Source: Thozetella sp. PMI_491 (lineage: Eukaryota; Ascomycota; Sordariomycetes; Chaetosphaeriales; Chaetosphaeriaceae). From it: a DNA stretch of 64,000 nucleotides. The position numbers and the translations under genes were made by a program. The notes under the pieces are model-generated. The model did not search any database. It was not told the DNA's origin and saw only the letters and a list, made by a program, of their open reading frames with translations. Numbering within the stretch: position 1 is the stretch's first letter; the number at the start of each line of letters is the position of its first letter. The stretch lies in the NCBI GenBank assembly GCA_021432635.1, contig MU270026.1, forward strand, positions 1-64,000, given 5' to 3'. This document shows, one piece after another, positions 1 through 64,000 of this stretch.

Positions 1-726
1 GGTACCTATCTAGAATGCTCCAGAACCGACCAGGACCCCCTGGCCAAGCCCACTTATTAGTAATAAGCTAACATTATTTCAGCACAGCACTGTATGCGGC
101 TAGCTTAGCATGGGTCCGAAAAATTGGATCTGCCTCGCAAGCCAGCTGAAGGAAATTGGGCGGGGGTTGGTTTATCAAGATGCCATCCGCTGAGCATTCG
201 GAAAACAGGTAGACAAGATATGGCCAAAAAATAAGGGAAGGGAGTCGCATCTGTCTCGGGCACAAGTAGAAGTTGTTCTTGGAATGCAGCAGCGACAAGA
301 CGAGGTTTGGAGGGAGACAGGGTGAAATGGCATGCAAAGTTGCCCGAATACTTGAATGCAAACTCATAGAAGCTTATAGTTACGCCGACTCCTATCAGGC
401 CAAGGCTATAGCATACCCACACAGACGAAAGAGGCGCAAAATTGTGATTTCTCTCTCCATCGACCTTGGGCTCATACGGCAGATTCGGTGATATATTATT
501 CGGCAGGTCGGGGGATCGTCGTATGCCTGCCAAGCCGGCCGGTGCCTTTGGCCGGGGCTGTGGCCGCCACACAGCCACCCGCTCCAAGACTTTCTAGCTT
601 AGCCTAGCCAATTGGTTCCCTCCTCCCTTCTGTAAACAGAGCAACCGGCCAAAACGCGAATATTGGTCGACATATGCTTGAAAGTGCATCTTTTCCCATC
701 ATGACCATTTGTTCCGGCCATAATCA
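1..726. other. Intergenic, upstream of HET gene
   Basis: I see no supportable gene here. The open frames on both strands are short, low in recognisable motifs and have no homologue I know. The last 150 bases before the ATG at 727 are probably the promoter and 5' leader of the HET gene. No clear TATA box or repeat was found. Confidence 0.5.
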
Positions 727-2766
727 ATGGCTACCACACTGCTTTCCTCACACGACAGGGGCAACGGCAACCCCGCCCTTTCCACGCCAAGACAGGCCTA
801 TCGCAAACTGAGGAACTTGCTCGGCCGAGACGAGAATGAGGAAGTATCCAGAAAGTCTTTGCTAAGCGACAGGTCGAGCGAGGTAGAGGACCAAACGATG
901 ACGAAGAAGACTCTCTATGAAGATCTGTTCAAGCAAGATGTCATACGCCTTATCAAGCTCGACCCAGAGTCAAGCCTCTCACCGCTTGGGTATACGGTCC
1001 GGGCTTTTGCACTGGCCAAGGCGCCCAAGTATCACGCGTTGAGCTATTGCTGGGGCTCCCCGGACCGCACGAGTTCTATCGACTGCAATGGCTTTCACCT
1101 TTTCATTTCTACCCATCTCAAACAGGGCTTGGCCGAGCTCGCGTCAGTCCCGGAGCTCACGGGCAAGTGGTTCTGGATCGACCAGATCTGCGTGAACCAA
1201 GATGACCCCGCAGAACGCTCTCACCAGGTCATTCTGATGCGCCAGATCTACACCCGGACGCAACAGACCGTCATCTGGCTTGGCCCCGCCGGCCAAGGCG
1301 GTTACGCTGCCGGCTTTGACCTGGCCAAAGACATTTACGGCATGTGCCAGAGCAACCCAACCACGCACAAGCGGATTGGAATGCGCGCCAAGTTCCCGCC
1401 CAAGAATTTCTTGAAGTCGGTAGACGAGGTCCCATTGCTTGGACTGCCCCGGATGTCTACAGACGTGGGCGACGACACACCCTGGGCCGAATTGGCCGTC
1501 CTTTTGGGCAAGCCTTGGTTTGCACGCATGTGGATTCTTCAAGAGGCCGTGCTCGCTAAAAAGACGCCAATGCTTGTCTTCGCACACCAGGCGAGGAGTT
1601 GGATGCACGTCATCGTCGCAGGCGCCTGGGTAGGCCAGACCGGGCCGGCGGTGCGGAAAGCGCTTGGCCTCGATAACCAGCAGATCAACTGCATCCTGTT
1701 CCTGGCGAGCATTTGGCTGACGCAAAACAAATGGGCTATCGCCGCACTCCTCCGCCTCACCCTCCACAACCAAGCGTCGGACCCACGAGATAGAGTCTTT
1801 GCCCTTCTCAACCTCTCTGATGAGGGCCGCTTCCCCGATAGAGTGCACGACCTGCTTAAGCCCGACTACGCCAAGCCGTTGCAGCATGTCTACCGCGACG
1901 CCGTGACAGTCACGATAACCAAAAAATGGGCGAGGCTGCTGCCTCTCCAACTCGTCAACTATCGCCCTGGAGTAAGCCAAGGGCCATCCTGGGTTCCGGA
2001 TTTTCATCATGCGGTGCCTTTCATCAACGCCATTTCGATCGACCATAGCAACAGCGGGGCAACTAGCTATGTACGTGGTTTACAACCTTCGTACCTCGAC
2101 GGCGCTGTTTCCCATGATCCTGCTCAGCCTGACACATTGGTAATCCGCGGCGTTTTAGTAACGCGTGTCTACTGGACAACAGAGCGATACGAGAATGATG
2201 CCGACTACGAGGGCCCGCAACGCATCCCCAGCGCAAGGCAGATCCTATTTTGGATCGACCAGACTGCACGATACATAAGAAGTAGGCGCGGCTCTCTGCA
2301 GAGTTCTGCCTATAAGTCGTTAGGTGATTTTATTCAAGCAGTGCTTAGGCTACTTAGAACTCAAAGCCACGATATGGCCTTGCCAGAGCAAAAGGCGCTG
2401 GAGCTATGGTGCGATCCTCATACCACCGACAGGGAGTTTGCTATGTCATCGTTTCCTAGTCATTGGGAGCGAGGGTACTCTCTCTATCAGGGCTTGATGG
2501 CCGACTTGGAGCCGTTTCGATTTCCACCCGGCAAGATGGTGCTCACGGACGAAGGCAAGGTTGGCATTGTGCCAGAACAGGTCGAGACAAGTGATGAAAT
2601 CGTCGTCTTTCCGAAAGCAGATGCTCCTTTCGTTGTTAGGCCATGGCCTGGACAATCGTCGCATGCCCTTCTCGGGGAGTGTTGCGTCGATGGGTGGATG
2701 AAAAGGGAGGCTTATGACGGGGTAAAAAATGGCACTCTGCAGTACCGTGATTTCCAACTAGAGTGA
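727..2766 (+). CDS. HET-domain (heterokaryon incompatibility) protein
   Basis: This is a single-exon gene of 679 aa. The HET domain lies at about residues 100-260. Its hallmark blocks are YHALSYCWG (about residue 102), WFWIDQICVNQ (about 149) and RQIYTRTQQTVIWLGP (about 172). HET proteins act in the cytosol and trigger growth arrest or cell death when non-self alleles meet. The roughly 100-residue head is polar and probably disordered. The region after residue 270 has the usual HET-protein helical block with a DPRDRVFALL motif (about 352), typical of this large fungal family. I see no NACHT, WD or ankyrin partner domain. The ATG at 727 is the first in frame. Neighbouring genes do not suggest a paired incompatibility locus. 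Family assignment is sure; the specific partner is unknown. Confidence 0.93.
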   Translation: MATTLLSSHDRGNGNPALSTPRQAYRKLRNLLGRDENEEVSRKSLLSDRSSEVEDQTMTKKTLYEDLFKQDVIRLIKLDPESSLSPLGYTVRAFALAKAPKYHALSYCWGSPDRTSSIDCNGFHLFISTHLKQGLAELASVPELTGKWFWIDQICVNQDDPAERSHQVILMRQIYTRTQQTVIWLGPAGQGGYAAGFDLAKDIYGMCQSNPTTHKRIGMRAKFPPKNFLKSVDEVPLLGLPRMSTDVGDDTPWAELAVLLGKPWFARMWILQEAVLAKKTPMLVFAHQARSWMHVIVAGAWVGQTGPAVRKALGLDNQQINCILFLASIWLTQNKWAIAALLRLTLHNQASDPRDRVFALLNLSDEGRFPDRVHDLLKPDYAKPLQHVYRDAVTVTITKKWARLLPLQLVNYRPGVSQGPSWVPDFHHAVPFINAISIDHSNSGATSYVRGLQPSYLDGAVSHDPAQPDTLVIRGVLVTRVYWTTERYENDADYEGPQRIPSARQILFWIDQTARYIRSRRGSLQSSAYKSLGDFIQAVLRLLRTQSHDMALPEQKALELWCDPHTTDREFAMSSFPSHWERGYSLYQGLMADLEPFRFPPGKMVLTDEGKVGIVPEQVETSDEIVVFPKADAPFVVRPWPGQSSHALLGECCVDGWMKREAYDGVKNGTLQYRDFQLE

Positions 2767-3067
2767 AGAGACTTAAAGGCAATTGAAAGGGTTATTAGTA
2801 CATATTTAACTTCATTGGATCTTAATTGCCACATTCTGATTCCTTCTGCATATAGTCGCAGGAATGGAGGTATATACCACTTGTTAAGTAGCGTTATTTT
2901 AAATGCTAGCATGATAATTACATTTATATTAGGACCGGACTGCAGGTCGCTCGACACTGGGGAGATCAACGATCCGTGTCGCAAGTGTCAGCCTGCGTAT
3001 GATTGCCCGGCCCATGCCGAAAGTCAGCTCGACACCTCGTTCTATCCTAAAGCGGAGTGGACGGGGT
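2767..3067. other. Intergenic between convergent 3' ends
   Basis: This short AT-richer spacer separates the 3' end of the HET gene and the 3' end of the amino acid permease. It presumably holds both polyadenylation regions. Nothing else is visible. Confidence 0.5.
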
Positions 3068-5035
3068 TTAGAACAACTTGTAGCAGATCCTCATAAAGAG
3101 ATTGGCATTCGCCCTCTTCTCCTCCATCTTCCGGTGGAGCTCCCAGTCAATTTCGCGGCGGCCGCTATCCAGATCGATATTATCGATAGTTAGGAACTTG
3201 GGTCGCTTCCAGAGGTAGCCACCAATCCAGAAAGCAACAACAACCGGGAAAGCAAGGCATGCCATGAAGAAACCTTCGGCGTCGTTCACTGAGCCAGGCT
3301 CGCCCGAAGGACCGCCACCGACTGGCCAGATGGCGACGTACATCTGGGCAATGAAGACGAGGATGGAAAGGCCCAGGCCAATGTAGGAGCCGAAAACACC
3401 CAGGGCGGCCTTGAACGGAATCTCATCCAGGGTATGGCCCTGGCGTTTCCAGGCCATGCGGAAGCGGATGTGAGCGAGGCAGATCGAACCCCAAGTGAAC
3501 AGCGCGGCCAAGCCCGAAATACTCAACAGCCAGTCGAAGAGTTGCTGGCCGGACTCGGGCTCAGTGCCTGCGAAGGCAAGGAATCCAACTGCAAGTACAA
3601 GTAGTGTGGACCAAAGAGGCCGTCCCGATCGGTCGACATAGTCGAAAAACTTGGGGGCATAGCCTTGCTCAGCCATTGCCGTCAGGGTTCGGCTACCTCC
3701 GTACACGCCCGACAGTCCGATGGAGATGACGGAAACCATGATCACGAAGTTGATGAAGTGATCATATCCAACGAGACCTGCGTACTTTCCGACAAGTACG
3801 AAGGGCGATGCCTGGGAGTTCGCAAAGGCCTGGTCGCCGATGAGGTTCGGGTCGTCCGCAGAGATGAGGAGGCCGACGAAAAGGAGCGAAAGGACATAGA
3901 ACCTGCAGGTGGTTAGAGAAATGGCTCTATAACCTTGATACTAAACCGGGTTGAAGGGATATGTCACGTACAGGGTAATACGCCAGAAGACTTGCTTGCA
4001 CGCTGAAGGAAGCGTCTGGAGGGGCGTCTTGGACTCGGAGGCGGCAAGACCAATCAATTCGGTGCCGGCGAAGGCGAAAGCGGCAGTCACGAAAACAGAA
4101 CAGAAGCCCTGAAATCCGTTTTTGAATGCTGACTCTTGAAAAAGTCTGCGTGGAATCAAATTAGATTAAGAGCTGGTATGGGGGGGGAGAGCTGTGGTGG
4201 TGATCTAACCTTGTACCCCAATACTCGTCGTACTGTCCGCCTGCTGGCCCGCCACCCAAGACCAGAACGAATCCTGTAACCAGGAACGTTATGATGGCAC
4301 TTAGCTTGAGGAAGCTCGACCAAAATTCCTCTTCGGCGTAACCCAAGGCTCCGAAGCAGTTGATGAAGATCAAGGCCACTAAGAAAACAGCCATGAAAAC
4401 AGCCGGACTCACGCTGCCTTGGGTCCAATAATTAATTGTGAAAGATGCGACGACAATTTCGAAAGGTAAAATGAAGACCCATTGCAAGAAGTAGTTCCAG
4501 CCCATCTGCGGTGGCCGCGGTTAGTCGCGAAGTATGCGATGGGAGCGTGGGAGGCACTTACAGCGAAGCCCCAAGACGGGTCGACAAAGCGCGTAACCAA
4601 GATATAGAAGCCACCAGAGACCGGGTACAGGAGAGCCATTTCACCAAGAGCAAACACGACATTGAACATCATGACACCAATGATGATGTAGTCGATGATC
4701 AAGCTAGCAGGGCCACCCCTCCTCAGGGCAGAGCCAGTGCCGACAAAGAGCCCGGCTCCGATAGAGCCGCCAATGGCGATCATGTGCAGGTGGCGGCTCT
4801 TCATGGTCTGGTTCAGCTTGTTGTGGCGATTGGCCTCGGTGTCGGGGCGGCGCTTGAAGGACTCAGGGGTCATGCCCATGCGGCCCCAGAAGTTGAGGCT
4901 ATAGTAATCATCATTGTTGTGGAAGTCGTTGACGGCGCCCACCTGACCATCTCCGGTCTCGTATACGGGCACTTTGTCGGAGCTACTACCGGCCTTCTCG
5001 CCGGTCGTATTGGCGTTCTTTTCAAAGTCCGCCAT
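3068..5035 (-). CDS. Amino acid permease (AAT/APC family)
   Basis: This is a plasma-membrane proton-coupled amino acid transporter of about 592 aa, the usual length for yeast-type Gap1/Dip5 permeases. Exons read on the minus strand are 5035-4562, 4505-4210, 4145-3972 and 3902-3068. All junctions are GT/AG and keep the frame. The hydrophilic N-terminus leads to the family signature SRHLHMIAIGGSIGAGLFVG (about residue 80). Further family blocks are FSFAGTEL-like FAFAGTELIGLAASE in exon 3 and SGVYGGSRTLTAMAEQGYAP in exon 4. About twelve hydrophobic segments follow. The C-terminal tail is cytosolic and rich in charged residues. Three GATA-type sites lie upstream, which fits nitrogen control. Substrate range cannot be read from sequence. 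Confidence 0.93.
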
Positions 5036-6431
5036 TGTAAAGGCGTCTCCAATTCAGACGTGTAAAGTATGTATGGTCGGGGGGAGTCCCGCTGTGGGGA
5101 CGGGACGAGGACATCTTTATATGCATACGTGCCACCAAGTTGTTCTGAAGCAGACCGGATGCGGACCACGCGCTCTGCGAAAACTAGCAATCCATCCACG
5201 CCACCCATCCGCCAAATGCGACCGAAGCTGTCTCTGGTATTTCACCGAATGGTCATTGGGATGTCTTGGTATTTCTTGGAACAATCCCCTGATAAGCCAG
5301 TCGATGCGTTCGCGTTCTCGGCGACGGCGAGGCCAAGGCTTTTATAGTTTGTTTGGGAAGGATGCCCGTAGCTTGGCGTATTAGCCGCCTCGGCATTCTC
5401 TTAACTCCTGCCTCTTAAGGTCGCCCAGACGCGACAGCGCGGCCTCGAACTCTACGGGGCTTTTGATCCAAGGAAAATCCATTCGTTTGCACTAGTCGGT
5501 GGTCGGAGGATTCTCATTGGCGCTTCCCCAGTGGCACACCAGCTTATCTCTCGGCACTGAGCAGAAAGACTAAGGCTAATGTCTTGGAGTGCTATCATGT
5601 ATCGCCGCCTGCTAGCAATCCCAGCGATTAGGATAATCGTGAGAAACTAATGCGGCCATTGAGTTCCGCGCACGCACTGGACACACAAAGGCAGCCCAAA
5701 CATCGCTGATAAGGCGCTAAAAAGCGTCCCAATGCGGCGGTGCGTCATTTCCAAGACACCCCATTCCTTGGCTGTAGCTTGGGACATATGCGCAAAGCCT
5801 CATAGGATACCGAGAACGCGGCCAGGCCGTAGAACCTAGCCAAAATCTAGCCAGTGCAGATGATCCTGTCTTTTGCCCAGCCAAGAGATGAGCGAAGAGG
5901 GTTACCGAGGTAAGAGGAACACATATGCTCAGGGATGAAGGTTACGAAAATCACTCATGGCTCCAGACACACTCGCCAAGGAATGTAGCTGGAACAATGT
6001 ATGGGAAAGGTCAGGCGTCATATCTTTTGCCAAGCATAACCACGCCATCAGAGTTTTACTCCTGTGGAGAGCGTCACTGTGCCAAAAAAGAGAGTGAGTG
6101 GATTCCGTCGCATTATATGCAGCGAGGGAGTTGAACCCGCAGACGTGCAGTTTGACAGTCGCAGATGCAACCGCCCCACGTGGTGGGACCCCGAGAGTCG
6201 CACCAGCCTAGAGCTGGCCAAACTGAAAGGAGACATCTTTCACACACACACATCTGCCTTGACTAGCGATGCGGATAGGTGTGGCAGACACAGGAACACC
6301 GCTACCCTAGGCTTTTACTACTAAGCTTCCTCGGAAATCACAGCACCTCTAAGGATCCCCTGAGCTGCCCGCACGACGGCGGAGAAAGTGAAACATGTAG
6401 ATATTTTACACGAATCGACTTTTGCCAGCAT
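5036..6431. other. Intergenic, permease promoter and 3' flank of GST gene
   Basis: This 1.4-kb stretch has no convincing gene. The permease-proximal part carries GATA motifs, listed separately. A stretch near 6120-6230 looks weakly tRNA-like on the minus strand, but it does not fold properly and was rejected. Confidence 0.45.
5291..5713. promoter_or_regulatory. Three GATA-factor-type sites upstream of permease
   Basis: GATAAG occurs at 5291-5296 and 5708-5713, and its complement CTTATC at 5543-5548, all within 700 bases of the permease start. In filamentous fungi HGATAR elements bind AreA/Nit2-type nitrogen regulators. Clustering near an amino acid permease makes such control plausible, but single hexamers are common by chance. 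Confidence 0.35.
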
Positions 6432-7352
6432 CTACAGATGAGATTTGGCGACATCTCCAAGTCCTAAAAAAGAGGTAACAAGGCCAAGGTGGTCGAACCC
6501 CCAAAACACGTCTTGATTTCCATTACCATCCGTTGCTACTATCCAGGGAAGGCCGCAGGCACCGCTGGCAATTGCTTCTTCGGTGTTCTTCCGGACCAAT
6601 TTTTGCATTTCGTTAGTGCGACTCTATAGAGAGAGGTTCGAGTAAGCGTCTGGCTCATCCAAACATTTGCAGCACTTACCAGCTGGATGATCCTCGCCGC
6701 TAATTCTCCATCTAGCGACTTATGCAAAACAGGCTCATATACTTCTGGCGCCTGCATGCCCTGCTTTTCCACCCAAAAGGCGTGATAAAACGCATCCATC
6801 ACATTTTCAACCTTATCTGGACATTCGACAGTACATGCCGCAATCGCGCGTTGTACCTGTCATGGAAGATCGTCATTGGTTGGAGTCGTTCGCAGGAGCC
6901 CCAAAGCAGCTGGGCATTTTGCTTACCTGGGAGGTTTTTGTTTCAGGATAGTTGGGCGGCAGGCCGGGTTGCCAGGGAATCTGCATTCTTTCTGCCCATC
7001 GGGCAAGGTCCCTTGCCATGTATTCTTCCTTGTCTGCGAACTTTCGTTGGCCCCGGGAGATCTATACATAGTTCCTGGCCGTCGCTGGCTCAGAAGGCCT
7101 TTGGCCGAACTTACTTTTCTTTCCCCACGGCGGAATGCTGACTCCGGCTTTTACGAAGCCGACCATAATTACTGGTACAAAGGAAACATCGCAGTTTTGG
7201 AAGATCCCTGCTGTCTGCAAATGCTGTTCGAGATGAGCGGTGTGTCTTGGGCGAGCGGCTGGCGGTGGACCACCTACTCTAATGTATCTATACGCGAGAT
7301 ATGCATAAGAGCTTTGTAAGTCGTGGTATAAAGTCAGTCTTCCCCTAGCCAT
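6432..7352 (-). CDS. Kappa-class glutathione S-transferase (DsbA-like fold)
   Basis: I assembled five exons on the minus strand: 7352-7278, 7214-7115, 7033-6927, 6856-6680 and 6623-6432. They give 216 aa, the size of GST kappa / 2-hydroxychromene-2-carboxylate isomerase family members. The N-terminus MARGRLTLYHDLQSSYAYL is the thioredoxin-fold strand and helix; the S-S-Y context matches the kappa-class catalytic serine. NCDVSFVPVIMVG, then AIASGACGLPWIVA and a VFWGFDHLGLV-like C-terminal block are family hallmarks. Such enzymes conjugate glutathione or isomerise aromatic compounds in mitochondria or peroxisomes. Every junction is GT/AG and the frame is retained. The four short introns hide the gene if single reading frames are examined. 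It may be a detoxification gene unrelated to its neighbours. Confidence 0.85.
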
Positions 7353-8402
7353 GATGTCAGGGGTGTCACGCTCTTGCCGCTCCAATGTTCCGAGGATGAG
7401 TTGAGTGAGATGGATGTCTTCGTCCGTGCCGTCGTGAACAATGCCATCTTACCCCGTAGCTTAGCCGATGCCCCACGTCCGTGTTTGGTGGCCCCAGTCA
7501 CGGATCGATCCATCGGTGCGCCAAGGTGAATGAGCCGGAAGCGGGGAAGAATGCCCCAGGCCCCAGTCGGGACTAACCAAAAACATACAACAACAAAGGC
7601 CATTAACTCCCAGTCGTGGACGGGATGGCCACGTGACCAGTGCTGGTCCTACCCGACGCGATTCCCTGCCGTGTACATTCGGCCGAGACCAGCGATGCAG
7701 GAAAAGGGTTCTCGAAGCAGGGTATCAAGCTCAGATGATTGCACACACAACAACCTTTTAGAGCAGGGTAGAGCAGGTATGTGAATAGCGAGCTGCCTTG
7801 ATCGGCCCGCGAATTAAACCCCATCGAAGACGTAGTTTATTATAGCCACAGCTTCCAGCCTCTGGGTCTCCCCCACTAGGAAGTTCGATGCTACGCGTTG
7901 GCGCGGGGTCAGACGCAGGCCAGCCGAGAGTACGTAACCAATTGACCAGGGGCATCGCGAAGCTTAGATTACTGGTCACATAGTTAAGGGGTAACAGGAC
8001 ACCGCAGCACTAATTAGCTGCGCGTTCTTCTAAGCTGCGCTGGCTTCCTAAAGAGCAAAGCTGGCTGGGTGCATTTAATGTTTGTACAAAGTACTCCGCA
8101 TGGCTTTTGTGTTTATGGCGCTGTGATGATGCAGCGGGTAGAACGAACCATGGAATAGGAAGGTGGTTGGAAGTTGCTTGTTTTTCTCTGCAGGCGATGC
8201 AACATCAGATGTGGGACGCCATGATAAGGCAAACCGTGCGCTACAATCGCGACATTCGATCACCGTTTCCCCCCCTCTGGCTTGTATTTATACACTATCA
8301 CACTCGTTCACGAGGCCTTGGCAGGAACAACGTCCCATTTGCGCTGGGGGTTGTGAATTTGGTTCGTCGTCCACGCTGCACTGCCGATCAGATCTGAACA
8401 GC
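7353..8402. other. Intergenic, divergent promoter region
   Basis: About 1 kb lies between the divergent GST-kappa and PNGase-A-like genes and should hold both promoters. An in-frame open extension runs upstream of 8403, but it has no signal-peptide character, so I treat it as non-coding. Nothing else was recognised. Confidence 0.5.
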
Positions 8403-10244
8403 ATGCGTCTTCGTGCCGTCCCGCTGCTAGCATCGCTGCTGGGGCTCGCCCCATGCCCAGCTGCTGGGGTCCGCCCCCGCAGCCGCGATGCGCTGCACCG
8501 GAAGGATCTGGAGCGCCGGCAGAGCGCAGGGACAGGCAACTACACCGAAACTCTCGAGGTGTACAAGCCGGTGCCCATTCCGACGTCGGGCGTATGCGCC
8601 ACCGAGACGTTGATGGTGCACACGTTTGCTAACTCATATGGCGCTCCTGCCGTCGTCGACTACACGCCACCGGCGTGCGACTTCAACAGCGTCATCATCA
8701 ACTTCACCTCCACCGTCGCCGGTAGGCAGTATGACCGCCTCGCCATGATGTACCTGACGGACACCGAGGTCTGGCGGACTAGCACGGCCGAGCCTACGCA
8801 GAATGGCATCTATTGGACCTATATAAAGGACCTATCGGCTTATCTATCGCTGTGGAAACAACCGCAGACCCTGATCTTCGAGTTGGACAACATCAACGAC
8901 TCGAAATACACGGGCCAGTACAGCACCACGCTGACCGCGACGTTCTTTAAGGTAGAGAACGCACCAGTCAAGGCAGATGCCATCTTGCCCATCTCATCGC
9001 TTAGCGGCAGCGAAGGCAAGCAGAGCGTCTTCAGCCTCCCGTCGGACGACGCGACCGTGGCCTACAGCATCCCCAAGAATGTGACACGCGCAATGGCCTC
9101 GATCTCTGCCAACGGACAGATCAACGAAGAGTTTTGGTACACCAACGTCCTGGATTCGGACGCGTCCACCTTTGAGGACACCGCCGGGACGCTTCTGGCG
9201 GGCGGCCCATTCCGTGAGGTGCAGCTGTTGATCGACGGCTACCTCGCTGGGGTGGTGTGGCCGTTCCCGGTCATCTTCACCGGCGGCCTCGCGCCAGGCC
9301 TTTGGCGCCCGATAGTAGGCGTCGAGGCATATGACCTGACCGAGAGCGAGATCGATATTACGCCGTTTTTGCCGTATCTCACGGACGGAAAGCCGCACAA
9401 TTTTACCATCAAGATCCTTCAGCTTGCGGATCATGGCAACGGGAGCGCCACACTGACTGACGTTGAGAGCTACTGGCTCGCCACTGGCAAGATCTTTTTG
9501 TTCTATGGATCCGACACGCCTAAGAAGCCGTGCTCTTACCGGCCCCCTACTATTACCGGCACAGACCCGACCATCGAAGTGTTCTCCTACGTCGATACAG
9601 CTCCTAATGGCACCAACCTGTCGCTTTCCTATGGCGTCACTGCCTCGCGCGAGTTTACAGTCTCGTCGAAGCTCGGTTCCTTTACCCAGAGCCTAGCATA
9701 CAGCAACCAAGGATTCCTCTACGACGGTGGGCTTACGCAGACGAACACGCAGCTGACCAGCGGAACCCAGAAGTCCGTCAACGTTCTCGCACCTTCATTC
9801 AACCAAGAGCTTTCTTTCTCGTACCCTATCAACGTGTACAACAAGTACACCATCCTCCCAGACGGCGCCAATTTCACCATTAATGCTGCCCTGACTCGCG
9901 ATCTCAGCTGGAGGGATTCCGGTCGCCCGGATATCTCGGTCTTCTCGCTAGTTGCCGGTCCCTCCGACACATATACGACTCTGAACGGCACTGGGTTCTA
10001 CTCGTCGCAGGGTATATCCTTCGGAACAACCGAGCAAACGTTTACGGAGACCAGTTATGGCACAACGTACACACGGCACATCAAGGGAGTCAATGGAACT
10101 ATTGTCACTGACTCGGATGCGAGCCCGTCGGCTGCAAGACATGGCCCGGTATTGACAACCTCTGATGGTTTTGGACTTGGCTACATGGGCGGCCCAAGGG
10201 GTATGATCGGAAGGGGGCCGGGAAGCTTGAGCAAAGGATTGTGA
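8403..10244 (+). CDS. Secreted PNGase A-like glycoamidase
   Basis: This is a 613-aa single-exon protein. I chose the ATG at 8403 because it starts a good signal peptide (MRLRAVPLLASLLGLAPC..AAG) followed by a dibasic LERR site at about residue 37. The body matches the peptide-N4-(N-acetyl-beta-glucosaminyl)asparagine amidase A family: ETLMVHTFANSYG, CDFNSVIINFTSTVAGRQYD, DRLAMMYLTDTEVWRTSTAEP and TYIKDLSAYL. These enzymes remove N-glycans from glycopeptides. Many NxS/T sequons are visible, as expected for a secreted glycoprotein. The same frame stays open upstream to 8163, but that part is not signal-like. Function is by family; the substrate is unknown. Confidence 0.85.
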   Translation: MRLRAVPLLASLLGLAPCPAAGVRPRSRDALHRKDLERRQSAGTGNYTETLEVYKPVPIPTSGVCATETLMVHTFANSYGAPAVVDYTPPACDFNSVIINFTSTVAGRQYDRLAMMYLTDTEVWRTSTAEPTQNGIYWTYIKDLSAYLSLWKQPQTLIFELDNINDSKYTGQYSTTLTATFFKVENAPVKADAILPISSLSGSEGKQSVFSLPSDDATVAYSIPKNVTRAMASISANGQINEEFWYTNVLDSDASTFEDTAGTLLAGGPFREVQLLIDGYLAGVVWPFPVIFTGGLAPGLWRPIVGVEAYDLTESEIDITPFLPYLTDGKPHNFTIKILQLADHGNGSATLTDVESYWLATGKIFLFYGSDTPKKPCSYRPPTITGTDPTIEVFSYVDTAPNGTNLSLSYGVTASREFTVSSKLGSFTQSLAYSNQGFLYDGGLTQTNTQLTSGTQKSVNVLAPSFNQELSFSYPINVYNKYTILPDGANFTINAALTRDLSWRDSGRPDISVFSLVAGPSDTYTTLNGTGFYSSQGISFGTTEQTFTETSYGTTYTRHIKGVNGTIVTDSDASPSAARHGPVLTTSDGFGLGYMGGPRGMIGRGPGSLSKGL

Positions 10245-11144
10245 TGCGAGTTATGGGCCATATACGGGTACAATATGTTTCGAAGCCTATGCCCAAGGCA
10301 CAGGTAACAATAATAATAGGCAATAGTTGTATAACATTTAAGATTCTTCTTTGATTATCGCAAGCTAACAATCTAAGTAGTGGGTTGAATGCATGTTGCT
10401 TGTCAGAGACCGCTGTTATGAGGCACAGGGATCGAGCTGACATTGTGAGCCGCAGCAGGAGCATAACAGTCAGGCTATGAGGAGGACCAGAAACATGCTT
10501 TGCGTGGAGGACGGATGTCACGATTAGCCTAGATAACTATAAGTCAGAGCTAATATGGACATTAGGCCCTCCAGCTTTGCTTTGGCATCCTTATTTGTCG
10601 TTTGTGCATATTCGTCGTGGTCCGACATGACAACGGCCTCTCGCCCTCAATCGCGGTATTAGTGAATTTTTTGGTGGTCCGGCATTAATCTCGCCACCGT
10701 TCCCGTCTTTTCCGACGGCAAGGGTGTCCAAGAAAATTGTCCGTCTTTTCCGAGAAACCGTAAAAGTCAACTCGGGGTGGGGTTGGCACCCCCCATCGGA
10801 AAAGCTATTCGATCGTACTGGAAGCGCTGAAACAGCGCATTATTCAAGTAAGCGACAGCTCTTTAGCATGATTGAGTGTACTGGTTGCCACTGGTGGAGA
10901 GGAAGCGCATATCCGAACTAGGGTCTGGATCCGCTTCTGTAGCCTATACCGGCTCGCTCGTTTGCCCCGCGAAGACAACTTCTCCGCCATTGAGGTCAAT
11001 TCCACTGTTCCAGGGTACCCAAAGAGCTGTGTGTCCATCCTTGACGACGAATTCACTCGAAACACATGTTTAAATACTTAGCCAAATATCGCACGAATTT
11101 CCAGGCTACAGCTCACTATTAAATTGGAAAGTTGACAGGATAAT
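10245..11144. other. Intergenic, promoter of NRPS-like gene
   Basis: No gene is supported. The stretch between about 10620 and 10810 is rich in CCG/CGG triplets of the kind bound by Zn2Cys6 regulators. It includes a repeated TTTTCCGA word, listed separately. Confidence 0.5.
10705..10803. promoter_or_regulatory. Repeated TTTTCCGA motif upstream of NRPS-like gene
   Basis: GTCTTTTCCGA occurs at 10705-10715 and again at 10743-10753. The reverse complement TCGGAAAA lies at 10796-10803. The three copies sit 340-440 bases upstream of the NRPS-like start. CGG-containing words are typical of fungal Zn2Cys6 binding sites, and the cluster encodes such a regulator at 15283-17706. Linking the two is inference. 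Confidence 0.35.
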
Positions 11145-14100
11145 ATGGCCGCTATCACTTCGACGCTGACTATTGCGCCCAACGCGCAGGCGCCCCTGAG
11201 CTCTGCCATCCCCTTCGACAATGCCACGCCCCTCTACACTATCGACGAGCTGATCAGGCGTCGGGCACAGGAGCTCGGGGACTTTACTTTAGTGGGATAC
11301 CCGAAGGGAGGCATAACAGACTTCGAAGATCACAGCGCCCGCGCCGTCGACAGATATGTTGACGCTGCAGTCGTGAGGCTACAGTCCTTGGGGCTGGAGC
11401 CAGTGGTAAGTTATACCTCTCCCGAGCTCCTAGCTCCTACTAGGGTCAATCGTGTGATACCAATACAGCTTCGCAGGACCCCTCTATCGAGAAACCTCCA
11501 GTTGTCGGCATCCTAGCGCGGTCTGGCCTTCATGTCCTCGTTACGTTCATGGCATTGAACCGATTGGGCTATACTCTTTTCACAATTTCTACACGACTTG
11601 CCGCGCCAGCTTTGATTCAACTTCTCACCATGGCGAATTGTAGCAAGCTCCTGACAACCGACGACTTCCACTCGGTGCTGGCCGAAGTGCAGAAAGAGAG
11701 AAAGCTGGAGATACTTCCTTTGATCAGCCACTCAGACTACTACGGCAAAGAGGCGCCAGTCTTCTCGCGGGCCTACGATCCCGAGAAGGAGGCCGCAAAA
11801 GTCGCGATTATCATCCATTCGTCGGGATCAACCGGACTTCCGAAGCCGATTTATTTGACCAACCGCAGCTGCCTCGGCGCATTCGCCACAAATTTAAACA
11901 TGAGATGTTTGATCGCATCGCCACTGTTTCACAGTCATGGGGTTTTTGAAACCTTCCGAGCTATTTTCTCTCGGAAGCCCATCTATATCGCCAACTATAA
12001 TTTCCCGCTTACCGCTAAGAGCCTCGTGGACATGCTCAGCACGGTGAAGCCTGATTTGTTCCATGCTATCCCGTACATGATCAAACTCCTCTCAGAAACT
12101 GAAGAAGGGGTGGTGGCTCTTGCTAGCGCAAAGTTGGTATTCTACGCTGGCAGCGCATGCCCCGATGATCTCGGCACAAGGCTCGTCAAACGTGGAGTCA
12201 ACCTTGCCGGCAACTTTGGATGGTGAGTTGAATTTATCGCAGCGTAAGAATCGTAGTTCTTGAACTCACATGGGTGACGGCAGTACCGAAATTGGTCGTA
12301 TTATGACCTCGGTCCGTGAGCCAGGAGACATGGACTGGAACTACTTTCGCTTAGTTCCTTCCGCAGCGCCCTTTGTTCTCATGGATGAAGTCTCACCCGG
12401 ATTGTTCGAGGCTGTGGCCTTGGATGGCCTCAAGTCAAAGAGCACCGTAAACTCCGACGACCCACCCAACTCATTCCGCACAAGGGACCTTCTTGCGCCG
12501 CATCCAACCCGAGCCGGACTTTGGAAATATGTCTGCCGCTTAGATGACCGCTTTACCCTTGTTAACGGCGAGAAGATATTGCCCATCCCCATAGAGGGCC
12601 GCATCCGGCAAGAGCCAATTGTCCGAGAAGCCGTCGTGTTCGGCGACGGCCGGGCCTTCCCAGGGGTTCTCATAGTGAAAAGCGACCGGGCTTCGGATAT
12701 CCCCGACGACCAATTTCTGGAGCAAGTTTGGCCTGCAGTAGAAGCTGCCAATGCTAATGCCGAGACGTTCTCCCGGATTCCGAAAGAACTTGTTATTGTC
12801 GTCCCCACAGGAGCTAAATATCCCCAAACAGACAAGGGAACATTCATCCGAGTCCCCGTCTACCGACAGTTCGAAAAGGAGATCGATCATGCGTATGCAA
12901 AGTTTGATAACGAACAGGGAGGCAGCCTTTCTCTTCCGGCAGAAGAGCTTGAGCTCTATCTTCTTGACAAGATGAATAAGCATCTTGGGGTGGAGCTAGC
13001 CTCGACTTCGGCAGATTTCTTCTCGGCGGGTATCGACAGCCTCCAATGCATCCAGATGTGGAACTTGATGAAGAAGGAACTCGACTTAGGGGGCCGGCAA
13101 GCTGAGCTCGGCCAGAATATTCTATATGAAACAGGTAACGCAAAGAAGCTAGCCGCTCACCTCACTTCGTTGAGGAAAGGGGAGCAAGGTGTCGACGCAG
13201 ACGAATTCAAGGCTGTAGAGGATCTGATCTCGCGGTACTCGTCGTTTCAGCCTCTCTTGAGTGCTCCTCCGGCGCAGGACGTGGTGGTGGGTCATCCTAC
13301 GGCCTCCTTTGGGTAGACAAAGCTAATAACTTGCAACTGCAGTTGCTCACGGGTGTGACCGGAGGCCTTGGCGCACACATCCTGGCCCAGCTCGCCGCAA
13401 ACCCAAACGTCGCTGCCATTTGGACTTTGGTCCGAGGCGCAGACGACAGCGCCGCTGCTGACAGAGTTGCTATGTCACTGGAAGCACGTAATATCACGCT
13501 CGAAAAGGGACAAAGTTCTAAAATCGTAGCGGTTGCCTGTGACCTTGGTCGTACCGATCTCGGCCTTGATGCATCCAAGTTCTACCAGCTCCGATGCAGC
13601 TTGACATGCGTGGTTCACAGCGCATGGGCGGTCAACTTTAATATTTCGATCGAGAGCTTCGAGGCGCAGCACATCAAGGCCACGCACAATCTCATCGAGC
13701 TTTGTCTGTCAGTGAACCCTCACCCGGCCCGCTTCTTTTTCTGCTCGTCGGTTTCTGCGGCTGCAAGGACCCCTCGCCCTGGCACGGTGGTTGAGCGATT
13801 CGTTACGACGCCTGCGTATGCCCTGCCGACAGGGTACGCCAGGTCGAAATATGTCGCTGAGCATATCACGCGCAACGCAGCACGTAGCACCGGGGTCCCA
13901 GCCAAGGTCCTCCGGATTGGCCAACTAGTAGGGGACACCATGACTGGAGAGTGGAACACCACCGAGGCTATTCCTTTGATGATCCAGACTGCAGAGACTT
14001 TGGGAGCTTTGCCTGGTCATGACGAGGTGAGTTTCCATACCTCGCACGTGACAACGCATTGCGTATGCCTAACTGTTGCTTCTAGGACATGACTTGGCTT

Positions 14101-14547
14101 CCCGTCGACTATGCGGCCAAAGCCATTGTTGAGCTCGCGGACATTGCGAGCTCGGACCTGCCCTCTCGCATGGGCTGTGGCCGGAAGTGGGATCCAGATC
14201 TCGTGTACCATGTTGTCAACCCAGCCCGGTTCAACTGGACAAGGGACATGCTTCCAGCTTTGAAAGCAGCGGGGCTCGAGTTCGAGGTCCTCCCGGTGCA
14301 GGAGTGGCTGGAAAAGCTGCGACAGTCCGACAGGGACCCCGTGAAGAATCCACCTATCAAGCTGTTGGATTGGTTCGAGACCAAATTCGGCATGGTGGAC
14401 AGCACTACCCGGAACGACCCCTTGGTCTACGAAACCGAGGAATCTGTCAAGGCTAGTCCATCTCTGGGGGCTGTACCTGATGTCACCCAGGTAGAGTTTG
14501 TCAAGAAGATGGTTGAAAGGCTACAGGCACGTTGGCACGGTGCTTGA
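11145..14547 (+). CDS. NRPS-like reductase (adenylation-thiolation-reductase)
   Basis: I assembled five exons: 11145-11405, 11477-12222, 12284-13286, 13343-14026 and 14086-14547. They give 1051 aa, the usual size of fungal A-T-R enzymes. The adenylation domain (about 30-545) shows IIHSSGSTGLPKP (core A3), NFGCTEIG across the second intron (A5) and FRTRDLL..LDDRFTLVNGEK (A7-A8). The thiolation domain (about 555-640) has DFFSAGIDSLQ with the phosphopantetheine serine. The thioester reductase (about 670-1051) has the NADPH loop LTGVTGGLGAHIL and the catalytic GYARSKYVAEH (Y-x3-K). There is no condensation domain, so it should activate one carboxylic acid, often an aryl or polyketide acid, and release it as an aldehyde or alcohol. 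It is probably the core enzyme of a cluster with the regulator, NmrA, DMATS and VAO-like genes. The substrate cannot be deduced by eye. Confidence 0.92.
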
Positions 14548-15282
14548 GCCCCTCGGCAACGACAAGTCGCCTCGTGAGAGGCATGATAGGTCTGCGCTAG
14601 GTGGCCACTGGCGGAATTATCGTGTTATTATTCTGAAAGACTATCACATTGGCTATTATATCAACTAGATGATAGATAATATTTCTGCAAGCCCGCCGTT
14701 TGCTGTATGAAGCAATCGTGGAGAAGCGCTGCACTGCAACTTTACCATGTGCTGAGGCGCTGCAACGAGTGGAAGCTTCTTCGACCCAGCTAAATTGGAC
14801 CTGAGACCGCTACCAAATCTCTTTGCTCACCACCTTGCGTAGTGGCGCTGACCCTAACCCTACAATGGTTCATCATTTGCTAACAGTAGTAAAGAGCACT
14901 TTGCTTTGCGCTGGATGATGACAGTGTTGAGCGCTAGTATGAGATCAAGGCGATCTGCGCCTGTTCGGTCCGCTTTGGCGAGAAGGACTTTGTTTCCGCT
15001 ATTTCCGCCTTTTCCATTTCCGTGAAATCCGGCTTATCCGGTATTCCCCACCTTCTCGATAGCTGCCCCTCAAGTCCCACAAATCTCCTTCTCGTGGGGT
15101 TGACTTGGAGTTGGGGAAGTGGGGACACCCACCGCAACATCCGATCTGCAACACATGGATTACCTCAGGCAGGTCAAATATATTGACTATCTTATCTATC
15201 ACACAAGAACAGTTCCGTTAAGCCATGGATCCGTAGGAGATAGAGGAGTAGAAAATTGGCTAAAGGCCTAAGACATCGCGGA
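14548..15282. other. Intergenic between NRPS-like gene and regulator
   Basis: This is 735 bases between convergent 3' ends. The part at 14990-15040 has several TTTCCG/ATCCGG words resembling those upstream of the NRPS-like gene. No gene or RNA was recognised. Confidence 0.4.
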
Positions 15283-17706
15283 TCAGCACATTGGCGCCCG
15301 AGACTGCTTCCCGTCAAGAGCGCATGAAAGGATAGGACTGGAAAAGAGAAGGACGGATTGTTGACTTACGAATGAATCGATATCTAGCCAATCTGTAGTT
15401 TGCCAATTATCCCATAACTCGAGGCTGCTGACAAGGTCAGACGGATTGAACATGTGGCCCAGCTGCTCCCCTTCCAGCATCAGGACGCCGTCTTCGCCAA
15501 CCACTGTGGTACCCTGCGCAGTGGGCACTCCTGAATGGGGATTGCCATGTGACAAGGAGTGCAGAGCGGCCCCAGCAGTGCGTTGCTTCGCTTCTTCGCG
15601 GAGCTCCTGGAGGACAATGCTGTATCTCCTGCTCGGCGAGTTCATCGCAGTCGCCTCTGCTAAGTGGGCCTGACATTTCTCGGCAAGCTCGAAAAGCTCA
15701 CAAGATTCTTCTTGCCCCGGGCTCGCTGGGGTGATCCGACGATCCTGTTGGAGCTCCCATATGTATACGATGGCAAGGGCACAGAAGGTCATATAGTGTG
15801 TCCACCAGAACGCATGAAACATTGTGCCCTCGCTGGCCATATTGTCGACGGTTTCCAGCACATTGCGCGCGGCGTTGATGCACTTTTTGATTTGCTCCTT
15901 GGCTTTCGTGTCTTCACGGTTGCGATTGGGTGCACCAATGCTTCTAAGCAGGAAGGGCCGCGTAGCATGCATGACTGCATGAGAGTATGCCATTCGAATG
16001 TTCTTGGCTTGACGGCGGAAAGGAGGAGCTAGGCTATACGGGCTGATTACTCCCAGAAGTGGCGGAAGGTTGGCTTTCCACTCAGACAGTTCATCTGCCA
16101 CTCGATGTATTGAATCGGCTAGCGCATCACGGGGAAGAACCTCAAGGGTGTATATTTCTCGTGATATCTTGCCAAGAATCCTACTCAGCCTTTGAGGATA
16201 GTCAGTACTGTCTTTTGAAGTGGCGAGATAAGGGGCGAAGGGCGTGGTCAATGGGCAATACGCACTTCGCATAATGGATAAGAGCAGCTACAGCGGAATC
16301 CCTTTGTTTCAAAGTTTTTCTTGGCCCTTCGGGGGTCATGTCTTCATCCTCGACGCAGTCAGGATATTCTTGGTCGACATCTTGGTCGTGGTAATGTTGT
16401 GGCCGTCCGAAAATGATCCCCAGATGCTGGTCTATGATGTACATGACCCAAAATGTGCGCTTCTGGAACTGTGACTTGATGTAATCTTGGACTAAGCTTG
16501 ACTTAATATTCCTTTTGCGGCCCTCGCAGCGATGCAGGCCGAGGGCTGCTGCGAACTGGAGTGCGTTGCCAAAGAGATACCAAGCCTGGTTCATGCGCGA
16601 AGTATGAAGGAGGTATAATGCATGGATTAACTTCTCTTGGACAGACTCTAGGTTCGGAAAGCCAGTGGCTAAATCCGTTAAACGAAGGGCATAGCTGAAT
16701 AGCTGGTCACTTTGTCGAGTTAAATAAGTCTCCTCCTCAGTTGATACGGCACGCTTGGACTGCGCGCGGTGGAATATAGCAATAGCTAGGGTAGCTAGAA
16801 CAATGGACGCCCGTGTTTCGCCAACGATGTATTGAATCGGTAGTCTTTGTTGGATATTCAGCATTACACGGTCGAGCCACTGTTGCGTAGTCTGCCGATG
16901 TAAGAATCGATACGTCCCCATGCACTCGTCGAAGTAGAACGCGAGCAGTTCTTGGGAAGTAGCGTGATCAGGAACAGGAAGCTGTTCGTTATCTGGGTGG
17001 AAGATCTCGAAAGGCTTGTCGCCAGCGGCGACCTGCGGTTGTTGGATAACGGCGGTGCTGTTGCTCTCGTCAATATAGTGCTGCACATCTCCCAAGTGCT
17101 GCCTTGTTAAGCGCTTCCAGGCGCGATGAAGAAAGGCCAGCCCAGAAGTTGGGTTATAATACTGGCCCTGGATTTCGGTAATGCAGGCCTCGGATGAGGC
17201 TCGTGATACTAGGCCGTCATGAACCGGTGCCTCGTGGATGACGTCCTGTACGCTCGAGGCAGAGTACGTGGACGCTATGAATCTGTCAGCATTGGACTTG
17301 TGCAGATCTCAGTATCTCAGTAGGATGCCATCATCATACCATCTTGGTCCTCCGGGACGGAATCCTGTTGGAGGACCGCTGTTGGGATTGAGACCGCCAC
17401 AGGAGACGATGCTTGTTTGGCCGGAGCGGGCGCTGGTGTCGGCGGCTTGCCTCGGCCGTACTTTGCGAGATAGCGACACTGAAGGCCACGGCCAACGCAA
17501 GTTTGACACGGGTCCGTTCCGCTGCATCTAGCCTTGCGCGTCTTACAGGCATCACAGGCCCGCGTCACACGATAGATTTTTCGACGTTCTTCGGGGGTAT
17601 CGTCGCTTCCCAACCCGCGCTTTCGTACGTCTTCCCGTATCGATGGGGAAGGTGTACCCTCGCTAGATCTCAGCGGGTACGTGCTTGGCGGCGTGGCCAG
17701 CTCCAT
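15283..17706 (-). CDS. Zn2Cys6 transcription factor, probable cluster regulator
   Basis: Minus-strand exons are 17706-17340, 17274-16266 and 16189-15283, giving about 760 aa. A 66-nt GTAAGT/CAG intron near 15300-15370 may shorten the tail by 22 residues without changing the stop codon. I chose the ATG at 17706 (MELATPPSTYPLRSS) as close to the finger. The zinc cluster ACDACKTRKARCSGTDPCQTC (six cysteines, C-x2-C-x6-C-x5-C-x2-C-x6-C) is at about residues 50-75. It is followed by a basic linker and then YNPTSGLAFLHRAWKRL, a familiar start of the fungal_trans middle homology domain. FGNALQFAAALGLHRCEG and TFWVMYIIDQHLGIIFGRP complete that domain. It is nuclear and binds CGG-type sites. Its position between the NRPS-like and tailoring genes suggests pathway-specific control. 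Confidence 0.9.
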
Positions 17707-18104
17707 GTAAACAATCGGATGGCTAGGTACCGCTCGACACTGGCTATGGATAGAACGTGAATCGGAGAAGGGGGAAATGCGAAGCCCCCCATATCCTCGG
17801 CAGAGGGTTGCAGGGGGCGGAAAAGAGTTCACTACCCACTGCACTTTACCCGGTTTTCGCTAGTCGCCACCCCACATGCCTGCGCCCGCTCTTCGTTTCA
17901 GCTGCTATCTCTGACCTTCATTAGGGCAGGTTTAGTTTGCTAGGCACCTCGGCATAGTACCTTGTGTGATGATACAAATACTTCATAGGCATAGTTAAAT
18001 TACTGAGAATGTGCCCATCCTTGGCTTCTATATAGATTGTCCATATATGCGAATTTACGGCATGCCCGAATGGTGGTCGTTCTTCATCTAGATATGCACT
18101 TCTA
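17707..18104. other. Intergenic, regulator promoter
   Basis: About 400 bases upstream of the Zn2Cys6 gene and downstream of the NmrA-like gene. No motif or repeat was recognised. Confidence 0.5.
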
Positions 18105-19067
18105 TCAGCCCGACTTTCCTATTGTGCTTATGAGCTCCTTTAGCCCATCGTCTGGCAGCTCCGTCAGCCCGAGCAATGCGTTGTCTGACGCAGACCAGGG
18201 GTGCGCGATGTCGGACTGTGTGTTGGCGTAGAGAACCATTCCACTCATGACCTGAAGAGTGTGTATCCCGGCGTTAAAGTCTGCAATCGCCTTGTCAAAA
18301 ACGGCTTTCCCCTCCTTCTCCTCCACCTCCCAGCCCTCTGAGCCCAAGGCGTCTTTTGCCATCATAACCATCTGCTGTTCGCTCTTGTAGACAGAGTGAA
18401 CGTATACGGGACGGTTCTCGGTCTCTTCCAGATGCAACACAATGCCCGCGGTCGCCTTTCCGACAGATGCCAAGGTGGTCCAGGCATGCACGTTTGCGCC
18501 GCCGTCGAGAAGTGTAGCCTTTTTCCGGAAGAGATCAATGCCCATGAAGCCAGACCGAAGGTTCCAGTCTAGGAATGCACCGTTGCAAACAATGGTCCAG
18601 GTCATGCCCGTTTCTTGGCATTTCTCAAAGAGATGGCGATCCCGGGCGACTCTGCCGGCGAAGACGGGAAGCGCCTGCATCCCCTTGTTGAAGGGATCAA
18701 GGCCAAAGTCTGGCGGGAGGTAACGGTAGACACCTGCCTTTGCGGCCGCATCAATCAGGAGGATAGAAGTACCATCGTGTGTGTTCGTGGTGTCAATCAG
18801 AACATCCTGGTGGTGTAGAGCATCTGCTACGGATTCCAGCGAGGAAAAGTCGACAACACGAGTCTTGATCTGCGGGCCCAAGTCGGATGGCTTCCTCACC
18901 AATGCCGTAATGGTAAAACCTTCGTACCGAAGGAGGTTCTTGATAACTTCTTTGCCGACATTTCCGGTGGCCTGTTGCATGCATTAGATCGCTTAGCCCA
19001 GCGCAGCAAGACCAAAGAAATGCTTGCTCACCCCGGCGACAGCTATGTTCTGTATTTTTCGAGTCAT
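18105..19067 (-). CDS. NmrA/isoflavone-reductase-like NAD(P)-binding protein
   Basis: A 36-nt first exon (19067-19032) and a second exon (18971-18105) give 300 aa. Splicing joins the start MTRKIQNIAVAG to ATGNVGKEVIKNLL and restores the Rossmann loop GATGNVG, which strongly supports the 60-nt intron. Later blocks are ALVRKPSDLG, DVLIDTT and YRYLPPDFGLDP, the last matching the F-IPSEFG-like motif of PCBER and isoflavone reductases. Members reduce phenylpropanoid- or quinone-type double bonds with NADPH, or act as redox sensors. The lysine expected in the PCBER motif region is not obvious, so catalytic type is uncertain. The location inside the cluster suggests a tailoring reductase. Confidence 0.85.
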
Positions 19068-19859
19068 GGCGGCAATTAGCAGGACGGGAGATGGCTCGTT
19101 TCAATTTCGCAAACGCCGTCAGTCTATTGTATGCGAGAATCGAAGCTGGGGAAGACAGGGACGGTGGAAGTGATCGAAAGCCCTAGAATCCACGCAGAAT
19201 CTTAAGCTCTTGGGAAGTGGCTGTTCGCCGGGCCCACCAACTGAGTACCTATGTATTTATTTGCTTGCCCCAACGGGAGTCCGAGAGCAACGCTGTCGTT
19301 GTGGTGGACTTGCTAGCGGGTTGGCGATGAAGTTGGGACGAAACAACAGTTGGATAATATTTCCCAATCTAGAGATCCAGGGCTGCACCCCGCCCACGCA
19401 CCGTGTGCACTGCCTCCGCTGAACCCGATTTTCTTTTTTTCTGAAACAACCTGACCAAGCCACGAACGGTCTACGCATTTTAAGTTCCTCTGTACCTCCA
19501 GGAAGGGCTAAGTCCCATGATAGCTTCCCTACCGTTGTCGAGCCAATGCATAAACTTTTAGTACTGGTCTCATCACATCGTCCAGGTCGTACTCGAGATG
19601 TGCGGACAACTACAAGGAGATGACGGCTGCGATGTGTTTTGACACTTTGAGGCATGATAATGCCTGCTACACCATGACTAGAATAAAAAATCCCCTGCTC
19701 CCGGTCGAAGGTTCTTCGAATTTACTAGCTCGGGATGAAGTTGAAGGATTGACGTAAATGAATTGGCTATCTGATGATGATGTAAAACGATTGACCCTGG
19801 CAGTATTGCTACCTAGTAATGAGATGAAAAGAAGATGCAATTGCAAGCCGAGGCTACAT
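19068..19859. other. Intergenic
   Basis: About 790 bases between the start of the NmrA-like gene and the end of the ABM-fold gene. Open frames on both strands are short and featureless. It presumably contains the NmrA-like promoter. Confidence 0.45.
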
Positions 19860-20552
19860 CTAGTTGGTCACGCTGAAACCCTTGATGGGGAAGCGAAAGT
19901 TGCAGTGGTGCCTCTCAACGTCTCCAGCACCGGTAGGGGTGTAGATAGACTTGTCAGCGGCGCGGCTAGCCTCGAGATTTGCCCATCCAATAGCAGCCAC
20001 GAAGACCCTGCCAGAGCCGGCCACCTCAGTGGTGGAAAAGCCGCTAGCCATACCGTTGCATCCCGGGAGCGCCTTGACCTTCTCAACATGAGCCCGGAGC
20101 TGATCCTCATCACCGGTGCAGTGCGTGATGGTGATGACCTCGGCGATGGGTGAGTCGACGGCCTCCTTGGGGGCCAAGGGCTTGAACTTGAGGTAGTAGA
20201 ACTCGTAGTCTCCGGAGCTGGCCTGCTTCATCTGAGACATGGCATTCGCAAAGTCCTCCGACTGCCGGAAGGCAGCAACGGCATCAGGACTCTCCCAGCC
20301 TTAGGGGAGGGCGCTGTCAGCAAGAAGCCCGGATATCAGGGGTGTTGAGAGTTATGGGAAGGAGTACGTACCGATGATGAGATCAAGCTTCTGCATGTTC
20401 TCTTCCCAAGGGCCCCAGCGGGTGCGAAGGTAGCCGGGCTGCTTCTTGAGGGTGAGGAGAAAGGTCTTGAGCTGCTCCTTCCAGTCATCAACGCCGCCAT
20501 TGACGGGGATGATGAGACGCTCGGTCACTGCGTTGGGGGGAGGGCCAGACAT
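19860..20552 (-). CDS. Small ABM-like (ferredoxin-fold) protein
   Basis: Two minus-strand exons, 20552-20372 and 20299-19860, give 206 aa. The junction joins LDLIIG to WESPDAVAAFRQSEDF. That phrase is typical of dimeric alpha-beta barrel (ABM/EthD-like) proteins, in which a W-x-S-x-E/D-A-x-x-x-F stretch follows the first strands. A second half with IAEVITITHC and FVAAIGWANLEA looks like a repeat of the same fold, so this is probably a tandem-barrel protein. Such proteins act as monooxygenases, decarboxylases, cyclases or stress proteins. No catalytic set is certain here. It lies between the NmrA-like and DMATS genes on the same strand, so it may be part of the cluster. No signal peptide. Confidence 0.72.
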
Positions 20553-21756
20553 GATGGTTGCTAGTTGCGGATTGATGTGATTGATTGCTGAGTTTGTTGG
20601 TTGTATTTGGTGATTGGGCTTTATGCTGTTCGCTGCTGTGTGATGAGAAAAATCAATGTCGTCGACCGTGATGGTAGTATATATATTTGCTTTCTGCCAG
20701 GGCGCACGGTGGCGCTAGGTAGAAAAAGCGAAAGAGATGCGAATGCCGCCCATCGCTACAGGCTCGTTTCCGAACCAACTATGATGTCACCGGCGCTCTG
20801 TAGCGCGCGGATATGTCCAAAATCATCTACCGTTGCGATGTCGTATCTCTGCGCCCTGTGGCTAATGCAAAGAGGCACTCTGGTGAGACACTTCGTATTC
20901 TTTCCGGCGGTAAGGTAGCTATCCTATAGGTGCCATACGCGTGCGGTGGAATTCCGCATAGCCACAGCTATGGTAGTGGAGTGGTCTGCCTTTATGCCAG
21001 GGGTTGAGATCAGACAAGGCGCCCAAGCGTGCGCTACCCCGGAATCTTGTCGAGCTCCGGCACCTACTTTCTTAGTTAGGCAAGCCATCCATGAATGTTT
21101 CGAAACGCCCCGAAAGCCACAATCGCTGGGCTCCGTGCCCTTGTTTGCCATAACCGAATAGCCAGGGGCACAGCAATGAGCAGTCCGAAGAGCTCGGTAA
21201 CTTCCTGAGCCTTCTTTATGAAGCTAGTTGGGACGACTCTGTGACATGTTTGATACGGACCTTGGGCTCTAATACCGGAGTCCATATGCACAGCCATGAC
21301 CATTGACCACCGGTACAGTATTGGACTATACGCTGACGTTGTTCATCACGGTAGCAGTCGCTCGCGGTACCGATAAGCAAGAGTCAATAGGACAGCAGGA
21401 GGTGGCGATATTTTTTACTTGAAGCCGCGTTTGACGGGACGCATGCCATCCTATGTATCTCAGTGCTCACCGCCTCGATGGATTTTTGAGGATAAAATTA
21501 AGCGAAATTCAGAAGAAATTCAATTCCTACTGCAGAATACGGAAATTCTGGTGAATGTACAAGGTAAAGAGGCGAAAGCCAATATCCGAGCAACTTTAGA
21601 CCATGGCTACCTGTTCCCTACTGCTCCTGCACCATCGGCGAAAAATATGACGACATGTACGCCCCCTTCTCACTATAATTGTACGAGACATACGAGAGTG
21701 CGCCGGATTTAGAGTAATCTTGCCCAGTACTGATCGGTTAAAATCGGTTAGCATCG
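20553..21756. other. Intergenic
   Basis: About 1.2 kb upstream of the ABM-like gene and downstream of DMATS. It has a short TA-repeat tract near 20680 and single TTTCCG words near 20768 and 20901. I see no supportable gene. Confidence 0.45.
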
Positions 21757-23001
21757 TTAGAGAATGGTCTTGAAGAGGGTAACTTGCAATGTAGCTGTCT
21801 CCATTGTGCCCTTTGCGTATTTGGATGCGGAGTCATGCCAGCCGAGGGCGCCCAGGGCATTCGTGAAGTTCGCGATCGTGTGGAGGTCGCTGGCGCTAGT
21901 TTGACACCACGGGATGTGGGCCTTGATATCGACTCTTTCGACACCCTGCTTCAGCTCAAACACGAAGCAAACGCCCTTGTGGATTGTCTGAGAGTTCCGA
22001 GGCGCCTTGTTCTGATCCTCAGCCATCCCTCCGCGCTCGTCTAGCAGGAGGTGCCAGACCTTCTCGGCCATCTCCAACCCCTTCATAGACATCTCATCGG
22101 TTTGAGTTCCGCCGAGGGTGCAGGCATCGCGCAAGACGGCCTTCGAATTTGCATTGGCTCGGGCATAGACTTTGACGCGCGCCTTGGATGGGTCGATGCA
22201 GTCGATTGCCACCATCTCCACCGGGCATCGCACCTTAGAAGTGGCTAGATACTTCTGAAGCTTGTCAGCGGCGGCCTTGAGCTGGTTACCGCCGGGCTGG
22301 AGTCCTCGAATCATGTCGAAAGTCAGGTTCTCGGTTGTCTCCCCGGTGGCAAGATGCTTGAGAACAGGGAATAAGTAGGCCTTCATCATGCGCTTCTCGG
22401 CCTTCATATCGAAGGCCACAAAGATCTGGGGTATTCGTTTGACGTGCGGCGGCAAGGCTTCCTTCGCGGCCTTGACCAAGGAGCTGTCGCCCTGAATGAA
22501 CCACTGGTCCATGATCTGTTTGAACCAGCGCAAGTCCACATCGGAAGAAACGCGCTCCAGCATAGGTATGAGGCTAGGAACGATTTCCTCGGCAAAAGGA
22601 TCACTCGGCGTTCCGGCCCTGGGACCAAGTGGCTCAAAGGTGTAGCGCACGACGCTCCCCTTGTTTGTGAAGTTCCAAGACGGCTCGAACGGCGAGCCAT
22701 CGAGGGTCAGTAGAGGTATGACGCCAGCCTCTGCAGTAGGGGGCCCGAAGGTGGGAACCACAGCATCGCGGAACACGTGCATGTGGTCTGCCTGTTGCTC
22801 CGGAGTGTAGGCCTCGGAGCTTTGCAGTAATCCAACCATCAACGGCGCGCATCGGTCCCACCACCAGCGATGGACGGGATCTGCAGGCGGGAGGATGAGG
22901 GTGTCGATGCTTGTTCGAGTGGATACTTTGTCGCTCTCCACAGCGTCAAACGTCTGGGTGAGCGTGATTGGAATGGAATTTGCGTGAATAGTAGGCCCCA
23001 T
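21757..23001 (-). CDS. Aromatic prenyltransferase, DMATS family
   Basis: This is an intronless gene of 414 aa, the family length. Soluble indole/aromatic prenyltransferases with an ABBA barrel transfer dimethylallyl or longer groups from the diphosphate to an aromatic acceptor. The start has HRWWWDRCAPLMVGLL, the common W-W/trp-rich helix. LLTLDGSPFEPSWNF contains the glutamate (about residue 106) that corresponds to the catalytic Glu next to the acceptor in this fold. VRYTFEPLG carries the first diphosphate-binding Arg. Later IPQIFVAFDMK and MKAYLFPVLK match the conserved K/Y diphosphate shield strands. No DDxxD motif is expected or seen. Acceptor and regiochemistry cannot be told. The gene is divergent from the VAO-like oxidase, with 1.15 kb between starts. 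Confidence 0.92.
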   Translation of the reverse strand: MGPTIHANSIPITLTQTFDAVESDKVSTRTSIDTLILPPADPVHRWWWDRCAPLMVGLLQSSEAYTPEQQADHMHVFRDAVVPTFGPPTAEAGVIPLLTLDGSPFEPSWNFTNKGSVVRYTFEPLGPRAGTPSDPFAEEIVPSLIPMLERVSSDVDLRWFKQIMDQWFIQGDSSLVKAAKEALPPHVKRIPQIFVAFDMKAEKRMMKAYLFPVLKHLATGETTENLTFDMIRGLQPGGNQLKAAADKLQKYLATSKVRCPVEMVAIDCIDPSKARVKVYARANANSKAVLRDACTLGGTQTDEMSMKGLEMAEKVWHLLLDERGGMAEDQNKAPRNSQTIHKGVCFVFELKQGVERVDIKAHIPWCQTSASDLHTIANFTNALGALGWHDSASKYAKGTMETATLQVTLFKTIL

Positions 23002-24156
23002 CTTTGCGGCTAGAGTAGAGTAGACAGCTTTGACAGAGGCGTTGAGGATAACCAGGGATCCAGACTCTCTGTTTACAGATGTCGGCTAAAGCGGGAAGAA
23101 ATTGAAAACTGAGGTACGATGACTTTTTAACGGAGAGTTGGTTGTGGGTGCCTTGATGTAGTATCGATGACTCTGGAGCTGGCATTTCTGCTTCTCGCCA
23201 AAGCTTATTCCTTGAAGCTCACCCACCAGTGTCCCCCCTCTCATCGACCTAGAACGGTAGATTAAACGAAACTGAGATGAATAACTATTTCCCCGACAAG
23301 GAATGTGCTTGCTCCGCCATGAGACGGTCCGAAGAGTCTGAAAACGTGGCAGGAGGCATACAGCGAGGCTTCCTAGCTTCACCAGCCTCATAGCACCACC
23401 AGGAGTGAGGAACCCCTAACACGGAGTTTCGGGAACTCCCTTGGACCGAGATTTATTCATCGCGTCGCCTTCGTGTCTCCTCGCCCGATTTGGTACTCTA
23501 CTCATGCCTGATCTTAGCATCAACCACCGCCCGAAGGGGGTTGTCCGGACAAGTACTTAAGTGCAAGGCATATTTTTTATATTTTATTATTGTTTTGTTT
23601 AACGCCTATCTTTTGTTTCTGTCGGTCTCAATTTCTCATTGGACGTATAGTTGGTTTCTTCAGGGATCATTCCAGCAGTTTTAGGTTTGCGGAGGTCCGA
23701 CATCTAGAATGATACTACGTGTTTTGGGCATGCGTTCATCCATTTGGGGCGCAGCATAAGGGCTATGCCACGGGCATTTGATGCACGGCCGTCGCCATCG
23801 GCCAAATGGCTGGCCACCTCCTGCAAGCTACAAGATACTTTACGTCATCACTAACAACTGTCATGGTTCGACTAAAAGCTTCCCAATGCGGCAGTCCAAC
23901 GAGAATTCTAAACCGGCCCGTTATGTGGCGGTGCCGCTATGGGCAGACTTCTCACGCACGGCCATTCTGGGAGTATTTACAGTATTTTTGGTGATAATTG
24001 ACTCAAGTTATAAAAGAACTCACATGAAGCGAGAAATGCCTCCAATAGTCCTCAGAACATCCACTACATGTCTCGGCCTGTAAGGAATCCCCATCCAATT
24101 GCAGCCATTAGTCACACAAATTTTCACGTTTCTTCATTAGTAGCAGAGTCGGGAAA
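23002..24156. promoter_or_regulatory. Divergent promoter region, DMATS / VAO-like
   Basis: These 1155 bases separate two divergently transcribed cluster genes and hold both promoters. They contain no gene I can support. Base composition is AT-rich around 23570-23650. Co-regulation of the pair from this region is plausible but not shown. Confidence 0.5.
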
Positions 24157-26026
24157 ATGTCGCCCTCGGCAACTTCCCCTACCAACGGTGCGAGCTCTGG
24201 GAAAGCTCCGGTGCCCCGCTTTCTTCCTCCCAACCTCACCATCCAAACGTTCCAGGATTTCGCCTCTCGACTCCAAGCCATTGTTGGCAAAGAAAATCTC
24301 TTCATCATCACAGTCGACACCCCCCTCGAGGATGGGGATTACCAGGTTACAGACTGCCAGACTCATGACATGCACTACTTGTACGACCGAGAAGAGTTTG
24401 TGGGCAGCTCTCTCGTACATCCCAAGTCTGTAGCAGATGTCCAAGAGGTAGTCAAGCTCTGCAACGAGTTCGTTGTCCCGGTATGGACATTCAGCAAAGG
24501 TCACAACATCGGCTACGGTGGTGCTGCCCCCCGCGTCAAGGGCAGTCTTGTCATGAACTTGGGCAAGCATCTCAACCGCATCCTCGAGGTCAACGCCGAC
24601 GATTGCTATGCGCTCGTCGAGCCCGGCGTGACATATCTTCAACTGCAGCAGTACCTTAATGACCACAAGCTCAACGATAAGGTCTGGCTGGATTCCCCGG
24701 AGCTGGGATACGGTTCCATTATTGGAAACGCACTTGACCATGGCGTCGGCTTCACGCCCTACGGCGACCACTGGATGATGCACTGCGGTATGGAGGTGAT
24801 TTTGGCCAACGGCCAGGTCGTCCGGACCGGTATGGGGGCTATGCAAAGCCCCGAGGGGCGCGTCCAGGCTAAGAATGGCGTCCCACCGGCGGACCAGCAG
24901 CCTAACGAGTGCTGGCAGCTGTTCCCCTACGGCTTCGGTCCCGTCAATGACGGCATCTTTTCTCAGAGCAATAATGGTATTGTGACTAAGATGGGAGTAT
25001 GGCTGATGCCCAATCCACACGGGTTCGAGCCGTTCATGGTCACATACGAGAAGGACGAGGATCTTGCCGCCGTTGTCGATATCATCCGCCCGCTCCGCGT
25101 GAGCATGGTGCTACAGAACGCCGCCAGCTTGCGGCACATCTCACTTGACGCTGCCCACTACCACCCGCGGACCAAATATACAGACGGTGGTCTAGATGTT
25201 CCGTTGACAGAAGCACAACTTGACGAAGCGGCAAAGATTGTTAACCTTGGACGTTGGGTCTACATCGGTGCCGTATACGGTCCGCCCCCGGTCCGCGAGG
25301 CCCTATTCGGGGTCATCAAGAAAGAGATGCTCCAGGTTCCGGGAAGCCGCTTCTTCAAGCTCGAGGATCGCAAGGAGGAGTTCAGCACGCTGCATTGCCG
25401 GTCTGAGACCATGATGGGTCTCCCTACTTGGGATGAGCTCCGTTGGCTGAACCAGTAAGCACTCGCCTGCTACAGGTTCCCGCCATAATGTCACTAACTC
25501 TATTTGACAGGTGGATCCCGAACTGCACCTTCCTCTCTTTCTCACCCATTTCCAAGGTGGACGGAAAGTCGGCGTGGAACCAATATAGCATGGCCAAGAA
25601 GCGCTTCGCTGAGGCCAAGCTGGACTACTTCGGTATCCTCAGCATTGGTATGAGGGAAATGCGTGAGTATACCATACTAATTGCAGTTTGATTGAGGACA
25701 CCTAGCTAAATATTTGCTCAGATAACGTGATCTGCGTCGTATACAACCGCGAAGATCCCGACATGCGGCGCCGCGCCCAGTGGCTTGTGCGTACCATGAT
25801 CAAGGATTGCGCCGACAACGGCTGGGGAGAGTTCCGCACACACATCGGACTGATGGACCAGGTGGCCAATACATACGACTTTAATGACCATGCTCTTATG
25901 AAGCTGAACGAGACCATCAAGAACGCCCTAGACCCCAACGGTATCTTGGCACCTGGTAAGAGCGGTGTGTGGCCGAAGAGCTACGACAAGAGCAAGTGGG
26001 CTCTAGGGGAGGACTACATCAAATAA
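24157..26026 (+). CDS. Vanillyl-alcohol-oxidase-like flavoprotein, altered active site
   Basis: Exons 24157-25454, 25511-25662 and 25722-26026 give 584 aa. The protein aligns end to end with vanillyl-alcohol oxidase (VAO). Shared blocks include GYGGAAPRV, NAxxxGVGxTPYGDHWMMH, LFPYGFGPxxDGxFSQSN, GIWLMPNP-like and DPNGIxAPGKSGVWP. These FAD oxidases (PP-loop fold) act on para-substituted phenols, often in peroxisomes. By-eye alignment to the Penicillium enzyme keeps the flavinylation base (His73), one phenolate tyrosine (Tyr120) and Arg522. It shows Glu182 where VAO has Asp170, Phe440 where VAO has the FAD-linking His422, and Phe521 where VAO has Tyr503. FAD is therefore probably not histidyl-bound and the substrate may differ. 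The gene is divergent from DMATS and likely a cluster oxidase. Confidence 0.9.
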
Positions 26027-26340
26027 GCGAAGAAACCAACGTTTCAACAGTTTAATTTACGTGTATATAGGGGATTTCCTAGTCATCTTCTCTAAAATGC
26101 AGACTATAAGCAAGTATTTATGGCGTGAAAGTAGATGTCCCTTATAGCAATGCTTGAAATGCCCTAGACTCGAATCTTTGCATCCTAGTTCCATTGCAGT
26201 TATAAGCCCGCTTTCATGGCATAGCCTAGTTTTGGGTTTCCAACTTATGAGATTCACCATCGAGTATTTTAGAGTTGTTCGATGATACACAGTGGGGTCC
26301 GGCTGATAATGCACATTGTGGCGTGTTCTTCCTCTGGCTC
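26027..26340. other. Intergenic, convergent 3' ends
   Basis: About 310 bases following the VAO-like stop codon and the end of the decayed membrane-protein gene. Nothing was recognised. Confidence 0.5.
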
Positions 26341-27499
26341 TTAGTCCTTCTTGGTGACGGACCCGAATTGCTCTCTGCGCTCTACTACGCACGGACGGAA
26401 GTGAAAGAACACTGTGGAGACTACAATGGCCTTCTCCGGAGTGACCAAGGCAAAGAGAAACCACAGGAACGGGAGATATAGCCACAAGAGATAAGCCCGT
26501 CTCCAGCATGGTGAAAAATAACGATGCAGTAATTGCGCTTAAGAGATCGAGTTGATTAGCTTAAATTGAGACGAGAGGTCTGATATCAAGGGATTCGCGA
26601 TTAAGTTCTCTATCGTGATTCACGAAGTAAGCTGGGCCCTCAATCTCAATCTCGATATACTGCACCATGCGAGCGATAGAGGTGCCGAAGCCGATACAGG
26701 CCAAGAGGAAAATGCCGAGTATGGCAAGTCTTTTCGACCGTGGTCCGTGAAGCTGTAAGATGGAAGAGATTGGAAGAAGTAGGATCCAAGTATCAAGCAA
26801 GAAGTCGGAAACAGCAAATCCGTAGAGGAAGGGAAAGGATAAGGTGCAATATCGCAATAGCTGCCATCCCAGACCGCGGAGAAGTGGGCACCACACTAGA
26901 AGCCGGTCAAAAACTGGAAGACGATGAGCCACAGGATCATTATGATTATTGTAACAAGGGTGGCCATGTTGAGGTAGCGAAGTCTCCCGCTGATGCAAAA
27001 GACACGCCGGTAGAAGAAGATGGCACTGAGCTCTATGCAGGTCAGAGAGGTGGTGCTCAAGACATCCCATGCAATGTGATACTCGCTCATGTTACTAGCG
27101 GAGATAGATGAATACCGTAAGCGGGTTGTACTTTACTCGGAATTTCACCTGCCGCGGCCGGCAAAAAGTCATAGCTAACAATCCCGTTGCTAACTACTAC
27201 AAAGTCAGCAAGTCGCGTTGACAACATGCGGAGCAAGACCGCGGAAGCAACACACTGATGAAAGAGACTACTACGGGCCCAACGAATGAGATCTACAAGG
27301 ATTACAAATTTTCAGCAAGATGGATTACTCTAGCTTTCATCTAAATGCTTACCAGACTTTTAACGGCTAGCACATCGTCAGCCATAAACAACACCTGCTG
27401 CCTCCTACGCGCCACTAATCGAAGCCCAACGGCGATAGATGAAACCCCCAGAAGACTTCCGCAGATCGTAAGGACTCCATCTTTAGACTGACTAGACAT
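26341..27499 (-). pseudogene. Decayed rhodopsin-domain (Pth11-like) membrane protein
   Basis: Pieces of a seven-helix fungal integral membrane protein are recognisable on the minus strand. They begin with MSSQSKDGVLTICG and reach MADDVLA at 27499-27353. Then come the SAIFFYRRVFC block with following helix (about 27010) and a DFLLDTWILLLPI helix (about 26800). At the end, TMLETGLSLVA and LPFLWFLFALVTPEK (26510-26420) should be continuous but lie in different frames, which implies a one- or two-base indel. The segment between 27300 and 27100 also cannot be joined in frame by plausible splice sites. The last stop (TAA) is at 26341. I call it a pseudogene; a sequencing error at the indel would be the alternative. 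An intact relative lies at 31361-32799. Confidence 0.55.
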
Positions 27500-28257
27500 G
27501 ATGAGACCAAGAGACTCTGATTAATTCAAGACTTGAAGATAGGGACAAGGTGAACTCATGGGATCGTCGACAGGGATAGGGCATGGGAGTTGGTGAGTTC
27601 GGATCAAGCGACTGACAAAAGTTGGCATTCTATGCCCGGGATACTAGCATATCAAGCCAGTCACTGGTACGATGGGGCCTAGAAGTCCTCCAATGATCCG
27701 TCGTCGGATAGAGTATGGCCCTTCGCCTTGAAGCGATTTTGGATCTTCTGTCGAAGTGGAGACTAGCGACCACGCACTGGGGGGGCGATGGGCCGAATGC
27801 CCTCCGATGTCAAAGTCCCCGTGTGGCAAAGTGCAGATATATATTAAATGGTACACCAGGGATCGATTCAATTGGTTATCGAGGTAAGCAAGTAATCAAT
27901 GAGCTGTACGTTGATAGGGATGTCGGTAGTGTAAAGAATCTATGCTTCCGTGATATTTGGGGGCCGTCTTGGCATAAATCGGCATCTTCCTTTCACCCCT
28001 ATCCTCTAGCTAATATGAGTGCAACATCTCTTGGTTTTCGAAGTCCAGCTGGAAACACATTTGATCTACAGTTAGCAGCATAATCCCGGTAAATTTTGCT
28101 AGAGCCTTGTTTCGTCACTTGTTAGTGCCTGCTGCCAAATGTAGAGCAAATCTGTCCGGGATTCCTCTATCAGAACAGTGCGCGTCTCTCAGATAGCCTT
28201 CCGTTATCTCCGCTCCGCCCCTATACGCTTGCGGATACCTCCTCTCGAGACGCAACA
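27500..28257. other. Intergenic
   Basis: About 760 bases between the decayed membrane-protein gene and the divergent alpha/beta hydrolase. No gene, repeat or RNA was recognised. Confidence 0.5.
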
Positions 28258-29328
28258 ATGCCGGAAGCTCCTAGCATGGAAGGTAGGATCCCTTTCAAGA
28301 TTCCTGGAGATAATGATACCCCTTGCTTTACCTACTACAAGGCTTACGGCAACCTATCGAGCGGCGCACCACCGGTTGTGGTTCTCCACGGAGGGCCGGG
28401 TGCTGGCCATGAGTATCTACTTTCCTTCGCGAACCTCTGGCTGCAATACGGCATACCCGTAGTGTTTTACGATCAAATTGGCTGCGGATCCTCGACTCAC
28501 CTCCGGCAAAGAGCCGGCGACAAAGCTTTCTGGCAAGAGTCTTTATTCATTGCCGAGCTAGACAATCTGCTTGATTTTCTGAACCTACGGGATGGTCCTG
28601 GGTTCCACCTCCTTGGTCAGAGCTGGGGGGGCATGCTCGCGGCTGCTTTCGCTGCGAGTCAACCGCGCGGATTGCAGAGACTCGTATTGGCCAGCGGACT
28701 GGCTAGCCAGGAACTTTCCATGCAAGGCGTAAAATTGCGCAGGGCGGAGCTACCTGTCGATATCCAGAGAGTACTGGACAAGCATGAGCGAGATGGTGAT
28801 TACGAGAACCCAGCTTACCAGGAAGCATTGATGGTTTTCAACAAGACCTTTTTATGCCGAGAGGACCCGCTCCCGCCCGACTTGATACAAGCATTTAAGA
28901 ATCTGAGTGAGGACAAGACGGTTTACGGAGCAATGTAGGTATTGGATTACTCATTTCTTTCTCCTTTACTTGGTTTCACTCGTAGCGATACCTTGTCGCA
29001 CAGATTCAATGAACTCTGAAATAGCAGCCACTTATCTCCGTTGTCATCTAGGAACGGTCCCTCGCTTCTAGTGCGTAACGGCTCATTGCTAGGCTGGACA
29101 AGCATTCCACGCCTCCCGCGCATCACCGCGCCCACTCTAGTCTACAATGGAGAGTACGACACGTCGCACGACATAGGTCAGATTCCATTTTTCGAGCTTA
29201 TACCGCGTGTACGGTGGATTACCTTTGCAAACGGGAGTCATATGTGTCATGTCGAGGGCCATCTTAGAGACAGAGTTTTGAAAGTAGTGGGGGGATTTCT
29301 CACACAGGAAAGCACTGTTTCTGACTAA
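28258..29328 (+). CDS. Proline-iminopeptidase-like alpha/beta hydrolase (S33)
   Basis: Exons 28258-28934 and 29052-29328 give 317 aa, the S33 family size. The oxyanion motif VVVLHGGPGAGHEY is at about residue 41. YDQIGCGSS and the nucleophile elbow GQSWGGMLAAAFA follow (Ser about 125). After the intron, LVYNGEYD supplies the acid Asp and NGSHMCHVE the His, so the triad is complete only when the 117-nt intron is removed. HGGPG plus YDQ-x-GCG-S is the fingerprint of prolyl iminopeptidases and related fungal cluster hydrolases. It lacks a signal peptide and is probably cytosolic. It lies 2.2 kb from the VAO-like gene and could be a cluster member or a housekeeping peptidase. Confidence 0.88.
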
Positions 29329-29749
29329 AATGTCACTCTTGAGTGCCTTGGCTTAACCATAGATGCTTGAGGGGATGTGAAGCATTACAAATATATAATA
29401 GCAATGGGAACCTCAAAGTTCGGAGCATTGGCAGTTTACAGCTCTGCAAGAGACTCTGGATGGGGATTCTCTCCGCTATCGTACAGAGTATCTCACGTGA
29501 CCAGATTCATGGCTGCTCACTAGGAATGCTGTGGGGCGGCTCTGGAAAATTTCCCTGGTGGCATTCATGACTTGCTATCCGGGCTGCGCCTTGCACACTT
29601 TGCGCTCGCAGCGTTTTTTCCCTTTGATCGCGTGTATTCCGGAGAATATCTAGCCAAGCAACGACAACTTTCCTACTTGGCCTGCCGCGGCTGGAGACCA
29701 CACTAGCAGAGTAGTCTACCATGGGCCCCTGCTCACCACATCATGCACA
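29329..29749. other. Intergenic
   Basis: About 420 bases between two co-directional genes, holding the hydrolase 3' end and the methyltransferase promoter. Nothing else seen. Confidence 0.5.
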
Positions 29750-31147
29750 ATGTCCTTCCTTCCGAATTCGTATGACAGCCGGGATAGATACACCGAAGAG
29801 TTATGCAGTTTCATAGCTACGCCTCTCATCCGACAAATCACGGGTGGCATTCACGTTAATGACGCTCTGGTCTACAACGCCTGGGAAGCCCTCCCAGAAG
29901 AATGGGCTACGTGGTGGTCTTTATGGCCTGACCATCGTCTAGCACAGCAGGATCTTATCGATAGCATCGACGAGGACTTCGTATTAGAATCGAGTGATCG
30001 CAAGATTCAGTCGCAGCCGGCGCAAAGTCGGCCAGAGACGCTGACCACCTGGCTGAGCACGCTCAGGTCACTCGCACTTCCAAGGTGCCAGCGAGAGGGT
30101 TCAACGGTTCCCCTGCCCGGAGTCCTACGTGACCGTATGAAGACAAAGAAAATTGCGGAGATTTCGAGGGCAGTAGCCTATATTCAGGATATCTGCCAGA
30201 GCAGAAACATCACCCATATCGTCGACATGGGTTCCGGACAGGGTTACCTCTCCGTTAGCCTTGCTTACCTCTTCCCACAGCTGCGAGTCCTAGCGATTGA
30301 TGGCAGCAAGTCACAGGTCGCGGGCTCGCAAGCGTTTGCTGCATCTCTCGGTCTATCGGAGAGCAGACTAAGACATGTAGTTCACTGGATCGATGGCACC
30401 TCCACCCTGGATACTATGATCGAGGAATGGGCCGGCCCGGAGAAGTGCATGCTCGTTGGTCTTCATGCTTGTGGAAGCTTGGCGGAGCACATGATTCGGT
30501 ACTTTACGACAGTACCTTCTATTGTGTCTCTAGCTGCCATAGGCTGTTGCTACAATCACATAGTCGCTCGATCCGCCAGCCATCCGTCGGGCTTCCCAAT
30601 CAGCTTGGCATTGAGGCAGCACAACGTCGCGTTAAGCCCGACAGCATTGATGACGGGCTGCCAGGCGCCAAACAATTGGGAGAAACGAGATACAGAAGCA
30701 GCACTGCCCCCAGAGAAATCGGCATTTGGAAAACGGCGTGTGTATCGTGCAATCATGGAGAAACTCCTCTTTGACAAAGGTATCAAAGTTGACACAGATA
30801 CGAGACCGGCTTGGGGGACTAGAAAGGGGGATCTTGTTGACTTCACAACATTTGCGCGCAGAGCGATGGACTGCTTGGCCATCAACTACGAGAAAATCTC
30901 AACTGAAGAATTGGTGGCCTATGAGGAGCGATATAGGAAGTGTGAAGGACAAATCGCGATCTTATGGACGCTCAGTGTTCTCTGCTGCAAAATTGTAGAG
31001 AGCGTGATTGCACTGGATCGGTACTGGTACCTCGTTGAGCAGAGTGCAGACCAAGTGGACATCGTACCGATTTTCGATTTCAAGGTCTCACCTCGAAATT
31101 TGATGATAGTGGCCGAGAAGAAGGATCTTGAACTTCAACGAGCATGA
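29750..31147 (+). CDS. METTL25/RRNAD1-like SAM-dependent methyltransferase
   Basis: This is a single-exon gene of 465 aa. The Rossmann motif I HIVDMGSGQGYLSVSLAYLF is at about residues 156-175. VLAIDGSKSQV (motif II acidic Asp) follows, and VGLHACGSLAEHMIRYF (about 235-251) is the diagnostic block of the METTL25/RRNAD1 family. AAIGCCYNHI is also typical. The N-terminal 110 residues hold the PEEWATWW motif seen in that family. These proteins are conserved from fungi to animals; METTL25-type proteins have been linked to ribosome or translation-factor methylation, but the fungal role is not settled. ATG 29750 is the first in frame. The gene is likely housekeeping and marks a possible edge of the biosynthetic cluster. 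Confidence 0.85.
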   Translation: MSFLPNSYDSRDRYTEELCSFIATPLIRQITGGIHVNDALVYNAWEALPEEWATWWSLWPDHRLAQQDLIDSIDEDFVLESSDRKIQSQPAQSRPETLTTWLSTLRSLALPRCQREGSTVPLPGVLRDRMKTKKIAEISRAVAYIQDICQSRNITHIVDMGSGQGYLSVSLAYLFPQLRVLAIDGSKSQVAGSQAFAASLGLSESRLRHVVHWIDGTSTLDTMIEEWAGPEKCMLVGLHACGSLAEHMIRYFTTVPSIVSLAAIGCCYNHIVARSASHPSGFPISLALRQHNVALSPTALMTGCQAPNNWEKRDTEAALPPEKSAFGKRRVYRAIMEKLLFDKGIKVDTDTRPAWGTRKGDLVDFTTFARRAMDCLAINYEKISTEELVAYEERYRKCEGQIAILWTLSVLCCKIVESVIALDRYWYLVEQSADQVDIVPIFDFKVSPRNLMIVAEKKDLELQRA

Positions 31148-31360
31148 ATTTCTTCAATGTCCTACTTGTTCTCCTAATGTTCATATGGGTCCATATTTAC
31201 CACCCCTGAAGATCACTATGTTAGCTCTAGGTATGTAGCATATTGCAGTCAGCAGTCTATACAGTCAAGAAACTTCCGGCCCGGCTAATTGTTTATTTTT
31301 AGATTCCAGCATACGCTCTATTTCTTGCATTGTATTCTTTATATGCCATCTATGGAATGG

Positions 31361-32799
31361 TCACTGTCGTACCCGCTCTGACCTGACGGTGGTCTCGTTC
31401 TTCACGAAAATAGCGCGCATATTGTCCTCGGGCGATGTCCGCCCAACTTCAACTGGATCCATGTTGCCGGTCGAGATGAGCGTTCGAATTCCATGCGGTT
31501 GGTCGTGGATGTCTTCCTCGCTCAGAGGGGTGGCGTCTCGTTCCACAGCGGCAAGTTCTCGGGTAGAGTCGTTGTCGGCAATTCCGTTCTTGCTGCTTTT
31601 TACCGTGACGGAACGCATTTTGACGAACGATATCGGTTTGCTTGGATTGTATTGATCGCGGCTTGAGCGACCAGAACTGAGTCCCAGTCGCTGCAGAGCA
31701 ATCTTGAATATAGGTCGCAACATCGGAAGACATGCTACGAAATGAATAAGCAAGTGCACTTAGTCTCCCTGGATAAATACGGGCAAGGTACTAACCAGAG
31801 AAGACAGCCAGGTTGACTTCCACCGAGGCCCAAATCATGATACCGGCGACATTGAAGGGTAGCTCTGGATTTGAGGCGTCAAACTGCCTGGACAAGACCA
31901 GAACGACGATTGAGGCCACGCAAACGCTGTTTCATCAATACATTAGCCCAGTTCAATTTGCTTAGGGGTGTGGGGAATCTGATAGAATTACGCACAAGAT
32001 GCCGAAGCAGAACATGCTTGCAACACCGATCTTCTGGTGAGTCCGAAGCTGAAGCTTTCGGATCTGAAGGATCGGCAGCACGATTATGCAAATATCCAGA
32101 ACCAAGTGGGCCAGGACACTCCAGAAAAAGAACTCCGAGTCATTAATGCTGCAGGTTGCACCTTGTATGTTTTCCCAGAAAGCTTGCGGCGGTATGCAGT
32201 GAAAGATGGCGATGAATGTCTGCATCCGGTTAGCAAATGGCAAAAATGCTGCCAATTGGGCAGGATCCTCTTACTCTCAAGGCAAGCCAAAGTACCGAGC
32301 AGACAGCCAAGGTGATGATGGGTAACCTGATGCCTGATGTGCTGAAGAGGCGCCAGTAGAAACTCAAGATGGAAAACTTGGAAAATGCCAGCGAGGTCGC
32401 ATAGGAAAGCTCTAAGAAATAGAGATACATTCGAGAAGCTCGAAGGGCGTCATTCGTACTCAAGTCGATTTGGTCGAGCGTTTTGCCGAGACCAGCTTTT
32501 TCGGTCCCTAGAACATGTCAGGAATAACCTCAATTCACAAACGGCGATACGTACATAACACCATCAATGCACACCAAGTGAGGGCGAACAACTAGTCAGG
32601 CAATGTAGTCAGAAAATAGTCTTTCATGCAGCCAGGGAACGGTCTCACGCACGTATGCTATGAGAACAAAACAGTCATCGACACCAAACTGCACTCTCGT
32701 TAAGATTCGGGCGAATAAACGCAAGACCAAGGTGATCGTCGCGGCGGCTAGGGTGATAAATAAAGCAGAATAGATGTTAGCCGTTAGAGCCGTCGCCAT
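31361..32799 (-). CDS. Rhodopsin-domain (Pth11-like) integral membrane protein
   Basis: Six minus-strand exons, 32799-32653, 32591-32555, 32507-32275, 32219-31996, 31926-31796 and 31734-31361, give 381 aa. All introns are GT/AG and in phase. I start at ATG 32799; the frame upstream has no ATG. Seven hydrophobic segments are visible. Family landmarks are FGVDDCFVLIAY, FSKFSILSFYWRLF, LDICIIVLPI and the end ACLPMLRPIF followed by a polar cytosolic tail of about 110 residues. The family includes Pth11-like receptors and many uncharacterised plasma-membrane proteins. There is no CFEM domain at the N-terminus. Ligand and role are unknown. Confidence 0.85.
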
Positions 32800-34007
32800 G
32801 TTGAACAATACTTCCCCAGGGTACGTGAAGACAGGAATGCTCGATGGAAAGAAACGAGGAACTCCCACGGAGTTTGTGGGGAATAGACATGCATAAGAGA
32901 TTCAAGCACCGCGTTCGGTGGGGTGAGGGTCTGCTTGGGTTCATGTCACCTTATTTCGAAGGAAAGTGCCGAGGGGGTTTCGAAATTCGGGGTATATCTG
33001 GAGTGCAACGGAGGCTCCAGCGTCCGTGGTCGCTGATTCTTACTGGGGGTTCCATGATCTGACTGTAAGATGTCATGGATTGTAGGGACTAGCCAACGAA
33101 TCTTCCCCGGAATAACCTGGTATCCCTCGAACGACGGCCAAGAACGGCTAACCGATCGTCCGGCCCATTTCTGCCAACACTAAGCTTGAAAGCACCAGGA
33201 TCTTCGGCCGCCAATCGTAGTTCAGATGTGCTCGGACTCCGGTACTGGGGAGTTCCTGGAGCCGTCTCTAGCGGCATCCAAGGCGCCCTGCCGATTCGCT
33301 AATCCAGCGTAGCTCGGACTGTAGCACTAGTGGCGTATTGTCGCGCCTCATAGTTTCAAATCAGGTTGTGAACTTCACTAGCGCTGCCCTAGATCAGAAT
33401 GGCGGCCACCCGTTTGGCTCAGTGATTCAGCTCGGGCTGATCGCACTCTTGGTACCTGGGGAGCTAGGTATTAGCAAATAACGGCATGGATGCAGCGCAC
33501 AGAAGGGCCTTGGTCCCAAGCCGGCCAAGAAGGGGTTGATAGATGAGGTCCCTTGCAATCTGCCCTTGGGCCTTTCTAGCAGGTGCTATGATCTTCGAAG
33601 AGGCTTCTAGTTCGGTGCTATCTTAGGCTTTATGAAGCGTCAATTGGGCCAGGTAGGTACCTAGACACCGGTTTCGTATGGTATGAACCCTTGTATTGGC
33701 ACGATCAAAGGGCAAAGCACGAGGTCACCGTTGGCACGGCCATCACCCTAATCTTGATGGGGACTTGGCACTAAGAATGATCGGGTGACTTCAGTCTCAA
33801 CATTGTATTAATGTACGGTGAAATTACGAATAAGACTGGAAAATTCCGTAATCTCTGGCCAGCCGGAGCTGGAATGGCGCACTTCCTAGACCAAGTATCT
33901 AGGTGATGTTGCCTCGTCCTATTTCGTCTAGGCAGGCAGGAAGGCAGGCAGGCAGGCAGACCGCTTAGGCAAAGTTCTGTGTGTCTGTTTCTGCAGCATG
34001 TTTGGGG
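32800..34007. other. Intergenic
   Basis: About 1.2 kb upstream of the membrane-protein gene and downstream of the phosphatase fusion. Apart from a short GGCA microsatellite, no gene or repeat was recognised. Confidence 0.5.
33931..33959. repeat. GGCA tetranucleotide microsatellite
   Basis: About seven GGCA units, one of them imperfect (GGAA), lie in non-coding DNA upstream of the fusion gene's 3' end. This is a simple repeat with no evident function. Confidence 0.8.
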
Positions 34008-37000
34008 CTAGATCAAGGTGTCAAGTACCAGTTTGACATCCTCGACTACGGCTAGGTCCTCGAGGAAAGGGACCAAGTCGGCCAACTCGCCATCATGCGC
34101 ATCTGAAAACCAACTGGTAATTGGTATCGCATGATCTGGGTGGAATAGGTAGGCCGCAGGAGAGTTGTCAATGATAATTGTATCCTTCAGGTCCCGACCT
34201 ATCAGGGCCAGATCTTTGACGTAATTTCCGTTGTGGTTAGAGCAACTCTCTCGGAATAGCCGGTGATGGATGGTTTTGTGGATGTCTAGCTGGTCGAGCA
34301 AAGGGTTGCCGTACTGTGGTGAATTAGCCACCCATAACCAAAGAGTTTAGAGGGCACCCCGCTTACCTTGCTGACAGAGGCTGTAAAGACTACTATTTCG
34401 TAGAGGGCTCCTAGCTTCTTCAGGAAATCGTCAACACCTGGTCGCTTTATTACATATACGTTGTGATAGTTTCCCTCGATTTCTACAGGTATGGTGAAGT
34501 CGGCTTGGTGAAGAATCTAGAGCCGTTAGCTAGGGTAGCTGGTGCCCGGAGGCTAGGGTTTCAAACCTTGAAGGAGCTATGTACGAGGGTTTCGTCGAGG
34601 TCCAAAACCAGACATTTCCTGCCCTTAAGCTCCGGTGATTGCGGGGGGAGGAGAGATTTTTGAGGTTCTTCGGTGGGCGGAGTAGGCTCCGCCTCCGCCG
34701 AGATGGGTTCCGGCTGAGGAGGCGGTACCTTGGGTTCTGTTTCACCTGATATGTCCAGTGTCTTTACCTCCTCCACTGGATGGGGTTTCTCCAATATGTC
34801 AGGCGTCTCCTCGTTCAATGGCCCCTTTCTATCCGATGATGTTCGTTGTGGCTTCTCCGGCACCTGCAATCTTCTCCCAGGCGTCGGGACTTTCTCTGCC
34901 GGGGCCGCCTGCTTTTCCTGTTGCCTGGATGTAGCCTTGGCATGGGGCACGGGAGTCACGTTTCTGGGCTGATGCTCCTCATCGCGGGCGGTACAGCAGC
35001 TAAGGAGCCTGATGAGACGAGCCAGGAAGCCAAGCCTTACCCTCGCGAACGTGTCTTGCGAGCGGCCACTTTCCAGAGCCGGTCGGGCCCTTGCATCTTC
35101 CCCTCCAGGCAGGTCGGCACTGAGATGTCCATCGTGACTCGGTTTAGATTGTTCCCAGCTTACAGGCGGCACCTGGAAGTTTGTCGTACTGTTTTCGTAT
35201 GCATCCACCATTCTCCTGTACGTGTCCCGGTCATCCCTAATTAGCTTAATGCCAGGCGTGACAGCCAAATCATTGGCGTGTTCTTCCCACCATGGCTCAA
35301 AGTTTCCTAGGATGTCTTCCCACTCAGCCTCAGTGTGTCTCAGTATTAATGGCCTCAACACATCTTGAGCCCATGAGGAGCTGTCAATGTCGGAAGCTCG
35401 AGGTTCAAGCAGTTCCTTTAGGGCAACCTCCAGCTTGCTAACGCACGATCCGGACGTTGGAAGCTGTAGTAGAAATTCTGAGGAGAAGATCTCAGATAGG
35501 ACCAACTGAGCTTGCTGGTTGGTTTTAGCGTCGGATCGCAACGCAAATGCCTTATCTATAAGTATTCTGAGCGCCGATGGGATCTCTGCAGCAGCCTGTT
35601 GATTAAGTCTCTGGCCAATTTCTGATAGCTGCTTTGACATCTTGACGCAATAGGCCACAGATCGGGATATCGCTGTTATCGTTCCTACGACCTTCATTTC
35701 CCGCTTGTCGATTACCCACGAGCCCGAGTCTCCGCGTTGTAGCTGTCCTATAACTCCAGTCAGGTACAAATAGTAACGGCGACTTGGTGACGAGGCGGAT
35801 ACTTACCGGAGTCGTGAAGCGCCACCATCCACACTTCTGGTGGGGACAAATAGTCCCCAATCAAAAACGAAGGATTATCAGACACCGACCCTTCGACCAT
35901 GCCGCTAACGCCGCTGTATACGAGAACTTGGCGACCACCTGCAGTATAGGTACTATCTTGGACGTATTCCAGCTCGCTGTCAAGTGTGCTGGTGGCTCTA
36001 GTCTTCAAGAAATTGGGGAGAAGCTTCGACTTGCTTACGGGGAGTAAGCGCCAGTCAGTTCCTTCTATGACATTGGAGTCTGGCGTGAATTCTATTCGTT
36101 TGCGTGCTTCCAAGCTGCTAGGGGAGAGGATTGGGACATCGCCATCCCCAAAGCAGTTCTCTGGCTCCTCCAGGATGTGGTCCGGGACTATAACGAGGGC
36201 CGGCTGGGCGTCATCGGCGAAGTCATCATCCACCAAGGTGTCTGCCGGAGAAGACTGCCCAGCTGCGCTGGCCGTTGTGCTGGTGTCGGTATCCTGCTCT
36301 GGGCGGTGGGCTGTGGTAACAATGTAGTAGTCGCTGTCGACGCGGATTAATCCACCCAGAGTAGATAACCACGAGACATTGGCGCTGGTTGTTGTGTTTG
36401 AAGCCGTTGTTTCCATTGCAATTCCGCAGAATGTCGAAAGGGGTTCTGCCGATTTCTGGTGCATGGCGAGCGGGTACAAGTGATATGACTCCAACGACCC
36501 GGAAGCTCTGAAGACCTTGGTTGTTTCGTAGCACAAGCCAAGTCCCATGTACGATTCCCGGTACCTTTTCTGTGACATGATGGCGTGGAAATTGGAGATG
36601 TCGGACTTCTCGACGAGGCCAGTCACGCAGATATATCTCCTCGGGGCCTTGGCGCCGTCATCGATTAAGACGAGTCTGATACTCAGCTCGGGCAACGGCT
36701 TTCCAAAGAGCAACTTTTGGCTCTTCGCACCGTTCAGAAGCCTCGCAAACTTGCCGAGTTGGCCGACGTCGCTTCCCGCCAAAGACACATCTGTCTCCGT
36801 CGCCCGTAGAAGCCGGCTAGATTTGAACCCGAAGCTCCGCACCCTCTCACGCGGACTAAGAGGTATCTCAACCGAGATATTTGGCTGCTTCAGGGGGATT
36901 TCTGGCCCCTTGCCCTTGTCCGCTGGCCTCTGAAGCACTTTGGTCTCTATCAAAGGCTCGCTAGGACTTTTACCTGCAGATTGTGTCTCGCCAGAGTAGC

Positions 37001-37689
37001 CTGTACTGGCGCCATCGGCACCTGGCTTGGGTATTGGCATTGCGGATGCTAGACTCTCCGCTGCCGGTGTGCCGACGCCTTGGGGGCTTGAGGGCTGCGA
37101 ATCTGCAGAAAGATTGTCCGGTGATCCACCCACAAGACTCGATAAGGGCTCTCCGTTCACTTGGACAGCGGGAGGTGTTATATTTGGCTTAGGTGGCGCG
37201 TCGCTAGTGACATCCACCACTTCGCGCGCACTACCAGTGTCAGGCCTGGCAACGGGATCTCCAAGAGGAGGGTCGGTACGTCGTCCCCCATTCACTTTCG
37301 CTTCTTGGGACGGCCGCATATTACTGCCATTTTTGGGAGTTGATAATGTCCCGTTGGCTACCGGCTGTGGATGAGAGGTGGAATTCTGGGTGAAACGCGT
37401 CTTGGTCTGGCTGGAGGTGGGAAGAAGCCTCTTCCAACCATTTCGCGGCCTCTGGCCCTCCTCTATCTTTGGGGTGGGAATGGAATCAACAGAGCCTCTG
37501 GCATTGCAAACGCCGGCCTCGAAGGCGGCGAGGTCGACTTGCTGGGGTATGTTTTTGGCAATGCCGTCGGGCTGCCTCGGAGGTTAGTCCAGGTTTGAAG
37601 CTGGGAAGGATGCGAGGGGGACCCACCTGAGATGGGGGCAGCGAAAGCCGAGGCTCCTCAACCCTCAATTCGCTTGCGCTGGCTGGCAT
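34008..37689 (-). CDS. Trypsin-like (GDSGSW) domain fused to PSR1-type FCP1 phosphatase
   Basis: Minus-strand exons are 37689-37627, 37571-35807, 35747-34567, 34516-34367 and 34313-34008, giving 1154 aa. The N-terminal 200 residues are Pro/Ser-rich and disordered. Residues about 330-640 look like a degenerate trypsin fold: [16 protein letters not shown] (His region), then, created by splicing, [20 protein letters not shown] (Ser in GDSGSW). A helical part and a polar linker follow. After residue 960 comes a complete CTD small phosphatase (NIF/FCP1) domain: [17 protein letters not shown] with both catalytic Asp, then [49 protein letters not shown] and [17 protein letters not shown]. The GDSGSW motif and DLDETLVH lie in one uninterrupted exon frame, so the fusion is not an annotation error. 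Just before the linker, [14 protein letters not shown] resembles the cysteine-rich palmitoylated head of PSR1. Confidence 0.85.
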
Positions 37690-38056
37690 AATATCATATA
37701 TCCAATCGCGTGCCCATAGCTTGTCCCAAGAGCACAAGTTGGCTAGCACAATCGTTCGAGGCGCGTTCGCTCGCGTCGCGGGTGCATGGTGGGAACAAGC
37801 GGGAGAGCGTATCGATGGTGGCGAAGCGACGTCCTCCGAGTGCGGCTGACGCGCTACGCCCGACATGGCGTGCAGCCTCGACCCCACACAGATCCAGTTC
37901 CAAGGTTGATTGGCTAATTTCGCACATCGAGATGCCTGGATCGCCTGCGCAGCTGCGTTGCATTGCAAATGAGCTTCACCCGTTGATCTGCGGTGTTGGT
38001 GGCAAAGGGACGAATCTGTCAACATCTGCAATAAGGCTACCCACGAAAACGCCTCA
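37690..38056. promoter_or_regulatory. Divergent promoter, fusion gene / membrane protein
   Basis: These 367 bases separate the ATG of the phosphatase fusion from the ATG of the divergent membrane-protein gene, so the two promoters must overlap or abut. Open frames cross it, but I see no conserved protein in them. Confidence 0.5.
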
Positions 38057-39365
38057 ATGACGAGCAGCATACATCTCCTGCCAGTTCCTCCATCACACAA
38101 TGAACAGAGGGGATTTAGGGAGACGATCACGCAGGGAATCTGGGGCGATCCGAGCTCCGAGAGCCTACTCCCGTTGCTGGAGAGTTACCTCGACCGGTGT
38201 GACCAAGAGCATCGCATCGTTTCCCAGCGTAGCTCGGACATAAGAAAAAAGCTTGATACAGAGCTAGCTCGGGCCATCAGCGCGGCGAAGGCTCAGCCAG
38301 AAGCCCTCAAAGCGACGTTGATCACCGGGCTGGGGCACGACGCACATGATGTCTATCTAGATATGGCAGTGCGGCTCATGCTCTCAACATTTGTACGGTT
38401 GGCAGACACTAGCATCATTAGCGGAACAATATTCCAGCCAAGATGGAGAGACTCCGAAAGTCTTGTGAGCTTCTTGACCCGCGTCTACCCCCAAACCCAG
38501 AGTCCAATAGCACTTGGACAAGAGAGCGGGCGGGTTCAAATATCAAAGTTTTCTGCCGTAAGTCCCGCCCATGTGCTCTTTCGCCGCCATTTTGTCTTTC
38601 TCCGCCATTTTGTCTTTCTGGGCGCATCATTGAAACAGCTTGCCCAGAATTATTTATCACAATTCGCAGGTGTTGGCATAGAGTGGACCCACCACCTTAG
38701 CGATCATCTCACGCTTCTCAGGGGTGCGACCTGGAAGACGCTCTATTTGTTCCAGCACCCGGCTTTTCTCAAAGTCTCATTAGATACTCTCGCTAGAGAT
38801 AGGATAGACACCACACAGTCACTTCCTGAAGCTTTAGGATTGTGAGTATCCTTTGTCACCGTGTGGTATCCAGCCCAAGCCGGGAGTCTAACAGTCTATT
38901 AGAGGATGTCTCCCTCCGAAGCTACTGCGAGAAACCCTCATGACCTTCAATCTTCTCTTCCCCGAGCCAGGAGATGAGGCTTCGCGGGCTATGCTAGTAG
39001 CAGACTGTTCCAAACACGGGCTAGACCCGTACATCCTGACCCGGGATGAACACTACTACAACGAGCATGAGAACCCAACAGATGCCCTAGACCCTACCGA
39101 TGTGCGAGGGCTATATGAGAAGTACCCATACTGGGGGTATCGGCTTTATGAGCTCTGGAAAGAAGCTGATGACCCGACACCAATCACTAGAATTGAGAGG
39201 TGGACAGAGAGCCGGCGAAATCCACGATTTACTTACTGGTGTACTGCCGTCTCTCTAGTGATTGCGGTCTCGTTCGGGGTGGCAGCGACAATTCTTAGTG
39301 CCTTGCAGTTCTGGACTTCTTACTGCTCGTGGCGGGGGTGTGGAGAACCAGGAATAGGAATATAG
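38057..39365 (+). CDS. C-terminally membrane-anchored protein of unknown function
   Basis: Exons 38057-38557, 38639-38841 and 38903-39365 give 388 aa. The first intron (81 nt) is a multiple of three with no stop, so a retained-intron isoform would be 27 residues longer. I recognise a fungal family of unknown function by SSDIRKKLDTELARAI, YLDMAVRLMLSTFVRLADT, GCLPPKLLRETLMTFNLLFP and YPYWGYRLYELWKEADDPTP. A single strong transmembrane helix (VSLVIAVSFGVAATILSALQ, about residues 350-375) is near the end, so the bulk should be cytosolic and tail-anchored. To my knowledge members often lie in accessory regions. It is divergent from the protease-phosphatase fusion by 367 bases, which hints at a functional pair. 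Confidence 0.75.
38584..38619. repeat. 18-bp perfect tandem duplication in intron
   Basis: Two adjacent identical copies of CCGCCATTTTGTCTTTCT lie in the first intron of the membrane-anchored protein gene. Being 18 bases, the duplication preserves the reading frame of the unspliced transcript. Confidence 0.85.
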
Positions 39366-39487
39366 TAATGGAAGGATAAGATGGTACGAGCTAGACGGTT
39401 GAACAACGCATCATGCCAAAATATATACATCATATACCAAAGTGGCTTCGACTTGCCGTTGCTGCGGTTGTTGCCAAATGAGAATAA

Positions 39488-40540
39488 TTACACCACCTCG
39501 TTGCGGACTTCGAATTCATACTGCTCGCCTCGGTCAAGATACACCACTTTCTTCTGAAGCTCAGCCCTGTTTACCTCATCCTTGAAGTCGGAAAGAGGGG
39601 AAAGGAACGCATCGTAGTCGTCAAAATGGATAGGAATTGTGACGTCTGGCTCAATCAGCTGTATGAGCTGCAATCCTTGCTTGCCATCCATCGTCACCAT
39701 GAGCAGCGGTGGGGTGCTGTTAAGCGTTGTGCCGCCTAGATGGACGAGCATCAAGTCGACCTTGTTGCCCTCTAACCATTGAGGGATTGTCTTCAGTTCG
39801 TCCACGAAGAGCGTGTCTCCGGAGATGTAGATGCGGTATCCCGTCTGTACTGCCTCTGCCCCTTCGCTAGACGCAGAAGACGCATAGCCGAGCTCTAGCA
39901 TCCAGCCGTTAGTTGGCGGGACAGCCCGGAGTATGGCGTTGGCATCGGTGATTGGCACTGGCGGAACGTGCTTCCCCGGCATCCCGGTAACCTTGACAAC
40001 CTTGCTTCCATTGGTGTCGTCCGCACCATCGATATGGAGCATGGCACTTCGAAACACATCTAGTGCCGTTACCGCCATGAAAGGCTCATCTTTGTTGGTT
40101 TTGGACGTCAAGCACTCCTTCGCATGTGGAGTCGTGATGATAGGAAATGTTCGGTTCAGCGATGCCTCAACAAGCTGGTCAAAGTGGTCGGCATGATAGT
40201 GGGACAGGAGGATGCAGTCCAACGGCGGCAGCTCGTGTAAATCTACGGCGGGATTTGTCACGCGTTGAGCCGTCACGCCAGGTCCCAAATGGACATGGTC
40301 ACCGGCGTGTAGAAAGTTGGGGTCCGTGAGGATGCGCAGTCCCTGCCATTCAATTACTGTCGTCGCATTTCCTATGAAATAAATACTGGCGTTTTCCTTC
40401 CCCGTCGAGCCTGTTGGGTGGGCGTGCGACTTGCTCACGGGCAATGCATGCGAGTGGTGCGAGTGGCCGTGGGCCTCTGGGTCCTTGAGGAGTTTCGGTC
40501 GCTTGGACTCCTCGAAGTGAAGATGTGGCACTACAGTCAT
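39488..40540 (-). CDS. Metallo-beta-lactamase-fold hydrolase (UlaG-like)
   Basis: This is a single-exon gene of 350 aa. The N-terminus is His-rich. The MBL core begins at IYFIGNATTVIEWQGLRILT (about residue 54). The metal site LLSHYHADHFD (H-x-H-x-D-H) is at about residue 115. A G-x-x-x-x-I-T-T-P-H block and YRIYISGDTLF (metal-bridging Asp) follow, with VDLMLVHLGG and VTIPIHFDDYDAF supplying the last His. This order fits the UlaG/lactonase-like branch rather than glyoxalase II. Members open lactones or phosphodiesters in the cytosol. No signal peptide. The substrate is unknown; the nearest neighbours give no clue. Confidence 0.87.
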   Translation of the reverse strand: MTVVPHLHFEESKRPKLLKDPEAHGHSHHSHALPVSKSHAHPTGSTGKENASIYFIGNATTVIEWQGLRILTDPNFLHAGDHVHLGPGVTAQRVTNPAVDLHELPPLDCILLSHYHADHFDQLVEASLNRTFPIITTPHAKECLTSKTNKDEPFMAVTALDVFRSAMLHIDGADDTNGSKVVKVTGMPGKHVPPVPITDANAILRAVPPTNGWMLELGYASSASSEGAEAVQTGYRIYISGDTLFVDELKTIPQWLEGNKVDLMLVHLGGTTLNSTPPLLMVTMDGKQGLQLIQLIEPDVTIPIHFDDYDAFLSPLSDFKDEVNRAELQKKVVYLDRGEQYEFEVRNEVV

Positions 40541-42354
40541 GATTTTGGACAGTAATTTTAACCTTAGATATGAATACTACGATAGAAAACTTTCTGGATG
40601 CAGAAACAGGACTTACCTAGAGTAATTATACTCCACAAAGCCACTCGCTCTCCATGCCCCTGCCCTCCTGCTGTGCTAAGGACGTCACAGCCTGCACCAA
40701 TAGCACGTCGCATTTTCCACGTCCAATACAGAGTTCAAGTCGGAATGGATGGTATACAGCATGCCTGGTGTACAGTAAGACCACTGCAGGTCGGCAGCCG
40801 GCGGAAGTGTACGACCCCAGAGTGATCCAGAGAGGCGCCGATATGCATCCGCTGCGCCCCGGTTCTCATTGGCTATTATCCAGCACGAGTGCATGGATTG
40901 GTCTCCAAAGAACGCCATCCTGTCCGTTAATACGTAGCATCGTATGCACTATTTGTTAACGCCGGTTTCACTGCCTAAATTGATCTGCCATGAATTGACG
41001 ACAAAATGACGCATCTGGCTAAAAGAGATTAGTCAGGACACCAAGATAGCTCCTGCGGCAGCGCTATTATGAGGAGACACCAACGTCTATGGCAATATCG
41101 GCATGATGCTGTACGGGTGAGGGGGCCAGGACATGCTGAAAATGAACTACCGCAGTGTTATAGATGAATATTGAGGAAGTAGTAAGGAGTCATTTTTACT
41201 CGTATACTTCTAACGTCACACGGGCAAACACAATATGATGCTCGGCTTGCAGAAAATGACGTCTAAGAAGGGACTGATGGCCGAGACAATAGCCCTGGTA
41301 AAAGTGTACGAAGTATCTTACGTACCTAAGGTATCTACCCTCGTGCGTAGCTGATTAAGGTATCTCGTTGCCACACCCTCATCCCGGGAGAGCTGGTTCA
41401 GACGCGTTAGCACATGGTGAGCACTGAATCAGTATTCTGACAAGGCGGCCAACATCCGCGCGTAATTATGGAGGCGAGGAAACTAGGCAAGGTCGAAGGG
41501 GAGAACTCGTAGTTCACATGCGGGTTACTGCGCCTGAAATGGAGATAGCTCCCTCTCCTTCGCTTCAACCTGATAACTATACAAACAGAATCTAAGGGGG
41601 GTAGACCTCATAAGTCGAGATATAAACTACGGGAGATCTAGTGGCTCTATGGCGATGGCTTTCTATCACTTGACTAAGGATTATCTTCTCGAACATAGAA
41701 CTTATAAAGCAACCCTGGAGTAGTAGCTTGTGACCAGAATCAAAGACATGAGATTAGAATGGCTAATGTCTCGTCCGACTGGCCTGTTGTGGAGTATAAA
41801 GATGTCAGCCCCGTCAACTTCTATAACCGGAGGAGAGAACGCTGCGGAGACGATCGCGGAATGCTTAAGCGTTTCATGTAAGGGTTTCAGCATCTGGTCC
41901 GTGATAATGCTCGCGTTCCATTGAGTCGTGATGCTAGCTCTACAGTCTAAGGCAACAATTCCCGCGGTTACATCTACACGAAGAAAGGTGCCCGGTGAGC
42001 TGCTGTGATAGCATTCAACCTTTCTGGCAAGGCTCATGTTCTGGGTGTTCCTGCTTCATCTGAATCCACCTCGGGACGCTCTAATGATATGCTTGGAGGC
42101 GAGATCGGGTTATTTGAACCTTGTGTTTAAATTTATGCTTAGGCATTCTAAAAATTTTGTGAGACCGCCTAGCCCTCGCTGAGGGTCCCAGAAACAGGAT
42201 CTTCGATGGGAGCTGCAGGGCAAAAGGGGTTTTGTCCCCTTTGGCGAGCTTAGCTTACAGAGATAAACCACGAATATCTAGAGTTATCCACCGTTTGTCT
42301 GAGATGATATACGTCGCGGCCCTTGGTATCCTCGTGTAAAATGCAATTCTGCCA
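40541..42354. other. Intergenic, 1.8 kb without supportable gene
   Basis: The largest non-coding block in the left two thirds. A 111-codon minus frame with ATG at 42037-41702 exists, but it has no motif, intron support or homologue I recognise. No repeats, RNA genes or transposon features were seen. It may contain diverged remnants. Confidence 0.45.
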
Positions 42355-43035
42355 CTAAGCAACCATTACACCCCCTGCCATAGCTGCAACACCGGCCAGT
42401 ATCGCCTTCTGGGTTATCTTAGGAGCCCCCCCTGTTGAGGTTGACACTCCTGTCGTTGTAGGTTCAGCTTGCGGGAGCTTTTCTAGCCCCCCTGTCACCG
42501 TCACCGGTATCAGATAGGGTTTAGTCGAAAAAATCCAGTCGTCGAAGTAGACAGTGCCTTCCACCAGCAACTCTTGGGAGATATGAGACACCAGCGCGCC
42601 TGTACACCTCGCTGCGCCAGTGGTTACCGGGCATGTCAAGGATCCGGTTCTGTATGAAATCAGTCACATGTTGAGGACACGATACTGCGGTCTCAGTGAA
42701 ACTTACGTCGTAGAGAGCCTTGTTAAGGTTTCTGGCCCCTGATGAACAATAGCTGTCGTCTCTTTTGTGACGTGAAGCTCCACGAGGGTTGGCTCGACTG
42801 TCACAGTAGCGGCACCAATCATTGAGCAAGAGTCGTCGGTGAAACCGAAGCCCGGCGCGCATGACAGATAGTATGTCGTCTTTAGGGCGTCTGCAGATAA
42901 GACGGAGGCATATACACTGGGCACGCGCGTGGGATGACGTCCAAGAAATAGATCGATAGTTGTTGTCGCCATAACTGCGGGGGAGACGACAGGGCTAAAG
43001 TCGAAGCCTCCATGTAGAAGAGGAGCCTGCGCCAT
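42355..43035 (-). CDS. Small Ser/Thr-rich protein with hydrophobic tail
   Basis: Exons 43035-42707 and 42649-42355 give 207 aa. The splice joins RLSTTG to SLTCPVTTGAARCTG and retains the frame. YYLSCAPGFGFTDDSC and AATVTVEPTLVEL, with paired cysteines, resemble a common group of fungal cell-wall or GPI-anchored proteins. The C-terminus is a Thr/Ser-rich stretch (EPTTTGVSTSTGG) ending in a hydrophobic run KAILAGVAAMAGGVMVA, as in GPI signals. Unusually the N-terminus MAQAPLLHGGFDF is not a signal peptide. Either an upstream exon is missing from my model or the protein has lost secretion. No function can be assigned. Confidence 0.6.
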
Positions 43036-43641
43036 TGCGGTAGGTAGATTGATAGCTGTCGCAGAGGCGGGTGTGGAGTTGTGATGTTATTTCTTCAATA
43101 GGTGATGTCTGAGCGACGGCGGGTTTGCTACTGCGCGCCTACGGGGCTGTTCTTGGGTTTTGGTGGTTCTTTAGAGCCTTTCGAGCACTCATAATGACCA
43201 AAAGCTAGATGCCCGAAGCTGATTTTGGAGGAATCAGCAAAGGAGGGGGTGAGGCGAGATGCCAAGAGAAGCGAGATGCCAAGAGAAGCGAGATGCCAAG
43301 AGAAGCGAGATGCCAAGAGAAGCGAGATGCCAAGAGAAGCGAGATGCCAAGAGAGGCGCAGGCTTATCTCCTTGGCGTCCTCAGCGCGCGCATGCGAGCT
43401 AAGGTTCTAGAGGGAACTAACAAAGGCGAAGTACGACCGTCAAGAGGTTGATTCAATAGCTCTGGTTTGGCTGGTAACGTAAGGATTGGCGCACAAGAGA
43501 CTCTGATCGCTGGGAGTGATCGTGGGAAAAGAATAACTCAAGATAGTCTACAGCGGATTCCTGATGATGACATACCAGTCCAACTTGGCTAGTTCGTATA
43601 CCTAGATCTCAACCCATCTACCACTGCCAGAGGCAAAGGTA
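43036..43641. other. Intergenic with minisatellite
   Basis: About 600 bases upstream of the small Ser/Thr-rich gene and downstream of GH5. Its only notable content is the 17-bp tandem repeat listed separately. The plus-strand open frames across it are products of the repeat. Confidence 0.6.
43258..43359. repeat. 17-bp minisatellite, six copies
   Basis: The unit GATGCCAAGAGAAGCGA is repeated head to tail five times perfectly from 43258. A sixth copy with an A-to-G change starts at 43343. The period is not a multiple of three, so a frame reading through it cycles through all three phases. There are no spacers, hence it is not a CRISPR array. Confidence 0.95.
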
Positions 43642-45132
43642 TCATATCCTCCGCTTTGCGTCGTCCCTCAAGATTTGATTAAGTCCGTCTCGGATGCGGC
43701 AATTCTCCAGTGAGAAGCTCTTGGCCAGCTCCTCCAGCTCGTCCTCAGTTTTGTCCCTGAATAGCTCCGCCATCTCGTAGCCGAGGTACTCGCTGAGCAG
43801 ACATTCCCGCACCACCCGCTCGATCTGCCTGTCAAACGTCCAGATTTTGGGGTACTTGGCATCCCAAAACTGCTCTGGTACCATCTGCTTCAGCGAATTG
43901 ACAAACGGCTCGTACACATTCTTGACAGCGTCCCGGTTGGTGACGCCCCAGAAATCCACACCAAGCCGCTTCTTCTTGTCGACAAAGTCTTGGATAAGTC
44001 GCATGTAGGCGGAATCAGGAGATAAATACACCATTCCCTGATACCCGATGTCCTTGTAGAGCCATATTGACCAGCTCACTCCTCCCATCTCGTGATACAT
44101 GGCCAGCTGGTCGCGGAGGCAGGCGAATCTCCTCTCATTTATGGCGAGTGCCGCCTCCTTTCCTTCTGTGCGCTCGTCAGCATACACCGGCCCAAATTCG
44201 CCGTTCCAAATCGGGACATTATGCTTGCGCATGAACTGGATCTTGCGCTCGAAATTTGTTCGGTTCTTTTGCTTCTGCTCGTCGGTACCTTCATACACTT
44301 CGCCGATAGGAAACCCGAAGATGCTGTAGTCGTGGCAAGAGTATACCACGTTTGGAAAGAGATCCTCTGGCGTGAAGCGGCTGAAGTCCATGGAGTAGGT
44401 GTTGCCGTCGATGAAGAGAATGTGCTCCGGGTCAATCGCCCTGATGGCCTTTTCTGCTCGGCGGTACCACGCCGTCAAGCGGATATACTCCGGATCTGCC
44501 GGCTCGTTGAGCGGGTTGTAGCCGGCCACGACAGGGTTACCGGCATACCGGCGAGCAAGTGCCTCCCAGAGCTGTATGGCGCGATCCTGAAAGTCCTTGA
44601 ACTCCCAAAACATGGCCCTCGAGACACCCGCGTCGCTGTGCCAGTCCTGGTTCTGTCCACCAGGGGCAGCGTGCAGATCGAGCACCACGTAGATGTTGTA
44701 TTTGGCGCACAAGTTCACGCAACGATCCAACATGTCCATACCCTCCTGCTTGATGGTTTCGGGGTTATTCGGATCTATAAAGTGGCGGTAGTTCAATGGG
44801 ATTCGGATGCAGTTGAGACCTAGCGATGCGTAGTAGGCCGCGTCTGCTTCACTGAAGAAGTGGTGAATCAGGCGATCAAAAAAGAATTTGGCTTTCTTCT
44901 CGCCGAGCACCCTGGCCAGCGCCGCTCGGTGCTCATGCTCATGGCCCGAATAGCCCGTGATGAAATTCTCCATGTTCAAGAAGCCAGCAATGGCTGCCCC
45001 CTTTAGAACGATCTTCTCGCCTGCTTCATTAACGATATCAGTACCCCTCACCCTCAGCATTGTGCATGGAGGATTCGACGCCCCTCCAACAACGACGGGT
45101 TCTGCCACTAGCGGATCACTCGAGGCAACCAT
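43642..45132 (-). CDS. Glycoside hydrolase family 5 (glucanase-like), intracellular
   Basis: This is a single-exon gene of 496 aa. The (beta/alpha)8 barrel carries the GH5 set: KGAAIAGFLNMENFITGY, LGLNCIRIPLNYRHF, YVVLDLHAAPGGQNQDWH, the acid/base Glu in GYNPLNEPAD, HDYSIFGFPIG and the nucleophile Glu in VPIWNGEFGPVY. All catalytic residues are present. The head MVASSDPLVAEPVVVGG is not a signal peptide, so the enzyme is predicted to be cytosolic, as for some fungal GH5 exo-beta-1,3-glucanase or glycolipid-acting relatives. The last 120 residues form an extra helical domain. It neighbours a Zn2Cys6 regulator and a sugar transporter, which suggests a sugar-use locus. Confidence 0.92.
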   Translation of the reverse strand: MVASSDPLVAEPVVVGGASNPPCTMLRVRGTDIVNEAGEKIVLKGAAIAGFLNMENFITGYSGHEHEHRAALARVLGEKKAKFFFDRLIHHFFSEADAAYYASLGLNCIRIPLNYRHFIDPNNPETIKQEGMDMLDRCVNLCAKYNIYVVLDLHAAPGGQNQDWHSDAGVSRAMFWEFKDFQDRAIQLWEALARRYAGNPVVAGYNPLNEPADPEYIRLTAWYRRAEKAIRAIDPEHILFIDGNTYSMDFSRFTPEDLFPNVVYSCHDYSIFGFPIGEVYEGTDEQKQKNRTNFERKIQFMRKHNVPIWNGEFGPVYADERTEGKEAALAINERRFACLRDQLAMYHEMGGVSWSIWLYKDIGYQGMVYLSPDSAYMRLIQDFVDKKKRLGVDFWGVTNRDAVKNVYEPFVNSLKQMVPEQFWDAKYPKIWTFDRQIERVVRECLLSEYLGYEMAELFRDKTEDELEELAKSFSLENCRIRDGLNQILRDDAKRRI

Positions 45133-45777
45133 GATGGAAGCGCACTATGTTAAAGGTAAATGTTCAATAAAGGGATAATCGACCTAGGGTGGGCTGCGAG
45201 GCAAGATTGAACTTCTGTGTGTGAGGTGAGCAGGTTTAATACGTTGTTCAAGACGATCCTGTTCTGTCTGGATCTTAACAAGGAAACTGGCGACCAAGTG
45301 TTGACACCGAGAGTAGGTCACAATCCTATCAAAATGTCTACCTACAGACCAATATCCACTATTGTAATGAAACCTCCGTTACAACCTTCTTCCCTTGAGG
45401 TAGGCAGCCGAGACTCCCCGCCACGGCCAAGGCAAGCAGCCTCTGCACGATGATAAAACATATGAGCTGAGTGGACGCTGGTGGTTTTTCCGCCCCAAAA
45501 GCCTGATTAGATGAACAACTCCTTGTAAGCGATACTCCCCGATGCCATGAGGGTTCGGTGGAGTAGTGGAGAAGTTCTAGCCCGCAATTTGGACCAGGCC
45601 CCGAATGTGCATGCATAGTTCCATTGGCCCAGCTGTTTTTACCTCAGAACCCCCATCATTACCCCGCAAAGCTGGTGCCGTACCCAGGCGTATCCCGGAA
45701 ACTGCATGTGGGGACATCTAAGGAACGGAGGCCGGACGTCGGAGGCTGGGAATACGAATAGCCTCAATCCAAGGAAC
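45133..45777. other. Intergenic, GH5 promoter
   Basis: About 645 bases between the GH5 start and the 3' end of the regulator. No gene or repeat recognised. Confidence 0.5.
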
Positions 45778-47756
45778 TCAAAGCGTGACGAGTGCCGCCT
45801 CGATCACCTCCTTCCACGTCCCAAACGCCGGAGCGTCGCTTTCCCAGTACCTAAGCATGTTGACTACACCCCACACTGCCTGCTTCCACGAAGGTGGCAA
45901 GACCACTCCACGAGGACCGCTCGGTCCGAATCTGTCTACCCATCGAGCTACAAGAAGGAGGACTAGCGAGCTGCGTGCACAGGCACCTATCATCAAGAAA
46001 GTCCCGTGGTGCCGATGCCGAAACCCCGGCTCATTTACATACAGGTGCTGCAAATGCAAGTCGATACCCTTTTGGATGAGTTCTGGAAAAGCAATGTCGT
46101 GGCCCATGGGGGAGTGATCTCGTAGCGCAGCGAGCAAGAAAGGCCAGTAAACAAGCTCATATACATGAAGGAGTTGGCCTCGAAGCACAAAATTGCACAC
46201 AGTATCTTGGGATACTGGGCCCGCTAGTCCTACCTCGGGCGGTAGTGAGTCGATCCAGCTTTGAACTTCTGCCTCGTATACTTCGACAGAAGCCGCCAGG
46301 CAATCTAGGAAGTCACGTGGTCCTCGACGTCTGTACATTTCGATGATCTCACCACTGAAGCGTAGATTCAGTCGACGGAGTGAGATCTCTGATAAATAGA
46401 AGTACCATGAAATACGTTCCCGATGTGACCACGCGGCAGCGTGACTATCGATGAGGGACTTGTCGCCTGGTGGCGTCGGAAAGAATTGTGGATAATTCGT
46501 TAGCTCCAATTCGGTGAATGGAAAGCTTGGGAAATTGCTTCGATATGTGTTAGCCACTTCTCGTTTCGCGTACCGAGTCTCATGTTTCTTTGCCCCTCAC
46601 AGGCTATTATGGCTTGAGCTGACTTATATAGGTTGCCGGCGGCGAAAGAAAAGCTCACTTACAATGTCCTGCGTAGCTCCCGTTCGGATTTCCAAGCTGA
46701 CCAAAATATAGCCTGCTCCTTCGAGAGACTGGATGAGATACCTAGTTCCATGGAACTGGGATTGGCAATAACGCCTACTGGGGACTGATAAGTGAATTCG
46801 GCTAGAAACCCGAGATCCTGGCACGCAGCCAACGTTTGGTTGAAGAAACGCCATGCAGACACGGGTTGGAAGATGCACATCATGTAGATACCTGCTAGGA
46901 ATAAACATTGCGGCCCAATGATGTCACTCGAGGTAAGGATGACACCCATCCGTTTCTGGGCTGCTTTGAAGAAGCCATCAGCGCTGGAGGGTACGCTGGG
47001 ATGAGGAGGCTCGTCGCCATTGGAGCCGAAGGGCTGCGCTATCGATCCGAGCGCGCAGATGAGGAGAGCAAGACATGCCTCTGCGCTCCAGTCGATGCCC
47101 TCGAGAAATATGCGGGTGACCAGCTGGCGGGTCTCCGCCTCTTCGAAGATGGGATTCTTGCAATGAACATAGTTGAAGAAATTTTCAAGCAGCAAATTGG
47201 TACTTTGCGACTCGAGGTCGAACCCTGGGCCGAGTGATGCTGGGGTTGCTCCCTGTGAAGTGTTTCGCCATGATACTAGTGCGTGATAGGGCTGCTCTGC
47301 ATTGGGTCCTATACAGAACTCTTGCTGGCCTAGGAGCGTGTCTAGCGAGTAAGGGAGCGGACTCCCTGGCTCCCCGGTAACAAGACTAGTTCTTGAAGGC
47401 TCTGAGGATGGCGAGGCTTCAGCGAGCGAGTACGAAGGCAACGGTGTATTCGAATGGGAAGTGGAGCGCATGACCTGCTCAAGCTCATCGAGACGCTCAA
47501 GGATCCTCAGGCTAGCTGGATCAAAGCTGCTTAAGTCGACCGGCGACTGGACACAAGTAGCTCCAACCTTTAGGCAGAACGAACAGGAGGGCTTCGCGTT
47601 ATCGCACTTGGTCTTGCGGGACCGACAGACCTGACATGCATTGTTGGCCCGCTGCCGACGGTAGAAGGCAGTCCCACGTGGCGCCGGACGCTTCTTCCCG
47701 GGAGGCCCAGTCCCGTCTTTCTCTGCCCCAGATTGCGTGTCGGTCGCGTCGCTCAT
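45778..47756 (-). CDS. Zn2Cys6 transcription factor
   Basis: Exons 47756-46663 and 46537-45778 give 617 aa. The 125-nt intron joins the conserved FWSAWKSERELRRT stretch to LTNYPQFFPTPPG, the order expected in the fungal_trans domain. The zinc cluster NACQVCRSRKTKCDNAKPSCSFC is at about residues 39-62, preceded by a basic stretch, and a coiled helix (ERLDELEQVM) follows for dimerisation. A late block, SWIDSLPPEVGL and VYELVYWPFLLAAL, is typical of the C-terminal half. It is divergent from the sugar transporter with 692 bases between starts, and next to GH5, so it is a candidate regulator of that locus. A repeated GTCGCGG word lies in the shared promoter. Confidence 0.9.
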
Positions 47757-48448
47757 GGATGCGAGTGGACCTGTTCTCTTGCTGGTGGGGCTTCCTCCGC
47801 TCGGCGACTCAAGTATCGACTGTGACGGTTGCTTTGCAGTCGCGATTCGGGTTAAAGGTGATTGGCAACGCTACCAAGACTGCGGTTCCAGGGGATTTGT
47901 AGAGGGGATATTACACGGTGCTGGCGGGGCGTCGTCGCGGAGTGTCGCTCTTAAATTCTCCCTGCTACCGATGGCGGACACTAGTGTCGCGGAATGTCGC
48001 TCCTAGGAAGAAAAGGGGGGTTTCCAGTTGAGCTAGGCTCTCTCGAAGACAACCCCACTGCCGGTGAGGAGCGAGCTAGTCCTCTCGTGACCTGGGGTAA
48101 TTCTGGAGTAGGCTCTGGGGGTTTCGGCCCTTCTCCGGATGCGGGGTGCACTGCGCTTGGTCGCATAGTTAATCCCGACTAGCAAGGAGGTCTATTGTTG
48201 CTCGGCAGACTATATTTTTGGCAGTATACGTTGGTTCTGCCGGCATGGGGTTGTGGCGGCACACCAGCTTCCTGCCGTTGCATTGCAACACGCCCGTCAT
48301 GAGACGGTGTTGGCATCGTTCGCGATGCCCCTGAACGCCGATACCCACGATATATACCAAGGCACATCCCTTCCGCCAGGCCAAGCCTGGACTCCCCAGG
48401 GTCATCGTAGCCTTTCCAAAGCCGTCCACAACCCATAACGCAGTCACC
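47757..48448. promoter_or_regulatory. Divergent promoter, regulator / sugar transporter
   Basis: This 692-base region separates the starts of the Zn2Cys6 gene and the sugar transporter. A 17-bp word GTCGCGGRGTGTCGCTC-like occurs twice in direct orientation (listed separately). CGG words suit Zn2Cys6 binding. No gene is supported inside. Confidence 0.5.
47934..48002. repeat. Direct repeat of 17 bp (16 of 17 identical)
   Basis: GTCGCGGAGTGTCGCTC at 47934-47950 and GTCGCGGAATGTCGCTC at 47986-48002 lie 52 bases apart in the divergent promoter. They could be paired regulator sites. Confidence 0.7.
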
Positions 48449-50144
48449 ATGGACAAGGTCGACACAAATACAAACGCCCCCAGCGTCACGCACCTTGACT
48501 CAAAGGCCCCCGACGGCCGTCTAGCTAATGGGTTGGAGCATGAGCTGACACTAAACGACATCTGTAAGAACCACAAGAGTCTCATCGGATGGTCCTTTTA
48601 TTGGGCATTCTGCGCCATAGGATGGTACCACAGCCCTGGTCTTACCTGTGTCTCCGTCCGAATGGACGTCTTAGCTAACGTTCCCGCTTAGGGGATTTGA
48701 CGCGCAGATCAATGGTGCCATGATCTCGGTCGCTTCCTTTCGCCGTGATTTTGGGTGAGTCTGCCGGTTAACACATGCTCGGACCCAAGCGTTCACCTGG
48801 ATTTTGGCTAACAGTCTACTGCGCAGGCATGTGGTCGACGGCGAAGCTATCCTACCGGCGTCCTCCCAGCTCCTGTTTACTATTATACCAGCAGTATGCA
48901 GTTTGATCTCTGCCTTCATATGCTCCCTAATAGCCGACCGCATTGGACGGAAGGCAGCTCTCGCCATCGGTATATGCTTCGCCACTGGCGGTGCTTTCGC
49001 CGAAATGTTCTGCACGACGCTTGCTGCGTTCACGGGGGCCAAGATTCTGGTTGCCATTGGTCTCTCTTTCTACCTTACCCTTGCGCCGCTCACCTGTTCC
49101 GAGATTGCACCTGTCATCCTACGCGGTCTTTCCACTGCTGGTGTCAACCTCGGCATCGCCGTCGGCCAGCTAGTCTCCAATGCCGTTGTGAAGATCTTTG
49201 GCGAGCGAGACGATGTCTGGGCGTACCGAGGTCCGTTCGCCACCCAGCTATTCTTCTGCGTCGTCTTAGCTTTCCTCTTGCCCTTTGCCCCAGAGAGTCC
49301 GTGGTTTCTCGTCAGGATCGGAAAGAGAGAAGAGGCCAAGGCGTCTCTGCGTCAGCTATACGGCAAGGAGAGCGACGTGGATTTGAAGCTTGCTGCGATC
49401 GAGTTGACCATTGAGCAAGAAGCTGGCAACAACCAAAATAAGCTGGCCCTCCTTCAGTGTTGGAGAGGCACTGACCGTGGCCGCACCCTCATCAGCATGT
49501 TCGCCTTCGTCTGCCAACAATTTACTGGCATCATCTTCGTTCTGGGCTACTCCACATATTTCTTCCAGCTCGCCGGTTTGGACGTCAGCCAGTCCTTCGA
49601 CCTCGGCGTAGGCGTCACGGCTTGCGGCGTGGCGGGAAACTTTCTAAACTGGTTTGTAGTCAACTCGTACGGCCGCCGTCGCATCTTCCTGGCCGGCATG
49701 GTCATCATAACGGCGCTGCTCCTGCTTATAGGAATCATGGACATGGTACCCACCAGTGCGGCAAAGTGGGTACAAGCATCGTGCACCGTTATTTATGCGT
49801 TTGTCTACTTCGCCACCATCGGCGCGGTGGGCTACGTGCTCCTCGGCGAGACAAGCAGCACTGCTTTGAGGGCCAGTACCACAGCCTGGGCTGCGGCTAC
49901 CCAGGCCATTCTTGGTCTGGCCATGAGCTTCGCGATCCCTTACATGGTGAACCCAGACGAGGGCAATCTCAATGGCAAGGTTGGGTTTGTCTTTGGAGGG
50001 TTGGCAGCCATTGTGACTATTGGCAGTTGGGCTATTATTCCGGAGCTGAAAGGCCGCACCTTCGAGGAGATCGACAGGATGTTTCAGATGCGAGTGCCGC
50101 CCAGGAAGATGGGAAGCTATAAGTTCTCCGACAATGACCTCTAA
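48449..50144 (+). CDS. MFS sugar transporter
   Basis: Exons 48449-48624, 48692-48754 and 48827-50144 give 518 aa with about twelve membrane segments. The exon junctions restore GWGFDAQINGAMISV and DFGHVVDGEAILP. Sugar-porter signatures are LIADRIGRKAALAIG, PESPWFLVRIGKREEA, FVCQQFTGIIFVLGYSTYFF and the C-terminal ELKGRTFEEIDRMF. Those place it in the fungal maltose/alpha-glucoside or general hexose group of the sugar porter family; the QQFTG-containing helix is where QQLSG usually sits. It should be in the plasma membrane. It shares a promoter region with the Zn2Cys6 gene, which may control it. Confidence 0.92.
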
Positions 50145-51997
50145 ACCAGGTCTTTCATGTATATGCAACCATCTGAGACTACCATATCCTGTGCCAGCTG
50201 GCCGCGCTAGTCTAGGGACTGATTTTACTGAAGCCCACGCTGTAGCACGGTAAATTGCGACCCCCTAGCCTGCGCCATCACTTTGTCCCACGTCCCATAG
50301 AGCCGCATCCAAGGAATATACGTGATTCTCGTTATTCATGTCCAAATGCTTCGGGATCCAAGCCATTCATCACATGTGAATCACGAGTCAGCTTCAATTG
50401 TAAATCGCATAGGCCCTGTCACTAGGGAAGGTAGTTGACAATTATGCAATGCTATTCGGCGGATGGATTCCGAATGTCCACGGAAGCCACCCGAAACGAG
50501 TTTACGAGATGACATGACACGTGCGTCATACCCAGATCTGCAAAAGACATCATAACTAGGTATACATCGTATATATCATGTGTACAGGAAGCGAAAGTTA
50601 TCCGTTCCATATTGAAATTGTTGATTCGCTATGTTACCTATTCTTTACGCTGTTCTGGCTCGCCTCTCCGGGCCCCAAAGAGCCGTCTTGCTGATAGGTT
50701 GCGCCAGAATGCTCAGCACTCTGGGTTTCCTCTTACCGGCCAAGTACTGGATAGGAGAGGGAGAGTTGCTAGCGGCTATATCCGGGGTGGTATATTACTA
50801 TACACCAAGCCGGAACGTAGGTGACCAAAAAAAAAAGGCGGATTGAGGTGAAATCTCTTATTTAAACTAGTTATTTTGTCCATTCAACAGCGAGAGAATT
50901 TGTTATTACGAGCTTGGGGGCCCCAGACAGCGTCTTCGCCGTTAGGATGGACGAGGTGGACAACAAAATATTTATTAAATCGCTTGAGGCGATGATGAAG
51001 GCGTTGCAGAGGGATATGGACAATCTCGATCTGTCCCCAAAGGACTTCTCTTTCCAATTGACAGTTTCTACATCAAATCTGATTGACTAGGCCATGGCTC
51101 GTTCCTTTGTAAAGTAGCGCTGCAAAGACGAGCCATTTCCCGACGCCCAGGTTACCTACGGGGTAGTTACTAGGGATACTTAGAGGCAACGTGCCTTGGA
51201 GGTAAGGCACAGTGGGCTGGAGACTTTATGGCCTAGCCGCCTCGCTATGGTAGCGAAAAGCTCTCTGCCTGCCATTGGCGCATGTATGCAGAGAGAATGC
51301 ACCCCCACTTCGGCCGTAAAATTATCCCCGTCGGTTAACCTGTCCGTCAAAAAGTGGATCTTGGCCAAAAGGGCACGGATTTGCCGCCACAGACCCGCCA
51401 AACGCCGACGGACAATCCGTCGATGTCTTCCATACCATAATCCGCTGCCACCTTTTTACCACGGCGTCTACGAGCCTGCAACTGCCGATTAACCTGCCTT
51501 CGCCTTGCAAAATGCACCGATCACTGTTGCAAGGATGCCAAGACCACAACTATATACGGTAGGATAGCTGTAATTTTGGCTACAACCGTGCCGTAATGTG
51601 CGGACGGAATATATCACAGCTAGATTACCTGCAACCCTGCCACTGCCCATTACTGATAGCCCCGCGAGGTTCCGGTTATTCTATGAGACTGAGCTGTATG
51701 TAATCTAGCTCATTGCCCATGGAGCAGCGTGATTGTAGCTTTGCAATGAAGCTCAGCGATGGGCATTGGCACTTGGTAGATCGTAGATTGTGTGACGGCA
51801 TTAGCAGGCTTCCGCTTCAACATGGAACGTGCTATAGCCGAGGGCCGCTACGGTCATTGGACTGCGGCTAGAATAAGGATAATATATAGTGCTTGGTTCC
51901 ATTTCGGGAACTCGCTGTTTCTGATTGGCTGTATAGTCGGGTCTAGGGTTTCGCGAGGCCGGAAAGCCATGCTTCCTGTCCCTGTTCCGTCATTCTT
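50145..51997. other. Intergenic with possible gene remnant
   Basis: No intact gene is supported. At 50891-51090 a plus frame preceded by a good acceptor (CATTCAACAG) encodes a coherent, charged segment around VRMDEVDNKIFIKSLEAMM and a TAG stop. It looks like the last exon of a gene. The best donor upstream (GTAGGT at 50817) joins in frame to a stretch that has no ATG. I cannot name the family. A run of ten A's is at about 50826. Confidence 0.4.
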
Positions 51998-53705
51998 CTA
52001 CTGCTGCGAAATCTCAACCTTGCTCCACCAGAAATCCGATTCCTCCTTCGCCCATTCATCGTCCAATAGCTCAGCAGGAGGGCCAACCTGCCCACCAACG
52101 AGCTCCTTGTTCGCTTGGCCGAATACCATGACCTTCGGGTTCGCATTGTCATACTGGGGCCAGCTTGGTCGGCTTCCGTATCGGCCCGGAACGCCATCTG
52201 GACTACCGGTGCAGATGAAACTGGTTATGTATGCATGATTAATCCCAGAAAGTTCCTCCAATGATGCCGACTTGCCTCGGTACTCGACGTGTCTCATTTC
52301 GTAGAACATGTTATCGCCGTGTCGAGCACCATTAACAGCATCGCGCTCGAGAGCCCAATGGTACAGATAAACGGGAACGACGCCGCTACTGAAATGAGCG
52401 GTCTGGCGAACGGGCGCGGTATATGCATAGTGGGCGTAGGCAGCCTCAATTCTCTTGTACATCTTGCCAACACCTTGGTCGAGGCGATCTTCATAGTACC
52501 TCATGTTAGTTGTCTTGGTCGGATCCGGATACAAACTATTGATCGTCTCCAGGTCTTGTTCGGTCAGACGCGGTAGAAGATTTCTCCAAAAGTCGGTAAA
52601 CTCCTCGGATGTAAACATTGCCTTGTTCACATAGAGTGACCCTTCATTGGTGGTGAAGCCGGTCAAGATCGGCACCTTGTGCCAGCTGCCGTCTCTCCAT
52701 GCGTCTATCGGCCTCTTCCGGATGATCTTTCCGTCGATAACTGGTTGAAACGCCCAGCAGAGGCTGGGATTGTATTTCGCAAAGACAGTCGCCTGAGCCT
52801 CGGAGATGGTCAGGGTCGGGAGAGATCTGAGAAAGGAGAAAGTCTCGGAGCTGCTCAAGCCTTCCGGGCACTTCACCTCCTCGAGAAAGTCGGTGAACCG
52901 CTGCTCGTGGATGGGAGCATCAGGATAACGCACCGCCCGAGACGTCGGTGCTCCAGATTCCATCACGACACGATGGAAAAGGGGTTTTATCCCCTCCTCA
53001 TAGTTTAAAAGATGGTGTCCTATCTATTATATCTCTTAGCATGTGACTATCAGCTGATGGGATGACAGCAAGGCAGCGTCCTACCGAATGGGCGCCAGCG
53101 GAAAGCCCGAACAATGTCACATTGTTCCTATCCCCCCCAAAAAGGTGGATATTTTTCTGAACCCACTCCGTGAGACATATCTGATCCCGCAATCCGAGGT
53201 TGAGCAAGTCTTCATCTGCGCTCATTTTCGAAGGCAGGAACCCTAGAGCACCGATGCGGTAGCCAAAGGACACGCCGATAAAAGGCGTGTCCGACCAGCC
53301 TACCATGGCCTCGGTGTCGTGCATGGCCGCGTTGCCGCGATTGAAGGCGCCGCCATGCATGTACAAGGCGACGGGCAATAGTCCCGATTGGTCCTTGAGT
53401 GCCGGCCGGAAGATATTGGCCGTGAGACAGTCCTCACTCTGTTCAAGATCGGGGCCAACCACGACGAACTGGCGGGCAGGTGCACGTGGACCAAACCGGG
53501 TAGCGTCGTATGTGTTGGCCGATTTCCCCACGGGGACTGGGGGGCGGAATCTTCTATCCCCAGTTGGTGGCAGGGCATAAGGCACGCCCCGGAAGCTCTC
53601 GACAGTATTGGGGTACTGGCCTTGCTGCAGAGTGCCGATAAACGTCCCCTGTGGCAGCGTCACCCTTGGCTGGCTTAATGATTGCTCTTGCGTGTTGTCC
53701 GCCAT
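51998..53705 (-). CDS. Type-B carboxylesterase
   Basis: Exons 53705-53085 and 53023-51998 give 548 aa. The 61-nt intron removes a frame with stops and rebuilds the elbow GLSAGAHSIGHHLLNYEEG, so the nucleophile Ser is next to the junction. Other family features are VESFRGVPYALPP, SEDCLTANIFRP (type-B signature 2), LYMHGGAFNRGN (oxyanion hole), FHRVVMESGAPTSRAV and GFTTNEGSLYVN. The His of the triad is likely in GARHGDNMFYEM. I prefer ATG 53705 (MADNTQEQ) over one 90 bases upstream. No signal peptide, so probably intracellular. It is divergent from the Dal5-like transporter. Confidence 0.9.
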
Positions 53706-54209
53706 GGCGAGTACTGTTACTGTACCTATCAACCAGCCGGGAGTTATCAGCTGAGAAGGTGTGAATCTGTGGCAGGCGGGATTGCGGGCGTACAATAACG
53801 AGCTGAGCCGGTGACTCTGGGCAGGTGCTGGGGTTGGCGCGAGGATGGGGTCATATCACTTGATTGGCTGGGGCCCGATCCCCGCCTGTCGGGATATCCG
53901 AAGCTTTTGACGGAACGATAAGAGGCCTAGGATATCTGTTGGGGCCGAATAACGGGGCAACACAAGCGGGGTCTAAGGGCTCCGCCGATATCATTTATTA
54001 GAGAGAGCCAAGTAAGGCCCTGACTCGAATACAACCTCCTGATATGCCTCTGATATCGGCGGGGAGAGTAGGCCCTCGGTACCTTACTTAAGAACCCGAA
54101 TCCTGATTCCGGCGAATGGGTCCATTGTAACCCTTCGTCCTGTCGCAGCCAACTCTGCCGAGTAGCATCGCTGTGCCATTTTTCACGACGCCACGCTTCG
54201 CCCGACACA
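53706..54209. promoter_or_regulatory. Divergent promoter, esterase / Dal5-like permease
   Basis: About 500 bases between divergent starts, holding both promoters. A plausible alternative ATG for the esterase lies at 53795. Nothing else seen. Confidence 0.45.
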
Positions 54210-55885
54210 ATGGACAAGTCTAACGAAGTCAAGACGGCCGATCCTTCGGCCGATTTCGAGGCCATTAGCCCAGAGAAGCTCGACCTGGCAGCCGGCGAAA
54301 TCACGGCGTTGGACGAGACGGAGCTGTTTCTGCGGGAAAACAACCTTTCCCACGGTTACTTGCAGGAGCTCCTATCTGACGAGGCCGAGGTCAAGAAGCT
54401 CGTCCGTAAGGTGGACCTCCGGCTGCTACCACTGCTGGCAGGCACCTACGTGCTGCAATATCTCGACAAGCAAGCGTTGTCATATGCCGCTGTTTTCGAC
54501 CTCTTCAGCGACACCGGCATCAACCAGGACCAGTATGCCTGGTTCGCGAGCATGTTCTACTTGGCCTACCTGGTCGCTGAGTATCCCTGGAGCGCCCTAG
54601 CCCAGCGGACACTCATGGGCAAGGTTGTCGCCGGCTGTACGATCGCGTGGGGAGTGGTGCTGATGGCTACTGCCGCGGGCAACAACTTTGGCAGTCTCGG
54701 TGCCTGTCGGTTTTTGCTTGGTATATTCGAGGCACCCATTACACCTTGCTTCATGATGATCGTCGGCATGTGGGTAGGTGCAAAGCTTTTTGGCCGGGCT
54801 AGAGGAGGCACCCTGCTGACGTTCTTTCTGTTACTAGTATGTACGCGAGGAGCAGCCGTTCCGCGCCGGTATCTTTTACAGCTGCAACGGCATTGGATCT
54901 ATGATAGGTGGCGTTCTGACGTACGCTATCGGCCAGATCAAGACCTTCCCCGTGTGGAAAGCCATTTTCCTCATGTGCGGTGGTATCACGGTCTTGTGGG
55001 GATGCGTCTTGATGATCTTCCTCCCGGATAGCATCATCAGAGCCAAGCGGTTTTCTCTTCAGGAAAAGGCCACTCTAATTGCGCGCGGCCGGCTTGGGCG
55101 GACTGGCATCCTCAACCGCAACATCAAGTTCTACCAGATCAAGGAAGCGCTGCTCGACCCCCAGGTCTGGCTACTTTTCCTCTTCACGCTCTGCAATGAA
55201 ATCATCAACGGTGGCTTCTCCAACTTTGGGAAGCTCATCATCAAGGGCCTCGTCCAGGATCCGCTACAGACGACCGCCCTTGGAATCCCGCAGGGTGCGT
55301 TCCAGGTGTTGTGGATCCTGTCAGGCACTTGGTTCGCGTCTCGCTTCCGCAACAGTCGCACGCTTGTTATGATGGCATATCTGGTCCCGACGATCATCGG
55401 GACCTCTCTGATTTGGAAGCTCGACCGCAAGCAGTACAAGGTTGGCGTACTTATAGCCTATTACATTGTAGGCGGGTTTGTCGCTTCCCTTGTCGTCGCC
55501 CTGCAGATGCCCGCCGCCAACTTAGGAGGCTACACCAAGCGCATCACGGGCACCGCCTTTGTTTTTGCAGCTTATTGTATCGGCAACGTCATCGGACCGC
55601 ATGCTTTTCTGGATAGCGAGTCGCCCACTTACCCCACAGGTTGTCAAGTGATTCTCGGATGCTCCTGCGCTCAGCTGGTCATCGCTGCTGCTCTTCGGCT
55701 CTTACTGAGCTGGAGAAATAAGAAGAGGGATCAGGAGGCTGCTGCCAACCCTTCGGCAATTGAGGATCCTATTGACGAGGACTTTGCTGATTTGACGGAT
55801 CTTGAGGTAAGCTTGCCATTGTCCCAAATACTACACTCCAGAGCTAATACATGGGCAGAACCCTCGGTTCAGATACGTGCTGTAA
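54210..55885 (+). CDS. MFS transporter, Dal5-like anion:cation symporter
   Basis: Exons 54210-54773, 54838-55806 and 55859-55885 give 519 aa. The first intron restores GMWYVREEQPFRAGIFYSCN and the last adds only ENPRFRYVL, the short aromatic tail typical of this family, which shows that the 27-nt last exon is real. KVDLRLLPLLAGTYVLQYLDKQALSYAAV is split here into the family start (VDLRLLPLL, YLDKQALSYA). GACRFLLGIFEAPITPC and FLPDSIIRAKRFS are further landmarks. Members carry allantoate, ureidosuccinate, nicotinate or other carboxylates. The gene is divergent from the carboxylesterase, so ester-derived acids are a possible cargo (inference). Confidence 0.92.
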
Positions 55886-56349
55886 TGTCTTCTGGAGGCG
55901 CATTGTAAGGCTGTTCTACGACATAGTTTTAGTTCTCGCTGGGTAATTGTTGGCATAAATGCCTGCTCACTTTGGTAGATGGACCAGTGTAATGAACCCA
56001 CAGACGGTTTCTTTCACTTGGATATTAACTGGCCAATAAAATGAGGTGTATTATCGAGCATACCGCGTTTAGTATTGAAGTTTTACCCAGATAGGTATCA
56101 TGTAAAGGTTTGAAGTAAGGTACCACGTTGACCTGGACGCAGATTACCTCGTCAGCTTGTCAAATATGCTTCAAACAAATACTGACGAACTGATGATGAC
56201 GTGGGTCACGTGTATGGCAACAAGTTGGCACGATTCTCTGCTGACCGCCCCGCATTCTATATAAACCCCGATAATTTTTCCTACTCTTCCCGGGTGCTTT
56301 CTTAACCCGTCATTTTGACCAGATCCTACCCAATCCAAGTGCGTGTCAT
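55886..56349. other. Intergenic, F-box gene promoter
   Basis: About 460 bases between co-directional genes. A TATA-like TATATAAA is at about 56259, 90 bases before the F-box ATG. Nothing else seen. Confidence 0.45.
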
Positions 56350-57771
56350 ATGACAGTAATGGCGGCATCTTTATTAGACCTACCGCCGGAGATCCTGGAT
56401 TCGGTCGTTGAGATTCTGCCATATGTTGACCTTTTCTCGGCATGTATGGCCTGCAAAACCATGCATGCGATCACCGAGCGCTTTCTCTATTCCAAATTTT
56501 ACTGGTCGTGGACTTTTAATGTACCGTTCCAGATTTCAGCATCTCCCTCCCGCACTTCCGCCACTCCTCCGCCAATAATGAGGTTCCTACAAAGTTTACT
56601 CGAAAAACCTCATCTCGCAGATTTTGTGAACGATGTCAGGTTGGAAGGTGATAGCCTCAGCCGGATATCGCACTACTTTCGTGGCCAACTACCAACACTA
56701 CCCAACCCTGGGTTCGTGCTCAAAGCATTATCACTCAAAGCTACCGACAAATTGGACATACCACAACCTGACCGAGCCCGATGGAGAGCCGAGTTGATTC
56801 GAGGCTCTGTCGATGCTTGGGTTGCACTTCTCCTATCGCAGATACCGAAGCTTAAGGTTCTTAACTTGGAGGAGAACTTCATCAGAGACTCTTATTTTAT
56901 TGGTATGATTCTTCGCTGGGCTCTTTGTGGACCAGTGGAACGTGGGCTTTTTCAAGGTGTCGCCGACGCCCGTTTCAAACTCGCCCTTGACATGCGATAT
57001 CGTAAGACGCGCGGTAATACTGGAGATATGCTGTCTCTATTCTACCTACCATCGGTCAAGCATATATCAGTCTCGATCGACAATCCCTTCCCATCGTTCT
57101 CCTGGCCGTCGAGACGTTCCCCGGACCCATCGAAACTTTTGTCTCTAGATCTTACCATGCTACGCGAGGGTCATCTCGGCCACATCCTTTCAACCACGAA
57201 AAGTCTCACTCGCCTGAAATGGAGTTGGTTTTATGGTGAGAGCCTACGAGACAAATTCGCCACCGACGTTATAAACTTGGACAGCATAGTCGCCGATTTG
57301 TCTCATGTTCAACGGACACTTGAGAACCTGACCATCACGGCTGCAACTAGAATGAGTAGTGGGCAACTCGAATACCCTCCAATCACGGTGCAGGGCTCTT
57401 TTGCGGCACTCACTAAATTTGATGCCCTCAAGAGGCTGGAAGCTCCGCTGCCATTCCTGATGGGAAGCATGTCGCCTGATGGGGCGCAAGAGCTTTGTCG
57501 TTCATTGCCTAGAAATCTCGAAGAACTTTGCCTCACGGATGACTTGTACTTGCAAGAGGAGTATGGCTGGGGCGGCGAGCATTTCTGGACGGCTATCCGA
57601 GTCTGGATGGAGAACTGGAAAGCGTCTACGCCTCGTTTTCGAAAGTTTCATTTGCTTCTCAGGATGATGGATTATGATGACTGGGATCCGGAAGAGAGGC
57701 GAGTGTTAAGAGAACTGGGTGTACGAGTTGGAGTGCAGGTTGAGATAACCAAGTTGGCAGGGGACATGTAG
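56350..57771 (+). CDS. F-box protein
   Basis: This is a single-exon gene of 473 aa. The N-terminal F-box (LLDLPPEILDSVVEILPYVD, about residues 8-27, then LFSACMACKTMHAITERFLY) would bind Skp1 and place the protein in an SCF ubiquitin ligase. The remaining sequence has irregular leucine-rich stretches (IPKLKVLNLEENFI, KLLSLDLTMLREGHLGHIL, NLEELCLTDDL) that should recognise the target. Such F-box/LRR genes are numerous and fast-evolving in fungi. Two close ATGs exist (56350 and 56359); either is possible. No nearby gene suggests the target. Confidence 0.85.
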   Translation: MTVMAASLLDLPPEILDSVVEILPYVDLFSACMACKTMHAITERFLYSKFYWSWTFNVPFQISASPSRTSATPPPIMRFLQSLLEKPHLADFVNDVRLEGDSLSRISHYFRGQLPTLPNPGFVLKALSLKATDKLDIPQPDRARWRAELIRGSVDAWVALLLSQIPKLKVLNLEENFIRDSYFIGMILRWALCGPVERGLFQGVADARFKLALDMRYRKTRGNTGDMLSLFYLPSVKHISVSIDNPFPSFSWPSRRSPDPSKLLSLDLTMLREGHLGHILSTTKSLTRLKWSWFYGESLRDKFATDVINLDSIVADLSHVQRTLENLTITAATRMSSGQLEYPPITVQGSFAALTKFDALKRLEAPLPFLMGSMSPDGAQELCRSLPRNLEELCLTDDLYLQEEYGWGGEHFWTAIRVWMENWKASTPRFRKFHLLLRMMDYDDWDPEERRVLRELGVRVGVQVEITKLAGDM

Positions 57772-57962
57772 TCTTATGTACAACCTGACAAGCTTGGTGT
57801 GCAGAATGAATTGCTTTAGATGCATAACTATGGGGAAGACATCAAACACATATGAAGCCCTTATAACTCCGGATTCTGAATATTGGAGCTTATGAGGCCT
57901 TGCAAGAGAGAAGCCCCAGTATACATTCAGTATGTGCCAATGCCTATCTGCTCTAGTTCCTA

Positions 57963-59681
57963 TTATCTACAGCAGAAGTCAAAGTTCCTCCACGTAGGCT
58001 GGAAGTCATACACTATGCAGCCAACCTGTGTGCTCCCTCCAACTCCGTCGTTGTTGCAATTCTTCCAGTTGTTATAGAACAAATCGTAACAACTCACATC
58101 GGCTCCTGGCGCTCCCTGGGGAAGTGGATTCTGCGCGCTCGCCTCCGATCTGCCATTGGGCAGCACACACCCGTCTTTCCAGCTGGCGCGCATCGAATAT
58201 GACATGTGATTGCCAAAGAACTCGTTCGTCTCCCAGAAAAGGAATTTCGAGGCGTCATCTTTCTTGATGGTTTTCTTCGCAAAAGTGTCGCACATGGCCC
58301 TCGCAAACGAAATCGACGAAGTTTTGGTGCAAGTCGCCATGGTCGCCATGGTCATCACGACCAGCGCACACTGTATCGAAGATCTTTTCTTCTGTTGCTG
58401 GCGGCCCAGTGCCCCTGAGCTCAAAAGACGCTGTACCACAGTCATCAATCTGAACGAGCCTTTCTGCGCCATCGTATGTGAGTCGTAGCGACCTAAGAGT
58501 TGTCTATTAGATTATAGACTCCTGAATCCTGCCATGGGGTTACAAATTACACTGGGTTGGTGTTCCGAAGCCCGACTTGAAAATGGTCTTGCAGCTATGG
58601 GAGCACTGATTGGTGTTTTGGGCCGGATCCCATTCTAAATAAACGTTCCATTTCTGCAGTTCTGGTGCATTGATGTCGTTTTGGCCGTATTGGACCTTGA
58701 CGCCTTGACCAATATCGCCGTGATTATTGCAGAAGTCGTCCACTACACTATTCAGATATGTATTAGGCCATCGCTGTGATGGGATGCCCCTGAGAAGAAA
58801 TAAATAAATGAACGGCTTACTCGTCGAACGTAGTCTTCTCAAAAGTCACTAGTGGCGGCTGGTAATTGCCATAATTTGTCAACGGGGTGTCGGCTTGTTC
58901 GATGAGTGGACAAGAGTCAATGCTGAGCGTCTGGGGAAAGCCTTGGGCGCCATTCTTCTTCTATAGCACATTGAGCATCTGCCAAATAATCATGTTGGAT
59001 ATAATGCGATGCAGTAGAATCTACGGATGGAACACGCGCCCGTATCCGTCTGGCAGCAGATTTGGAACCTCAACCCCAAGGACCTCGGCGTTTATCTGCG
59101 TCGCATTGTCGGATTCAAGGAAAAGAGCATCACTTGTCGGGTCTCCAGTATCCACTGCCGGCTCTTTGAACTTGACGCCGGGATCCATGAGTTGTGTGAC
59201 CTGTGCATAAATGTCTAGGTCGCCTATGAATGTCCCTTGGAGCTCGCCATTGGTTGACCGCTTCCATGGGTTAGTTCCAGCGGGATCCAAAGTATTCAGC
59301 TCATAAAACATAAGCTGGGCTCTGGGATAAGATTAGCTACAGCTCCAACTGTATAGTACCAACACAGTATCCCCCTATGTATACATTCGAGCTGCTCACC
59401 TGCTGTTGCTTTCTTTTGTCGATTCGTCGACACCAGGCTCACAACATCTACCACCCCATTTGCCGAAAAAAGCATCATAGTCAACGAACTGGACTTGATC
59501 ACCAGCTCGTTTAACTGCGTCTTTCTACGAGTTGTTAGACATCAGCTCGTCAATGCCAGCGCACGCAGTGTAAACATGATGGACTTACTAGCTTATTATT
59601 TGCCTGATTCACAAGGTCATTCATGGTTCGGCGTTCTAGCGATCCTAATTTAGCCCCGGGTTGGAAGATGTTGGCCAGTTT
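57963..59681 (-). pseudogene. 5'-truncated SGNH-type esterase with Cys-rich tail, nonsense codons
   Basis: The minus strand encodes the second half of a fungal SGNH/GDSL-like secreted hydrolase. Exon pieces give MNDLVNQANNKL, VKRAGDQVQFVDYDAF, GRCCEPGVDESTKESN, LMFYELNTLDPAGTNPWKRS and NLLPDGYGRVFHP, all joined by in-phase GT/AG introns. After VFHP the family sequence continues in the same frame (ILLHRIISNMIIWQM, then KKNGAQGF and SIDSCPLIE), but two TAG codons interrupt it at 59023-59021 and 58963-58961. A Cys-rich tail follows (VVDDFCNNHGD; C-terminal SCYDLFYNNWKNCNNDGVGG). The N-terminal GDS exons are absent, the next upstream DNA being unrelated. I therefore call a pseudogene. A predictor might skip the stops by a 75-nt intron, but that would delete conserved residues. 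Confidence 0.65.
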
Positions 59682-60095
59682 CTACTAGCTGCGTTAGTTT
59701 CAGCTCTGATGCTATGGATTTCAAGGACTCGAAGAAATAGCTACTGGCTTAAGCATATTGTTGTCCGTAAGGGGAAATATTTTTCGGTCGTAAGTAGGTA
59801 GTTAGCCTCAAGGTCAGGAGGCCAATAGGCCTACTATTGCCGATCAAGTGTACTAATTGCCCACTTATCCTACGTCTTGGCATTGTAACCACACCTTCGA
59901 AATTATGCCTCGTTTTAGAGAAATAAACGGGGTTTAATCCTGTAAACCATCTCCATAGCGCGTGAGCGGGAATAGATGGTGCTATAGATCACTCAAAGTG
60001 GCTCAGAGAGAGTTCGGCTTACTCGTTACACCCTGGCCGCCGACTGGGTCTATCCGCCAAACTTGAGGCCATAAGGCTGACATACCAAGAACAGG
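59682..60095. other. Breakpoint-like interval between two truncated genes
   Basis: About 410 bases between two genes that both lack their 5' halves and face away from each other. Neither missing half was found in it on either strand. No repeat or transposon end was recognised. Confidence 0.5.
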
Positions 60096-60859
60096 TACTC
60101 ACTTGGGCTCTTGAAGCGGTCAACGACATGATATACGGCAGTTTCGTGAATGGCGCTCAATACGCAATCCTCGCTCAAATGGCGGGCTTGACAGCAAATC
60201 CGGCACTTGCTCTTCAAGCATTCTTTACAACCTTGTGCGGCATAACCTATTATGATCAAATCATCATGTTTGACACAGCCGCACCCTCATTGCAGGTATC
60301 TCTGGTCCAAGTCACTCGGCCTCTAGGCTGGACTGCGTACGCGATCGTGGTGGCCGTGGTCGTATTGCATTTGCTCCTAGTCTTGGCCGTGACCTCGATA
60401 TTTTACCGTGCTGGAAAGCTCAGTAGGATTGGAAATGTGTGGGCCGCCATCTCGCAGCTCCTCAGACCCACCACAGAAGATTGGATCAAGGATGCGGACA
60501 TGATCGACGACAAGACGGCGAAGTCGTGGCTGAAAGCACGTGGTCTGCACAAAACATTAGTCCGGTTGAAAATGTTCAGGGTCGAGTGCAGCTTGTGCAA
60601 AAGAACACAATCCTATAGCTATATCTTTCTGCATTATTTTCTAACTAGGTACCGTACTTTAAGCAGGGTGAGATGGGAAAGGAGGAGGATAAGTCAGGCG
60701 AGAAACTGGATGATGGATGGAAAGACTGCGGATGCTATACCCAGCATCTCAGGCATAAATAATAAATCAAGTAAATCGCACAGTAAAAAGATTGATGAGG
60801 TGCGTGCACAGAGGGGTATGGAGCCGGCTATCTTCCTCGGTTACGCTGTTACCGAATGA
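60096..60859 (+). pseudogene. 5'-truncated fungal integral membrane protein
   Basis: After a good acceptor (AAGAACAG) the plus frame reads VLTWALEAVNDMIYGSF, ALALQAFFTTLCGITYYDQ, VQVTRPLGW and a strong membrane helix (AIVVAVVVLHLLLVLAV, about 60335-60385). A tail with GNVWAAISQLL and a charged end follows. That pattern is the C-terminal part of a large fungal membrane-protein family of unknown function whose N-terminal half (several hundred residues) should precede it. No such exons are visible upstream. The first ATG in frame (60128) is inside the conserved part, so it is not a convincing start. Confidence 0.55.
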
Positions 60860-60874
60860 CGCTGTTACCGAATG
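60843..60874. repeat. 16-bp tandem duplication
   Basis: ACGCTGTTACCGAATG occurs twice in direct contact, at the 3' end of the truncated membrane-protein frame. The duplication spans its stop codon. Confidence 0.85.
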
Positions 60875-61292
60875 GGGCTATGCCAGCCAGCTTAAGGTTG
60901 CCCGGATGGCTGGTTCGGTGCATCACCTGCACCACGTGCAACTGCTTACTTGGCGCTTTCCTTTCGGTAACTACCGTTATGGTCATCGCGCAGCCCGCCC
61001 GATTGGTATACACTTGACTGCGATCCGCATCCGAGACCACGATCGTGCCGTTCGGTCCGCATACGGAGAAGTTCACAAGCGGAGGATGTAGGAACAATCT
61101 TGTTTAGGTCCCCGACATATTTTAGCCTTTTAAGCTATAGGCCCGACCGTATAAGCGGCTTTAAGCAGATCTGGATTTAAGCTGCATCATGCTACATATT
61201 CCAACACTTAAATTATCGTCCTACTCTCTTGGAAAAAGAACAAACTAGTCAGACGTTGAAGATTGCAGCTTAACACGGCAAAACCTCGCCCT
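60860..61292. other. Intergenic
   Basis: About 430 bases downstream of both the truncated membrane protein and the tripeptidyl peptidase (convergent ends). A minus frame near 60849-61097 is open but lacks any motif I recognise. Confidence 0.45.
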
Positions 61293-63557
61293 TTATGACA
61301 GAGACAGGAAGTATGAGAGCATAGCAGGGTAGTTGGGAGTTCCAAGGCCAGTAACGGGATCCCAGCCTGCGACAGCCGAGAATCCCTTGCCGGCACAGGT
61401 GCCGCTGCCGCCGTTCTGATTACCCTTTGTAATATCGTGGAACATGGAAGGGTTCTTGTACAAGGCGGGGTTGGCGAAACCAATCACCACCTTGCCGGCG
61501 GCGATGCGCTCCTCGTTGATACGGGTCAAGATGGCCGCAAAAATCGGTGCGGACATGGAAGTGCCGCCTATGAGACCTGCGGAACCGTCGAAGATAATGA
61601 GACCATTGTCACCCACCGCAGCGACGTCCGGGAAGCCACGCCCGGCGCGATTGTAGATTCCGCCAGACGTAGGGACAACGCCGTTAGAAGTATTGTAGCT
61701 TGCAAAACCAGGGTCGTGCTGCGAGAAGAAGCTAGTGACAGTGAGACACTTGTTACCCGGCCAGTTAATAGGTCATATCACTTACGTGGCTACCGCGGAC
61801 TGTTGGTAGGATGGTGTTGTCCAGATGTTGCTGAAGCCGCCACCCGAGGCACTGACACATCTGCGGTTAGCATTGTACGCTAAGTAGACTAATGCGTGTT
61901 GCAAAAGTAGACTAATGCGTGTTGCAAAAGTAGACCGGGAAGGCTCTTGGGCCGAACACTTGTCCGTAAGAGCCTTGCCGGCTGGGGAATACTGACAAGC
62001 TGACAGTAGCAGTTTCCGCGCCGCCGGGCTGTGTACCCTTAGGCAGAAGGGTGGCTCCGACCGCGGTGGTGTACGGGCAAGAAACTGGCGCTGGCGGGTT
62101 GAAGATGTTTCCGTTTCCTTGGCAGTCGCCGCCATGCCCTCCAGCAACGCCACCATCGCCGCTGGAGAACACAATAGACGTGCCTTGAAGACCAAGCTTC
62201 ATGAATTCGTCGCATTGGCGCTACACATAACGGTTATCATCTCTGGCCCGACGTTGTAGAATTGAGAGTGAGACTTGGTCTCGGACGGGCATACTTGAAG
62301 GTAGCTTGTGGGCCAGTCAGCTTCGGTAAGGCCATACGAGATCGATATGACATGCGTTGGCGTGAAAGTGCCGCACATCTCGTTAGGGGTGGTGCCGTCG
62401 ACGCTCGTAGGATCACCTCCTTCATACGTGCAGAACGATCCGTCAATAGCATCTAGCCACTGGTCCAGGAAGCCGAGGTGGGAAGAACCGTCATAGTTGT
62501 CATGAGACTGGTATAGTTCGGTGGACTGGGGGTAAATGATCGGGATCGAGACTTGAAAGTCCAGCGCAGCCTCACCCTCGGCATTATTGGGGTTAGGTGA
62601 CGTGCCCTTGGGCCAGTCGATGAGGTCAATCTTCGGACCAAATCCCTTGGGAATGTTGGTAGCATACGTGCTGTAGAACTTGTCGAGATCTGACTGCCTG
62701 TGCTCTTCATCGTCGCTCTCAAAGATACCGAGACGGTTGGAGGCGTTAGACAAGGTTCCAGCGGTGATGTTATACAAAGATTTGATGCAGGCGGGGGTAA
62801 TCTGTGTATCGCAACCCGTGGTCGCCTCTACTTTCGGGTTAGCCACGACGCCCTATTAAGACTCCTGCCAGAAGGGGCAGAGGAAGATATGCAGCGTCAT
62901 ACCAGCGGGAGAAAGCGACTTGAATGGGCGTGCAGGGCCGCGACCCGGCGAGCTTCTCTTCTTGAGCATGGCAACGCCAGGGGTGATAAAGTCCACATGC
63001 TCTGAGACGGCCCTAGGCAGGCTATAGCCGTCGGTGCCGAGATGCTCGCTCCGTGTCCGCTTATTCTCGTACACAGAATATCTGGTTTGTAGCATCTCCT
63101 CCAGCTGGCTAACGGTGGTCCTAAACTGGAGCCAGCCATTGCTTTTCGTCGACCTGATCTCCGAGCCAGGGATGCCAGCCTCGACGAGCCATTTCCTGAC
63201 TACATCTACAGAGTCTTGGCTGGGGCGGAACATCGCAGCGACCTGGTCGCTGGTCCAATGCTTGCCATAGTTCGCAGAATCAGGGTCTGAGCTGTGTGCA
63301 TGTTAGCTTAAGAGTGTGCGTGAGATGCCGCCCCGTCTGGTCCCCGAAGATGCTTACACATCCATAAGAAAGTCCATGCCGCTCTCCAGGTTGCGTTGCT
63401 TCAGCGCAATCCGAACGGGAACCAGAGTATCCGCAGCAACAGAGCGCTTGAGCATGTGAGACGGCATGTCGTCCCGCTTCTCATGGATGACGTCGCTCAT
63501 GGGCATGCCCAGGGCGGCGGCGACAAAGGCAGCAACGAAGGTAGAGACGATCTTCAT
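61293..63557 (-). CDS. Sedolisin (S53) tripeptidyl-peptidase, secreted
   Basis: Six minus-strand exons, 63557-63358, 63291-62903, 62830-62295, 62220-61997, 61851-61786 and 61731-61293, give 617 aa, the normal length. The start MKIVSTFVAAFVAAALG is a signal peptide. The pro-domain has SDPDSANYGKHWTSDQVAAM and a linker with SSPGRGPARP. The catalytic module shows Glu and Asp in NAEGEAALDFQ, the VISISYGLTEADWP block, SIVFSSGDGGVAGG with the oxyanion Asp, and GGTSMSAPIFAAIL with the nucleophile Ser. FPDVAAVGDNG and DPVTGLGTPNYPA complete the family set. It is a secreted acid exo/endopeptidase releasing tripeptides. Intron 61852-61996 uses an unusual GTCAGT donor, but the join (SFASGGGFSN) is exactly the family consensus. 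Confidence 0.92.
61883..61935. repeat. 23-bp tandem duplication in intron
   Basis: The 23-base unit beginning AGTAGACTAATGCGTG is repeated twice (61883-61905, 61906-61928), with the start of a third copy to 61935. It lies in intron 61852-61996 of the peptidase, which is consequently the longest intron of the gene (145 nt). Confidence 0.9.
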
Positions 63558-64000
63558 GGCGACAAGACTAAGGTATGCAGAATACACAGGGTGGTGAAGT
63601 GAGAGCGAGATGGGAGCCAGACTCACGATGATGAGGCAGGCATCACCAAGCAATTTGTAGTGAGAGGTCGCGAGCCTTCGGCGGAACAAGATTCCTAGGA
63701 AATACATCCGGAAACCCCCAAAGTACTCTCGGTATAGTCCCTTCTCCAGCTTCTTGCTTACCTTGGTAGGGGATCGGACTCTAAGCGTGATAAAGAAGGT
63801 TACACTCTGCCCCCTGCGTCCTGCTCGTATAGGTCCACAATGGGGGCGACCGCGCTGGTTGACCGTCGATGCATCACACGACGCTGCAATGGGGCCACAC
63901 GACCTTTTCGTGTTACAAGCTGTTGCAATCATTCATCGTTGCAAAGTCATATGTAGCCACCAAAGACATACCGGGAGGCCAAACAGCTATCTACGTCCGT
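63558..64000. other. Upstream of tripeptidyl peptidase
   Basis: About 440 bases to the window end, containing the peptidase promoter. The peptidase frame is open upstream, but the signal peptide fixes the start at 63557. No other gene was recognised. Confidence 0.5.

Follow-up and report, generated by a model that had tools for sequence, protein, structure and literature searches.

A family of predicted chymotrypsin-fold protease genes with a divergent partner gene in a fungal genome, one of them fused to a Psr1-type phosphatase

The window studied here comprises the first 64,000 nucleotides of contig C12 of one fungal genome (72.3 Mb in 157 contigs, the single genome studied), and contains at 34008-37689 a gene that joins a predicted chymotrypsin-fold protease to a Psr1/SCP-type phosphatase. 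The larger result lies outside this interval: the protease half belongs to a gene family that is accompanied by a partner gene of its own. We propose, with a probability of about 0.5, that protease and partner constitute a two-gene protease/membrane-partner module in which the captured phosphatase serves as the recognition part, forming a guard or self-recognition switch.

The fusion gene

34008-37689, minus strand: fusion gene, five exons, 1154 aa (spliced model and residue map)
37689-37627, 37571-35807, 35747-34567, 34516-34367 and 34313-34008, minus strand: exons of the fusion gene
35185-36884, minus strand: aa 251 to ~797, made up of the protease region, its N-terminal domain and an extension that looks helical, with the intron 35806-35748 inside
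34663-35187, minus strand: junction of 175 codons, open throughout, from the last protease homology to the first phosphatase homology
34008-34662, minus strand: Psr1/SCP-type phosphatase, aa 972-1154, with the introns 34566-34517 and 34366-34314 inside

An initial annotation, made from the sequence alone, had placed both enzyme parts in one gene, modelled at 1154 aa. The exons that we rebuilt match it exactly, encoding together 1154 aa and a stop in the minus-strand splice model, and the VTTAH motif, the GDSGSW region created by splicing and the phosphatase motif on which it had relied are all present. Each of the four introns (55, 59, 50 and 53 nt) has GT..AG ends and a CTRAY branch-like sequence. 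The two halves are connected, as that annotation had described, by a single uninterrupted exon: exon 3 has no stop between GDSGSW and DLDETLVH. Codon usage along exon 3 favours the used frame over the other two forward frames in 12/12 windows and over all six frames in 11/12 (one reverse frame is slightly higher at 35115), which we take as supporting evidence only, because the training set (stop-to-stop frames of >=300 aa) contains the relatives on C4 and C6 as well as some frames that are antisense. Misassembly is thought unlikely, given that sister loci show other fusions in a single open frame.

Two further features of the window were recorded. A gene with a HET (heterokaryon incompatibility) domain (724-2763, plus strand; Pfam 2.9e-25) lies ~32 kb from the fusion gene at the same contig end, and at 21760-25455 a tryptophan dimethylallyltransferase (1.8e-100) adjoins an FAD-binding oxidase frame, possibly representing secondary-metabolism genes.

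The protease half

The protease half is, on the basis of a structure predicted for a sister protein, of the chymotrypsin fold and trypsin-like. We modelled the sister on C73, in which a single open frame covers the protease region, with the window exon pieces in the alignment; the model is a double-barrel chymotrypsin fold, which carries over to the window through the alignment (a model of window exon 2 made with one homologue had a pLDDT of 34.7 and was unusable). With this fold in the sister and a complete triad in the window, the trypsin-like character first read from the sequence holds, but the label ‘degenerate’ that went with it does not: His443 (36308-36306), Asp527 (36056-36054) and Ser617 (35727-35725) occupy conserved columns of an 11-member alignment. 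Fusion residues 251-763 and the family gene at C6:491k are identical in 160/533 alignment columns (30%), and a phase-1 intron precedes GDSGSW directly in the C6 gene, at the position that it has in the fusion; the C6 gene ends in two transmembrane helices, with no phosphatase.

Profile libraries did not assign the protease part. Pfam gave no match for it in the window exons, Trypsin_2 (PF13365) included; C2 and C37 reached 16.9 and 13.2 bits against a Trypsin_2 cut-off of 27.6, and the family is kept out of Trypsin_2 because its scores lie under this curated cut-off. A PDB profile search with the protease part returned 0 matches up to E 10, NCBIfam likewise 0 (the full table covers the first of two members), and PADLOC 0 of 17 rows. 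There was no Pfam match to S8 or CHAT in the window exons, nor to NB-ARC/NACHT or repeat domains in the window exons or the scanned sister frames.

The phosphatase half and a free psr1-type gene

The residues expected of an SCP-type phosphatase are in place (D992, D994, T1048, K1086 and D1102 in the residue map, forming DxDxT, Thr, Lys and DN). Two exons match Pfam NIF at 5.5e-11 and 7e-33, and the exon with only the first 16 NIF positions scores 0.0011, below the cut-off; in the PDB, the fused phosphatase matches human SCP phosphatases, with SCP2 as the best match (4.5e-65). The names Psr1 and CSP-6, which we take to apply here, come from the NIF, SCP and C4 matches. Across the genome, NIF gave nine exon-level matches at six loci, the window among them.

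A separate psr1, the presence of which the initial annotation had left to be checked, was found: a free psr1-type gene of 499 aa lies on C4. Its protein is 79% identical to the window protein over 185 aligned C-terminal residues, the two introns within the phosphatase domain have the same places and the same phase in both genes, and the C-terminal end is the same, which supports the earlier idea that the fusion arose by joining onto a duplicated psr1; a retrocopy origin was rejected, as both introns are kept. The accompanying premise that PSR1 normally has a short head does not fit this genome, in which the C4 protein has >300 residues ahead of the phosphatase. The C4 protein contains a basic/GFL/CC stretch, KKKKGGFLSIFGCC, that is comparable by eye to the fusion stretch around CC. 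Cysteines 860-861 of the fusion (34998-34993), within the junction, are candidate lipid-anchor residues, their likeness to the C4 stretch being by eye only; a KKKKG stretch is present in the C4 protein and absent from the fusion. Searches of this genome found no second protease–Psr1 fusion.

A protease family with varied C-terminal modules

The protease family has at least 13 loci in this genome: the window, C6:491k, C2, C5, C23, C26, C77, C73, C27, C37, C6:1047k, C41 and C12:637k, the last represented by its N-terminal part only in the stretch studied. Family members were found by a DNA pattern of the GDSGSW region and by single-protein searches, apart from C12:637k, which was reached through the partner gene; the searches score best candidates only, and the count is a lower bound. 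Six of the seven matches to the DNA pattern were accepted (a reversed-pattern control gave two), and the seventh, on C95, was rejected as chance, lying in an unrelated-looking frame. We did not count C62 (E 0.15), C12:1078k (E 0.02), C38 (DUF3295 only) or C37:622k (N-terminal domain only). The C37:622 kb gene (L043 1387-3294) lies ~3 kb from the C37 protease gene on the opposite strand and combines the family N-terminal domain with a stretch that appears zinc-finger-like by eye, without the protease.

The triad His and Asp are kept in 12/12 members (the 11-member alignment, plus C41 by eye). The nucleophile is Ser in seven of the twelve (window included), Cys in four (C2, C73, C27 and C41) and Arg in one (C37), because of which proteolysis may not be the common function of the family.

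As read from their open frames, sister protease genes are joined to different regulators, a feature that the initial annotation had not noted, nor had it noted the conserved divergent partner. On C77, a 577-aa frame running from GDSGS includes a near full-length RNA-binding protein that is related to a free gene on C42 (80% over 112 aa, 53% over 207 aa); presumably it is of the Whi3 type, Pfam giving RRM only. C26 carries a more diverged copy of this module, contained in a single frame of 623 aa (identities of 36% over 148 aa and 49% over 76 aa). C2 has DUF3295 within the protease frame (Pfam 5.6e-11), and its end lies in a neighbouring frame that shares 48% identity (112 aa) with a free C38 gene. 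On C37, a 751-aa frame holds both an F-box (2e-5) and the nucleophile region, with an upstream part on the other side of a stop codon. An F-box on C73 (2.6e-7) and a C2H2 zinc finger on C27 (1.7e-6) each lie in the next open frame, and at both loci the protease and the following domain are likely to be one gene. The C6:1047k gene is extended far at its N terminus by a region of kinase-like appearance to our eye that is without a Pfam match, and no captured domain was seen by eye in C5 or C23.

The divergent partner gene

38057-39362, plus strand: partner gene, head-to-head with the fusion gene
38057-38557 (exon), 38558-38638 (intron), a middle exon, and a last exon within the frame 38892-39362, plus strand: parts of the partner gene

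The last exon of the window partner encodes one transmembrane helix by hydropathy (39249-39305), and the C-terminal exons of the five partner loci examined have one each. The head-to-head neighbour of the C6 gene resembles the window partner at 30% (242 aa) and 65% (143 aa); it was the sole relative found with the window partner's own sequence, the others being found by a profile seeded with the window, C6 and C73 partners. This profile identified head-to-head matches at C2 (6.5e-21), C5 (3.9e-11) and C26 (6.1e-10), the next candidate having an E of 3, and, in further stretches of sequence, partners at C23 (7.2e-14), C41 (1.2e-13), C12:637k (1.3e-12) and C77 (3.4e-10). The partner adjoins 10/13 family loci and is divergent in all ten, a tally in which three loci are the profile seeds and C12:637k was found via the partner; among loci found through the protease the pairing stands at 9/12. 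At C41 the stop-to-stop frames of protease and partner overlap slightly. No partner was found in 2.7 kb at C37 or in 3.0 kb at C6:1047k, and at C27 it lies ~8 kb away, not adjacent. One further partner, at C9:601 kb (L073 1273-2552), is without a protease-family gene in 3.6 kb; the frame adjoining it appears retroelement-like by eye.

Pairwise distances of protease and partner are correlated across nine loci (r 0.81; reached by 1/20,000 permutations), a correlation carried by a few close pairs (window/C6, C5/C26 and C73/C2) because most distances are saturated; C77 is placed differently in the protease and partner trees. A large segmental duplication between C6 and C12 was rejected, since no open frames of the window other than the gene pair have a match in C6:477.5-506.5 kb. 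Pfam gave no match for 12/12 partner pieces, and a PDB profile search of the partner returned a single weak, unrelated match.

Proposed function and alternatives

We propose that the fusion and its divergent neighbour make up a two-gene module. The fusion would encode an intracellular chymotrypsin-fold protease in which a duplicated Psr1/CSP-6-type phosphatase, together with its putative lipid anchor, either took the place of the C terminus or continues from it. The divergently transcribed gene would encode a soluble domain of ~250 residues with a C-terminal transmembrane helix. Protease and membrane partner would form one unit, with both proteins at the membrane, and the captured regulator would be its recognition part—a bait, or a means of placing the protease at a Psr1/Whi2 signalling site—and would thus determine either the target that the unit senses or its location. 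Once the regulator is disturbed, the protease would act on the membrane partner, for which a role as pore or substrate is a guess, and the unit would work as a guard or self-recognition switch.

By analogy, the function of the module is most likely surveillance. We consider this role the most economical because of the fungal protease/pore pairs, the plant decoy pairs and the action of Psr1/CSP-6 with its partner WHI-2 in cell fusion, where self meets non-self; the main rival is a bifunctional protein with an active phosphatase. PMC5800702 and PMC6987382 both describe CSP-6 of N. crassa, and passages of PMC5800702 and PMC3931568 name a further N. crassa paralogue, NCU08948/pph-11. According to passages of PMC6987382, CSP-6 and WHI-2 locate to septa and to the cell periphery, and cell fusion requires them. 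A purely membrane role is counted against, because CSP-6 is reported to be enriched in the nucleus (passages of PMC5800702).

In the main rival, which we judge unlikely, the protease and N-terminal domain target or gate an active phosphatase, and the fusion is a specialised psr1 paralogue in stress or cell-fusion signalling. The catalytic motifs are intact, the match is strong to human SCPs that are active, and over 183 codons the fusion and C4 differ at 34/15/101 sites at codon positions 1/2/3, with a dN of 0.13 (a dN/dS figure is withheld because dS is saturated by NG86 or 1.65 by LWL85). From these comparisons, the fused phosphatase looks maintained under purifying selection, and its conserved motifs suggest that it may be able to signal; cell fusion in N. 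crassa, moreover, requires the phosphatase activity of CSP-6 (passages of PMC6987382). Retention of catalytic motifs under apparent purifying selection also counts against a pure bait. A bifunctional enzyme, however, leaves unexplained the unrelated C-terminal domains of sister genes that have the same partner.

Improbable, in our estimate, is the self-processing sensor-effector put forward by the initial annotation, in which the phosphatase is released when the protease cleaves the linker of its own chain. The complete triad, the long low-complexity linker and the position of the candidate anchor, on the phosphatase side of part of that linker, all speak for such a cut, but no cleavage site was identified, the conserved partner is left unexplained, and C-terminal domains are fused as well to sister proteins whose nucleophile is Cys (C2) or Arg (C37); Cys and Arg nucleophiles weaken self-cleavage by all members. 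Least probable are two overlapping or adjacent transcription units with an incidental long frame, for although an in-frame ATG at 35211 would give the phosphatase a start of its own, the probability that chance alone keeps the 175-codon junction free of stops is ~0.004 in order-1 Markov sequences of its own composition and 0.00035 in those of intergenic composition, the protease half has no in-frame stop ahead of the phosphatase, the four cryptic introns revealed by a motif scan of exon 3 are each a multiple of three in length and leave the frame unchanged, and C77, C26 and C37 have the nucleophile region and C-terminal domain in one frame.

The surveillance module remains our preferred account of the gene pair. 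Its extension to the whole family is doubtful but possible: fungi may have a non-NLR form of surveillance in which the protease gene of divergent protease/transmembrane pairs repeatedly captures copies of core regulators (Psr1, Whi3, DUF3295 and F-box proteins) as integrated decoys that report attack on these regulators or foreign alleles of them. If this is true, the captured domains would point to the pathways under attack or under watch, and each becomes a testable hypothesis.

Comparison with known systems

Provisionally, no description of such a gene pair, with a chymotrypsin fold and exchangeable regulators, was found among the literature matches listed, with subscription journals and preprints outside the search. 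Searches for a GDSGSW fungal family or a trypsin-like/phosphatase fusion found none, none of the titles listed by broader searches describes such a family, and PMC9815663, PMC12881547 and PMC10197012 do not use the word trypsin in their main text. Identity to the chymotrypsin-fold S. griseus protease B, HtrA/DegS and rice NAL1 is 14-17%; unlike these proteases, the family has fused regulators, a conserved neighbour gene and a Cys or Arg nucleophile in several members. With Psr1/Psr2 and CSP-6 (SCP/NIF) the fusion shares the NIF domain and DxDxT, and its CC stretch looks anchor-like by eye; their usual head is replaced by ~800 residues that include the protease.

In fungi, a protease sensor linked to a pore-forming protein constitutes a functional cell-death unit, according to passages of PMC10197012 and PMC12881547. 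These protease/gasdermin clusters (HET-Q2/HET-Q1 and relatives) likewise link a multidomain protease gene, in many architectures, to a second gene. Their published proteases are mostly S8 and CHAT, whereas here a chymotrypsin fold is predicted on the sister protein, and the Pfam and PDB searches revealed no resemblance to gasdermin in the partner, which carries a transmembrane helix; the module is not filed under the published protease clusters because of this prevalence of S8 or CHAT.

Plants have divergent receptor pairs into which copies of targeted proteins have been swapped (passages of PMC4246468). NLR pairs with integrated decoys (RGA4/RGA5 and RPS4/RRS1) resemble the present genes in that a divergent pair has one member with a variable captured domain; in contrast, the pairs described here are fungal, have a protease instead of NB-ARC with no NLR parts found, and have no known attacker. 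Even without an immune role, a two-gene chymotrypsin-fold family with interchangeable regulatory cargo would be a module that the matches listed do not describe; if the role proposed here is true, fungi have evolved a counterpart of the integrated-decoy receptor pairs of plants that makes no use of NLR scaffolds.
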